54,357 nucleotides of DNA from contig RQSC01000005.1 of assembly GCA_013416795.1 (NCBI GenBank), positions 9,266 through 63,622 of the forward strand, read 5' to 3'. A program made the position numbers and the translations under genes. This DNA comes from Prasinococcaceae sp. CCMP 1430. Its lineage: Eukaryota; Prasinodermophyta; Palmophyllophyceae; Prasinococcales; Prasinococcaceae. The notes under the pieces were generated by a model. The model made no database searches, was not told the origin of the DNA, and saw only the letters and a program-made list of their open reading frames with translations. This document shows positions 1 to 54,357 of this stretch, one piece after another (positions within the stretch are counted from its first letter, which is position 1; each line of letters opens with the position of its first letter).

Positions 1-779
1 GCCGCCGCCGCGCCACGCGCGCGCGCGCGCCGTCCCCCCCCCGCGCGCCGTTTTTCTCCTTCGATTTCGGTTGCGTCTTTCCCGCCAGGCGCGCGCGCAC
101 GCGCGCGCCAAACCACATCAAAAACGAAGGGACGTGCGAGGATCCACAGACCCTCATCACCGCCCGCCCCCAAACCGAGCTTCCCCCCCCGCGGGGCGCG
201 TCGCTCGCACATCAGTTTCACCGCGAGCTCGCGGCTCGCACATCAATTCGATTGGGGGGCTGCGGCGCAACGCGAGCTCGCGGCTCGCACATCAATTCGA
301 AGGGGGGCTGCGGCGGGCGGCCGCGGCGCGGCGGAAGGCTCCTCGCGGTGGGCGGCGTTTGAGGTCATGCGTATGCATTTGAGTGTCCAAAGGTTTGGAA
401 AGGCCTTTGAGTGCCGCCATATGCAAGTGAGCTCGTCGGTTTAGAGGCCATCTCGGTGCATGGCATGGCCCGGCGGAGTGTTGGAAGACGGGGCCCTCCG
501 TGCCAAGGCATATGAGCCCTCTTGAGGCCGAAGTCATGCCCGAAAGCATGTGATATCACGCCGTTGCCGTACATGGACTTCAGCCATGCCATCCTTTGGT
601 CATCATCATCTGATATGGCAGCGCCATGTTCGGCCTTTGCTGTCGTGTGAATTGGCATGTCCGCCGACGTTGTGAGTGTGAAAGCACCTCCAACTGTCAA
701 GGCCTTTGCGCATGTCCATATGGGCTCGCCCCCGCGTGTGATGTAGACGTTGCAAGTGTCCCGCGAGAGCTCATGTTCC
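1..779. other. 5' flank of CCDA, low-complexity DNA
   Basis: Very GC-rich sequence up to about 360, including the tandem repeat listed separately, then a less GC-rich stretch from about 365 to 760. The second part is open on the reverse strand, but I recognise no protein in it. Upstream exons of CCDA could be hidden here; I cannot define any. Confidence 0.4.
223..318. repeat. Tandem repeat, 49-nt unit, two copies
   Basis: Two copies start at 223 and 272. Each begins GCGAGCTCGCGGCTCGCAC, followed by ATCAATTCGA and a G-rich stretch ending in CTGCGGCG. A third, degenerate start (TCGCTCGCACATCA) lies just upstream near 201. Each unit contains the self-complementary GCGAGCTCGC. Confidence 0.85.
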
Positions 780-1766
780 ATGGCGCGCTCCTCCTTCGTC
801 CACTTGGTGCGCGCGTCGCGGCGGCGGGAGGGCGCGCTCGCCTTCGCGGCGGCGCTCGCGCTCGTCGGGCCGTGGTCCGCGGCGCCCGACGCCATCGCCG
901 CCTCCGCCCCGCTCGGCGAGCTCGCGTCGCTCGGCGACACCATGTTCGCCCTCGGCCAGTCCGCGGACGAGCTCGTGGCGGAGCAGCTGACGTCCCTCAG
1001 CCCGCAGTCGCTGCTCGTGATCTTCGGCGCGGGTCTGCTCACCTCGCTGTCGCCGTGCACCCTCAGCGTGCTGCCGCTCACACTGGGGTACATAGGCGGG
1101 TACGACTCCGTGGACAGCGGCGACAGCGGGGGCAGGCGCGAGGAGGGCGAGGGCGAGGGCGAGGGCGAGGGTGAGGGTGAGGAGGGCGGCGCGGGCGCGC
1201 TGCGGACTGAGCGGCGCCCGTTCGCGAGCAGTCCGCTGGCGCGCGCGTCGTGCTTCGCGCTGGGGCTCGCGACCACGCTGGCCGCGCTCGGGGTGGCCTC
1301 GTCGCTGCTTGGGCGCGCGTACGGCACCGTCGGCGAGGGCCTGCCGGTGGTGGTCAGCGGCGTGGCGGTCCTGATGGGCCTCAACCTGCTCGAGCTGCTG
1401 CCGCTGCAATTGCCCGACCTCACCGGCGGCCTGGACGTGCGCGGCGCGGGCGGCCGCGAGGTGCCGCCCGCGTTCACCGCCTACCTCGCGGGCCTGGTGT
1501 TCGCGCTCGCGGCGTCGCCGTGCAGCACGCCGGTGCTCGCCACGCTGCTGGGCTTCGTGTCCACCACGCGAGACCCGCTGGTTGGCGGCGCGCTGCTGCT
1601 GTCGTACACGATGGGCTACGTCTTCCCGGTGCTGCTCGCCGCGTCGGGCACGGGGGCGCTCAAGCGCGTGCTGGCGGTCCGCGAGTACAGCGGCTGGATA
1701 ACGCCAGCGAGCGGCTGCCTGCTGCTCACGGGGGGGACGTACGGCATGCTCAGCCGCCTCTTCTGA
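780..1766 (+). CDS. CCDA: CcdA-type thiol-disulfide transporter, plastid (cytochrome c biogenesis)
   Basis: A polytopic membrane protein of the CcdA/DsbD family. In plastids this family passes reducing equivalents across the thylakoid membrane for cytochrome c (heme-attachment) assembly. Seen: 328 residues from the ATG at 780. A basic, then hydrophobic N-terminal stretch (about residues 13-42) is followed by the hallmark SPCTLSVLPLTLGYIGGY with Cys93, and by a second half with ASPCSTPVLATLL (Cys248). These are the two family cysteines, one in each inverted half, set among about six hydrophobic segments. Residues 121-137 are an unusual Glu-Gly repeat in a loop. I chose the ATG at 780 because the open frame upstream has only a TTG; an upstream exon encoding a fuller transit peptide is possible. 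The plastid location is inferred from resemblance to plant CCDA. Confidence 0.9.
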   Translation: MARSSFVHLVRASRRREGALAFAAALALVGPWSAAPDAIAASAPLGELASLGDTMFALGQSADELVAEQLTSLSPQSLLVIFGAGLLTSLSPCTLSVLPLTLGYIGGYDSVDSGDSGGRREEGEGEGEGEGEGEEGGAGALRTERRPFASSPLARASCFALGLATTLAALGVASSLLGRAYGTVGEGLPVVVSGVAVLMGLNLLELLPLQLPDLTGGLDVRGAGGREVPPAFTAYLAGLVFALAASPCSTPVLATLLGFVSTTRDPLVGGALLLSYTMGYVFPVLLAASGTGALKRVLAVREYSGWITPASGCLLLTGGTYGMLSRLF

Positions 1767-1867
1767 GCGGGCGGCCCCGGCCGGGCGTGGGAGGAGCGCG
1801 CGGAGGGAGGAGGAGCGGCCCAGGCGACGCGCGCGTGCGCGCGGCGAGCGCGGCGAGCGAACGGCGC

Positions 1868-1868
1868 N
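1868..1868. other. Single ambiguous base (N)
   Basis: One N lies directly before the first recognisable BOP1 codon. The missing BOP1 N terminus suggests it may mark a collapsed gap. This is inference. Confidence 0.5.
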
Positions 1869-3308
1869 ATCGTGCTCAGCCGCGAGGAGATTGGCATGAT
1901 CCAGCGCATACGCAAGGGCGCCATGCCGCACGCCGAGGTCGACCCCTACCCTGAATGGGAGGACACGTTCCACTACGAAGGCGGGCCGCTGTCAAGCGCG
2001 CCGGAGCCGAAACGGCGCTTCATCCCGTCCAAGTGGGAGGCGCAGAAGGTCGTCAAGCTCGTGCGCGCGCTTCGCCACGGCTGGATCAAGAATGAGAAGA
2101 AGGAGGCGGAGAAGCCGCGCGGACCTTACCTCATCTGGGACGAGGGCGGCGACGAGGAGACCACGCGGGCAGCGAACGGTATGCGGCGCGCGCGCGCGCC
2201 TGCGAGCGCGCCCTTTTGCGTTGCGCGGCACCAGCCCCAGCCGCCCATCGCTTCTGCCTCTCCTCCTCGCTCGATTTCGTGCGCGCTCTGTTGCGGGGGC
2301 GCACCTGCGCGGGCTCTTTGGCGGGGCGCGCGCGCGCGCGCATGCCTTTCGGACAGTGAGTGTAAGTGGCCGGGCAGCCGCAGTGGCCCGCTCGTGCGGC
2401 GGGGGTCTTCCCTGCCGCCGCCATTAAGGGATCTGTCAAAGAGAATACCGCGTTGTCATGGTGCATCTGGCATGCGTCCTCGCGGCCCTCATCAAGAGGA
2501 CTGTGCTGGGCGAGCACCGGCCAGGGGCCTCCAATTATCGCGACATCTTATGCTGCTGGCGCGTGCAACACCCTCGCCGCCGCCGTCGAGCCCATGTGCC
2601 GGCGCGCTGACCCTGACAATGCCCGCGACTGCTCGCGCGAACCGTCTGCAGGCCTCGCGTACATCCCAGCTCCAAAGGCCAAGCTCCCCGGGCACGAGGA
2701 GAGCTACAATCCGCCGGACGAGTATCTGCCCACCGAGGAGGAGCGCGCGGCGCTGCAGCTCGTCGACGATGACGATCGCCCAGACTACGTGCCGCAGCGC
2801 TTCGGCTCGCTCCGCCATGTGCCCGCGTACGGCCAATTCATCCACGAACGCTTCGAGCGCTGCCTGGACCTTTACCTATGCCACCGGAAGCGCAAGTCCA
2901 GGATTCACATGGACCCGAAGGACCTGCTCCCAAAGCTTCCCAAGCCACGCGAGCTGCGCCCTTTTCCGTGCCAGAGCGGCATGGTGTACGAGGGGCACGC
3001 GGCGCCAGTGTCCGCGCTCGGCGCGGACTCCACGGGCCAATGGCTAGCGTCGTGCGACCGTGCGGGCGTGGTGCGGGTGTTCGAGGTGTCCACCGCGCGC
3101 TGCGTGCACGCGTGGAGGCTGGCCACAGTGGATGCATTCAGCGACGTCTGCACGTGCCTCGCGTGGAACCCTCGGCTGCCCGTGCTGGCCGTCGGCGTGG
3201 GCGCGAGCGTCTTCCTGCTGGCCACCGAAACGGGTCCCGCAGAGGCTCGCGCAGAGGCTGCGGAGCTGCTGGGGGCGGGCGATGGCGGGGCTGACGAGGA
3301 CGCCGGAG
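1869..3308 (+). CDS. BOP1: Ribosome biogenesis protein BOP1/ERB1, fragment missing both ends
   Basis: BOP1/ERB1 is the scaffold of the nucleolar PeBoW complex needed for 27S/32S pre-rRNA processing and 60S assembly. Exon 1 (1869-2178) encodes the BOP1NT domain, including APEPKRRFIPSKWEA. A GT-AG intron spans 2179-2651. Exon 2 (2652-3308) encodes PAPKAKLPGHEESYNPP, then ERFERCLDLYLC, then about two WD40 blades. The exons join in phase (G|GC). About the first 130 residues expected for the family are absent, immediately after the N at 1868. A donor-like GGTGAG follows at 3308, but the remaining WD blades are not found before eIF6 begins at 3511 on the other strand. The gene is therefore a fragment, either a pseudogene or an assembly collapse. 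The family call is firm; an intact gene is not supported here. Confidence 0.85.
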
Positions 3309-3510
3309 GTGAGAAGGGTGGCCTTTGTAGCTGGGAAGAGGGTCTCCCCGACGGACCGGCGCAGATCCCCCTGCGCGGCGCGCGCGCGCGCGCGCGCCCG
3401 CGCCACCTCCCAGCAGCGAGTGTACAACGTTGCATTACTGCGCGCTCGTGCGCTCTCGAGCGCCGCGCCGCGCGCCTCACACCCGCGCGCGTCCCCGCCG
3501 CGCCCGCCCT

Positions 3511-4248
3511 CTAGGAGACGGAGTCAATGAGGCTCGCGCGCATGTCGGTGACGATGGCGCTCGGCTGCGCGTTGCGGAGCTTGAGCACCGACTCGATGAC
3601 GGAGAGCTCGGGCGACGTCGTGTCGGCGCCGCAGAACGCGCACCAGTCGTTGGCGACGAGGCCCGTGCCGACGACGTCCGAGCCGCGGTTGACCGTGCCC
3701 GCCACCAGCGGCACCTGCAGCAGGCTCGACAGCTCGTCGAGGTCCTCCACCGACGTGCGGGGGTGGCAGATGCCACCCTGATTTGTGAAGCGGATGTACG
3801 AGCCGACGACGACGTTGTCGGCAACCGTCTGGCGGAAGACCTCCACGCCCAGCACGTCCGCGAGGAGCTCCTCGGTGTCGCGGTCGAGGTCGGGGTGCAC
3901 CAGCGACACGTAGTCGTTGCACGCCACGCAGTTGCCCAGCGCGTTGAGCTTCTCCTCGACGCGCTGCACGACCACCGAGTCGGGCAGCGAGTTGCGCACG
4001 TGCAGCAGCTCCTGGTCGGTGGTGGTGTGCGGCATGAGCAGGCCGTTCTTGTTTCCCACGCACAGGCGCCCCGCCAGCCTGGTGCCAGCCACCGACACCT
4101 TGCACACCGGGATGTGCTCCGCGAGCTCCGACTCGTACGCCGCGTAGAAGTTCTCGCTGCCGCCGTGCGCGACCAGGCAGTACGCGTTCGTCAGCAGGCT
4201 AAACACGCCGATGTCGCTGTTGTTCTCGAACTGCAGGCGGGTCGCCAT
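3511..4248 (-). CDS. EIF6: Eukaryotic translation initiation factor 6
   Basis: eIF6 (yeast Tif6) binds the 60S subunit at the intersubunit face, blocks premature joining with 40S, and is needed for late nucleolar 60S maturation. The intronless 245-residue frame matches the usual family length and runs end to end. It starts [17 protein letters not shown] and contains [34 protein letters not shown], and [16 protein letters not shown] near the C terminus, the five-fold pseudosymmetric pentein pattern. The ATG at 4248 gives the conserved N terminus. The 3' end abuts the BOP1 fragment, another 60S-assembly factor, in convergent orientation. A 34-base homopolymer lies upstream of the start. Confidence 0.97.
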
Positions 4249-4322
4249 GGCGGTCCGGCGCTCGCTCCCTGGCTGGTCTCTCCTCCTCTCCGCCCTCTGG
4301 CTCCTCCTTGAAGAGGGAGGGA

Positions 4323-4359
<37 letters not shown>

Positions 4360-5243
4360 GAAAGAGGGAGAGAAAGAGGAGGGGCGCGCGCGCCTCGCCT
4401 CGCGCGCTGCCCGCCGCGGCCGGTCCCTTCCGCCGCCTTGGACGCGCCCTCGCTCTCCCCACGCGCCGCCCGCTCTCTCGCCGCACAGCCCTCGTGCGCG
4501 CTCACGCGCCTAATGTTTGGCGCGCTCCCCCGCCCCCGCCTGCCCCCCTTCCCCCCACCCACTGCGCACTCCCGCGCTCGCCGAGCCGCCGCCGCGCTTT
4601 TGCCCACGGCGCGCGCGCGGCAGCCGCCGGCGCCGCCCGCCGAACCACACGCTACGCCTCGCGGCGCGCGAGCCGCGGAGATCCAATGCGTTTTGATGTT
4701 TGCATTTTCGCCACTCCGCGCGCCGAAATGCGCCTCTGCAAAACAGCCCGGCGGCTGCCCGCGGCGGCCACCCCGCACATCACATCACGCCTGGCCGGAC
4801 GGGCTGCCGGCGCTCAGCCATCGCGGCGGACGTCACCACTGAGGAACGGATGGGCGCAGCGGCCCCCGGGCGCGCCAAAGGGGGCGGCGCCCGCGCGCGC
4901 GAAAGGGCCCGCGGATGGGACGCCCCGCCACCTCTGCCGCCGCCGCGGAAGGCCAGCCAGCCAGCCAGCCGATTGGTTGAGAAACCACCAACCCAAAAAG
5001 GCTGCGTCACATCCAACTTTTCAACCAAGGCCCAACCGACGGACGCGCGTGCACAAAGAAAGGAGCTGTTTGGTTACTTACAGTACTTATGCTATGGCTC
5101 TTCTTGCTACGTACATACATACATCTTATGATACGGGCTCGGTCGGTGCCCTCTTCCATCACACTCCGCCAGCAGGGTGTGGGATGGCCTCGCCGCGCCG
5201 CCGCCTCCCCCTCGCTTCCCGTCGAGCGCTCGGGCAAGCCGCC
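4249..5243. other. Intergenic: eIF6 promoter and 3' flank of the next gene
   Basis: No convincing gene. It holds the poly-G tract near the eIF6 start and purine-rich low-complexity sequence. An AT-richer stretch at about 4980-5130, read on the reverse strand, contains TGTATGTATGTA and CTGTAAGT. That stretch is a plausible 3' UTR and polyadenylation region for the reverse-strand gene ending at 5244. Confidence 0.5.
4325..4358. repeat. Homopolymer tract of 34 G
   Basis: An uninterrupted run of G on the plus strand, flanked by GAGA-type purine sequence, 77 bases before the eIF6 ATG. It reads as poly-C on the eIF6 sense strand. Runs like this form G-quadruplexes and are often mis-sized in assemblies. 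Confidence 0.95.
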
Positions 5244-6965
5244 TCACGCGAACGCCACCAGGTCGGCGGGCGGCATGCGCACGCACGCGCCGCGCAGGCC
5301 GACGAACGAGCAATCGATGTTGGGCTCCGGGTGGTTGTCGTTGAAGACCTCCATCAGGTTCTCGCTGTCGATGAGCTTCACGCACAGCGCCGAGCCGACG
5401 TGCACGCGCGCGAGGTCCACCGCCAGCGTGTCGGTGTCCGCGCTCGCGCTGTCGGCGCACCCCGCGCGCCTGCCGTCCTTCTTGGGCGAGAAACGGAACC
5501 ACGCCACCGGGTAGAGCTCGTCCGGCCTGCGCTGCGCGGGGGGCGCGAAGTCCACGACGTCGCCGTACGCGAGCGTGTGCACCTTGGCGACGGGCGGCAG
5601 CGCGCTCCCGGGCGCCGCCGCAGCGCGCACCACGGCGGACACGCTGGTGAGGCCCTTGAGCGCCGCGCACGCGGGGCTCCTGCCGCACCTCTTCGGCTGG
5701 AAGTGCGCCCGCCCGGCGCCCGCGGGCGGCGAGCTGCCGGACGGCGCCCCCCACGCCTGCGCCTCGGCGCCCGGCTCCTCGTCCGCGCCCGCGCCGGGGC
5801 ACGCCATGAGCACCGTGCCCGTGCGCACGGGGCACGAGAACTGGCCCTTGCGGCTGACCACGAGGCGATCGGCGAGCGCGAGCAGGGAGCCCTGCTGCCC
5901 CGCGCCGGCGCTGTCCACGCTGTTGCCGCGAGACGGCGGCAGCGACGCCGCCAGCGCGCCCGGCAGAGGGAAGGAAAATCCCTTGAGCGCGGCCGCGCCG
6001 GCGTCGCCCGCGCCGGCGTCGCCCGCGACGGCTCCCGCGCCCGCACCCCAGAGGTCGGCGAGCGCCTCGGGCACGGAGACGGTGTTGTGGTCCGCCGCGT
6101 CGTACTCGAGCTCCTCGCCCTTGGTGCTGTTGGCGCGCTCGATGTCCTCGACCGCCTGGCGCACCCTCTCGACCTCCTCGTTCCTGCGCGCGCCGCGGAG
6201 CCCTTGGAAGAGCAGCTGGCCGAAGGGGAAGCCCTGCCGGTACACGCCCCACAGCTCGAGCAGCAGGGTCTCCATCTCGGCCATGCTCCACAGGTCGAGG
6301 CTCTCCGCGGGCGCCGCGCCCGGGCCGCCGTTGGCGCCGGCGTTGGCGCCGGCGTTGCCGTCGACCCCGAAGAGCACGCGCACGGGCAGGCGCAGCCGCT
6401 CCAGCAGGAAGCGCCGGCGCCGCGCGGCCGCGCTGTCCACGGCGGCGTGTCCCGGCTCGAGGCGTGCCACGCAGTGCACGTCCGTGGGGCGCACCGAGCA
6501 GTACGAGTCCCACTCGCTCGGGGTGAACATGTTGTTGATCCAGTACCGCCGGTCGTCGTTGTCCACGCCGCCGTCCGTGCACACGCCCCGCCAGCGCAGG
6601 AAGGGCGACGAGGGCTCGAAGGACGCCTCGGCGGCGTCGCCGTCGCCTTCGCCTCCGCCGCCGCCCGCCGCGAGCTCCGCCTCGCCCGCGTAGAGCGCCT
6701 TGAACGCCTCCAGGACGGGCGCGACCTCGTCGCGGCCCGGATGCGCCGGGCGGCCGACGAGGTCCGAGCACGCCGCGGCGGCCTTGGCGGCGACCATGGC
6801 CACCTGCGAGCGCAGCAGCGAGGGCAGCGAGTACGCGGATCGCCCGCGGCCGCTGCCGCGCTGCCGTGCAAGCGGCGCGGGCTGCTGCTGCCTGTCATCG
6901 AGGCTGGCGCCGTGAGCGCAGCCGCGGCGCCCACCTCCCCGTCTGGCCCGGGCGGGCCTCGGCAC
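5244..6965 (-). CDS. Unrecognised conserved-looking protein, 573 aa
   Basis: A long frame whose residue mix is protein-like rather than a GC-rich shadow. Blocks with globular character include RRYWINNMFTPSEWDSYCS, a Leu/Trp-rich helix region (WSMAEMETLLLELWGVYRQ), and a C-terminal region with LCVKLIDSENLMEVF followed by HPEPNIDCSFVG. The last block vaguely resembles the ends of discoidin/F5-8C-like beta-sandwich domains, but I would not assign that. Low-complexity Gly/Ala linkers separate the blocks. The N-terminal 55 residues are Arg/Gly-rich, so the true start could be the in-frame ATG at 6797. The 3' flank has TGTA-rich sequence typical of 3' ends in this window. Function unknown. Confidence 0.6.
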   Translation of the reverse strand: MPRPARARRGGGRRGCAHGASLDDRQQQPAPLARQRGSGRGRSAYSLPSLLRSQVAMVAAKAAAACSDLVGRPAHPGRDEVAPVLEAFKALYAGEAELAAGGGGGEGDGDAAEASFEPSSPFLRWRGVCTDGGVDNDDRRYWINNMFTPSEWDSYCSVRPTDVHCVARLEPGHAAVDSAAARRRRFLLERLRLPVRVLFGVDGNAGANAGANGGPGAAPAESLDLWSMAEMETLLLELWGVYRQGFPFGQLLFQGLRGARRNEEVERVRQAVEDIERANSTKGEELEYDAADHNTVSVPEALADLWGAGAGAVAGDAGAGDAGAAALKGFSFPLPGALAASLPPSRGNSVDSAGAGQQGSLLALADRLVVSRKGQFSCPVRTGTVLMACPGAGADEEPGAEAQAWGAPSGSSPPAGAGRAHFQPKRCGRSPACAALKGLTSVSAVVRAAAAPGSALPPVAKVHTLAYGDVVDFAPPAQRRPDELYPVAWFRFSPKKDGRRAGCADSASADTDTLAVDLARVHVGSALCVKLIDSENLMEVFNDNHPEPNIDCSFVGLRGACVRMPPADLVAFA

Positions 6966-7268
6966 AGCTGACTGACTGAGGCGCCGCTGCCGGCGGACAG
7001 CGGGCGTGGCCGGGTCGTCCGTCGCGTGATGATGGTTGGCATCCTTTGTTTTGTCATATCAAAATGAAAGGAGGTGCGGCCGTGGCCCCGCGGGGTCCGC
7101 GACTTCCCGCGAAAGCTGCCATGAAGTTGCGCGGAAGGACGCACGCGCGGGGACGCAGGCCTGACAGGACAAAACCGAGGACGAATGTCGCTCTCCCGTG
7201 GGTACTGCGCGCGATCGCGTCGCGGCGCCCGTCGGATGCGCTCCGGGGTCCGCCGGCGGCGCCGCGCG
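6966..7268. other. Intergenic
   Basis: Holds a near-palindromic AT-rich element around 7050-7065 (TTTTGTCATATCAAAA) and otherwise GC-rich sequence ending at the single N at 7269. I see no gene here. Confidence 0.4.
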
Positions 7269-7269
7269 N
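7269..7269. other. Single ambiguous base (N)
   Basis: Lies directly upstream of the first recognisable codons of the DUF185 methyltransferase fragment, whose N-terminal two thirds are missing. Confidence 0.5.
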
Positions 7270-8140
7270 CTCCAGCTGCGCGAGGACATTCGCCCAGCGA
7301 CCGGCGGCATTCGCATGGAGAGGCTGTTTCGATGGGAGGAGAGCGTGTGGCTGCCCACTGGCTGCCTGCAGCTGCTCCGGGCGCTGCACGAGCGCAGGTG
7401 CGCGCGAACACGCGCGCGTGGCGCGTGCGCCCACACGCGCAAGCGCGCGCGCGCGCACGCGCTCCACACACGCAAGAGTGCGTGCGTCTCCACTGCGCTC
7501 CGCGTGCGCGGGGCTTTGCGCGCGCTGACGTTGTACGCCTTCGGTCTCCGTGATCCGATTCCCTGCGCCTTTAATCGGTCGCCCTGGCGTGCGCGGTCCG
7601 CGCAGGCCGCACCACGCTCTTGTCGCCGCCGACTTCTCGCGCCTGCCGCCCGCCGGCGGCGTGGTGGGCGAGATGGCGCCCGTGGTCGCGTCCAAGTCTG
7701 ACGGCGTCAACACCGACCACAGCACGTACCTGGTGGAACCCGGCACCGCGGACATATTCTTCCCGACGGATTTTCACCTGCTCAAGAAGATGTGGCTTGA
7801 GAGCGCATTGGAGGACGCAGTCGCGCAGGAGCTGAAAGAGAAGGTGCGCGGGGAGCGGCATTTCGCGAGGGCGAGGGCGCCTTCCGCGCGAGCGCGCTCG
7901 CTGGACGCGCGCGCGCGAGAACTGACCCAGCGCTGCGCCCGAACTCAGGCGGCGGAGCACGACGACAGCAAGCTCAAGCTCAAACTGGCGTTGCCGCGCT
8001 CGGTGGCGATGACGCAGGACCGCTTCATGGCCACATTCGCGGACGCGTCCCGGTGCCGCCTGGGTGACGGCTACAACCCGCTGCTCGAGGACTTCGGGAA
8101 CGCCGCATTTTTCCTCTCGCACGGCCTGCCGAAGAAGTAA
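7270..8140 (+). CDS. DUF185/MidA-type SAM-dependent methyltransferase, 5'-truncated
   Basis: This looks like the C-terminal part of the Methyltransf_28 (DUF185) family, which includes MidA and the mitochondrial complex I assembly methyltransferase NDUFAF7. Three exons join in phase: 7270-7397 (RLFRWEESVWLPTGCLQLL), 7606-7843 (HHALVAADFSRLP, then STYLVEPGTADIFFPTDF), and 7949-8140 (FMATFADASRCRLGDGYNP, ending in FFLSHGLPKK). Introns are GT-AG, 208 and 105 nt. The STYLVxxGxxDIFFPTDF block and the DGxNPxLE ending recall the fungal/protist branch of the family rather than bacterial MidA. The SAM-binding half should lie upstream but is absent, because the sequence stops making sense at the N at 7269. 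The gene converges on the reverse-strand gene at 8326. Family assignment is from memory of motifs. Confidence 0.6.
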
Positions 8141-8325
8141 AGCCGATGAGACATCTTACATACAGTGCCACTTGCGACATTTACTCTCGCTCTCCTGCTC
8201 TACGTGCTCGGGCGTGCTTACGCGCTCGTCGCGCCACCAAAATCGAACTGTTTGCGCACGCGCAGCTCGAACGTGCGCCCCGGCGCTCATGCATGCTCTT
8301 GCATGTCCCAAAACTCCATCAGCCT

Positions 8326-10065
8326 CTACCGTCCGCCCCAGAAGCGCCACCACGGCGCCTTCTCCGAGTCGCTGCCGCTGTCGGGGGTGTGCTCGTCACC
8401 CGTGGCGCGCTGGGAGGCATCGCTGGCGCTGCTGCGGCTGCTCCACAGCCGCCACCACGGCCGTCGCTGATCATCGTAGAGTTGCTGCGACGCTCCCTGC
8501 TCTCGGCGCGAGGAGCCTGCGCCAGCGCGCCGCGACTCGTCGTTTGGCAGCACTCGCGTTCCGTGGGACCTCCTGAAGGCCCGCTCGTTGCTCACGACAG
8601 CTCCCAAGCCCAGAAAGCGGCGGTTTGCTCTCACGCGCTTGTCGTTCAGTTCTTCCAGGTAGTGCTCCTTGTCCTGCTCGTTGACGACGCCCTCCTTGTA
8701 CAGGTCCTCAACCACATGGGCCTCGCGGGTGAGCATGAGATTGATGACCTGGACCGTGCGCAGGTTTTCCAGGACCTCGGGCCTCACCTCGGCGAGTCGC
8801 TGCAGGTAGGCCAGAGCGTGCGCTTCGTTCACCTCGGACATCTCGTGGAGGCGGGTGAGCTCGTTCTTCACGGTTGAGTGGCATATGGAGATCTCCTCCC
8901 CCGTCACATCCTCCTCGTGCGTCCCGGGCCCGGCGATGGGCTGGGGAAGGACGACGTGATGCGTCTTCGTTCGCTTGAGCATCTCGCCGCTAGAAGAGAG
9001 CCGCTCGTACAGATCCATGCCACGCCCGTGCACGCGGGCCGCGGGTCGCGGCGAGGACGAGCCGCCGGCGGTCGCAGCATGGTCGTCCATAGCCTCGACC
9101 TCCGCCTGGGCATTGATGGCGTTGGCGTCCTGCTCGAGTAGCTGCTCGCCGTCGGGGGCCGGTACGTCGCCGGTCAGGGGGGCCATAACTTCGCGGCCCA
9201 TGTTGATCATCGCACGTCCTCCTGTCGAAATGTCGTTCGCGATGCCCTGCCCAGCTTCCGCAAAAGCTTCAACGGTCGCGCGGGCAGTCTTTTCAGCGCG
9301 CTCGCGCGCACCGGGCGCAGCTTTCAGTGTGGCGGTGATTGCGTAGCGCCTCGGGCGGCTGTGACCCGCGAGCGCGCTGAGGTCCAGCTCCGATTGCGTG
9401 CGATGTCTCATGTTGGCGTGGCCTCGAGTAGAAGAGTCTTCCTCTAAGGAGCTCAGTGTCATCTGTTCGGTGAACTCGCGCCCACCTTCCTTGGCCTCGG
9501 GCCTGCCACCGGGGGGCGGGGAGCCGTCCTCCGATGATCGATGGGACTCGCGCTCCTTCTTGCGCGCAATGCGACGCACGCCCGCGCCGAGCACGCGGCG
9601 CAGAAATGCGGTCGCCTCGCGGTGTGCCAGGATGTACGAGACCGCCAGGGAAGCACCCGTGACGACATCGTTGGAGAACGAGAAACCCACATACTGGCCG
9701 GCGAAGTAGTTCGCCCGCGCCCACAGGCGCTGGTACCAGGTTCGAAGCTCTTTGCCTTCAGGGCAGTGGCGCTTGAGGACGTCCCAGTCACTGAACATTT
9801 CCATGCTCACCTGCTCGATGGCCTCGTCGGTCACGTCGATGAGCACGTTGGCGGCGCGCTCCTCGAGGTAGCCCTCGGTGAGCTGGTTCCAATACGCGCG
9901 CTGCAGTCCCATGTAGAAGCGCGTGCGCAGCTCCTTTGACACGCTGCAGCGCACCGAGGTGTACACCTTCTCGCGCCTCTGGTCCTCGCTGACGTCGGTC
10001 TTCCATGCCTTCGCCTCCTCTGACTCTACCTGAAGAGTCGCAGTGCGCCGCAGCATCTCGAGCAC
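8326..10065 (-). CDS. Possible C-terminal cytoplasmic region of a Na+/H+ exchanger-like protein
   Basis: A 579-residue frame that is clearly protein-like. Its first 150 residues (LEMLRRTATLQVESEEAKAW, YTSVRCSVSKELRTRF, DWDVLKRHCPEG) resemble the region that follows the membrane domain in SOS1/NHE-type exchangers. One hydrophobic stretch lies near residues 115-150 (GFSFSNDVVTGASLAVSYI). A later helical block (LMLTREAHVVEDLYKEGVV) resembles the tail region of the same family. The final 100 residues are Ser/Arg-rich, with paired WWR motifs near the end. The frame stays open to about 10130 before a stop, reading GAKGHAETGGAVLEM, so the ATG at 10065 is probably not the real start and upstream exons are likely. 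No transporter membrane domain is visible in 10.1-11.7 kb. Family call is tentative. Confidence 0.5.
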   Translation of the reverse strand: MLEMLRRTATLQVESEEAKAWKTDVSEDQRREKVYTSVRCSVSKELRTRFYMGLQRAYWNQLTEGYLEERAANVLIDVTDEAIEQVSMEMFSDWDVLKRHCPEGKELRTWYQRLWARANYFAGQYVGFSFSNDVVTGASLAVSYILAHREATAFLRRVLGAGVRRIARKKERESHRSSEDGSPPPGGRPEAKEGGREFTEQMTLSSLEEDSSTRGHANMRHRTQSELDLSALAGHSRPRRYAITATLKAAPGARERAEKTARATVEAFAEAGQGIANDISTGGRAMINMGREVMAPLTGDVPAPDGEQLLEQDANAINAQAEVEAMDDHAATAGGSSSPRPAARVHGRGMDLYERLSSSGEMLKRTKTHHVVLPQPIAGPGTHEEDVTGEEISICHSTVKNELTRLHEMSEVNEAHALAYLQRLAEVRPEVLENLRTVQVINLMLTREAHVVEDLYKEGVVNEQDKEHYLEELNDKRVRANRRFLGLGAVVSNERAFRRSHGTRVLPNDESRRAGAGSSRREQGASQQLYDDQRRPWWRLWSSRSSASDASQRATGDEHTPDSGSDSEKAPWWRFWGGR

Positions 10066-11724
10066 GGCGCCGCCCGTCTCCGCATGGCCCTTGGCCCCGC
10101 CGTCGTTCGTCGTCGCCCCCCGCTCCCATCAGATCGCATGCGAACGGGGGGGCGTCGCGGGCGCCGCAGCGCGATGCGATGCGGTGCGATGCGCGCGCGG
10201 GCGCTTCATCAATCCAACCGCAAAGCGCGCAACGGCTAAGCGCGCGCGGCCGGGGCGGAAAAGGGGAACGAACGAAAGAAAGGGAAAGAATGAAAGAAAC
10301 AACGGAAAGGGCATTGGAGAGGTTGGGTCGTTGGGTGGGCGGATGGACGGGCGGATGCGCATCCCCTGCTGCCGGTGCTGCTGCTGCTGCAGTCGCTGCG
10401 CTCGTCGTCGCCTGCTCCATCCATCCCGTCACGCACCATGACACGTGACGGGCAGTAGTGTGCCCCGAATCCGATCCACGTGCGCTGCGGCAGTCGCCAT
10501 GGGCGTGCACGACGACGCGTCGCCACCCGGGGGTCCATCCATCCATCCGCCCGCCGACCCAGCTCCAAACGGTCATCCACCGCCACGTGGAAACACACGT
10601 GCGGCTCGGGCGGGCGCGCGCGCGCAGCACGCCCCCGCCGCCTGCAAAAAAAGGGCAACAACGTTCGGGCCTCGGCGCCCTCCTGGCTTTTCAACGTGAC
10701 TTCCAAATCGTCCCGCGACGACATATGGCACACACGCGTTCTAACGCGCGCGCGCGCGCGACCTGCACAAGGCAGATGCGCGGCTTGCCCCCGCCTCCGC
10801 GGAGGGGCGATTGCTCGCCTAACACAAACACTGAGGTTCTCTCGCGCGACCTCGGTCGCGCGCGGCTGCGAGCGACGCACAGCGTCGCGAGCAGCAGAAC
10901 TGGCACGACCGCCGCGCGCGCGTACCCTAGGGTTGCGTTGGGGAACGGATCCTCCAGATCCTCGTCCCCCGTTGTTGCCTCGCCGGGTTCTCCGCGCGGG
11001 CGGCCGGGATAGGGTTAGGGTTTGCAGGTAACCTCTATTTCGGCGAAATGACCAGAACGGGCGGATGGAGCTGAGCTGGCGCCCGCCCGCCCGCCCGCCC
11101 GCGCGGCGAAGGGTGGTGCGCGGCCCCGCGGCGGCGGGGTGGGTGGGTGCGCGGGTGGGGAAGAGAAAGGGGTCCGCGGCGAGGGCGGGGACGGCGCCGC
11201 GGGTCTCTCCCCCACCCAACGACCCAACCACCCATGGCTGGCCGGCCGGGGTTATCTGATATGTCGACGATGCAAATTGTAAGACGGATCCCGCATCCAC
11301 CTAATTCAGCGTGCCGAGGCAGGGGGAAGAGAGGTGGGATGGATTCGCCGATCGGTCCCCGGCGTGCATGGCGGATGATGGTGGTGGCCACGCCGCTGCG
11401 GATGATGGCTTGGTTGGAGGGCGGTGCCGGTGCGGCAGCAGCAGATCTGATCTGGCTGAGATCTCCTCCTCCACCGCCACATCACATCACATCTGGCTTG
11501 GGATGATGCATCATCAGGACAGTCTCAGTCAGCATCATCAGATCTCCCCCGTGGGGCGGGGCCGCCGCGCAAGCGGATGAGGCCGATTGCGCGCGACGCG
11601 CGCAGGCCGGGGCAGGGCAGGAAGGGACTCGCGCACGGCACGTGCGTGCGCGGGGGGGGGGGGCATCGCGGCGGCGGCCAGGGAAAGGCGCGGCCGCGGC
11701 GCGGTGGGAGTGCAGGGGGTCAGC
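10066..11724. other. Long intergenic region
   Basis: I find no credible coding exons. It holds GC-rich low-complexity DNA, purine tracts (10255-10310), CTG-type triplets (10370-10395), CCCG repeats (11080-11105), a telomere-like stretch at about 11008, and repeated ATCATCA/GATGATG sequence at 11370-11550. It should contain the FtsY promoter and possibly missing 5' exons of the reverse-strand exchanger-like gene. Confidence 0.4.
11008..11028. repeat. Short telomere-like stretch (TTAGGG/TTTAGGG type)
   Basis: The sequence ATAGGGTTAGGGTTTGCA contains about two telomere-type units. A CCCTAGGGTTG sits about 80 bases upstream (10925). Too short for a telomere; consistent with an interstitial remnant. 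Confidence 0.5.
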
Positions 11725-12792
11725 ATGGCAGCGNCCCGCGCCGAGGGCGGCGGCCCGGGCGGCCTGCTGGGCGGCCTCGGCCGCGCGCTGCTCGAGAAGA
11801 GCCAGGGCAGCGCCGACAGCGCCGCTGCCGTCAAGGGCGGGCTGCGCAAGACCGGCGCCCAGCTCTCCGTGATCGACAGCGTGCTGGGCGCGCTGGGCGT
11901 GGGCGGCGGCAGCGCCGTGGACGACGTGCTCGACGAGCTCGAGGAGGTGCTCATCATGAGCGACTTCGGGCCGCGCACGTCCGGCAAGCTCTGCGACGCG
12001 CTGCGCGAGGAGATCGAGGACGGCGCGCTGGACGCCACCGACGGCGTGGCCGTCAAGGCGCGGCTCAAGGGCATGATCGTCGACACGCTCGCCGCGGCCG
12101 AGGGCGACGCCGCGCTGCGCCTCGGCGAGCGGGCCGCCGGCGGCGGCGGCGGCGAGGGGGGGCCGGCCGTCGTGCTCATCTGCGGCGTCAACGGCGCCGG
12201 CAAGACGACCACCATCGGCAAGGTCGCCAACATGCTGCGGGGGGAGGGCGCCAGCGTCATGCTCGGGGCGGGCGACACCTTCCGCGCGGCGGCGGTCGAG
12301 CAGCTCGAGGAGTGGGCGGGTCGAACGGGGTGCTCCTTCCACCGCGCGGCGTCCAAGGAGGAGAGGCCCGCGGAGGTGCTCACCGGCGCCGTCCGCAAGG
12401 CCACCGAGGCCGGCGACGTCGACGTCGTCGTGTGCGACACGTCGGGCCGCCTGCACAACAACTACGAGCTCATGGACGAGCTGGAGGGCGTGCGCGACGC
12501 GCTGGCCGAGATGCGGGAGGGCGCCCCGGACGAGACGCTGCTCGTGCTCGACGGCACCACCGGACTGAACATGCTCACGCAGGCTCGCGAGTTCAACGAC
12601 ACCGTCGGCGTGAGCGGCCTCGTGCTCACCAAGCTGGACGGCACCGCGCGCGGCGGGTGCGTGGTGAGCGTGGTGGACGACCTGAAGATCCCCGTCAAGT
12701 TCATCGGCGTCGGCGAGAGGCTTGAGGACCTGCGGCCGTTCGACGCCGCGGCGTACGTCGACGCCCTCTTCCCGGACGACGCGGCGGAGTGA
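11725..12792 (+). CDS. FTSY: Chloroplast-type SRP receptor FtsY
   Basis: SRP-family GTPase that docks the cpSRP54-cargo complex at the thylakoid membrane and delivers light-harvesting and other membrane proteins. 355 residues in one exon. N-domain helices contain DDVLDELEEVLIMSDFGP. The G domain has G1 GVNGAGKTTTIGK, the insertion-box DTFRAAAVEQLE, G3 CDTSGRLHNNY, G4 TKLDGTARGG, and the closing GVGERLEDLRPFD. LDGTTGLNMLTQAREFN matches plant cpFtsY closely. The protein begins only about 15-20 residues before the NG core. The membrane-binding A domain of bacterial FtsY is therefore absent, as expected for cpFtsY, but the transit peptide is also not visible. An N at 11734 falls in codon 4, so the 5' end may be incomplete. 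It converges with the GPX gene. Confidence 0.95.
   Translation: MAAXRAEGGGPGGLLGGLGRALLEKSQGSADSAAAVKGGLRKTGAQLSVIDSVLGALGVGGGSAVDDVLDELEEVLIMSDFGPRTSGKLCDALREEIEDGALDATDGVAVKARLKGMIVDTLAAAEGDAALRLGERAAGGGGGEGGPAVVLICGVNGAGKTTTIGKVANMLRGEGASVMLGAGDTFRAAAVEQLEEWAGRTGCSFHRAASKEERPAEVLTGAVRKATEAGDVDVVVCDTSGRLHNNYELMDELEGVRDALAEMREGAPDETLLVLDGTTGLNMLTQAREFNDTVGVSGLVLTKLDGTARGGCVVSVVDDLKIPVKFIGVGERLEDLRPFDAAAYVDALFPDDAAE
11734..11734. other. Single ambiguous base (N) in FTSY codon 4
   Basis: Coincides with the expected position of a missing transit-peptide region. Confidence 0.5.
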
Positions 12793-13178
12793 GCGGAGCG
12801 GCCATCGCGCGCGAGCGGCGGCGCGGCGGAGGCGCCTGCCGCGGCGCGCGCGCGCCTGCCGCCGCGAGCAGCCCATGCAGCAGCCTAAATGACCCACCAT
12901 TTTATGTCTCATTTTACGCGGCGCCGCTGCCGTCGCTCGTTCGCCGGCTTCCGACTCGCCCGTGCTGCGCGCCGTCTCCCGAGCGTGCTCCGCGGCGCCA
13001 GAGGATCGTCCGCACCGCCGCGGTGGTGCTGTCGGCGCGCCGACACCGCCCGGGGGGCGGGTTCGTCGGCCGCGCGTCACGTGCATCCTCTGGTCACCTG
13101 CGGAGCTGCCAGGGGCGCGCAGCAGAGGGGCCGCAGTCGGGCCGGGGCGCTGGCGTCTGATGCGGTCCTGGAGGCCCT
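12793..13178. other. Convergent intergenic: FTSY and GPX 3' flanks
   Basis: 386 bases between two stop codons. The only structure I support is the SECIS-like element on the reverse strand (listed separately). An AT-richer patch at 12890-12915 may belong to the FTSY or GPX 3' end. Confidence 0.5.
13025..13088 (-). promoter_or_regulatory. Candidate SECIS element in the GPX 3' UTR
   Basis: About 90 nt past the GPX stop on the same strand. Read 5' to 3': helix I GG(A)TGC pairs with GCACC; then GTGAC (NTGAN) opposite CGAC (NGAN), giving the non-Watson-Crick quartet. Helix II is GCGCG(G)CCGAC pairing with GTCGGCGCGC, 10 bp with one bulged G. A conserved-position AA lies 13 nt after the TGA, at the 5' side of the apical bulge. 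A CCGCC/GGCGG ministem sits above it, making a form-2 SECIS. Pairing was done by eye. Confidence 0.7.
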
Positions 13179-14191
13179 CTACAGATCCTCTGCGAGGGCC
13201 GCCTCGATGTCGGCGCGCATGTCGTTTGGCTTCACTGCGGTGGCGTATCGCTTGATGACGCGCCCGTCCCTGCCCACCAGGAACTTCTCGAAGTTCCAGC
13301 CAATCTCAGCGCCCCCGGTCTGTTCCTTGAGGTACCTGTACACACCGCACGTGCCCTCGCCTTTGACGCTCACTTTGTGGAACATCGGGAACCTGACGCC
13401 CTTCTCGGCGGCGAACGCGGCGATCTCGGCGTCGGTGCCAGGCTCCTGTGCGCCGAAGTCGTTGCTGGGAAACGCCAGCACCGTGAATCCCCGCCCCTCG
13501 AGCTCGTCGAACAGCCGCGGCAGCTGCTCGTAATGGACGGCGGTCGCGCCTCAGTGGGTCGCCACGTTGACGACCACAGAGACCAGGCCGGCGAAGGACG
13601 CCAGCGCGATCTGCGCCGCGAGCCGCGGGGGTTGGGGGCGCTCGAGTCAGCACTCGCAAACGGCCGGCCAGCGCGCGTGCCCGCTCACACGCACTCAGGG
13701 GGGGATGCCACTCACGGTGGGGCCGCGGGCGCGGGCGGCCAGCGTGAGCTCGAAGCAAGGCGCTGTCGCACCTCGCTGCCGTCGATACCGGTGGCGGTGC
13801 CGAGGGCGTACAGTCCTTTGGCCTGCGGGATGTGCGCCTGCGGCGGCGGGCTGAGCTCGGGCTGGGCCACCTGCTCCGCCGCCTGCGCGAGCGCGCTGTC
13901 GGCTCGCAGTGCGCCGGCGTCGCTGGCGCGCGCGGCGCTCTTTGGCTTTGAAACGCGCACAGTGGCACTCTTGAGCTCCGCTTCCTCCCCAGCGAGCGCC
14001 ACCGGTGATCTGACAAAGCTAGGCAGCGAGAAGGCCGCCGCACCCGCCAGCGCGAGCATCGCCACCCAGCACAGCACTCGCGTCACACGCGACCGCCTGC
14101 GCCCGCCGCCCCCGCCGGGGCTCGCGGTGAGCGCGCCTGCGCCCGCGCGGCGATGTACATCACGCGTGAGCGGCAGCTCCATGGACGCCAT
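13179..14191 (-). CDS. GPX: Glutathione peroxidase, probable selenoprotein (in-frame TGA = Sec)
   Basis: Thiol peroxidase that reduces H2O2 or lipid hydroperoxides. Exon 1 is 14191-13772 and exon 2 is 13610-13179, with a 161-nt GT-AG intron and in-phase joining. Exon 2 reads SVVVNVATH, then TGA at 13553-13551, then GATAVHYEQL. Family members read NVAS(K)-C/U-GLT at this place, so the TGA sits exactly on the catalytic Cys/Sec (residue 160 of 283). The rest of the catalytic tetrad is present: Gln in FGAQEPG, and Trp-Asn in IGWNFEKFLV. A SECIS-like structure follows the stop. Residues 1-115 are an extension with a basic stretch and a hydrophobic segment, VLCWVAMLALAGAAAFSLP. This suggests a membrane anchor or targeting leader. 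The AAAF after it resembles complex-plastid cleavage motifs, though weakly. The start is the ATG at 14191; an N lies upstream at 14230. Confidence 0.88.
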
Positions 14192-14229
14192 GCGCGCGAG
14201 CGCGCGCGCCCCGCGCGCGCTCAGTGCCC

Positions 14230-14230
14230 N
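14230..14230. other. Single ambiguous base (N)
   Basis: Upstream of the GPX start, inside the probable promoter or 5' UTR. Confidence 0.5.
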
Positions 14231-14576
14231 GGGAGACGGGCACGGGCCGGGGGGCGCTCGCGGTTTGCGACGCCCCCCCCGCGCGCTTTTCTCATGGCTG
14301 CGGGAGCGGGCTGTTGAGCGCATGTCGCTCACGAGCAGCAGAGCGCAGCACCACCAGCCGTCAATATGAAGCCGGCGTCTCATCAAAATGCATCTGTTCG
14401 GAGCGCGCACGATTTCCGTAACTGCCAATGGGTTTTGGGACGTGGCCGCCCGCCCGCGCGCGCACGTGCGCATGCGCGCGCGGCTGAGCCGCACCATGCC
14501 GCTGCACCGGCCGCGTTGTGCCACACGGCACAGCGCGGGCGGGCAGCGGAGAACAGCGTGGGTGAGGGTCGGAGGG

Positions 14577-14650
14577 GTGTGTGTGTGTGTTTGTGCGTGT
14601 GGTGGTGGTTGCGGTGGCGGTGGTGGTGGGGCTCTGGGCTGGAATTGGTG
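14577..14650. repeat. GT/GGT-rich simple repeat
   Basis: (GT)n followed by TGGTGG and GGTGGC repeats, about 40-110 bases upstream of the next start codon. Confidence 0.8.
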
Positions 14651-14692
14651 GGGAGGTGGGCTGGGCCGGGAGGAGGGGCAGTGCCGCGCCCC

Positions 14693-15878
14693 ATGGAATG
14701 GCGGCCACCAACGGACGACTGCGCGCTGGCGGCAGCCGTGGGCGCGCACGGTGCGGCGGGCTGCCGCGCGGTGCTCACGGCGAAGGAGGCGCTCCTCGCC
14801 GCCGATGCGGTCGACGAGGAGTTGGAGAGGGCGCTCGCCGCCGTGCAAGCTGGGCAAGCGGACGAAGACGAGCGCTTCGGCAGGGTGCTCGCAAGGGGAG
14901 AGGTGCGCTCGTGCAGGCGACGAAAGCGGCGGTGCGAGCTTGCTGGGCGGTGGCACAGGCATTGGCCTGCTGGGAGCCAGTAGCACCCTCTGCTGCAACC
15001 AGAGAGCACACGCGTGTCACCAGCGCTGCCACTCGCCTCGCGTTCTGACACCGCCCGCGCGCAATCGCAGCATGCGCGCTTCGACCTCAAGTACGATCCC
15101 CCCCTCCCCCCCCCTGCGCGCGCGCGCCGGCATCAGCAGCGCAGCCTCGCCTCGCTTGCGTGGTCGCTGCAATTGTGACGCCCGCGCTAACGCTCAGCCG
15201 TGCTGCATCTCCTCGCACTCGCGCGCAGACTTCCCATCAACGCGCGCACCAAGCCTGCGCTCGACGCCGCGCTGGGCGCGCTGCGCGCTGTGCTGGGCGA
15301 GCTGCTGAGCGAGCAGTGCATGTGCGTGGAGCTCGCGGCGCTCGTCGCCGAGCCCGGAGCTGAGGCGCAGCCCTGGCATCCTGACACTCAGATCCCGACG
15401 GGCGGTGGGGGTGGCACGCCCCTCTACACGGCCTTCATCGCGCTGCAGGACGTGGGTGCAGAGATGGGCCCCACCGAGCTGTTGTTGGGCACCCACACGG
15501 CGGACGCGCACGCCGCCGCTCGCGAGGCGGGTGGGGCGGCGGCGGTAGAGGGCATCGCCGGAGAAGGTGCGCGCGCCGCGGCGCCTTAATGTGCGTTGAG
15601 TGCGCTGACGCAGCGGTGTGCGCGCGCCGGCGCAATCCGTGGCGCGCCGGCGCCCCCAAGCTGCGCTGTGCCGCGCCGTGTGCTCCGCAGGCGACGCGTA
15701 CGTGATGGACTCGCGCACGTGGCACCGCGGCGGCGCCAACGCTTCGCGCGCCCGCCGGAGGCTGCTGTATGCGACGTTCTGCGCTCCCGGCAACAGCCCG
15801 CCACCGGGTAGCACGCTGTCGCTGTTGGACGTCTTCGAGGGCCGCCTCAGGCTGTGCGCGCACCGGGCGTGGGCGTGA
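14693..15878 (+). CDS. Phytanoyl-CoA dioxygenase (PhyH)-family protein
   Basis: Fe(II)/2-oxoglutarate-dependent oxygenase fold; the substrate cannot be told. Four exons join perfectly in frame: 14693-14902, 15071-15090, 15229-15566, 15691-15878 (251 aa, GT-AG introns of 168, 138 and 124 nt). The 20-nt second exon encodes HARFDL plus part of a Lys, and without it GE-HARFDLKLPIN cannot be read. The iron-binding HxD is in QPWHPDTQ and the distal His in DSRTWHRGGANAS. Between them lies TAFIALQDVGAEMGPTELL, typical of PhyH (GP and length of the connecting strand). An Arg that would bind 2OG follows in ASRARRRLLY. The 3' flank has TGTA-rich sequence. It is divergent from GPX. The start ATG at 14693 is the only one compatible with the exon-1 reading. 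Confidence 0.8.
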
Positions 15879-15938
15879 CCTCATGTAGTCTATGTACAGT
15901 TTGTATGCGTATCATTGTCGTGCAGTGCGTCCCTTGCA

Positions 15939-16178
15939 TCACATGCTGGCGCCGGCGCCTGCGCGCTTGCCGTCGCCGGCGCTGTTCTGCCGCCTCCCCT
16001 TGCCCTTGCCGCCTTTCGCCTTGGCGGAGGGCGCCTTGCCGCGCGCCGGCGCAGGCTTCCCGCGCCGGAGTTGGGCCGCGTCGGCGGCGGGCAACGGCAG
16101 CGCCGCATGCGCCTGCTCTCGCGCGCCCTCGGTGGGCCCGGCCGTCGCCTCGGGCGCATCGGGCGCGAGCTGGGCGTG
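15939..16178 (-). CDS. Possible C-terminal fragment of a gene cut by the assembly gap
   Basis: Reverse-strand frame open from the gap to a stop at 15939. It is Ala-rich, then strongly basic (GKAPSAKAKGGKGKGRRQN) before the end. Such a tail could be a nucleic-acid-binding C terminus, but GC-rich DNA also produces Ala/Arg/Gly frames by chance. I recognise no family. It would converge with the PhyH gene, leaving 60 bases between the stops. Confidence 0.25.
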   Translation of the reverse strand, partial: HAQLAPDAPEATAGPTEGAREQAHAALPLPAADAAQLRRGKPAPARGKAPSAKAKGGKGKGRRQNSAGDGKRAGAGASM

Positions 16179-16392
16179 NNNNNNNNNNNNNNNNNNNNNN
16201 NNNNNNNNNNNNNNNNNNNNNNNNNNNNNNNNNNNNNNNNNNNNNNNNNNNNNNNNNNNNNNNNNNNNNNNNNNNNNNNNNNNNNNNNNNNNNNNNNNNN
16301 NNNNNNNNNNNNNNNNNNNNNNNNNNNNNNNNNNNNNNNNNNNNNNNNNNNNNNNNNNNNNNNNNNNNNNNNNNNNNNNNNNNNNNNNNNNN
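16179..16392. other. Assembly gap, 214 N
   Basis: A run of N of 214 bases. Sequence on both sides is GC-rich low-complexity DNA. Confidence 1.
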
Positions 16393-17486
16393 GCGAGCAT
16401 CGCCGCTCGCGGGGGGGGGGGCGCGGCGCTCGCGGGCTCGCGCGCGCTGTGGCGCCCGCTGCCGCAGCAGCAGCACAGCGGAGCAGGCAGGCGAACAACC
16501 CAAAGGAATGTCCCAAACAAATGAAAAAGGGGGGAAACCGTGCCAATCCAATGCAAGCAATTTCCCCATCAACGCCCAGCAGCACGGGGCGGTAGTGGTC
16601 ACAGACAGGTTTGCTGTGGTTGGTTGGATGAGGAGACCTTTCTTTGCCCAGCGTGGATTCCATGAATTCTGCACCGTGCCAGTCGCCAGCCACTCGTGTG
16701 TGGAACGGCGAAGCCGTAATTTGATCCGAAAATTCGCCGCCGCGACGCGCAGGGCGGCGCCGCGCGGCGCCTGCGCCCGCGGCGCTGAGCTGGCGCACGC
16801 GCACCGCCCGCGTGGCGCCCCCGCGTAAAAAAAAAAAAAAAAGATCCGCATCTGCGTTCGCGCGTGAAGAATCCAATTCATTTCGACATATGCTATTACT
16901 CTCCCGTTTTTATATTGCAGCTCTGTTTTTTTCCCTCTCGCTCTCTCGAGACGACGCTTTTCTGCTCCGCAGCACCCCCACAGCGCGTACGCGCTGCGTC
17001 GGGGCGAGGGCAGGTGAGGGCGCGAGGGGCTGGGATTGGTCAAGGAGCCTCCTGTCACGCGCGCGCGCGCCTCGTGCGAGCGGCGGTGCGGAGGCGGGCG
17101 CGCCTTCGCGCGCCTGCGCGCCGCGCCTCCCCACCTCCCTCCCGGCCGCGGACGGCCCCTCGCTCGTGCGGCCCGCGCACCTCCGGCCGGTGCCGAAGGC
17201 GAGCGCCTGCCGCCCGCCAGCCCACACACCCGCCCGACCAAGCCAAGCCAACCGCGAGCCGAACCACTCGGACTGTGCGCGCGCCCAGTCAGAGTCTGCG
17301 TTTGCTTGTGCTCGTCATTTGTTTGGTGACTCGCCTTCTCCTGCTGCCCCATTCGTCGATCGAACCGGCCGGATGGGAGTGAGTGGGCGATTTCGATGAT
17401 CCGTTTCCAGCCCGGCCAGGCTCGAGCTAGTAGCCAGAGCTAGAGAGTCAGACCACCCCCAGCGAGCCAGCCGGCCCGTCGTGAGC
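16393..17486. other. Intergenic, upstream of GATC
   Basis: No coding exon I can support. It holds an A16 tract near 16828-16843, an AT-richer region at 16850-16960, and a GC-rich promoter-like region. The stretch 16500-16720 is less GC-rich than its surroundings and could contain an exon of the gene lost in the gap, but I see no family. Confidence 0.35.
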
Positions 17487-18095
17487 ATGGTCAATTTCAA
17501 TTCGTTTCATGGCGCCGCGCCCCACCACGGCCGCGTCTCACTGGGCCTGCGCAGGGTGGGGTGGGGTGGGGTGGGGTCTTTTGGCGCGCGCGTCCGGCCG
17601 GGCGGAGTGGGGGGTGGGCGCAGGGGCGGCGGAGGGGAGCCACTCCGCGCGCCGGGCGCGCAGACGGGCGCGCGGGAAGGAAAGGGGCGTCAGAGGCGCA
17701 GAGGCAGGCCAGAGGGGGCGGAGGTGGTCGTGCAATGCACGTCCGCCACGCCCGACAACTCGGCCGCCGGCGGGCGGGCGCTGCACGCGGGCGCAGAGGT
17801 GGCCGGCGTGGCCAACCTCGCGCGCGTCGAGCTCAAGGAGGGGGAGGGTGAAAAGGTCTCGGAGCGCATGGAGGGGGTGCTCGAGTGGTTCGACGAGCTC
17901 CAGCAGGTGGACGTCGAGGGCGTCCCCCCGGCGACGCGCGCCGGCGACGGCCACGCGCCTCCCGAGGGCGCCACGCAGTTCCGCGCCGACGAGCCCGTCA
18001 AATGCGCCGACCAGGACGCGCTGCTCGCCGCCGCGCCCGTCGTGGAGGACGGCTACTTCAGGGTGCCGCAGATACTCGGGGAGGCCGAGGGCTGA
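17487..18095 (+). CDS. GATC: Glutamyl-tRNA(Gln) amidotransferase subunit C, organellar
   Basis: GatC is the small subunit of GatCAB, which turns mischarged Glu-tRNA(Gln) into Gln-tRNA(Gln) in plastids and mitochondria. The diagnostic region begins at about residue 105: VANLARVELKEGE, then VLEWFDELQQVDVEGVPP, FRADEPVKCADQDALL, and the ending GYFRVPQILG. That covers the usual ~95-residue GatC core. The 100-residue leader is Gly/Arg-rich and crosses a GGGGT repeat. It may be a targeting peptide, or partly intron with the true start elsewhere; the ATG at 17487 is provisional. It converges with organellar L13, another organellar translation gene. A TGTAA lies 20 bases after the stop. Confidence 0.85.
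   Translation: MVNFNSFHGAAPHHGRVSLGLRRVGWGGVGSFGARVRPGGVGGGRRGGGGEPLRAPGAQTGAREGKGRQRRRGRPEGAEVVVQCTSATPDNSAAGGRALHAGAEVAGVANLARVELKEGEGEKVSERMEGVLEWFDELQQVDVEGVPPATRAGDGHAPPEGATQFRADEPVKCADQDALLAAAPVVEDGYFRVPQILGEAEG
17551..17578. repeat. GGGGT pentamer repeat
   Basis: About five tandem TGGGG units within the 5' part of the GATC frame. The same motif recurs at 25627. Confidence 0.85.
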
Positions 18096-18482
18096 GGCCC
18101 GGGTCGAGCGAACGCATGTAAATTGGACACGCAGTGCAAACGCAAACGCCGAGGCCGCGCGCGCGGTCGGGGGGAGGGGAGGGAGGGAGGAGCGACGCGC
18201 GGGAATGAGGGCGGGTGCGAAGGCAGCGGCGGCTCGCGCGCGCGGCGCGCAGGCCGTGTGCGGCGCGCAGCGTCCGCGCGGCGCGCCGGGGGGGGGACAG
18301 AGGCCACGGGTGCCACAAAAAAGAATGTCGCGCCGTGCGTGCGGCCGCCGTCGCCGCGCGCGCGCATATTACAAATTAGGTAGCGGCTGGTCGAGCGAAG
18401 AGACGCCGCAGCAGGCGCGCTGGTCGGCACGCCGCTCCCGATCCCCGCGTGCTGTCCGCGCCTGTCCCTGGAATTGAGCCCC
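18096..18482. other. Convergent intergenic between GATC and L13
   Basis: Holds the 3' flanks of both genes. A TGTAA (18117) follows GATC. On the reverse strand AATTTGTAATATG at about 18363-18376 follows L13. Otherwise GC-rich. Confidence 0.4.
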
Positions 18483-18965
18483 TCAGAAGATCCCCTTCCC
18501 GTCGTCGGGCTTGGCCTTCATGGGCGCCGCGCTGCGCCGGTGCTTGAGCGTCCGCGGCTTCTCGGGCTCAATCTCCACGAGGTGCTGCGCGGCGAACGGG
18601 TGCTGGTCGTCGGGGTACACGCGCAGCTTGCGCAGGCGTCCGAGGCGCAGTTTGTTCTTCGGTAGCATGCGGCCCACCGCCTTCTTCATCAGCTCCTCGG
18701 GGCTGGACTCGAGGATCTGCCGCGCGGTGCGGCTCTTCTGGCCGCCCGGGAAGCCCGTGTGCCTGAGGTACTCCTTGCCGTCGAGCTTGTCCCTCGTGAG
18801 CACCACGTGCTTGGCGTTGATGCACACGACCACGTCGCCCTCATCGGTGTGCGGGCTGTACGTGGGCTTGTCCTTGCCCTGCAGGATGGTCGAAAGCTGC
18901 GACGCCAGACGGCCCAGCACCTGGCCCTTGGCGTCCACCAGCCGGAAGTTGAGGCCCTTGGTCAT
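18483..18965 (-). CDS. Organellar (probably mitochondrial) ribosomal protein L13
   Basis: bL13 is an early-assembling large-subunit protein. The 160-residue frame has VDAKGQVLGRLASQLSTIL, KDKPTYSPHTDEGDVVVC, HTGFPGGQKSRTARQI, AVGRMLPKNKLRLGRLRKL and DDQHPF, which all match bL13. The DAKGQVLGRLAS wording is close to plant mitochondrial L13 rather than the cytosolic uL13 (RPL13A) type. The basic C-terminal tail is about 25 residues longer than bacterial L13. The ATG at 18965 may not be the real start: a strong acceptor (TCTCTCACGCAG) precedes it by 7 bases, and an upstream exon with a targeting peptide is expected. I could not identify that exon through the (GT)n tract. Confidence 0.88.
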   Translation of the reverse strand: MTKGLNFRLVDAKGQVLGRLASQLSTILQGKDKPTYSPHTDEGDVVVCINAKHVVLTRDKLDGKEYLRHTGFPGGQKSRTARQILESSPEELMKKAVGRMLPKNKLRLGRLRKLRVYPDDQHPFAAQHLVEIEPEKPRTLKHRRSAAPMKAKPDDGKGIF

Positions 18966-18991
18966 GACATGCTGCGTGAGAGAGCGGGCGC

Positions 18992-19030
18992 GCGTGTGTT
19001 CGTGTGCGTGTGTGTGTGTGTGTGTGTGTG
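18992..19030. repeat. (GT)n microsatellite
   Basis: Nearly pure GT dinucleotides for about 39 bases, in the presumed 5' intron or UTR of L13. Confidence 0.9.
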
Positions 19031-19307
19031 GTGGTGGGAGGGGGTGGGGGAGGGCAGTGAGGTGGGGACCGGATGGGACGGGGCCCGCGCATGGGCGCGC
19101 GCGCAGCCGCGGTGCGCCCCGCGTGGTGCAGCGGGCTGCAGGTCAGCGGCCTGGCCTTGCCGCCCTAAAACTGCATGCGCTCTCCCCGCACACACTCATG
19201 CGAACCCCCCTCCCCTCCCCCCGGGCGCTGGCGGCGCGCTCCTCCTCGCGCCCTCACCCTGACCGACGGTGGCGGCATGCTCTCTCGCCTGGTGGAGGCC
19301 GCCCCTC

Positions 19308-19328
19308 CCACACACACACACACACACG
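19308..19328. repeat. (CA)n microsatellite
   Basis: About ten CA units in the L13/COPG divergent region. Confidence 0.85.
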
Positions 19329-19781
19329 CACGCGCGCTTCGCCCCTCCCGCGCCCGCTTGCGCGCGCGCCGCCGCCGCGGCACGCGCGCGCTGTGCTGCT
19401 CGCCGCTCGCCACCTGCCTGCTGCGCGCGCGCGCCTTCGGCCGGTCGGTCGGTCGGTCGGGAGGGAGAAAGGGCAAGCGGGTCTTCGGTTCGTTTCGCGT
19501 CGGTTGTCGGTCGCGTTCGTCCCTCGTTCGGCTGATGTTTGGCTGGGCGCGCGCGGCGCGGCGCGCCGCTCGCGTTGCGCGCGAGCGCGCGAGCGCTCGG
19601 GTGCTTCCGCAGGGTCGGAACGGGGCGCGGCCGTGCGCTGGCGGGGCGCGAGCTGACGATCGGCGTCATCCGCCTCATCCCCGCCCGCGCCTTTGGCATG
19701 CGCGCGTCCGCCCCATCACCACCGCCGCCGCCGCCGCCACGCGCGCGCGCCCTCACCTCCTCGCCCTCCCCGCGCGCGCAG

Positions 19782-22700
19782 GCGTACCAGCAGCAGGATG
19801 AGCTGGGCGGCGGGGGCCTGTCGGGCGCGACCGCGGTGCTGCGCGACGCCTTCAAGAAGGACGAGGAGGACGAGTACATGGACGACATGAGCCCCTTCTG
19901 GGGCATCGAAAAGGGCGCCGTGCTCCAGGAGAGCCGCGTGTTCCACGACCCGCAGCTCGACGCTCGCCAGTGCGCGCAGGTCATCACCAAGCTGCTCTAC
20001 CTCATCAACCAAGGCGAGGCGCTCACCAAGACCGAGGCAACCGAGGTCTTCTTCGCGACCACCAAGCTCTTCCAGTCGAAGGACGTGTCGCTCAGGCGGA
20101 TGGTCTACCTCATGATCAAGGAGCTCTCCCCCAGCGCGGACGAGGTGAGAGCGCGCCGCGCCACCCCGCGCGTGCTCGCCGTGCAAACCTACGCCAACAG
20201 GCGGTCGCGCGGGCCAAAAAAAAAAAAAAAAAAGCCCCCGCGCGCGCGCACGACGCTCGGGGGAGTGGGAGGAGAAGGGGGGGGGGGATGGACGCGCCGC
20301 GTACCGACGCGTCGCGCGCCGGGGTGGTTGGGGGCGATCGACGTGCGGGCGGCGAGTCTGTGGGGGCAAAGAGGGGCCGCTCCCTCGCGGAGGGGGCGCG
20401 CGCGCGCGCGTGCGCTCGCGCGCGCGCGCGCGTTTCGATTTCGTATTTTCGCTCTTCCCCGCGAGTGGGGGGGGGCGCGCGCAACGCCAGACGCCATCTG
20501 ACGCGACGGCTCCGTGCCGCGCAGGTGATCATCGTGACGTCGTCCCTGATGAAGGACATGAACGGCAAGATCGACCTGTACCGTGCCAACGCCGTGCGCG
20601 TGCTGTGCAAGATCCTGGGCCAGGACAGCGGCGGAAGCTCGCTGCTCGTGCAGATCGAGCGCTACCTCAAGCAGGCCATCGTGGACAAGAACCCCATCGT
20701 GGCATCGAGCGCGCTGTGCAGCGGCCTGCACCTGCTCAAGTCCGGCCAGGCCGGCGTGGGCGACGTGGTCAAGCGCTGGAGCAACGAGATCCAAGAGGCC
20801 GTGCACTCGAAGTCGCCGCTCGTGCAGTTCCACGCGCTCGCGCTGCTGCACCAGATCCGCTCGAACGACCGCCTGGCCATCTCGAAGCTGGTGAGCTCCC
20901 TCACGCGCGGCACGGTGCGCTCGCCGCTCGCGCAGGTGCTGCTCGTGCGCTACACCGCGCAGGTGATAAGCGAGTCCACGCCGCCCTCCGACGGCTCCGA
21001 CCGCCCGTTCTTCGACTTCCTCGAGAGCTGCCTGCGCCACAAGGGCGAGATGGTCATCTTCGAGGCGGCGCGCGCGATCGTCAACATGCGCGACGTCACC
21101 TCGCGCGAGCTCGCGCCCGCGGTGACCGTGCTGCAGCTCTTCCTGAGCAGCTCCAAGCCCGTACTGCGCTTCGCGGCTGTGCGCACGCTCAACCGCATCG
21201 CCATGACGCACCCGCTCGCCGTCACCAACTGCAACATCGACATGGAGTCGCTCATCTCGGACCAGAACCGCTCCATCGCCACGCTCGCCATCACCACGCT
21301 GCTCAAGACGGGCAACGAGTCGAGCGTCGACAGGCTGCTCAAGCAGATCACCAACTTCATGAGCGACATCCAAGACGAGTTCAAGATCGTGGTCGTCGAG
21401 GCCGTGCGGGAATTGTGTCTGAAGTTCCCGCAAAAGCATCGCGTCCTGATGAACTTCCTGAGCAGCATCCTCCGCGAAGAGGGCGGCTTCGAGTACAAGA
21501 AGGCCATCGTCGACACGATCATCACCCTCATTGGCGAGATTCCCGAGACCAAGGAGGCCGGCCTCGGCCACCTGTGCGAGTTCATCGAGGACTGCGAGTT
21601 CACCTACCTGTCGACGCAGGTGCTGCACATCCTCGGCAACGAGGCGCCCAAGACCTCGGACCCGGCCCGCTACATCCGCTACATCTACAACCGCGTCATT
21701 CTGGAGAACGCCAACGTGCGCGCCTCGGCCGTGTCGGCGCTCGCCAAGTTCGGTGCGCTCGTCGAGGCCCTGCGCCCGCGCGTGGTGCTGCTGCTGCGCC
21801 GCTGCCTGTACGACAGCGACGACGAGGTGCGCGACCGCGCGACGCTCTACCTCAAGGCGCTGGGCGAGGGCGAGGAGGCCGCCGCAATGGGCGGGCTGCC
21901 GGTGCTGCTGGGCGAGCTTGACATCCCGCTGGCCAACTTCGAGGAGTCGCTGCGCGCGTACATAGACGCGGGCGCCACCGAGCAGGCCTTCGACACCAAC
22001 ACGGTCGACCGCACGTTGCCCGAGCCCTCGCCCCTCGAGCAGCTCAAGGCCGCCGAGCAGGGCGCGGGCGTGGGCGGCGTCAGTGGCGGCGCGTCCGTGG
22101 CCAAGAGCGGCGCGCAGTACCGCGAACAGCTGTCAGCGGTGCCAGAGCTCGCCGCGCTGGGCGAGCTGGTGAAGAGCAGCGAGCCGCAGCGGCTGACGGA
22201 GGAGGACACCGAGTACGTGGTGAGCGTCATCAAGCACATCTTTCCGGAGCACATCGTGTTCCAGTTCGATTGCAGCAACACGATCGCCGAGCAGCAGCTG
22301 TCGGAGGTGTCGGTGCTCATGGACACGGCCGATGCGGAGGACTTCGAGGAGGAGGCGCAGGTGGTGCTCAAGTCCATGCCCTACGGCTCATCAGCGCCCA
22401 CGTACGCGGTCATGGCGCGCGCGGAAGGCGCGCTCGCAATGGGCAAGTTCTATTGCACCTTGAGGTTTAACGTGAAGGAGGTGGACCCCGCGACGGGCGA
22501 AGCGGAGGAGGACGGCTTCGACGATGAGTACCAGCTGGAGGACGTGGAGGTGGCGGCCACCGACTACATAGTGCGGCAGCCGCTGTCGAACTTCAAGAGG
22601 AGCTGGGACGAGCTCGAGGAGGGGGAGGCCACCGACGACTACGGGCTGGGGCAGCGGGACTCGCTGCAGAGCGCGGTGGAGAGCGTGGTGAGCACGCTGG

Positions 22701-22906
22701 GGCTCGCGCCGTGCGAAGGCTCGGACGCCGTGCCGCCCAACGCGCGCTCGCACACGCTTCTGCTCGCTGGCACGGTGATGGACCTACAGGTGTGCGCGAG
22801 CGTGAAGTTGGGTATGGACGGTGCGCGCAACGTCGCCATGAAGCTTACCGTCAGGGCGGAGGACGAGGGGCTTTGTACGCTTGTGCACGAGATCGTCTCG
22901 GGCTGA
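19782..22906 (+). CDS. COPG: Coatomer subunit gamma (gamma-COP)
   Basis: Large subunit of the COPI coat for retrograde Golgi-to-ER and intra-Golgi vesicles. Exon A is 19782-20144, exon B is 20525-22906, with a 380-nt GT-AG intron joined in phase (ADE|VIIVTSSLMKDMNGK). The 914 visible residues are near full family length. The N-terminal adaptin-like solenoid begins WGIEKGAVLQESRVF, with KLLYLINQGEALTKTEATE and TKLFQSKDVSLRRMVYL. A linker follows at about residues 600-680. The C-terminal appendage carries FPEHIVFQFDCSNTIAEQ, the sandwich-plus-platform region, and ends EDEGLCTLVHEIVSG. Exon A begins right after an acceptor (CGCGCGCAG), so a short first exon with the ATG lies upstream and is not identified. 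The intron contains a 15-A tract and CG-alternating DNA. Confidence 0.96.
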
Positions 22907-23487
22907 GCATGGCTTGCGCTACGCGGGTCGCTTGGCGCCACGGCGGACCGCCGCCCTTAAAATAGAGCCCGGCACCGCGGGACATTTGTTCTATACGCCG
23001 AGGTCCTCACTGTTGCATCCCAGCGCCGCTCCCGCTTGGACGGTGGGGCGACGCCCTGCCCCCCGCCCCGCTCCGCCACCTTCCTCTTGCGCCGCCGTCC
23101 CATCGAGGCGCCCGCCACGCACCCCATCCAGCCCATCTACGCGCCCGCGGGCGGGCTGGGGGACGCGCCTGCCGGCGGCGGCGCGCCGCTACGTGTCGCT
23201 GCTCATGTGGTTGTGGGAGTGCCGCCCAGCCCGAGTGCTCGCTTCGCGTCCCAGCTTGTGCCGCTTGGCGGCGCGCCGCTTCGCCGCGCTCCGCCCGTGG
23301 CGGCGGGGTGCCCGCTGCCCGTGGCCGGCCCGGCCCTCTGGCAGCGGCAGGGGCGGACGCGCCGCGGGGGGGCGGGAGGTGGCGGGGACGGACTCCCCCC
23401 CCCGGCCGGGTGGCGGGGCGCGATCGGGAGGCAAAGGGGTCACAGTGGGCGGCACGTGCGCGCACGTGGCAGCAACGCGCGAACGCG
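22907..23487. other. Intergenic between COPG and UBA5
   Basis: 581 bases with no gene I can support. A TTAAAATAG patch 50 bases after the COPG stop may be a 3' processing region; the rest is the GC-rich UBA5 promoter. Confidence 0.4.
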
Positions 23488-24954
23488 ATGGCGGAGCCGC
23501 CGCCGCCGCCGACGACGACCGCGTGTGCGCTCAGCGAGGACCTCGCGAGGCTGCAGGAGCGCGTGCGCGGCATCAGGGCGCGCGCGGCGCAGGCGCTCGC
23601 GGGTGCCGCCGGCGAGGGATCGACGGAGGTTCCCTCGCCCATGCCCGCCGCGCCCGCTCCCGCAGCACCGGCGCCCGCTGCCCCCGCGCCCGCGCCGGCC
23701 GCGCCCCAGCGCGAGAAGATCACCGAGATGAGCTCCGAGGTGATCGACAGCAACCCGTACAGCAGGCTGATGGCGCTCAAGCGGATGGGCATCGTTGAAA
23801 ACTACGAGGCCATCCGAGACAAATCCGTGGCCGTGGTTGGCGTGGGTGGCGTCGGATCCGTGGCGGCCGAGATGCTCACGCGCTGCGGCGTAGGCAGGCT
23901 GCTGCTGTACGACTACGACACGGTCGAGCTCGCCAACATGAACCGTCTCTTCTTCCGCCCTGAGCAGGCGGGCATGGCCAAGACGGCGGCCGCCGCGCAG
24001 ACGCTGACCGGCATCAACCCCGACGTGGCGATCGAGAGCTACGCAGCCAACATCACGACCGTCGACGGCTTCCGCGACTTCGTGGCCAGCCTCGAGGGTG
24101 AGGGCGCCACCACCGACGCCGGCTGGCGCGGCCGGCGAGTGGACCTCGTGCTGAGCTGCGTGGACAACTACGAGGCGCGCATGGTGGTCAACCAGGCGTG
24201 CTTGGAAATGGGCCAGACGTGGATGGAGAGCGGCGTCAGCGAAGACGCCGTGAGCGGCCACATACAGCTGCTCGTACCGGGCGCCACCGCGTGCTTCGAG
24301 TGCGTGCCGCCGCTCGTCGTCGCGAGCGGCATCGACGAGCGCACGCTCAAGCGCGAGGGCGTGTGCGCGGCGAGCCTGCCGACCACCATGGGCATGGTGG
24401 CGGGCATGCTAGTCCAGAACGCGCTCAAGTACCTGCTGGGCTTCGGCAAGGTGAGCGCCTACCTGGGCTACTCGGCGATGACGGACTTCTTCCCCACTAT
24501 GGAGGTGAAGGCCAATCCCGAGTGCACCAACGCGCGCTGCGTCGCCGCGCAGGGCTCGTACGCCAAGCTGGTGTTGGAGCGCGCGGCGATGGGGCTTGGC
24601 CCGGACGGCGAGAAGCTGGCGGCCGAGCAGGACGCGCAGCCCGTGGTGCACGAGGACAACGAGTGGGGGATCGGCGTGATCGATGAGAGCGACGTGCCCG
24701 CGGGCGCCGGCGGCGACGCGCAGCAGCAGGAGGAGGAGCAACAGCCGGCGCCGCAGCAGCAGTCGGCGCAGGCGCATCAGACCATGGGCGAGGGCATCGA
24801 ATGGAACGCGGGCTACGACCGCGCGAGCGGCGCGAGCGGGCTGGCCGCGGAGACGCTCGCCGAGCTTTCGGTTGGCGAGACTGCCGGCGACTCGCTGGAG
24901 GATCTCATGGGGCAGCTGTCGAGCCTGCAGGCTGACGATCCCAAGAAGGACTGA
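23488..24954 (+). CDS. UBA5: UFM1-activating enzyme (E1) UBA5
   Basis: Activates UFM1 with ATP and passes it to UFC1 in the ufmylation pathway (ER homeostasis, ribosome quality control at the ER). 488 residues, one exon. The adenylation domain begins around residue 85 ([15 protein letters not shown]), with the nucleotide loop [17 protein letters not shown] and [15 protein letters not shown]. The zinc cysteines are CFEC and CTNARC. The catalytic cysteine is in [15 protein letters not shown] (Cys293). Near the C terminus [14 protein letters not shown] matches the UFM1/ATG8-interacting motif of animal UBA5 (WGI-x-V/L), and a terminal helical block is where UFC1 would bind. The first 80 residues are a Pro/Ala-rich extension. 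The ATG at 23488 is the first in frame near the conserved region. Confidence 0.96.
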
Positions 24955-25256
24955 AGCGGCGCGGACTCGGCTGGTGACGGCGGCGCCGCCGGCTCTCTCT
25001 CGCGCGCCGGCGCTGGCGCGCGCGCGCGCGCCCGCGCGCCGGCGTAAGCGTCGTGCACGGCAGGTCACCACCAGTGGCGCGCGAGCGCGCCCCTGGACCC
25101 CCCACACACACGCACGCCCGTCCCCGTCCCAGCTGTCGCGCCGCCCTCCACCCCCCCCCCGGGGCCCGACGCACCAGCGCGGAATCTCCGCTGCGACGTT
25201 CAATCGAATCGCCTTCCGCCGGGCCAACACGAAAACACTGCACAACTCCAAATGCG

Positions 25257-25290
25257 GATTAGGGCTAGGGTCAGGGTTTAGGGTTTAGCT
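25257..25290. repeat. Interstitial telomere-like repeats (TTTAGGG type)
   Basis: About four degenerate to perfect units, with GGGTTTAGGGTTTAG the clearest. The plus-strand phase matches the plant/green-algal TTTAGGG heptamer. Isolated inside an intergenic region. Confidence 0.7.
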
Positions 25291-25626
25291 CAGATTGGAA
25301 GCGTAACACCTGTGGGGAGCGCGCGTCCGCCGCTGCGCGCTCCCCTGTCTGCGCCCCCTTCGCGCTCCGATTCGGGTTAGGATTCAGGCGCCCATCGGAA
25401 CGCGCGGCGGCGCGGCCGCGCGCGCACGGGGGAGAGAGCGAGGGTCGCGAGGAGCGGGCTGCGCGGGCACCCAGCAAACGATAGGGGGAAGGGGAAGCGT
25501 GGCGAGGCGCGGCGGCGTCTGCGCGCGCTCACGCGCAGGCCGGCCGGTACCGCGCCAGCCGGCTGACAGCCTTTGCGCGGGGTCCGCAAGGAGCGCGCCG
25601 CGCCGAGCCGCCGGCCGCGGGCGGGC

Positions 25627-25652
25627 GGGGTGGGGTGGGGTGGGGTGGGGGG
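25627..25652. repeat. GGGGT pentamer repeat
   Basis: Five tandem GGGGT units, the same motif as at 17551. Confidence 0.85.
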
Positions 25653-26172
25653 TGCGGGGGAGGACTCCGAGGGGACGGAGCTTGGTCCCACTGGCGGGTG
25701 ACGCGGCGTCGCAGGAGGCGGAAGGTGTGTGTGAGCGCTTTGGGGCGGGAGGGCGAGCGCCGGCCCGGCGGCGCTGCGCCCGCCCCGCTTTTTTTCGTTT
25801 TCGTTTTGTTTGCGCCTCGGGACGGCCCGCGTGCGCCAGGCTGGCACGCACGACAGGGAGCGCGCAGCGCGAGCGAGCGCAGCGCCTCGCGTGAGAGTGG
25901 GACGCACCCTAGGCTGCGCTCAGCGAGGCTGACATCAGCGGCGCGCGCAGCAACGTGCCGGGTGAGGGCGGTCAGGTGGGCGCGCGCGCGCGTGCGCCCG
26001 CGGGTCGCGTCTACGAACAGCCCCCTGGCCCGCTCGAGTGCCGAAGTATTTGACGTGTCCACAGAGGCCGAGGCACTTTGTGAAGGAGGTGAGGCGGAGG
26101 ACATCCATCAGAGTGGCGAAAGACGCATTCGTCGCCGTCCCGTCGCGCTGCGCCGCGGACCGCGTCGACAGT

Positions 26173-29100
26173 ATGCCAACGCGGAGTGATGCCGCGCCAC
26201 CGCCTCCGCCGCAGTCGGTAGCGCGCCCCAGTGGCGAAGACGGCAGCAGCAATCCCAACCAGCTCTCCCAGGGAAACAGTGACCGCCCTAGTGGTGCCGT
26301 CGGTAGCCAAAAGGGAGCCGAGCTGGCAGATGGACGGTGGGCTGTAGCTGGCGTCACCGGGCGTCCTGCTGCTCCCGCCCCCGTGCTCAGCGCTGCCGAG
26401 TGCCAGGCGCTCACTGCCATGCGCAAGGGCGCCACGCTGTACAAGTACGGCTCACACGGTCGGCCGCACTTCCGGCTGTTCACGCTGAGTGCGGACGGAC
26501 GCGCGCTGCGATGGTACAGCGGCACGCGCAAGCGCGAGCGCAGCGTGGCGCTCGCGCAGGTGGAGGAGATTCGGACGGGGCAACAGACGCCCAAGTTCCA
26601 GAGGCACCCGCAGGCCAACACCGAGCACTTGAGCTTTTCGCTCGTCTACAGGAGCGGCGACCCCCCCCGCGATGGCCGCCCGTCCTCCGCTCGCGCGGCA
26701 GAGTACTCAACTCTCGATCTGGTGTGCAAGAGCGAAGACGAGCTTCGCACGTGGCTGCTCGGGCTGCACGCGCTGCTGCCGGGCGTGCTCATGCGTGACA
26801 TGACACGGGGCGGCGCTGGCGCTACAGCGCTGCCGCGGGCCATGCGGGCGAGCATGGCGGCGGCGAGGAGGGGGGCGGTGGGCGCGAACGGGGGTGAGAA
26901 TGTGGCTGCACTCAACCTCACCGCTGCCGCAGCAGTCTCGACCGCAGCAGGCACGGGATTGGTGGTAGGGAGGCTTGACATGCGCGCTGCGGCGGAGATG
27001 GCGCGTGCCTCGAGGCAGCGGCAACAGCAAAGCAGTAGTGGCAACGGAGGCACGGACAGTGCCCAGGGCTGGAACAGCGCCAGGCCACTGTTGGCGTCCG
27101 CACGTGACGTGGCGACGCCCGGCCGTGCGTCGGCAGCGCCCACGAGCGGCCGGCCGGAAGGAGCGGGCGCGGGATCTCCGCGCTCGACGGCCATGTTGTG
27201 CACCACCGCGGGCACGGTGCCGTTTGGCATGGGCATCTCGGCGCTGGCCGCGCGCGTCATGTCTGGAGGGAGCGGCGCAGGCACGCTGTACGTGTGGGGG
27301 GAAGGCATGGGAGTGGGATCGCTGACCCAGGTTGGCGTCGGTGCCGCCGAAGCTACGGGCGACGGGGACACTGGACTCTCGTGCGCGGCCTCGGCGGACA
27401 CAAACGCGGAAGATGCGCTTTCGCCTGCGCTCGTGTTGGGCGCATTCGACCTTGACGTGTACGCTATTTCGTGCGGCAACAAGCACATGGCCGCTCTGTC
27501 GAACAACGGAGCAGTGTACACGTGGGGCGCAGCTGGTCAGGGTGCGCTGGGCCACGGCCCCGAGGACGACCAACCCAAACCGAGGCAGCTGGCGTGGCTC
27601 GAGGGCGAGGCAGTGCCCACCGACGTGGCGTGCGGGGACTCGCACACCCTGCTGGCAACATCCAGCGGTGAGCTCTACGCATGGGGGGCGGGCGGCGACA
27701 GCGCTCTCCTCGGCCTCGGCTCCATATACGGGGGCGGATACGCCAATCAGTGGGTGCCGACGCGCGTGCTGTCCCTCGCGCCAGGCAGGCGCGTACGCAC
27801 GGTCACCTGCGGCCCTTACCACTCGGCGCTGCTCACGCGTGACAACGTGCTCTACACGTGGGGGGAAGGGCTCTTTGGCGCCTTGGGGCACGGTGATCAG
27901 GCGTCGGTCGGGGAACCCAGGGAGGTGGACGCGTTCAGCGGCAAGCCTGTTGTGGCGGTCGCGTGCGGGGTGTGGCACACGGCGGCCGTCGCGGCGGTGG
28001 AGGTCGTGGATCGCGCCGGACCTGATCGTGATCACCAGACTGTTGGCGGTGCCAAGACGTCAGAGAGTGACGCTGCTGATGCTTCCGAAGGAGCGAGCAA
28101 GGCGACGAGCGACGAAGGCGCCACCGCCACAAACGATCCAAAAGACTCTGCCCCAGTTCCTCCAGGACGGGGGGATGACCCCGGGGCGTCTGCAGCTGCT
28201 GTCGAACGAGGCGTCAGATCGGTGGCGACCGCTGACGCCAGGACGTCGGTGGCAGCTCGCGCGGTTAGCGCCGACGCGGGACGTAGCAGCACCAGCGTAG
28301 GTGCACGCGCCGTCGTCGGCGCGCTCTTCACCTGGGGCGACCCCGATAAGGGGCGGCTTGGCCACGGCGACAAGGAGACAGCCCTACTCCCACGGCAGGT
28401 GCGCTCAGTGGCGCGCGTCTCTGTCGCGGGCGTGGCGTGTGGCACGTGGCACACGGTGGCCCTCGGAGCCAACGGCAGGCTTTACACGTGCGGGCGAGAG
28501 GCCCACGGGCTCTTGGGCAGCGGCTCGCAGGCGAAGGCCAACGGCGCAGTCATGGGCGAGGTTACTACGCTGTCATCGGCAGGTGTGGTGATCGTGCAGG
28601 TTTCGTGCGGAGACTACCATACGGCCGCGCTGAGCTCCAAAGGCGAGGTGTACACCTGGGGTCTGGGCTCGCACGGCCGCCTTGGGCATGGCGGCGAGCG
28701 CTCCGAGAACACGCCCAGGGTGGTGGAGCGCCTACGTGGCATGCACGTGCGGCAAGTCAGCTGCGGCTCCAGCTACTCGGCGGCTATCTGTGCAGACGAC
28801 GGCAGCGGTGCCCTGCAGCGCTCTGCCGCGTCCAATTGGGAACTGCTCGAGCTGCTGCCCAAAGACGCTGACAAGCGCGTCGAGGTCGCGCGTGGCCAGC
28901 GGATACACGTCGGTCCAATGGCGGCCAAGGGAGCCAGACAGGCGCAGCCTGCTGGCGGCGGCATAACCAAGGCGCTCAAGCGCTCAACCAGCTCTATCCT
29001 GTCGAGCAGCGGTCGCGGAGGCACGCGCTCATCCCACTCTGCAGGCAGCGCGGGAGCTGGCCAGCCGCGCCCCGACAGCTCCTCCTTGTCGTCGAGTGAC

Positions 29101-29667
29101 GCAGGCAACAGCCCGTCCAACCTTTTCAGCCTGGGACGAGCCTCGGGCGAGGCCACATCCGCAGACCGAGGCGACCAAGGCGCCGAGGATCGCAGCAGCA
29201 GCGTCATGATGCTTCAGAGCATGCTCGAGAAAACGAAGACGCGCGTCGTCGAGCGCGAGGCCGAAATAGAGGACCTGAAGAGCGCGCTGGCAGACGCGCG
29301 TGAAAGCATGGCCGACACAGGTCGCGAGCTGGCGGAGGCCAAGGCGGAGGCGGCGAGGTATCGCGCACAAGCTGCGGCGCGCTCAAGGGCGCGTGCGCGC
29401 CCCGCACGAGGGGGCCTGGCAAGAGACAAGGCGCGCGCGCTCGGCCATGTGTCCTCTTCAACACGCCAACTTGAAGGCGACAGCGGAAGCGGCGGCGGCG
29501 ATGGCGCGCGCGGGGAGGCAGACAAAGATGCTTCTGTCGCCGCGGGTTCACCGCCGGGGCCATCAGCCCCAGAACATCCACAAACACGCCCCGAGCAGCC
29601 TCTCGTCGCAGTGCGGCTGCCGCCGCCGCCTGACGTTTTGGGCGACCCAGGCACTTCACTGAAGTGA
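26173..29667 (+). CDS. PH domain plus RCC1-repeat protein (PRAF-like, no FYVE)
   Basis: Resembles plant PRAF proteins, which bind phosphoinositides and act near endosomes or small GTPases; function here is inferred. Residues about 75-200 form a PH domain of the PRAF/PLC type (MRKGATLYKYGSHGRPHFR, then QQTPKFQRHP, then DLVCKSEDELRTWLLGLHA). Seven RCC1 blades follow, each with a TWGxxxxGxLGHG-like strand: LYVWGEG, VYTWGAAGQGALGHG, LYAWGAG, LYTWGEGLFGALGHG, LFTWGDPDKGRLGHG, LYTCGREAHGLLGSG, VYTWGLGSHGRLGHG. The fourth and fifth blades are separated by a ~110-residue low-complexity insert. Near the C terminus is a coiled coil (about 1010-1090), then a Pro-rich tail. The FYVE finger and BRX motif of plant PRAFs are not seen. 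The frame is open 45 codons upstream of the chosen ATG (26173), so the start is uncertain. Confidence 0.85.
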   Translation: MPTRSDAAPPPPPQSVARPSGEDGSSNPNQLSQGNSDRPSGAVGSQKGAELADGRWAVAGVTGRPAAPAPVLSAAECQALTAMRKGATLYKYGSHGRPHFRLFTLSADGRALRWYSGTRKRERSVALAQVEEIRTGQQTPKFQRHPQANTEHLSFSLVYRSGDPPRDGRPSSARAAEYSTLDLVCKSEDELRTWLLGLHALLPGVLMRDMTRGGAGATALPRAMRASMAAARRGAVGANGGENVAALNLTAAAAVSTAAGTGLVVGRLDMRAAAEMARASRQRQQQSSSGNGGTDSAQGWNSARPLLASARDVATPGRASAAPTSGRPEGAGAGSPRSTAMLCTTAGTVPFGMGISALAARVMSGGSGAGTLYVWGEGMGVGSLTQVGVGAAEATGDGDTGLSCAASADTNAEDALSPALVLGAFDLDVYAISCGNKHMAALSNNGAVYTWGAAGQGALGHGPEDDQPKPRQLAWLEGEAVPTDVACGDSHTLLATSSGELYAWGAGGDSALLGLGSIYGGGYANQWVPTRVLSLAPGRRVRTVTCGPYHSALLTRDNVLYTWGEGLFGALGHGDQASVGEPREVDAFSGKPVVAVACGVWHTAAVAAVEVVDRAGPDRDHQTVGGAKTSESDAADASEGASKATSDEGATATNDPKDSAPVPPGRGDDPGASAAAVERGVRSVATADARTSVAARAVSADAGRSSTSVGARAVVGALFTWGDPDKGRLGHGDKETALLPRQVRSVARVSVAGVACGTWHTVALGANGRLYTCGREAHGLLGSGSQAKANGAVMGEVTTLSSAGVVIVQVSCGDYHTAALSSKGEVYTWGLGSHGRLGHGGERSENTPRVVERLRGMHVRQVSCGSSYSAAICADDGSGALQRSAASNWELLELLPKDADKRVEVARGQRIHVGPMAAKGARQAQPAGGGITKALKRSTSSILSSSGRGGTRSSHSAGSAGAGQPRPDSSSLSSSDAGNSPSNLFSLGRASGEATSADRGDQGAEDRSSSVMMLQSMLEKTKTRVVEREAEIEDLKSALADARESMADTGRELAEAKAEAARYRAQAAARSRARARPARGGLARDKARALGHVSSSTRQLEGDSGSGGGDGARGEADKDASVAAGSPPGPSAPEHPQTRPEQPLVAVRLPPPPDVLGDPGTSLK

Positions 29668-30451
29668 GCGGCCCTCACTCGCTGGTGCGAGGATCGTCAG
29701 AGCGCGGCACAGACGAGTCGGGGCCAGCTGCGAGCGAGCATAGCTAGGCGGCTGCGAGATGCGTCCTAAGAAAACACGGTGTTCGTGCTGGCTGGACGTG
29801 CGAGCATGACCGCGCGAGGAGTCTCAGGCTGGTCCTAACACGCCGCCTGCCATGCCTTGGCCTGCGCCCAGCTTGCCCTACCCAAAGGAGGCACGTAGAG
29901 CGACAACCAACAGCGCGCGCGAGCGAGCGCCAGTGGCGCACTGTCGCGCGCGCGTCGTGATCGGCATGGGATTGATTGAGGCAGAAGTGCCTCAATTTGG
30001 GCCTCAAATGGGATTTGATGGCCGAATAAAAAAAAGCAGCCGAGCACGAGCACACTCCCGGCGCGCGGTTTGACCGCCACCGCGCACACGCACCCCCGCG
30101 CAGCAGCGGGGCGCCCCGAAGCGAAACGGAAATGCCAGCGCACCGCGCCCTTTCGAGAGCGGCTGTTGCCATGGCGGCGACAAGGCAGGTCGCATTTTTT
30201 TCTCGGCGGCTGTCAAACTCGATGCCAACGCATCGCATTCTCTGACACGACGAAATCAAAAAAGCGTCGGCGTTTTGGCGGCGGCGGCGGCAGGGCGGCG
30301 CGCGCGCCCGCGCGGGTTGCGCCGCTCGCACCGCCTTGCCACAGCGCGCGCGGGCCGTGCGCACCGACGCGCGCGGTGCCGCGCGACGTGCTAATCGAGA
30401 CGGCGGCGGGACTGGCGAAGCTGGTGTCGCGCGGCCCGCGCCGCGCCAGGG
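29668..30451. other. Intergenic between PH-RCC1 and the sulfotransferase-like gene
   Basis: No gene seen. Contains the 9-bp-stem hairpin at 29975 and an AATAAA followed by A-rich sequence at about 30024, plausibly a 3' end. The rest is the GC-rich promoter of the next gene. Confidence 0.4.
29975..29996. other. Short perfect hairpin
   Basis: TTGAGGCA and TGCCTCAA form an 8-bp stem (9 with a flanking A-T) around a GAAG loop. It lies about 310 bases after the PH-RCC1 stop and about 30 before an AATAAA. It may be a structured 3' UTR element or chance. Confidence 0.5.
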
Positions 30452-32630
30452 ATGGCGAAGGGGCTCGCGCCATCAGTAGTGGTGTTTTCGCTGCTTCTGC
30501 CGCTGCTTGTGCCGTCCATGCTGCTGACCGTGACGAGGGCAGAGGGCATCGCCAGGGGCGCAGCGCCTCCACCGCAGCGCGTGCGCTTCAACGGCGCGCC
30601 GCAAGAGGATGGCTCGGCACCGCTCTTGGCAAAGGAACCGGCGACAGTGCCTGCGATGCGGCAGGCGTTGTCGGATCTTGTTCTCGCCGGCACCGACGCC
30701 GACACGCTCGCAGCTGGGGCTGCTGGAGTCGACGAAAACTTCGAGTTGCGTTTGGGCGGCTTCGTCATGCCGCGCGCGCCTCGCGAGCAGCAGTGGTCGC
30801 CCGCGCGCGAGGTACGCATCCACGTGCTTGCGCGCCATGCCCGCGGCCCTACGCAACGCGTCAATTTCGAATTCGTTGCCCCCAATTTTTGTTGCTATGC
30901 CGCTGGAATGTGGACTGACGCGCATTGACACTCGGCGACGATGTCCGTGCGCGCGGCGCGCGCATCGTCGAATCGGCCCGGGGTCTTGTGTCGCCGCGCG
31001 CGATCTCTTCCCTCTGGCGGCGCACACGCATGCGCATGCTCTCGCTTGAGACCAGGACGGGCAGCAGCTCGCGGATAGTATGCGCGCGTGCTTGCGACGC
31101 GTAGCGATGCTCGGCGCGGCCAGTCCAGATGGCGACCGGCGCGACGCCTACTTGTACGGCCGACCCGCAGGACTCGCCGCCCGCAAGAGCACATTCGTCA
31201 CGTACTCAGTGACGCACAGGTGCGTTCCACGGACGGCACCCACATTCCGCCGCTTGCGGCCGATGCGCCAACGTTGCCCGTACGTTGGTGTGCTCGTTCG
31301 TCTTGCCCTCCTCAGCTGCTGTCTTCTCCTGACCATGGCACGTCGCGACCGCACACGCGCCGCGCTGCGCGGCCACTGCCATCGGCGTCTCTGTCGATCC
31401 TTCCCGACCCGACCTTGCACAGGGTGATGTACGCAGACAACCTTAAAGCTGGCAGCACTTCGATGCGCGCCCTGCTCAAGACGGTGAGTACTTCGCGATA
31501 TATGCGACTGGGGACGGACAAGGCGGGCAAGCGGCCTTCTCCGGACCTCGCATCACCGCCGGCGCTGCCCGGCTGGGCCAATGGATCACACACGCCGTGC
31601 GTGCAGCGCGGCAGCACCTCAGGTTGGTGCGTGCGCGCGTCTGCCGCGCGGAGCGCGTTCGACCTCCGTTTCACCATCGCGCGAGACCCCGCGGAGAAAT
31701 TTGAGAGCGGTGTGCTCCAGGCGTGGCTCGTGAACAACCCAAGACTGAAGGAGCTCTACCCGACGGCCGATGCGATGCTCGACGCGCAGCTCGCTGCGTA
31801 CGCTGCCAAGCGCTCGCGCGACACGGGCGAGGCATTCGCGTCGATCGATCCTCTCGGAGCTGGGCTCTCGCATGGCGTGGATGAGGCCGAGGCCCACGCC
31901 ATCCTCAACTGCAGTGAGAGCAGGTGCGTAATCTCGTTGCCCCGCGCGGGCGCGCGTGACCACTGTGCGCAATGTGCGACTAGCAAAGACCAGCCTCACC
32001 GCGCGCGACGTATCAATGCGATTGCTGGCGCAACTGTGCATTGGGCGCTGCTGACCCGCACTACGGCCGGACTTTGCCGCTGCCGCGGCGAACGCGCCGA
32101 CGCGGCGTGCCGCCCTCTCGCGCGTGTCGGTTGGGGCGCTCCCCCGTCCTTGCAGTTCAAAGTGCCTCATGCACGGCGTTGAAGTCAAATCAGGCTGGGC
32201 CGGCCTGTGGATCAACGAGCATCTTGCGCCGACACTGTGGCGCCTCGCCTCGGTGACCGCCGATGGTGTGCCACTGGCAGAGATCCTCAACTATGTCGGC
32301 CGCACGGAGCGAATGGACCAGGCCTGGAACGACGTTGTTGCCGCGCTGCTGGCCAGTATGCCCGCGGCGCGCGCAGCACGGAAAGCGCGCGGCCTGCCCC
32401 CGGACGAGGCCGAAGAGGAGCGCGTGCGGAAGGAGCTCCGCGATGGGCACGCCCCGAATCGGAACACACACCACACAGAAGGAGGGTCAGAACAGACTCG
32501 CGAGCCTGAAGCTTCGCCCCACATCCTCTCAGCGGAGGGCGTTCGCAAGCTCTGCGCAAGTGAGCTCTTCAGGCACGAGTGGGAATGCGCGGGCTACGCA
32601 ATGCCGCCAGAGTGCAGGACGGGGGCATAA
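30452..32630 (+). CDS. Secretory-pathway sulfotransferase-like protein
   Basis: Probable Golgi carbohydrate sulfotransferase (PAPS-dependent). Four exons: 30452-30811, 31068-31208, 31316-31923 and 32156-32630; together 527 codons in phase. The second intron has two possible donors (31209 or 31220), and only the first keeps phase with the acceptor used. Residues 5-30 are a signal peptide or membrane anchor (LAPSVVVFSLLLPLLVPSML). Exon 3 has MYADNLKAGSTSMRALLK, the PAPS 5'-phosphosulfate loop (KAGSTS), and later FDLRFTIARDPAEKFESGV, the 3'-phosphate motif (RDPxxxxxSG). Exon 4 has LNYVGRTERMDQAWNDVV, as in the C-terminal part of Sulfotransfer_2 proteins (vGRxExxdxdW). Substrate unknown. A long His/Glu-rich insert lies near the end. 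The ATG at 30452 gives the anchor. Confidence 0.7.
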
Positions 32631-33129
32631 TTCGACCAGGGCAGCTGCCAGTGATAGTGATTCGCGCTTTCACTGCGGGACACTGTGACTGCCCCTCCCA
32701 CTGCAGCCGCCACGCACGCGCGCTGTGACAATATTCGAAGATCAGACTGGATACCTTAGACGTCATTTCGACATTTGCGTCGCCAGTAGGTAGGCATGCA
32801 GAACGCATCGCAAGCGCTTCGGTGTCCAGTTGGTGATGTAAAGTAGACTAGTGGCCTAACCACGGGATACTTTGCGAACCAACAAACAAAGCACCACGAA
32901 CAGAGGATCCAGAACACAGCCCGCACTCGAGCCAGTGCACCGTTTTTCCTGGGGGTGTGGGGGATGGATGGGTGGGTGGGGCGGCGGCGTGGGACGCGGC
33001 GCGCCCGCGCGGTGTGCGTTGCGCACCGTGCACGCACGCATGCGCGCGCCACAACGCGCACATCACGTAACACGGCCCTTCTGTCACCCTGCACTCCCTC
33101 CGCTGCCTCAACACCGCCCGTCCCAAGAC
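32631..33129. other. Intergenic
   Basis: No gene seen. Noticeably less GC-rich from 32640 to 32900, the start of the compositionally different block that runs to about 36.7 kb. Confidence 0.4.
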
Positions 33130-33639
33130 ATGCCCGCCCCACGGATGCACCGTGCAGCGCCCAAGCGGAGCGGATCGGTGGACGACGGCGCCGACGACCG
33201 CGGCGCCAAAACGGCTGCGCCGAGCGACCCCACCACCCTGCGCTCAGCGCTGTATGCGGGGTTAATGGCCTGCACGGTCGTTGCGGCCGCGGGGGCCCTG
33301 GGGCGCACGGACAGGGCCTTTCTCAAGAAGCTCAAGGATACAGGGACCAAGGTAAGAGCGGCGCCGCGCCGCGCGGCAGAGCGGCGCGGCGCGGCGCGGC
33401 GCCGCTCTCCTTCTGCTGCTGCTGCTAAGGGTGCGATTAAAGGGAAGGAAGACGCAAGCGCAAGGTTGCGTAGCGCGGCTGTATAAGAACTAGGTTCGTG
33501 TGGAAAGCTAGCTATCCACCGGCAGCGCGGCCACGCGAGCTTCGGCCAGTAAAGGTGCGCTTCAAAAACTGACAGCCTCCCGCTATACCCCGCCCCCAAC
33601 CCACCCACAACGCACACGCGACCGCGCGCGATCCCGCAG

Positions 33640-33698
<59 letters not shown>

Positions 33699-33790
33699 CG
33701 CGTTTTCGCACCCGCGCGCACGCGCATGCGCACACGCGCGCCAACGCATGCAAACATGCACCGTACACTCACACACACACACACACACGC

Positions 33791-33828
<38 letters not shown>

Positions 33829-34261
33829 CCAACCCCCAACTTGCTATCAGAGGGCCCATGATGTCGCAGGAGTCGTCGCTGACTTCTCGACGTCTGCCAT
33901 GCGGCAGGTGTGCGGCATGTGGGACGAAGACCGCAACGACGATGTGAAGGAGGAAGATGATGAGGAAGATGATCCTCAGGAAGCGCAGATCAACGAGGAC
34001 ATCTGCAAGCGCGATGCCCTCATCGCAGCGAAGGACGAGCGCATCGCTGAGCTGGAGAGGGTCCTGCAGAAGCACAAGTCCGACGACACCAACAAGGGCG
34101 CCGAAGAGGAGGGTCGTCTCATTTTCCAGGAGTCTCAAGACTCGGACAACGACAACACGTGGCACCCCTGCTTCGTTGATGCTCCTGAGCCTAGTCGCAA
34201 GCGGCAGAAGCGAAGGAGCACTTCAAGTGCAAGCTTGACGGTGCAGCTCGATGGCCTGTAG
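33130..34261 (+). CDS. Small two-exon gene: membrane segment plus acidic coiled coil (tentative)
   Basis: Exon 1 is 33130-33351, ending at a consensus donor (AAG|GTAAGA). Exon 2 is 33908-34261, starting after CGGCAG. The joined frame has 191 residues. Exon 1 has a hydrophobic helix, [19 protein letters not shown], followed by a basic stretch. Exon 2 is acidic ([11 protein letters not shown]), then a coiled coil ([19 protein letters not shown]), and ends with a basic cluster (SRKRQKRRS) like a nuclear localisation signal. No family recognised. The 556-nt intron is packed with features: an 18-bp perfect inverted repeat at its 5' end, a repeat copy, and two CA microsatellites. Exon linkage is inferred from phase and splice signals only; the two exons could be separate genes. 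Confidence 0.4.
33355..33408. other. 18-bp perfect inverted repeat at a splice donor
   Basis: The arm 33355-33372 (AGAGCGGCGCCGCGCCGC) is the exact reverse complement of 33391-33408, with an 18-nt spacer containing GCGGCAGAGCG. It starts two bases after the intron's GT. A related sequence, GCGGCAGAGCGG in a CG-rich setting, lies at about 36190. Confidence 0.9.
33421..33470. repeat. Direct repeat, copy 1
   Basis: Contains GGTGCGATT and GGAAGACGCAAGCGCAAGG, shared almost exactly with 34283-34335. Inside the intron of the small gene. Confidence 0.9.
33642..33695. repeat. (AC)n microsatellite
   Basis: 27 uninterrupted AC units. Confidence 0.98.
33770..33828. repeat. (CA)n/(CG)n compound microsatellite
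   Basis: CA repeats, then GCGTGCGCGCGC, then CA repeats. Alternating purine-pyrimidine DNA of this kind can adopt Z-form. Confidence 0.95.
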
Positions 34262-34692
34262 CTTTCTTGGACGGCAGCAGCTGCTGCTACTCAGGGTGCG
34301 ATTGCAGTGAAGGAAGACGCAAGCGCAAGGTTGCGCTGCGCGCCCGGACGGCAGAGACAGGACCAGACATAGCGGCGAGCACGAACAAAGCAAGCGCACA
34401 CGGGAAAATGCCGTGAGGGGAGAATGCTTGTGTGATTGAGTGACAGCCACAGCACCATGCAACCCATGAGGGAAGATAAGCGGAGAGCGGATGCAAATGC
34501 GACCCTCTATCGAAATGTTTGAGAAGGTGTGCACACGCAGCACAGCGGCGCGCGCATTTTGACACGATGGACGATAGCAGCAGAGGGCGTCTTATGTCGA
34601 CGAAAGCCTGTAAGTTTGAGCGTTTTGTTACGGATGCCTCGGTGTGCGTGTACGGCCGCGTGAGCGGCGCCTTGGGCGGTCCTGTGTGCTCA
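34262..34692. other. Intergenic
   Basis: Holds direct-repeat copy 2, then about 350 bases of moderately GC-rich DNA in which I see no gene. Confidence 0.35.
34283..34335. repeat. Direct repeat, copy 2
   Basis: Matches 33421-33470 over about 50 bases, with substitutions only in the AAAGGG/GCAGTG portion and a short insertion. It begins 22 bases after the small gene's stop. Confidence 0.9.
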
Positions 34693-34980
34693 CGCAGCAC
34701 GCGCGGAGCACGCATGCCGACGATGCAGGCCGTCGGCAAGGACCCGAAGGACCTTGCGCGTCGGCCAGCAGCTTGAGTCCGCCCGCTTGTCCCGCTGGGT
34801 GAAGAGGTGAACGATGTCACCCATGGTGGACTTGTGCGCACAGCCCAGGGTGTCGAACGCCAGCGGGTGGAACTGGATGGTGTGGTGCGCGCAGATGTGC
34901 GCGTAGCGCTTGACGGGGGCCTTGAAGAGGCCCGCCGACGTGGACGAGTTCGCGCCTGTCATGTTGACCTGGGCGGACGG
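34693..34980 (-). pseudogene. Possible relic of a retroelement ORF C terminus
   Basis: A reverse-strand frame reading KRYAHICAHHTIQFHPLAF, then DTLGCAHKSTMGDIV, then a Trp/Arg-rich end. The pattern of an aromatic-His-x-PLAFDTxG segment is like the region after the reverse transcriptase domain in some protist non-LTR elements. No polymerase motifs are visible nearby, so this would be a truncated remnant. It lies directly downstream of the nuclease gene on the same strand. Weak call. Confidence 0.25.
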
Positions 34981-35047
34981 GTCCGTGAGAAGCCGCGCTC
35001 TGTGGTGCGGAGCAGGTCTTGTGGGGAGGCGAAGCGGTCGCAGAAAG

Positions 35048-36166
35048 TTATGACAGCACCACTCGCCCGCTCTGATCACACCATTGTCTACGCGCACCAG
35101 CTCCGGTGTATTCAACAGCAAGGCCAGCCCTGACAAGGCGAGTGCCAACATCCATGCCGTCTACATGCACCTTGGCGAGCAGCCGAAAGTACTTGTCGCG
35201 CCGCACAGGAGGTTGCAGAGTGATGTTGTGTCCGCTCCAGATCATCCCCTCGAGCGCTCTCTTGGCTTTTTCAGCAAGGACTTTCTCCGCTTCGCAGTTC
35301 GAACGCAGCTCCGGCGCGTCGATTCCTGCGATGCGGACAGGAACGTCATGGACCAGGGCTTCCGGGAAAGAGTCATGGCAGGAGTCTGTTCTTGATGAGG
35401 TCCCTGTTCTCGTTGCGGTGCGGGGGAAGTCGACACGGAATGTGTCGCCATCAACCACGCGATTAACAATCACGCCCACTTCTTCAGGTTCATTGCGAGT
35501 GAGCATTCCCAAGACGTGTAGCAGCAGCATCAGCGAGCAACACGCGCAGCAGAATCGCGTGCTGGCCTGCAGCATTCGCTTGAACATCATCGATATCCAT
35601 GGCTTGATCTCAGGCACAGCGTCAATCACATGCCTGAGAAGGTGCGCCAGGAGCAGACACTGCTCGCGTAACTTTGCTGCAAACTTCACCGCGAACACGA
35701 GGCTGATGGCAACACGACGACTTGCACCACAACACCGAAGGACCGACACAGCGATCACGGACAGAACTTGTGGTAGCATCGCCAAAGTGCACTTGCGTTC
35801 AAGGCTCGTCATAAGCTCCAGTGCAGAGGCGATAAGTGTTGCCAGGGCAAGGGCGCAGAGGGAGAAGACCGCGACTGCGACCAGCAAGACCATGAGTCCT
35901 CCGTATTTGACGACTCTTGTATGTCGAGGAACTATACTCCTGATGACTTTTACCATGTCGATATCCGCGCCATGCTCCGCTCCAAACAGGGCCGAAAGTA
36001 AAGCCAAGATGGCACGGGGCACGATGTCCTTGACCACCGAGTTGCTCAGGTACGCTGCGTGGAGCACACATGTGAACCATGTTAGCATGATCACGTTGTT
36101 GACCATCGCCAGGGTAGACACGCACCACGCAATAGCCGGCTGCAAAGCGTCGACCACCTTGCTCAT
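35048..36166 (-). CDS. Membrane-anchored staphylococcal-nuclease-like (SNase) protein
   Basis: 372 residues, one exon. Residues 1-210 hold several hydrophobic segments (for example GLMVLLVAVAVFSLCALAL and CACCSLMLLLHVLGML). The C-terminal 150 residues form an SNase-fold nuclease (PF00565): VNRVVDGDTFRVDF with the metal-binding Asp, VPVRIAGIDAPEL with Arg and Glu of the active site, and DKYFRLLAKVHVDG with the second active-site Arg, then TRLVRAGLAVEY. The expected catalytic residues (Asp, Arg, Glu, Arg) are therefore all present. The nuclease may lie on one face of a membrane; which compartment is unknown. GC content is clearly lower than in neighbouring housekeeping genes and codon use looks different. 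I chose the ATG at 36166, because further upstream the frame turns into GC-rich low-complexity sequence. Confidence 0.8.
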   Translation of the reverse strand: MSKVVDALQPAIAWCVSTLAMVNNVIMLTWFTCVLHAAYLSNSVVKDIVPRAILALLSALFGAEHGADIDMVKVIRSIVPRHTRVVKYGGLMVLLVAVAVFSLCALALATLIASALELMTSLERKCTLAMLPQVLSVIAVSVLRCCGASRRVAISLVFAVKFAAKLREQCLLLAHLLRHVIDAVPEIKPWISMMFKRMLQASTRFCCACCSLMLLLHVLGMLTRNEPEEVGVIVNRVVDGDTFRVDFPRTATRTGTSSRTDSCHDSFPEALVHDVPVRIAGIDAPELRSNCEAEKVLAEKAKRALEGMIWSGHNITLQPPVRRDKYFRLLAKVHVDGMDVGTRLVRAGLAVEYTGAGARRQWCDQSGRVVLS

Positions 36167-37053
36167 GCACTGTAGAGCAGCGCTGCGCGGCGCGGCAGAG
36201 CGGGGCCGCGCGGCGCGGCTCCGCGGCATCTGGTGGGATGGGGATGGCGACGCGTCGCGCACGGACGCTGTGCTGTGCACAACACGCAGGGCCAGAAAGG
36301 GGCAGCTTCCCGGCGCCGCCAGCGCGCACGACTGCAGTGCGCCGCATGTGAGACAGGCATAAGTGCGTTCGCGCGGATGCAAGGGGACAGTGTGGTCCCC
36401 CTCAAGCCCGGCGTGCCTTACATCTACAGTTAGACTAATAGTGGCACGCGCGCGCCCGCACGCGCGCGGCGCTGCGCATGCGCGCCCGCCCGCCCGCCGC
36501 GCATGTGCGTGTTCTATGAATGGCGCTGCCAGAGGAAACGCATTCGAAACGCCACAGACCGCGGGCGGCCGGGGTGCCGGATATGAAATCGCACGCTTGA
36601 CATTCGATTCATTCGATTTGACCTTGCTGCGGAGGGTCCGCACATTCCTCATCAACTCGCATCCAGCATCGATCCTCAGATTTTTTGATTAGTTTTGACC
36701 TTGTTCTCGACACCGCACGGATCCGGATCCGACGACGTGGACGGCCTCGAGTTGAGGGCCACCCCTCACCGGGCGCGAGGGGTTCCGTGCTACGCCAAGG
36801 CCCCCGAGGACATGGGAGGGGCGCGCTGGGCGATGCGCGGCCCGCCGTGCGAGGCTGCCACAGGCGAGGAGACTGCCGCGGAGGGGGAAGCTGTCAAGGC
36901 GGGCTCTCGCTTCGTGGACGTTGCTGCGCGAAGAATATACTCATACAAATACATCAATGTACACGCACGGCGACGCTGCCCGTCGCGGAGGTCGCTGACT
37001 GCTCGAAGGAGGCACGCGCCGGCACTTCCTCCCGCCGGCACCCTCTCCGGTCG
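36167..37053. other. Intergenic with a dispersed repeat
   Basis: Holds a CG-rich palindromic stretch (36175-36235), the ~107-bp repeat at 36574, and an AT-rich 3' flank for the J-domain gene (on its strand: TGTACATTGATGTATTTGTATG, about 36941-36962). No supported gene. Confidence 0.4.
36574..36680. repeat. Dispersed repeat, copy A
   Basis: About 107 bp similar to 43862-43968. Shared blocks include GAAATCGCA, TGACATTCGATTCATTCGAT (one mismatch), ACATTCC and TCAACTCGCAT. Same orientation, about 75-80% identity by eye. Confidence 0.9.
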
Positions 37054-37770
37054 TCACTCGGGCCGCCAGCGGCCGTTCTCGAACGCCGCCAGCGCGAGCA
37101 TTGAGTCCAGGTAGTCGCATAGGGAGGCCTCGTCTGCAGCGCCATCCACAGCACTCAGGAGCGCCTCGGCCTGCCCTGCGGTCACCCATGCGAAGCACCC
37201 GCTGTAGGAGCGCCCGACGAGGCCGTGCACGCGCGCTTGGTCCTCCGGAGGGACAGGCCCTGGCGACGAATAGCGCACCGCGCGGTCGGAGCGGCAGAAG
37301 TACTCCGGCGCGACGCGCAGCGCCTCAGTGACGTCGAGCGACGTGGCGCGCACCTCGTGCACGAAGACGTGCTCGGCTGGGCCGTCGGGGTACGCGAACA
37401 CGTCGTCCTGCGAGCTGCCCCCGCCGCGCGCGGCGCGACGCCCACCGGCGGCGTCGTACTGACGGCGGCGATCGTCGCTCGAGAGCACGTCGTATGCCTC
37501 CTTGGCCTCGGCGAAGCGCTCTGCGGCGTCGGGCGCCTCGCTGACGTCCGGGTGGATCTTGAGAGAGAGCTTGCGGAAGGCGCTCTTGATCTCCTTCGCG
37601 CTCGCCTGGCGCGACACGTCGAGCACCTCGTAGGGGCTCCTGGGCTTGGCCGAGGCACAGCAGCGGGTCCGTGCGGGGGGTCCTTGTCGCTGGCGTCTTC
37701 TTCTTCTGGGCGTGCGCGAGGCGGACGCTGGCGCGCGTGGGTGCGCGGCCTGCGCCTGCGCGGCCCCCAT
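37054..37770 (-). CDS. J-domain (DnaJ-like) co-chaperone
   Basis: 238 residues. The J domain is at about residues 42-105: [18 protein letters not shown], then [18 protein letters not shown] with the HPD motif that stimulates Hsp70 ATPase, then [19 protein letters not shown]. The leader of about 40 residues is Ala/Arg-rich ([18 protein letters not shown]), compatible with an organelle transit peptide. After the J domain there is no Gly/Phe or zinc region, so this is a type III J protein. A ~110-residue unrecognised domain follows ([33 protein letters not shown]). A GACT tandem repeat precedes the ATG. A plastid location is possible but not shown. Confidence 0.85.
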
Positions 37771-38479
37771 GTTGGCTGACTGACTGACTGACTGACTGAA
37801 GGAGGAAGGGGTGGGTGGGGTGGAGGTTGGAGGGTGTGCCTGCGCCAGAGCCGGCGCGGTCGCCCTCGCGCGTGGCGCCCCCGCGCGGCGCCCCCGCGTG
37901 TGGCGCCCGCCGTGCGCGGGCGCGCCCGCGCGCGCGCGCGCAGCGGTCACTCGAGGCGCCGCGCGCGAGACCGAGGAGGCATCCAAAAAAAGAAAAAAAC
38001 GCACGGCAAAAAAAAGAAAAAAAAAACTGCGAGAGCGCGGCGCCGATCAATCGGCGCACCGCCACCGTCCATCCATCGCCGGTGGTACGCAGAGTGCATG
38101 GGCTTCGATGCACTCGATCTCGATGCCCCCATCCCATCGAAGTGGTGCATATCGATGGTAAGTGAGACAGGCTGTCGCGTCGCGGTGCCGCTGCGCGGGG
38201 GCGGGAGAGGGGGCGAGGCAGAGGGGGAAGGAGGGTGCCACAGCGCGCGCGCCCGCGCGGCGGGCGGGCCGGCGGGTGGGCGGTGGGCGGGCGGATCGCC
38301 GTCGTCGCGTGCGGTGACGAGGAGGGAGGAGGGCGTGGGAGGGGCGTAGGGGCGCCGAGCGCGGCGGGGGCGCATTCGTGCGTGTTCGAAATTTCGAACA
38401 GGCGTCGCGTCGGCGACGTGCGCGAGGGAGTTGAGGCGCAGGGCACGACCAAGGGTAGGCGTGCGCACGGGGGGTGGCG
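37771..38479. other. Divergent intergenic between J-domain and strawberry-notch genes
   Basis: GC-rich promoter-like DNA with two A-rich patches (37984-38035). No gene seen. Confidence 0.4.
37775..37799. repeat. (CTGA)n tandem repeat
   Basis: Six GACT/CTGA tetramers directly upstream of the J-domain start codon, probably in the 5' UTR. Confidence 0.95.
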
Positions 38480-41400
38480 ATGGCCGCGGGATGCGGCGAC
38501 GCCGACAATGCTAGCGGTGCGGGCAGCAATGGCGCGGGCGGTGGCGCGCCCGCGGGCGGCAGCGGCGGCGGCGGCAACCGCGCGGACGCGGACGACCGTG
38601 CGCGCCCGCGGGCGGCAGCGGCGGCGGAGGCAACCGCGCGGACGCGGACGACCGCGGGCTGCGGCACGTCACGTACACGCCCAAAAAGCTCAAAGAAGGC
38701 ACGCCGCACCCGGACCACGTAGTCGAGACGGAGGTCCTCGCCGCGGTGAGCCCGCCCGATCTGTATGGTTCAGATGGGAAGATGCTTGATGACGCGCAGC
38801 ACCACCTGGCAGACGTGGTGGCGAAGAAGACGATCTCGAACTTGCAGCTCGAGACTGTGTGCTACTCCAACCTGCGTTTCACCGGCAGGCTAGGCTACAA
38901 CAACGGCCCGCGCCCCGGCTTCTTTCTGGGCGACGGCGCCGGCGTTGGCAAGGGGCGCCAAATCGCCGCCACAGTCCTCGAGCACTGGAGGCGAGGCGGC
39001 CGCCGAACGCTGTGGATGAGGTTCGTGTCTCTTAGCGCGCCCTCCCGCCGGACACGCCATGCGGGTGCTGCGCGGCGACGCTGCGTGGTGTCGAACGATT
39101 CACCCGCCAGCGCATGCTGACGCCTCGGCGCGCGCACTTGCGCGCACGCACGTGCGCGGGCCCGCAGTGTGAGCAACGACCTGAAGTGGGATGCCCGCCG
39201 CGACCTGTCTGACCTGGACGTGGGGGCTGAGAAGGAGATCTCCATCCATCCGCGGGGGCCAACGCTCCCACAGGGCAAGCTCTCGGACAATGGGGTGGGA
39301 GACGGCGTCGTTTTCATGACCTTCAACCTGCTCATCGCTTCCAGCAAGGACGGCCGGACGCGCCTTGACCAGATCGTCGAGTGGCTGAACGAGGACCCGA
39401 CCGGAATGCCGCTCATCGTGCTTGACGAGTGCCACCGCGCGAAGAATCTGATGGATACGAGGAGCCTCGAGCGCCAGCTCAGGCAGGAGCAAGATGCGCG
39501 CGAAAGGGCCAATGACCAGGAAATACTCGACGAGGTGAACGCGAATGGCGTTGTCGCACCCCCCGCACGTGCGAAGAGGGGGCGAGGATTCCCAGACCCG
39601 GCGGCGACCAGTAGCAAGACAGCCATTGCGGTGATGCAGCTGCAGGAGCAGCTCCCCGATGCGAAGGTGCTCTACGCGTCCGCAACAGGGGCATCCGAAG
39701 CCAAGCAGCTCAGGTACATGACGCGGCTGGGGTGCTTTGACTACGACAGCACATCGGATTTCATCGACGCCATTGAGGGCAAGGGTATGAGCGCCATGGA
39801 GCTCTACGCCTGCGGCATGAAAGCCAGCGGTGCGTACCTGTGCCGCGCACTCTCGTACAACGGCGCCGAGTTCGATCTCCTCGAAGTGGACGTCGCTCCC
39901 GACGTGCGCCAGCAGTACGACGCTGCCAGTGAATTCATGATGCTCGTGCGTGCGATCAGCATGCACATCGGTGCCGAGTACAGCTTTGAGCAGGATGACG
40001 CAGGCGGAGAGCGCACATTCCCCAATGCCGGCAAGGCCAAAAAGAAGACGCAGATGGGCGGCGGCGTGTACTGGGGTGCGCACCAGCGCCTCTTCAGATC
40101 GCTCCTCATGTGCGCAAAGGTGCCGGCGCTCGCTGAGGTGGCAAAGAAGGGAGTTGCGGACGGGTCGCACGTCGTCATCGGGCTGCAGTCAACAGGCGAG
40201 GCCGGCATCGAACGCGCGGTTAAAGAAGCGATGGATGAGGGGAAGGAGCTCACTGAGATGGTCAGCGCGCCGCTGGCCATCATCTCTCAGCTCATCAAGG
40301 CCCACTTCCCGACGGCGGTGACGGCAGCAGATGTCGGCAACCCGAAGCTGGACACTCTGCTTCACCAGGTGCATCAGGCGGTGTGCTCGTGGGAGAAGAT
40401 GGTCAAGAGGCGCGGTGGGGCGGACGGGACGGACGGAGACGCCAACAGCGACGACGAGGTCGAGATCGCGCAGGTGAAGGACGTGCACGCCATCGAGGCC
40501 GAGAAGCTAGAGAAAGCGAGGCGCACCGGGCAGCTCATTGATCTGGACGACGATGTCTCTCCTGAGCAGCTCGCTGCTGCTGCCGAGGAGCGAAGAAGGG
40601 AGGCCGACGACGAGCGAGAGCGGCAGCGCGCCGCGGCCGCTGCGGCTGATGCTGCCGCTGCGAAGCAGAAAGCCGACGAAGAGGCCGACGAGGAATTGCC
40701 GCCATGGAAGATCGCCATGATGGAGCTCAGGAGGGAGGCGAACAGCGGCGCCGCGGAGCGGAGCGTGCGCCAGGCGAATGCCGCCGCGACGCAGGCAGTG
40801 ACCAACGTGTCCAACGTGAGCGATAGCGACCAGAGCGCCGGCGATGGCAGCGACGATGGGGTTCGCGGCGAGTCCTCTGCGTTGGCAGGCTCGCCAACGG
40901 GTAGCCCCGGGCCTGACGTGAAGCCACTGGTCGGCAGCAAGCGTCAGCGCGAGGCAGCGTCAGGTTCTGCAGATCCGCGATCGCTAAACTCGGGCTCGGA
41001 CTCTGACTCTGACATTGATCTGATCGACGACCCATTCGCAAAAGGCGCGGCCATTCCCAAGTCTGCCAAGAAGGACGCCAAGCCGGATGTCGGGCGCAGG
41101 TCCAGTACGCCGGGCAAGGCCAAGGCCAAGTCGAAGAAGGCGCGCCGCACGTCGGACAGCAGCCATGGTACCCGTGATGGCGATGATGACTCGGAGTCGG
41201 ACGACGACGAAGAGGATGAGGACGCGTCTCTGGCAAGCCTCGGACTCGTGCGTGACGAGCGCCTCGTGGAGATGAAGGCCCTGCTGCTCCGCGGCGTGGA
41301 GGCCCTGCAGCTTCCGCCCAATCCCCTCGATGACCTCATCGACAGGCTCGGGGGCGCCGAGGACGTTGCGGAAATGACCGGGCGCAAGCAGCGCATGGTC

Positions 41401-43560
41401 CGTACCGAGAATGGGACCTTCGCTGCAGTGCCGCGCTGCCCCAAGGGCCAGGAAGGTGGCCTTAAGATGCTCAACCTGCACGAAAGGGAGAAGTTCATGC
41501 GGGGTGAGAAGGTCGTCGCCATCATCTCCGAGGCCGCGTCCAGCGGGATCAGCCTGCACGCTGACCGGCGCTTCGAGAGCTCTTCGAGGCGCCGCCTTCA
41601 CCTCACTCTCGAACTTCCATGGTCAGCGCAGCAGGCGATCCAGCAGTTCGGCAGGAGCCATCGCAGCAATCAGACGAGTGCGCCCGTGTACCGCCTCGTG
41701 GTCACGCCGTGCGGCGGCGAGAGACGATTTGCCTCGAGCGCAGCCTCGCGCCTGCAGAAGATGGGCGCAATGCTCAAGGGAGACAGACGCGCCATGGGCG
41801 CCGGCGTCGAGCTCCAGCACTTCGATGTCGACAACGACTACGGCGCCGCCGCTGTCGAGTCTGTCCTTGACGACGTGTGTCGCGGAACCATGGAGCGAAC
41901 CGGCGTCACTGCTCCAGAGCCACCGAAGGACACCGCACACTCGCCGGCCGGCACGACCTTCTTCGAATTCGCGCGGCGGGCGCTCATGTCGTGCGAAATT
42001 GTCAAGGGCGCCATGTCCCAGTCCATGCTGACAGGGCAGACACTCTACACGCCGTCGGACAATATGCTGAACAACAAGGGAAGAGGTGCGCTTGCGCGTC
42101 GGTGTAGATGCGTGCGATTGGCGAAGGTGCGCTTGAGGGCGCGAACGCATCGGCGTTCGCCGTGCGGAGTATGCCGCTGACCGCAGCACCATGCATGTGC
42201 GTCCGTGGGCCCGTGGTTCTCTCGTCCCGTACTATTCGATGCATCACTGTCTCTCGCAGCTGTGGCGATCTTCCTGAATCGCCTCCTCGGCCTACCCATC
42301 GCCGAACAGGACGCACTCTACTCCTTCTTCTCGTCTCAGTTCGATGCTGTTGTGGAGCGCCGACGCGCCGACGGCACGCTCGCCCGCGGCGTGCAAACCA
42401 TCGAGGGGAGATCAGTTACTGTGAACAAGCCCTTCCCGCTCCTTCTGCACACCAACAACTTCGGAGGTGCCCAAACGTATCTGACCAAGGTGGAATACGA
42501 CCGTGGCATGACCTTCGAGAGCGCCAAGCGCCTGCTCGAGATGCACAACGCGGCCGCGGAGGGGCGGGGGCTGCCGACCGACATGAATGGATTTTGGCTG
42601 ACCCACTCTCGATGGGGCGTTGAGAAGAAGCCAAAAGTTCTGCTCGCTCTCGAGATACCCGCCACATACATCGGGCAGCGCAACAGGAAGTATCGGCGTT
42701 CGACTCCCGCCATGGTTGCCTCCGCGGACGATCACAGCGTCAACATTCTGGACGATCGGCACCTCAGAAACACGCGCGCGGCCAGCGAGGCGAGTCTCGC
42801 CAAAGCGGAGGAGCTGTGGAACTACTGGTTCGAGGAATCTGGTACGGAGTACAAGAGGAGTTTCCCGAATTGGCTGGGGAGGAATAAGGCGCTGGGCATG
42901 CACCCGCCGTCGCCGCTGCGCTTGCAAGAGGAGTATCTCATCACGGGGGCCGTGCTGCCGCTCTTCAGGCGCATCGAGCAGACCATTTTGAGTGTCGCAG
43001 ACTACTCGCGTGACGACGACGATCTCGCGGTCGCCCCGCGAGCTTTGAGGTCCACGCGCCGTGGAGACGACGATATGGATTGGATTGTTGCGGACGACGA
43101 TGGGAACATGCACGGCTACGGGCAGGTGGCTCAGACGCAGCCGCAGGACAGAGACGATGCGGATGGCTCGAGAAATAAAGAGCGGAGGAACGGTTTGAAG
43201 CTCAAGCTTGCGGTCACGACCGACACCCGCCAGCGAATCAACGGCATCTTCATCCCAACGAAGGCGCTACAGCAGATCGCAGCTCTGGTTGATGACCTCG
43301 GCGGTCTCCCGGGCGTAGCCGAGGAGGCGCTCGAGGAGGTGCTCGGGCCAGGGAAGAACCTCTGGTCGCTGATCGGGATCAAGTCTCCCGCGCAGTACGC
43401 CAAGGAACAGGCGGAGGAGCGCGCGAGGAAAGAGGCCGAGCGGCTCAAGAGGGAAGCGGCCCTGAAGGCGCAGGATGCGGCTGCCGCCGCCGCGTATGCC
43501 GCCGCCGCGCATGCCGTGACCATTGCCAAGGACGAGCACGACGAGGACATTGACATGTGA
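38480..43560 (+). CDS. SBNO: Strawberry notch (SBNO) helicase-like protein
   Basis: Nuclear SF2-type helicase-like regulator of chromatin and transcription. Exons: about 38480-39020, 39168-42085 and 42260-43560; introns of 147 and 174 nt join in phase (LWM-S-VSNDLKWDA, and G|CT before VAIFLNRLLG). Exon 1 has YTPKKLKEGTPHPDHVVET and the Walker A loop FFLGDGAGVGKGRQIA. Exon 2 has the Walker B DECH box LIVLDECHRAKN, a ~230-residue acidic/Lys linker, and the family C-terminal domain with IQQFGRSHRSNQ (motif VI). Exon 3 has LHTNNFGGAQTYLTKVEYD. Exon 1 is problematic: a 56-bp tandem duplication shifts the frame between the ATG (38480) and the conserved part. A downstream alternative start is the in-frame GTG at 38746, but that would lose conserved residues. 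Confidence 0.93.
38551..38662. repeat. 56-bp tandem duplication (2 copies) in SBNO exon 1
   Basis: Copies 38551-38606 and 38607-38662 share the first 48 bases with one mismatch (GGCGGCGGCGGCAACC against GGCGGCGGAGGCAACC). 56 is not a multiple of three. The first copy codes GGSGGGGNRADADD in the frame of the ATG at 38480, and the second codes the same peptide in the frame that continues into SBNO. Confidence 0.92.
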
Positions 43561-44169
43561 ATGTGAATATGCGATACAGATCGCGGGCTTGCCGCTATCA
43601 TGGCGTGGATCTATTATTAGTCTACTGTAGTCTATCATCGTTATTGGAGACTCCAGTGAGTACCACTAGCAGCTAGAATGACTAGAGACTAGTACTAGAC
43701 TATTACTTGTACTGCTTGAAAGCTCTCCGCTGCTGGCGGCACGCGCCCGCCCGCCCACCGCGCGTCGCGTGGCATGGTGTGCGCGCCCATGTCCAGTGCT
43801 GGCTGGCCGAGGAAAATCGTTGCATCCGCCTTCATCCCGCGGGCCTTTGCTGCGCGTCTGGCGCCGGACAAGAAATCGCATGCGTGACATTCGATCCATT
43901 CGATTTGGCCTTCGTGCCGAGGAACCGAACATTCCCCGTCAACTCGCATGCGAGCGCGATACCTCAAACTTCCGCACTCGTTTTGATGGGCGCGAAGGCA
44001 CGAACGAACGCGCGCTCGCGACCGCGCACGCCGCACGCCGAGTTCGCAGCAGGCCCTGCGGCGAGGAGAGGCGCCCACTGTGCGCGCCGTCAGCGCGGCA
44101 AGGCGCACGCGGTGAGGCGCCGCCTGAGGGGGGAGGAGCACGTGGGTGCGGAGGGATCGGTCGGCCGCG
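43561..44169. other. Intergenic with dispersed repeat copy B
   Basis: Begins with an AT-rich SBNO 3' flank (43561-43720, including CTACTGTAGTCTA). Then comes the repeat at 43862, and the GC-rich promoter of the S18-domain gene. No gene seen. Confidence 0.4.
43862..43968. repeat. Dispersed repeat, copy B
   Basis: Partner of 36574-36680. Both copies are preceded by CGCCCGCCCGCCC-type sequence about 100 bp upstream, so the repeat unit may be longer and more diverged at its 5' end. Confidence 0.9.
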
Positions 44170-45471
44170 ATGGCGCGAGGCGGCGACCGCGAGTTTGATG
44201 TGGTCGTCTACGGCGCCACCGGCTTCACGGGGGCGCGCGTCGCCGCAGAGTGCGCGGCGCAGGCGGCCGCGTTGGCGGCCGCAGGTATTCCTGCGACTGT
44301 AGGTGGGGGGCGCGTGCTTCGCGGGGGGGGGGCGCCCCCGCGCGCGGCTGAGGCCGCGGCGCGCGCGCGGGACGGCGCAGCTTCGCTCGCATCGATTCTT
44401 TCAGCAGGCGATGCGCAGCTCGCGGCCGACGGCGGTGGCTCAGATGCTCTCGCGTCGGCGGACGCGCTGGCAGGCGGTGCAGGGGGCGAAGTCGCGGGGC
44501 GATGGCAGGCGTTCTCGAGCTGGGCGCGCTCTGGCGCCGCCAAGGATCATGCGCACTTGGTGGAAGCTGTCCTTGATGCTGCTCGGGACGGGCCGCAGGC
44601 GCTTGCGGCGCTTGCAGATGCGCTTGACGGCTCGGCGGCATTCGCGCGTGGGGCCATGGACCTGGCCCGCCACGGCGTGGATGCGGGTGACGGGGTGAAC
44701 AATGAGGACGTCCTGCTCGGTGAGGACGAGGATGACATTCTCGACGACCTCGTCCCGGACGACGAGCTCGACGTGCTGAGCGCGCGGCTCGCTGCTGGTG
44801 GGCTGAGCGCCGCCGAGGAGCGTGACCTGACAGAGCGCTGGCACCTCAAGGCGAGCATGTTAGGCGACGACTTGGCAGAGGGCATGCGCGCCTCGGAGGG
44901 CATTGACGAGCCGCTTTCGCTGGAGATCGACCGCGTGCTCGCCGATGAGATCACGCTCGGCCGTGCGGGCGGCGACGGCAGCAACGCGAGTGAGGACGAC
45001 AGGCGCGAGCTGGGCGACCTCTTCCATCGCAAGCGCAATAAGCTCGCGCTGCAGGCAATGATGGCACCGACTGCTCTGCCTGATTTCCGAGTCTTTGCCA
45101 AACTTGTGGACGCCAAGGGTCGCATCCGCCCGCGCTACCACACGAAGCTGAGCAAGCAGGCGCAGAACGTCGCCGCCAAGCGCATCAAGATGATGCGCAA
45201 CCTCGGCCTGGTGCCCATCGAGGCTGGCTGGGATCGCCTCGGCGAGGACGGCGCACGAACGCTGACGGACTACGTGCCCATCGACAATCCCTCGCCAGAC
45301 TCACTCTATCGTGACCTTATCGACCCCGAAGACAAGACCCCTTTCGACTGGTTCGGAGGTGGGGGGCAGACGGACGATGGTGCCGGCAAGTCCCGTGAGA
45401 GCTTCAGGGACCAGATGCGCAGGCTGGCGCTCGAGAGGCAGGGCAAGGCGAAGGGCGCCGACAAGGAGTGA
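44170..45471 (+). CDS. Ribosomal protein S18-domain protein (mitochondrial type) with odd N terminus
   Basis: 433 residues in one open frame. Residues about 300-355 are a bS18 domain: FRVFAKLVDAKGRIRPRYH, then KLSKQAQNVAAKRIKMMRN and LGLVPIEAG, as in mitochondrial S18 (the RIRPR...LGLVP pattern). A long acidic region precedes it (LLGEDEDDILDDLVPDDEL) and a charged tail follows; extensions like this occur in plant mitochondrial S18. The first 25 residues, EFDVVVYGATGFTGARVAAE, instead form a Rossmann nucleotide-binding start typical of saccharopine-dehydrogenase-like oxidoreductases and unlike any ribosomal protein. An in-frame fusion, an unnoticed splice, or a chance overlap with a remnant are all possible. 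A 9-G run at 44323-44331 marks a place where a frameshift error would be easy. Confidence 0.75.
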   Translation: MARGGDREFDVVVYGATGFTGARVAAECAAQAAALAAAGIPATVGGGRVLRGGGAPPRAAEAAARARDGAASLASILSAGDAQLAADGGGSDALASADALAGGAGGEVAGRWQAFSSWARSGAAKDHAHLVEAVLDAARDGPQALAALADALDGSAAFARGAMDLARHGVDAGDGVNNEDVLLGEDEDDILDDLVPDDELDVLSARLAAGGLSAAEERDLTERWHLKASMLGDDLAEGMRASEGIDEPLSLEIDRVLADEITLGRAGGDGSNASEDDRRELGDLFHRKRNKLALQAMMAPTALPDFRVFAKLVDAKGRIRPRYHTKLSKQAQNVAAKRIKMMRNLGLVPIEAGWDRLGEDGARTLTDYVPIDNPSPDSLYRDLIDPEDKTPFDWFGGGGQTDDGAGKSRESFRDQMRRLALERQGKAKGADKE

Positions 45472-45704
45472 TGACGCGCGCACGTGCGAGACTTTGCTGT
45501 TTATGGCCGCTCTTGCGCCGCCGGCGGTGCGGATTAAAACATTTTTCCCTCCCCCCCCCCCCCTTCCACCGGCTCTCGTAGCGCACGAACGACTGACCCC
45601 AGCGCATGAGCGCGGCACGCACCTCGAGCGCGCGTGTGCGTCGCGCCGTGTGTGTGAATTTTTGTTACATTTCTATGCCGCGAGCTGCCTTGTGTCCAAG
45701 CGAC
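45472..45704. other. Convergent 3' flanks of S18-domain gene and DNAI1
   Basis: Contains a 15-C tract (45550-45564). On the DNAI1 strand AAATGTAACAAAA lies about 30 bases after its stop, a good polyadenylation candidate. Confidence 0.5.
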
Positions 45705-48690
45705 TCACGAGGTAGAACTCTCCCCCTTGAGCGCCATCTCGACGAGTGTCTCGAGCTTGGCCGCCTCACCCTCGGTCGAGCTCTGTCCGTCCTTGGGCGA
45801 TGCCGTCTTGCGCAGGTTGGGGCTGAGTTTGAGCGCGGTGACGCAGCCGCGATCGTCGCCCACGATGAGCACCGGGCTCTTCGGGTTGAAGGCGAGCTTC
45901 GTAAGCTTTGCCTTGCGCACGACCTTCTGCTCGCACATAGCCTCGTGCCTATTCTCCGCGAGGTCGAAGACGTGCACCTTTCCGTCGCTGGTGGCAGCCG
46001 CAAAAACACTGGATGAGTAGGGCGCCCACGCAGCGTCTCCCACGGCGTTATTGAGGTCGAATGTCATGACAGGCTTGGCGATCGTGTGGTCCCACATCTT
46101 GACGGTCCAGTCGGCGCTCGCACTCAGGAACATGCGGGGGTGCATGTTGTTCCACGCGACTGTCACCACGCCCATGTTGTGGCCGGTGTAGGTCTCCATG
46201 TATTGCGAGTTGTACGCCTTGGAGCACTTGTGAATGAAGCCCTCCTCCGTTCCTACCACGAAGAGGTGATCCGAGGTCTTGTTGAAATCGAATGCGCAGC
46301 CGCTCGCCAGCGATCCCAGCGTGGCATCGTCCTCCGCGTCCGCGTCCGCGCCGGGCGTCACAAGTTTGAGCTCCATGGCGTCCTCCGAGGTGAGCTCCGT
46401 CTTGGACATGGTCCACAGCGTGACGCGCCCGTCGCTCGAGACCGAGTAGAAGTTGAGCTCCTTGCTCAGGTCCTCCTCTTGCCACTTGATCTGCCAGACG
46501 GGTTCCGTGTGTTTGCCCGACAGCACCGTGCTCTGGAAAATGGGGCGGTTGAGCTTGTTGCGCACGTCGAACACCTGCACGCTGCCGTCGTAGCAGCCCA
46601 CAGCCAGCAGACTGCAGTGCTGCGGGTGAAAGTCCACGCACATGACGCCCGACTCGGTGGTGAAAACGGCTTCGGGATGCGAGGGATTCTTCAGCGAATA
46701 GCAGCACACCAGCCCGCTGCCCTGGCGCAGGAAGTCGAAGCTGCCGTACCCCACAGCGAACAAGTCTGCGTACTCGGGGTTCCAGCAAAGCGACGTCACA
46801 TGCTTGCGCTTCGCGCGCTCCGAATAGAATTTCCACAGCGGCAGGAGCGTGCCCTCGCCCTCGCGGTACATGTCACTGGCGTCCTCCCAGTACTTGAAGT
46901 CCTGCGCGATGTCGTCGAAGCTGTTCTGGTTGGCCATGCGCTCCATCACGCGCGTCGCGCGCCGCATCGCGTCCGAGTGCATCACGCCACCCTCCTGCTT
47001 CTTCTTCGACGGCTTGTCGTCGCTAGCGTCATCTGCCGCCGGCGGTGCCTTGCCGCGCGCCTTCTTGGCGGCCTCCTTGCGCCTCTGTTGCTCCTTCATG
47101 AGGCGCTGCTCCTCCTGGTCGGCGAGGTATGCGTCGTAGATTTCCCACTGCGTGGCATGGCCAGTGTAGGTGGAGAGCGGTGGCGGGTCCGTGAAGGTTT
47201 CGCGGTCGCGCGTGGCGTTGTTCAGCGTTTGCGCAGCGCGCTCGGAGTAGTTGAATTGGTTGCGCCCGAGCTCCTGCGGCGCGTCCCCGCCAGCCGCATC
47301 GTCGTCAGCGGCTGCTCCGGCGTCGACGCCGGCAGTCGTGGTGCCGCCAGCATCGGAGGCACCCTCTGCGGCGTCGGCCTGCGTGCCCGGCGTGGGCGAG
47401 GGGCTGGCTGCCGCCGCCATCGCGGCCGCGTGCGCACGCCTCGCCTCGTCCTCCGCCTTGTCCAACTCAATCTGCCGCTTGGCCTCGTCGCTCGTGGTGT
47501 GCAGCAGCCATCCATCCATGGCGAAGTGGATCTGCGTCTGCGAGATGAGCGACTGTGCCTTGTACCCACGCTCCTTGTGCACGAACACGGCCACGTTAGA
47601 AGGCGCGCTCGGGTTGTTCGCCGTCAGCATCGTCGTGTGCTCCTCTGCCAGCTCCTCTTCGGTCAGCTCGAGCTGGTTGGGTGGCTTGACCACGACGCGC
47701 TCGGGCGGTGCCCATGAGTCGACTGGTGCGGGTGTCTCTACAACCACGGCCTCTTCGGCCGCGGGGGCGGCCTTGGGCTTGGCATCTTTCGACACCCGGC
47801 CCTTTGGGGAGGCGCGCGCGAGAGAGAGCAAGGTGTGAACGGGTGGCAGCAGGGGGCGCGAGTCAGCGCTCGCACGCAACACACAAAGCTCAGTACTGCG
47901 CACGCAGAGCGGTCCATGCGCGAGGCGCCGGCAGGCGGGAAATGATTGATGCCGAAGAGACGGCAGGCGCGTCGGCAGGTTGCACCCAGCGCATTGCGCC
48001 CTGACGCTGCCCACGCCCGGCTGTCTGTGCGAGCGGTCTGCGCATGCCCGCTCCCGAATGCTGTCGCGCTGCCGCGATACCAGTGGGTACATGTGCTCTG
48101 CGCGCGCGCGCGCGTGAGGGGGTGCGAGCAAGCCCGCCCGCGCCACAGGCGATCGCAGTAGCGCGTCCCTCAGGGGGGTTCACGGAGTGAAGGTCCTAGC
48201 AAGACAGGGGGGGGGAGGGGAAGAACCTTGCGCGACGCGGCGCGCAGCAGCAAGTCCAGCGAGGCGCGTGGGCATGGGGCCCGCGCGCGCTCGTTTTTTT
48301 CGTTTTTGTTTCGTGCATTTTTGTGGACTCGGAGGGGGAAAAAGCGCCGCGCCATCGCGCGCCCACACACGCGAACGCGTGGCGTGCAGGTGCGCCAACC
48401 GTGGCGGGTACGCGGGCGCGCAGCACCCAATGAAGCCCCCCCATCCTCCCTCCCTCGCACGTCTACGTCCACGCGCTTGGCTCCCAGCGCGCGCGGCGTG
48501 GCTGGCGCTCGCATGCCCGTGCTGCGGGCCTTCTGTTCCCCGAACGGAACGCGCTCGCGCACCGGCTGCGCTGCCAAACCGGCGTGCCCGCCCACGCGCG
48601 CCCCTCCCCAGAGGGCCGCGCGCGCGCGCCAGCTTGACCCCTCCCGCTCGCGGTCCGCGTCCCCTCCCGACTCACCTTCTTAGGTGGCAT
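45705..48690 (-). CDS. DNAI1: Axonemal outer-arm dynein intermediate chain (DNAI1/ODA9)
   Basis: WD-repeat intermediate chain at the base of the outer dynein arm, required for flagellar beating. Exon 1 is 48690-48676, only 15 nt (MPPKK), ending at AAG|GTGAGT. Exon 2 is 47801-45705. The joined protein has 703 residues. Diagnostic blocks: PPNQLELTEEELAEEHTTML (near residue 45), RNQFNYSERAAQTLNN (the NFSERASQT box of IC1), WEIYDAYLADQEE, NSFDDIAQDFKYWED, GTLLPLWKFYSE, then seven WD blades with SLCWNPEYADLFAVGYGS, GKHTEPVWQIKWQ, TEEGFIHKCSKAYNSQY and WDHTIAKPVMTFDLN. It ends with VIVGDDRG-like and LKLSPNLRK sequences as in animal DNAI1. The exon-1 choice rests on the start sequence, donor and phase. 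The gene is divergent from the PLAT-PP2C gene. Confidence 0.96.
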
Positions 48691-49608
48691 GGCTGCACGC
48701 CCCGGGCGCCTGCGCGGCGCGCCCGCGTGCCACCCGCAAGGCCATCGCGTCCCGGGCTTCGCGTGCGCGCCGCGCCCGCGCCTATGCTGCAGCGCGGGCC
48801 GACCAGCCCGACCGCCGGCGGGCCGGCCGTTGCCCACCCGAATGGGACCCGGCCCACCAGCCAGCGCTGCGGCGGGGCATGCGCGCACATACGCGTGCGC
48901 ACATGCACATGCCACTTGCGCGCGCGCGCCCGATGGGGAACGCGGCGCCCCCTTCCCAAGAGGGTAGGCAATCTGCATACCATCTGATGGTACAGTACCA
49001 TCAGCTGATGGTACACGTGTACGTACCATGATGGTACCATCAGATTGTACGTTCAACGCGCCGCACCAAAACGAACCTAAACCGCCCGAACCCGCATCGC
49101 ATGCGGCATTGAGAAATGACGAGCCTTTGGACAAAACCCTTACTCTAGCTAGATCAGGGACCTGAGCCGCCCCCGATGTTCCAAGGTTCTTTCGATCAAG
49201 AAATTCGGATGTAATCGCCCGTGGGCATATGTGATGCTACAAGTGGATGCATTTCTGAGATCATGTGTGTGTGGGGGCGGGCAAGCGGGAGCAGCATGGC
49301 CGTGGCGGCGGTTGTTGGCGCGCCGCCGCGCGACGTCGGTGCGCGCGCACAGTGCGCACGCCGCGCAGCGCTGCGCTGCCCTGCGCTGCGCTGCCGAGGT
49401 CGGGCGGCCGCCTCCGCGCGCCACGTGCGCGTCGTGCAGGCGGTGGGCGGAGCTTTTGACCCCTCCTCGGAAAAGGGCGCGGCGTGGACGAGCGCGACGC
49501 TTGCGGGGGCGCCCGCCGCGCCGACGCGATGCGGCCTCAGACGCCCTCGGCTGCGCGGGGCGCGCAGCGGCGCCGGGTGGCCGCGCCGGGCCGTGGGCGG
49601 GTGCGAGA
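48691..49608. other. Divergent promoter region between DNAI1 and PLAT-PP2C
   Basis: GC-rich near DNAI1, then the palindrome cluster at 48970, then a less GC-rich stretch (49040-49260). The frame of the PP2C gene is open from 49231, so part of 49231-49608 could be coding. Confidence 0.5.
48970..49050. promoter_or_regulatory. Cluster of nested palindromes (TACCATCA motifs)
   Basis: At least five copies of ACCATC/GATGGT in alternating orientation: ATACCATCTGATGGTAC, GTACCATCAGCTGATGGTAC (perfect 20-bp palindrome), GTACACGTGTAC (perfect 12-bp, CACGTG core), ACCATGATGGT (imperfect), and ATGGTACCAT (perfect). Outer arms AATCTG and CAGATT pair too. It lies about 280 bp from the DNAI1 start, in the shared upstream region. 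Confidence 0.85.
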
Positions 49609-51501
49609 ATGGCCGCGGCGGCCGAGACAAAGGGAGCGTCAGCAGCGTGGGTGCGTGCGCGGCGAGATGCTGTGGGCCAAAAGGCGATGGCACTCGCTCG
49701 TGCTCTGTCATCCAGCTCGGCGGGGCCGTCCCCCATGTCGCAGCCAGCAGCCCACCTCGACGAGGCCATGCGTCGGCCCGTGGCGGAGGCGCTCGCCAGG
49801 CGTCAGCTCGACGGAGTCCGCGTCAACGGCATTCTCACCGTGGGACCGCCGGAGGCCGAGCCGGACGCTCCCTGCGACGCCTACCGTGTCTACCTCGTGA
49901 CAGGGGACCTGCGGGGCGCGGGGAGCGCATGCGGCGTGCGCGTGAAGCTGAGCGGCGCGGTGCGCGAGTCGGGGTGGGTGCAGCTCACCGACGTGCACGA
50001 CCATCCGCTCGAGCGAGCGAGCATCGAGGAGTTTGACGTGGACGTAAGGCAGACCGGCGGCAAGGGGGGCGGCGAGCGCCGTGGCGACATCGGTGAGTGC
50101 GCCGTGGACGAGCGCGCGGCGGGGGGCGAAGGTGAAGGCGATGCCTTGGACGATGGGAGGGGACCCGTCCCTACGCACGGCCTCGGCGAGCTCTTGGGCT
50201 TTGAAGTTTTCTTTGACAAGGGCGGCGAAGAGCAGCGTGTGGACGGCTGGTTCCTCGACCGCGCCGAGGTGACGCATCGTCGCTCGGGCGAACGCTGGGT
50301 GTTTCCTTGCGCGCGGTGGTTCGGTGAGGCGGCTGGGCCGGACTCGCCTGCGAGGGTCTTCCAGCGGCTGGTGCCACGTTCGGGCGACGCCATGGGGCAC
50401 GGAGTGGCGCACGGGCGGGACGTTCCCGGCCATGCCCGCGCCGCGCGGCCGCTGCGCGTGCGGCCGGCGGACGCGCCCAAGCTGCGCCTGCACTGCGGCG
50501 CTGCGGCAGTGCCGCACCCGAAAAAGGTGCAGCAGGGCATTCGGGGTGCGGTCTTGCGCGAGGAGGGATACGCCGGCGAGGACGCGTACTTCGTGTTGCG
50601 AGGCGGGCAGCACGCCATCGGCGTTGCTGATGGGGTCTACCTGTGGCGCGACCACGGCATCGACGCCGGCGAGTTCGCGCGCTCGCTTATGAGCGCAGCG
50701 AAGAGCGCAGCCGCCGCCCTTGGCGACCCTGTCGACGTGCTCAGAGTGGCCAGGCAGGCGGTGAGGGACATGCCCGGGGTCAAAGGGAGCTGCACGGCGT
50801 GCGTGCTCACGCTGGATTGCAACGCGGGCGTGATTCGAAGCGCGAACATCGGCGACAGCGGTTTTGCCGTCTTCCGACCGAGCGGTCGTGTGGCCTTTCA
50901 CACGCCGCAGCAGGAGTACAACTTTGGTTGTCCGTACCAGCTCGGCCATCACGAGGGTGCCAACGAGGCCGACGATGCACAAGTGGCGACCGTGGCAGTG
51001 GACTCGGGGGACATCATCGTCGCAGGAAGGTGCGAGCATTGCAGTGTGCGGTCGAAAGCAAAGATGACGTCGCGCCGGTGGAGCGCGCGCGCGCGCGCGC
51101 GCAGTTCCCTTCGCCAGCGTCGCTGACGCACCGAGACGTGCGCACGCTCGCATCCGTGTGGCGCTTGGGCTAACGCGCCTGTGCCCGTGTGCAGCGATGG
51201 CCTATGGGACAACCTATTCGACACCGAGATCAGCGAGCTGCTCCAGCCCTTGCGACAGATTGACGTCGAGGACCCCAACATTCGCAGCGCGCACATGGAG
51301 CAGGCGAGCGCTGCCGTGGCGCGCGCCATCGTCGCTGCCTCGCTGGAGGCGAGCACGGACCGCCGGCGCGTCACTCCATACAGCAGGGGGGCCTCTGAGG
51401 AGTTCGACATGTGCTACTCGGGCGGCAAGAGGGACGACATTGCCGTGGTGGTCGCACGAGTGAGCTCGGCGTCGGAGTTCGCCGACAGCCTGTGCGGCTG
51501 A
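49609..51501 (+). CDS. PLAT/LH2 domain fused to a PP2C-type phosphatase (PPTC7-like)
   Basis: Ser/Thr phosphatase with an N-terminal lipid- or protein-binding PLAT domain. Exons 49609-51029 and 51195-51501, 165-nt GT-AG intron, phase kept (VAG-S-DGLWDNLFD); 575 residues. PLAT: CDAYRVYLVTGDLRGAGSA, VRVKLSGAVRESGWVQLTD, IEEFDVDVR, LGELLGFEVFF, then DGWFLDRAEV and WVFPCARWFG. PP2C: EEGYAGEDAYFV, GVADGVYLWRDHGIDAGEF (as in PPTC7/SpoIIE-like PP2Cs), RSANIGDSGFAVF, SDGLWDNLF and GGKRDDIAVVVARV, so the metal-binding Asps are present. The family is often mitochondrial; the Ala/Arg/Ser-rich first 45 residues could target it there. The start is uncertain: ATGs at 49231, 49609 and 49735 are all in frame, and I take 49609. 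Confidence 0.85.
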
Positions 51502-52240
51502 ACGCATCGCCGGGGCCGCCCGCGCCCGGCCCACCGGCGGGCGGCGCTAGGCCAGCGGCGCTGGCGCCGCCGGTGCGCGAGCGCTCCCACTCCCGCCTAA
51601 GATTCATATCAAAATACATTCAGCCTCTCTGGTCCGACGACACATGACGATGTGTACGTGGCATATACACTTCATGCCCATGCTCTGGCGCTGGTTCAGG
51701 TCAATGCGGGACGCGGATGCGTTTTGACCTGCGACAGCGGCCGGGCGTGCGGTCCAACGCGGGTGCGCGCGCGCGCGCGGCGCGCAGCCGCCGCCGTCGA
51801 TCGCCACGCGCCGCGCGCGCGGCTGCGGCGCCGACCGCTCGGAGGAGGGCGCGCAGGCGCGGCGATGGGGGTAGAAGGGCGGGGGTGGGGGCCCAGCGGA
51901 TCGCAGCCCGGATGGTTAGCGCCCCGTTGCGCCCTCGCCACGCCCGCCCGCCGTACCGCGGCGGGAGCGTTTCGTACGTGCGTGCGCTGACCGATGCGCG
52001 CCTTTGACCCACCGCGGTGCGCCATGCCGCGCCGCGCAATGCCATGCCTCGCCTTGCGCGTGCGCGTGCGCGCGCATTGCCCGCACCTCCTCTCTGGTGT
52101 CGACCCCACCCGTGCCAATCTCGACTCCTGCTCACCACGCCCACCACACGCGGCCTACACTCCTGCGCGCGTTCCGCATTCCGCCCGCCCGGCCTGTCCC
52201 ACTCCACCCGACGCGTACCCCTCACCAGCTCGGCGACGCC
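51502..52240. other. Intergenic between PLAT-PP2C and CCT6
   Basis: An AT-richer stretch at 51600-51720 (ATTCATATCAAAATACATTC) probably belongs to the PP2C 3' end. The rest is the GC-rich CCT6 promoter, with pyrimidine-rich sequence just before the ATG. No gene seen. Confidence 0.4.
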
Positions 52241-53845
52241 ATGTCGAGCGTTCAGCAGGTGAACCCCAATGCCGAGGTGATGAAGAGCGCCTCGGCGCTC
52301 TTCATGAACATCAACGCCGCAAAGGGCCTGTACGACGTGATGAAGACCAACCTTGGCCCGCGCGGCACGATCAAGATGCTCGTGGGTGGCGCCGGCGACA
52401 TCAAGCTGACCAAGGATGGCAACATCCTGCTGCGCGAGATGCAGATCCAGAACCCGACCGCCGTCATGATCGCTCGGTGCGCCGTCGCTCAGGACGAGGT
52501 GACGGGCGATGGCACCACCACGTGCGTGCTGCTCATCGGCGCTCTCATGAAGGGAGCCGAGCGCCACCTCGGCGAGGGCGTGCACGCGCGCGTGCTCGCG
52601 CAGGGCTACGAGACGGCTGCGAAGGCCACCATCGAGTTCCTGGAGAACTTCAAGGTCAAGTGCGAGGACCCTGACAAGGAGCTGCTCACGTGCGTGGCGC
52701 GCTCGTCGCTGCGGACCAAGGTGTACGAGGAGCTGGCGGAGAAACTCACCAACATGGTGACCGACGCCGTCCTGTGCGTGCGCAGGCCAGACGAGCCGCT
52801 CGACCTGCACATGGTGGAGATCATGACGATGAAGCACCGCGTCGACCTCGAATCGCGGCTCATCCGCGGCCTGGTCCTGGATCACGGGTGCCGCCACCCG
52901 GACATGCCCAAGCGCCTGGAGAACTGCTTCATCCTCACCTGCAACATCTCGCTCGAGTACGAGAAGTCGGAGGTGAACTCGGGCTTCTTCTACTCGAGCG
53001 CTGAGCAGCGCGAGTCGATGGTGGCGGCGGAGCGTGAGTACACCGACAAGCGCGTGCGCGAGGTCATCGCGCTCAAGAAGAGGGTGTGCGATGGCACCGA
53101 CAAGACCTTTGTCGTGATCAATCAGAAGGGCATCGACCCGCTGTCGCTTGATCTGCTCGCCAAAGAGGGCATCATGGCGCTGCGCCGCTGCAAGCGCCGC
53201 AACATGGAGCGCCTGGTGCTGGCGTGTGGCGGCGAGGCGGTGAACCAGATCGATCCGGAGATGGGCGAGGAGATCCTCGGCTACGCCGGGTGCGTCTACG
53301 AGCACACCCTCGGCGAGGATGTCTTCACCTTCGTGGAGGACTGCAAGGAGGGCCGCAGCTGCACGCTGCTGCTCAAGGGGCCCAACGATCACACCATCGC
53401 GCAGATGAAGGACGCCGTGCGCGACGGCCTGCGCGCGGTGAAGAACGTGATCGACGACAAGGGTTACCTGCCCGGTGCCGGCGCGTTCGAGGTGGCCGCG
53501 TCACAGCACCTCCTGACCAAGATCAGGCCCACGGTCAAGGGACGCGCCAAGCTCGGCGTGGCGGCGTTCGCGGAGGCGCTGCTGACCGTGCCCAAGACGC
53601 TGGCGGAGACTGGTGGCTTCGACGCGCAGGACACGGTCATTGCGGTGCAGGACGAGCACGAGAAGGGCAACGTCACGGGCGTGGACGTGCACACCGGCGA
53701 GCCGATGGACCCGGTGGCGGAGGGTGTATACGACTGCTTCATCGTCAAGAAGCAGCTGCTCGCGGCCGCGCCGGTGATCGCGCAGCAGCTGCTGCTGGTG
53801 GACGAGGTCATGCGCGCGGGCATGAACATGCGCAAGCGCGGCTAG
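52241..53845 (+). CDS. CCT6: T-complex protein 1 subunit zeta (CCT6)
   Basis: Zeta subunit of the cytosolic TRiC/CCT chaperonin that folds actin, tubulin and other clients, including WD-repeat proteins such as dynein chains. 534 residues, single exon, full family length. Start [20 protein letters not shown] is the CCT6 N terminus. The ATP site has [28 protein letters not shown] and [16 protein letters not shown]. Later [31 protein letters not shown] and [13 protein letters not shown] are zeta-typical. The end has [19 protein letters not shown], then a Leu-rich helix and NMRKRG. The ATG at 52241 is supported by homology; longer in-frame extension upstream is GC-rich noise. Confidence 0.98.
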
Positions 53846-54357
53846 GCGCCCTCCACCCCCTCCCCCCATCACCAATAACAAACACACATTCGTAGCGCGA
53901 CGCGAGCAGTTGCGTCACGCGAGGCGCCCGGCGTGCGGCCCAGCGGGCGCCCAGCGAGCGCCCTCCGTCCAGGCCCGCGGGCGAAGTCTGCGGCGCCATT
54001 CGCCGGTTTCTTCTCTTCCGTCGCCTTTTCGCGTCGTTGTCTGCTTTTTTGCCCGTGTGTTTGCGTGCCTGTTTTCGTCGGGGCCCCTTTTTCGAACCCG
54101 TTCGGCGGCAGCGCGCCTCGAGCGCATCGCCCCGGTGTGCTCGCCGGCGGCTCCGGCACCCCGAGCCCCGACAATCGCGCTTCGGCGGCCGCGCGCAGCG
54201 GGCGCCGCAGGTTTGTACTCTTGTTTAAATCCGCGGCCGGCGGGCGCGGGACATTTCGCGAGCGCGTTCGCGCGAATTTCGAGCGCGCGCGCTCAGAGGC
54301 AGAGGCAGAGGCGTCGGCGGGGCGGGAAAGGGGGGGGGGGGGGCGGAGGGGCCACAC
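53846..54357. other. 3' flank of CCT6 and window end
   Basis: AATAACAAACACACATTC about 25 bases after the CCT6 stop may be its 3' processing region. A pyrimidine/T-rich patch (54005-54105) and a 14-G run (54330-54343) follow. No supported gene. Confidence 0.4.

Follow-up and report, generated by a model that had tools for sequence, protein, structure and literature searches.

The 54,357-nucleotide stretch of DNA from the green alga Prasinococcaceae sp. CCMP 1430 that was analysed (hereafter the window) contains a glutathione peroxidase (GPX) gene with an in-frame TGA at the position of the catalytic cysteine. The question raised by this locus is whether the TGA encodes selenocysteine (Sec), ends translation or results from an error. 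The initial annotation had favoured Sec and had pointed to a SECIS element downstream. The gene and its flanks were examined together with the genome (24,521,569 bases in 145 contigs), of which the window is C89:9266–63622. The features of the locus, in window coordinates, are as follows.

13772–14191, minus strand: exon 1, from the proposed ATG at 14191; it covers an extension at the N-terminus that includes a hydrophobic stretch, and leads into the first of the conserved residues of the GPX (..IDGSE)
13611–13771, minus strand: predicted intron of 161 nt, GT-AG (GTGCGA..CGCAG); the alignment with a GPX relative spans the junction
13179–13610, minus strand: exon 2, GPX catalytic domain; PF00255 at 92.0 bits, 120 matches listed at 49–56% identity
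13551–13553, minus strand: in-frame TGA, predicted Sec at the peroxidatic position; Cys in 120 of the 120 relatives listed
13446–13448, minus strand: catalytic Gln codon (coordinates computed from the start of exon 2); Gln in 120 of the 120 listed
13410–13412, minus strand: Ala codon replacing the resolving Cys; Cys in 119 of the 120 relatives listed
13293–13298, minus strand: catalytic Trp-Asn codons; each residue in 120 of the 120 relatives listed
13179–13181, minus strand: true stop TAG, from the reading of the frame
13031–13080, minus strand: candidate form-2 SECIS with a GTGAC/CGAC core, AA at 13063–13062 and ministem CCGCCC/GGGCGG, from our own scan and fold
12998–13093, minus strand: possible closing helix I round the SECIS core, CCAGAGGAU at 13093–13085 pairing with AUCCUCUGG at 13006–12998, in both centroid and minimum free energy (MFE) structures

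The product of 283 residues, encoded by two exons on the minus strand, reproduces that of the initial annotation. Removal of the 161-nt intron is required, as the unspliced reading (1013 nt) is out of frame. Once it is removed, the frame is continuous on either side of the TGA down to the TAG at 13181–13179, as had been claimed. The alignment spanning the splice junction has 82/151 identities with a relative, and the score against the Pfam GSHPx family (PF00255) increases from 92.0 bits with exon 2 alone to 96.6 bits with the spliced product (cut-off 27, with C written for U). Apart from the TAG at its end, the exon 2 frame has a single stop among its 144 codons, the TGA at codon 20, and the GC3 of this exon is 0.875. 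With the TGA read as a residue, exon 2 retrieved 5856 proteins at E ≤ 0.001 in a database search. The column of the TGA is Cys throughout the 120 relatives listed, and the Gln, Trp and Asn of the catalytic tetrad, equally invariant in this list, are all found in the window gene, so that this part of the initial annotation holds. No Pfam match was found for residues 1–131 of the product, homology starting around residue 132. The ATG at 14191 is the presumed start codon, and the N-terminal extension gives a faint hint that the protein may be targeted to an organelle or a membrane.

The neighbours of the GPX gene are ordinary eukaryotic genes. Four of the ten window open reading frames that were tested matched Pfam families: coatomer gamma (19970–22906, plus strand), an RCC1-repeat/PH protein (26038–29667, plus strand), a Strawberry-notch-type helicase (39169–42180, plus strand) and a WD40 protein (48146–45705, minus strand). 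The GC content of the window in 2-kb steps is 0.59–0.73. The window contains 218 N, one of which is near the GPX gene, at 14230.

A stem with NTGAN opposite NGAN had been described about 90 nt past the stop. It was found as GTGAC/CGAC, 98 nt past the TAG. The scan and the fold give a helix of 11 pairs, consisting of the 10 Watson-Crick pairs already noted and a terminal G.U, with one bulged G. The apical ministem of 6 bp is confirmed, and the AA beyond the core is present, 12 nt after TGAN instead of the 13 nt first counted. The geometry was called by the definition of form-2 SECIS elements. The 50-nt stem (−30.6 kcal/mol) folds better than 199/200 shuffles (z −2.6), and the 117-nt region round it also folds better than 199/200 shuffles (z −4.1). 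The MFE structure of this region re-pairs the inner stem; the centroid keeps it within the 9-bp closing helix. When the 479-nt 3' flank was dinucleotide-shuffled, 17 of 5000 shuffles matched the SECIS shape and 4 of 5000 did so as strongly. Over the whole 54-kb window, the scan of both strands returned three matches, the other two having 9 pairs each.

Profiles gave a different picture. No SECIS was found by an Rfam scan of 12700–14400 with E up to 10, the stem is not among the three matches of the genome-wide Rfam SECIS scan (E up to 10), and it was not listed by the covariance models R1 and R2, built in this analysis, with ordinary filters (E up to 10). With the filters off, the retrained model R2 returned the stem as the best match in a 279-nt flank (7.9 bits, E 0.03), the opposite strand at the same place scoring nearly as much (7.4 bits). 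The core of the stem reads GTGA, versus ATGA in the five other elements of the genome, with which it shares its architecture. The candidate SECIS thus rests on geometry and position, with marginal support from profiles. The identifiable SECIS of the initial annotation is upheld as a form-2 geometry; recognition by covariance models in ordinary scans is the part that failed.

The window gene is not alone in the genome. PF00255 has nine matches, in at least seven GPX loci. A TGA occupies the catalytic site in six of the seven that were found: the window gene on C89 (VATHU) and those on C76 (VASAU), C75 (VASRU), C135 (VASLU), and C3 and C68 (both VAGLU). The GPX on C11 is of the Cys type (VASYC) with a resolving Cys (EFCTR). 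In the C135 product, Pro-Leu comes after Sec (VASLUPLQ), whereas the other TGA-containing GPXs have Gly there. In the C68 gene (L002, C68:107623–110928), a tandem duplication of about 28 codons, which includes the Sec codon, repeats LDLGAAKGKVALVENVAGLUGTTVKDY; it is either real or an assembly error.

SECIS elements were found downstream of four other TGA-GPX genes and of one DsbA-like gene. The Rfam SECIS_1 model, run on the whole genome with E up to 10, has only three matches (20.6, 18.7 and 18.6 bits), all far under the gathering score of 35 bits. Two of them, C3:1116–1178 and C68:110017–110079, are downstream of the respective TGA-GPX genes. The third, C82:811984–812050, is downstream of a gene with a DsbA-like frame (PF01323, 51.1 bits) that has its TGA within the redox motif CTQUPHGYIG and a terminal TAG some 160 nt upstream of the SECIS stem. 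In coordinates of L042, the corresponding stretch of C82, this feature is:

4952, minus strand: TGA codon of the DsbA-like gene, with its stop at 4205 and the stem at 4042–3994

As read from these features, the DsbA-like gene is a predicted second selenoprotein family in the genome. The GPX on C75 has a clear SECIS element as well. With a covariance model trained on the elements of C3, C68 and C75, two further elements outside the training set were found, that of C82 (18.1 bits, E 0.046) and one on C76 (17.0 bits, E 0.083) starting about 80 nt past the stop of the C76 GPX; the next matches scored 15.5 bits (partial, L003) and 12.3 bits. In the alignment of the five elements, 93.3% of the helix cells pair, versus 29–56% when slid, in an alignment that was fitted to the model and hence favours structure. 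Four helix pairs change on both sides among the five elements. The first MAFFT alignments of the SECIS cores were discarded, as the C82 and window rows were misaligned, and alignments A2 and A5 served for the models instead. For the C135 GPX (L040, C135:40000–46000), neither the scan nor the covariance models gave a convincing SECIS within about 5 kb.

The presence of a selenoprotein implies a machinery for Sec synthesis and insertion, as the initial annotation had pointed out, and this expectation was borne out in part. Selenocysteine synthase (SecS) is present (PF05889, 377 bits; TIGR03531, 460.5 bits for a cut-off of 224.85), with a DKNFMVPVGGA stretch that we take to be the active-site lysine region. 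Its nearest named relatives are from green algae, namely Sanguina (63% identity), Coccomyxa (64%), Micractinium (63%) and Chlorella (55–61%); the single 100% match listed is a cluster of 17 members. A P-loop kinase fragment on C54 has the eukaryotic PSTK family TIGR03575 as its best NCBIfam match (57.5 bits, cut-off 382.35), AAA_33 and KTI12 being ranked first in Pfam. It is a probable PSTK.

The tRNA-Sec, SBP2 and eEFSec that had been expected were not found in the six-frame, intron-blind searches. The genome scan for tRNA-Sec with RF01852 yielded 11 matches, none above the cut-off, and the eight loci inspected are other tRNA genes. Of two search patterns for this tRNA, one returned nothing and the other five matches (on C41, C98 and C136) that were not taken as a nuclear tRNA-Sec. 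These contigs have organelle-like features. C136 (476,838 bases; L147, L009–L012, L016) has a GC content of 0.33–0.49 in the stretches examined, a tufA-like EF-Tu, frames interpreted as rps4 and ftsI, and numerous tRNA genes; it is apparently an unusually large plastid contig or a misassembly. C41 and C98 (L013–L015, L148) carry an identical His-Cys-Ser-Ala-Thr tRNA cluster, adjoining frames read as mitochondrial nad9, sdhC, rps4 and tatC, which may be a nuclear copy of mitochondrial DNA or a sign that the contigs are chimaeric.

Searching the genome for eEFSec with a selB-type profile gave 15 matches in 14 genes, none of them eEFSec: EF-Tu (two), and genes read as IF2 (two), LepA, eIF2-gamma, HBS1-like, TypA-like (two), EF-G, EF-2, Snu114-like, Ria1-like and Bms1/Tsr1-like. 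An approximate eEFSec consensus used as query matched the same kinds of genes, and the eEFSec domain family PF21208 had no match in the genome, nor in any of 14 controls. The selD profile had no genome match for selenophosphate synthetase, and none of the five genome matches of an L7Ae profile was read as SBP2-like. These gaps are not read as absence, because the searches, made in six frames, were blind to introns, parts of the genome may be lacking from the assembly and PF21208 also missed the 14 controls. The matches to the selB profile do not include EF-1A or EFL either, a hint that the assembly or the search has gaps.

A further indication comes from the second cysteine of the catalytic cycle. 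GPXs of plants and fungi work with a peroxidatic and a resolving Cys, and those of bacteria have both, according to a GPX survey (PMC8614756), in which it is also stated that Sec made the resolving Cys dispensable and that this Cys was subsequently lost in animals. The resolving Cys is kept in 119 of the 120 Cys relatives listed; the window gene has Ala. The association was examined in bacteria, searching GTDB with nine truncated database proteins of 97–109 residues, which begin downstream of the Sec site and have no resolving Cys. The sample consists of the best 80 of 585 confirmed relatives; having been found with a profile (the nine fragments without resolving Cys and the window gene) and with patterns favouring FPCNQ, it is enriched for that state, and it has no NDFG row. 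TGA is at the catalytic site in 13 of these best 80 loci (L067–L069, L072, L073, L077, L079, L080, L083–L085, L092 and L102), from Acidimicrobiales, Gammaproteobacteria and one Deltaproteobacterium. All 13 have another residue in place of the resolving Cys (Ala in 10, Val in 2, Ile in 1). This Cys is present in 65 of the 67 bacterial Cys-GPXs, in the column itself in 58 and shifted by one residue in the alignment in 7. The Fisher test gives p = 3e-13, uncorrected for kinship and sampling; the independent pairs are only 4–5, too few for a test. The two exceptions, L070 and L071, are placed by the tree among the Sec-GPXs, L070 next to one of them (97/95), and are possible reversions from Sec to Cys. 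Eight GPX loci from contigs of the virus collection IMG/VR (L059–L066) were also read, and all eight have Cys with a resolving Cys. GPX-like matches occur in 14 of 50,697 phage records.

That the TGA goes together with a lost resolving Cys argues for a window TGA that has long stood for Sec, and against a misread Cys codon. The replacement of this Cys by Ala also suggests, for the window enzyme, a 1-Sec cycle in which glutathione or another outside thiol acts directly as the reductant.

Other explanations of the TGA have to be weighed against these observations. With 218 N in the window, including the one close to the gene at 14230, and with Cys in 120 of the 120 relatives listed, the true codon might be TGC or TGT, misread by sequencing or assembly, in an ordinary Cys-GPX. 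Such an error is highly improbable, as it would leave aside the TGA at the equivalent site of five more GPX loci in the genome, the SECIS-shaped stem downstream and the loss of a resolving Cys that Cys enzymes mostly have (119/120 listed; 65/67). It is also very unlikely that translation halts at the TGA of a decaying gene. The branch of the window gene is long, at 1.32 changes per column, as could be found for a pseudogene, but there is no further premature stop in the 144 codons of exon 2, GC3 is 0.875, the catalytic residues are intact and five other GPX loci share the TGA. A variant nuclear code, in which TGA would mean Cys or another residue throughout the genome, could be suspected from the ten stops that were read (eight TAA, one TAG, one TGA). 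It is extremely improbable, since the gene read as LepA ends in TGA, six translation-factor frames are open without internal TGA, the in-frame TGAs within conserved domains sit at redox-active positions, and a profile-supported SECIS is downstream of 5 of the 7 such TGA genes.

A last alternative retains Sec and concerns the element that directs its insertion, which could be a SECIS other than the 13080–13031 stem. The stem is not listed by any profile in ordinary scans, and, as the C135 gene shows, a SECIS can escape detection in this genome. The stem geometry, its distance from the stop and the rate of 17/5000 shuffles nevertheless make another element unlikely.

Sec at the window TGA is supported by the six TGA-GPX loci, the SECIS elements of the genome, SecS, the probable PSTK and the missing resolving Cys. 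With high confidence, the window gene encodes a eukaryotic Sec-containing GPX of the green alga. In line with what is established for selenoproteins, a protein binding the SECIS in the 3' flank would recruit eEFSec with Sec-tRNA-Sec, and the ribosome would read UGA as Sec and terminate at UAG. The selenolate in the Sec/Gln/Trp/Asn site would then reduce hydroperoxides. The oxidised selenium is probably reduced by an outside thiol, for example glutathione (1-Sec cycle), instead of the internal disulfide and thioredoxin cycle of the Cys relatives.

The descent of the window gene is less clear. It has an NDFG motif, the Asp of which is found in 90 of the 120 relatives listed, bacterial ones among them. 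It is 33–46% identical to the five paralogues compared (C68 left out), up to 58% identical to database proteins in the aligned parts, and up to 64% identical to the fragments of 97–109 residues, over 72% of the post-Sec query. Sec-type relatives appear in the database in truncated form. A tree was calculated with 98 rows and 144 columns, leaving out C3 and C75, which are partial segments, and without C68. In the free tree, the window gene is placed, on its long branch of 1.32 changes per column, within the bacterial Cys-GPXs with NDFG (12 rows, 100/96 support), 10 of its 11 neighbours being NDFG. The 13 bacterial Sec-GPXs are grouped apart from it, with C135 and two Cys rows (99/94). Constrained trees were compared by the AU test. 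The test does not reject a tree in which the window gene joins the bacterial Sec rows (p-AU 0.316), and the log-likelihood is 7.2 above that of the free tree when the gene is placed with C76, C135 and C11 (p-AU 0.603), and 2.6 above when placed with C76 alone (p-AU 0.535). The bacterial Sec-GPX L067 scores 364 against the window gene, compared to 371 for the best Cys relative.

The free tree could be read as a bacterial NDFG Cys-GPX that entered the algal nucleus, switched from Cys to Sec there, acquired an intron and a SECIS and gave up its resolving Cys, without connection to the other Sec-GPXs of the alga. This reading is weakened because the paralogue-constrained trees are slightly likelier and L067 scores as high as the Cys relatives, and it is rather doubtful. 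If true, it would be a worked example of a whole catalytic cycle switched from Cys to Sec after transfer between domains.

Whatever its descent, the window gene resembles several known systems. In vertebrate GPX4, the catalytic site is Sec/Gln/Trp/Asn and there is no resolving Cys, as in the window gene, which differs by its N-terminal extension. PDB chains named GPX4 match the part after Sec with E values of 6e-23 to 4e-20; their scores are 75–85 bits, versus 129 for the best database protein with the identical query. The bacterial Sec-GPXs (13 of the best 80 GTDB loci) have TGA at the equivalent position and, in 13 of 13, no resolving Cys, as in the window gene; L067 has an NQFG-type motif where the window gene has NDFG. 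The bacterial Cys-GPXs with NDFG, named ones being from Planctomycetota, Bacteroidota and Sorangium among others, are the top-scoring relatives and the neighbours in the free tree, with Cys and a resolving Cys where the window gene has Sec and Ala. With the Sec-GPXs of algae, as described in PMC7539508, the window gene has in common Sec at the peroxidatic position and a 3' SECIS; it differs by the NDFG motif, common in bacterial Cys relatives, and the likeness is one of family description and not of sequences from other species. Sec-GPXs are among the most widely distributed algal selenoproteins according to that source. Selenoproteins have been surveyed across Archaeplastida (PMC6627142), and many Sec-containing proteins are reported from the Prasinoderma genome in a paper whose main text does not contain the word glutathione (PMC7455551). 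The window gene is very probably a new case of a gene type that algae are known to have.

Genes of this type are split or truncated by standard annotation. The combination of TGA with a lost resolving Cys provides a simple sequence test that helps to tell true Sec-GPXs from misread Cys-GPXs, and it predicts a switch of reductant. The window gene, its paralogues in the alga and the bacterial TGA loci are at odds with the proposal, made in the GPX survey (PMC8614756), that GPX acquired Sec in the animal lineage, the GPXs of other kingdoms having Cys. For the alga itself, where the TGA is present in six of the seven GPX loci found, the window gene adds a well-supported selenoprotein.
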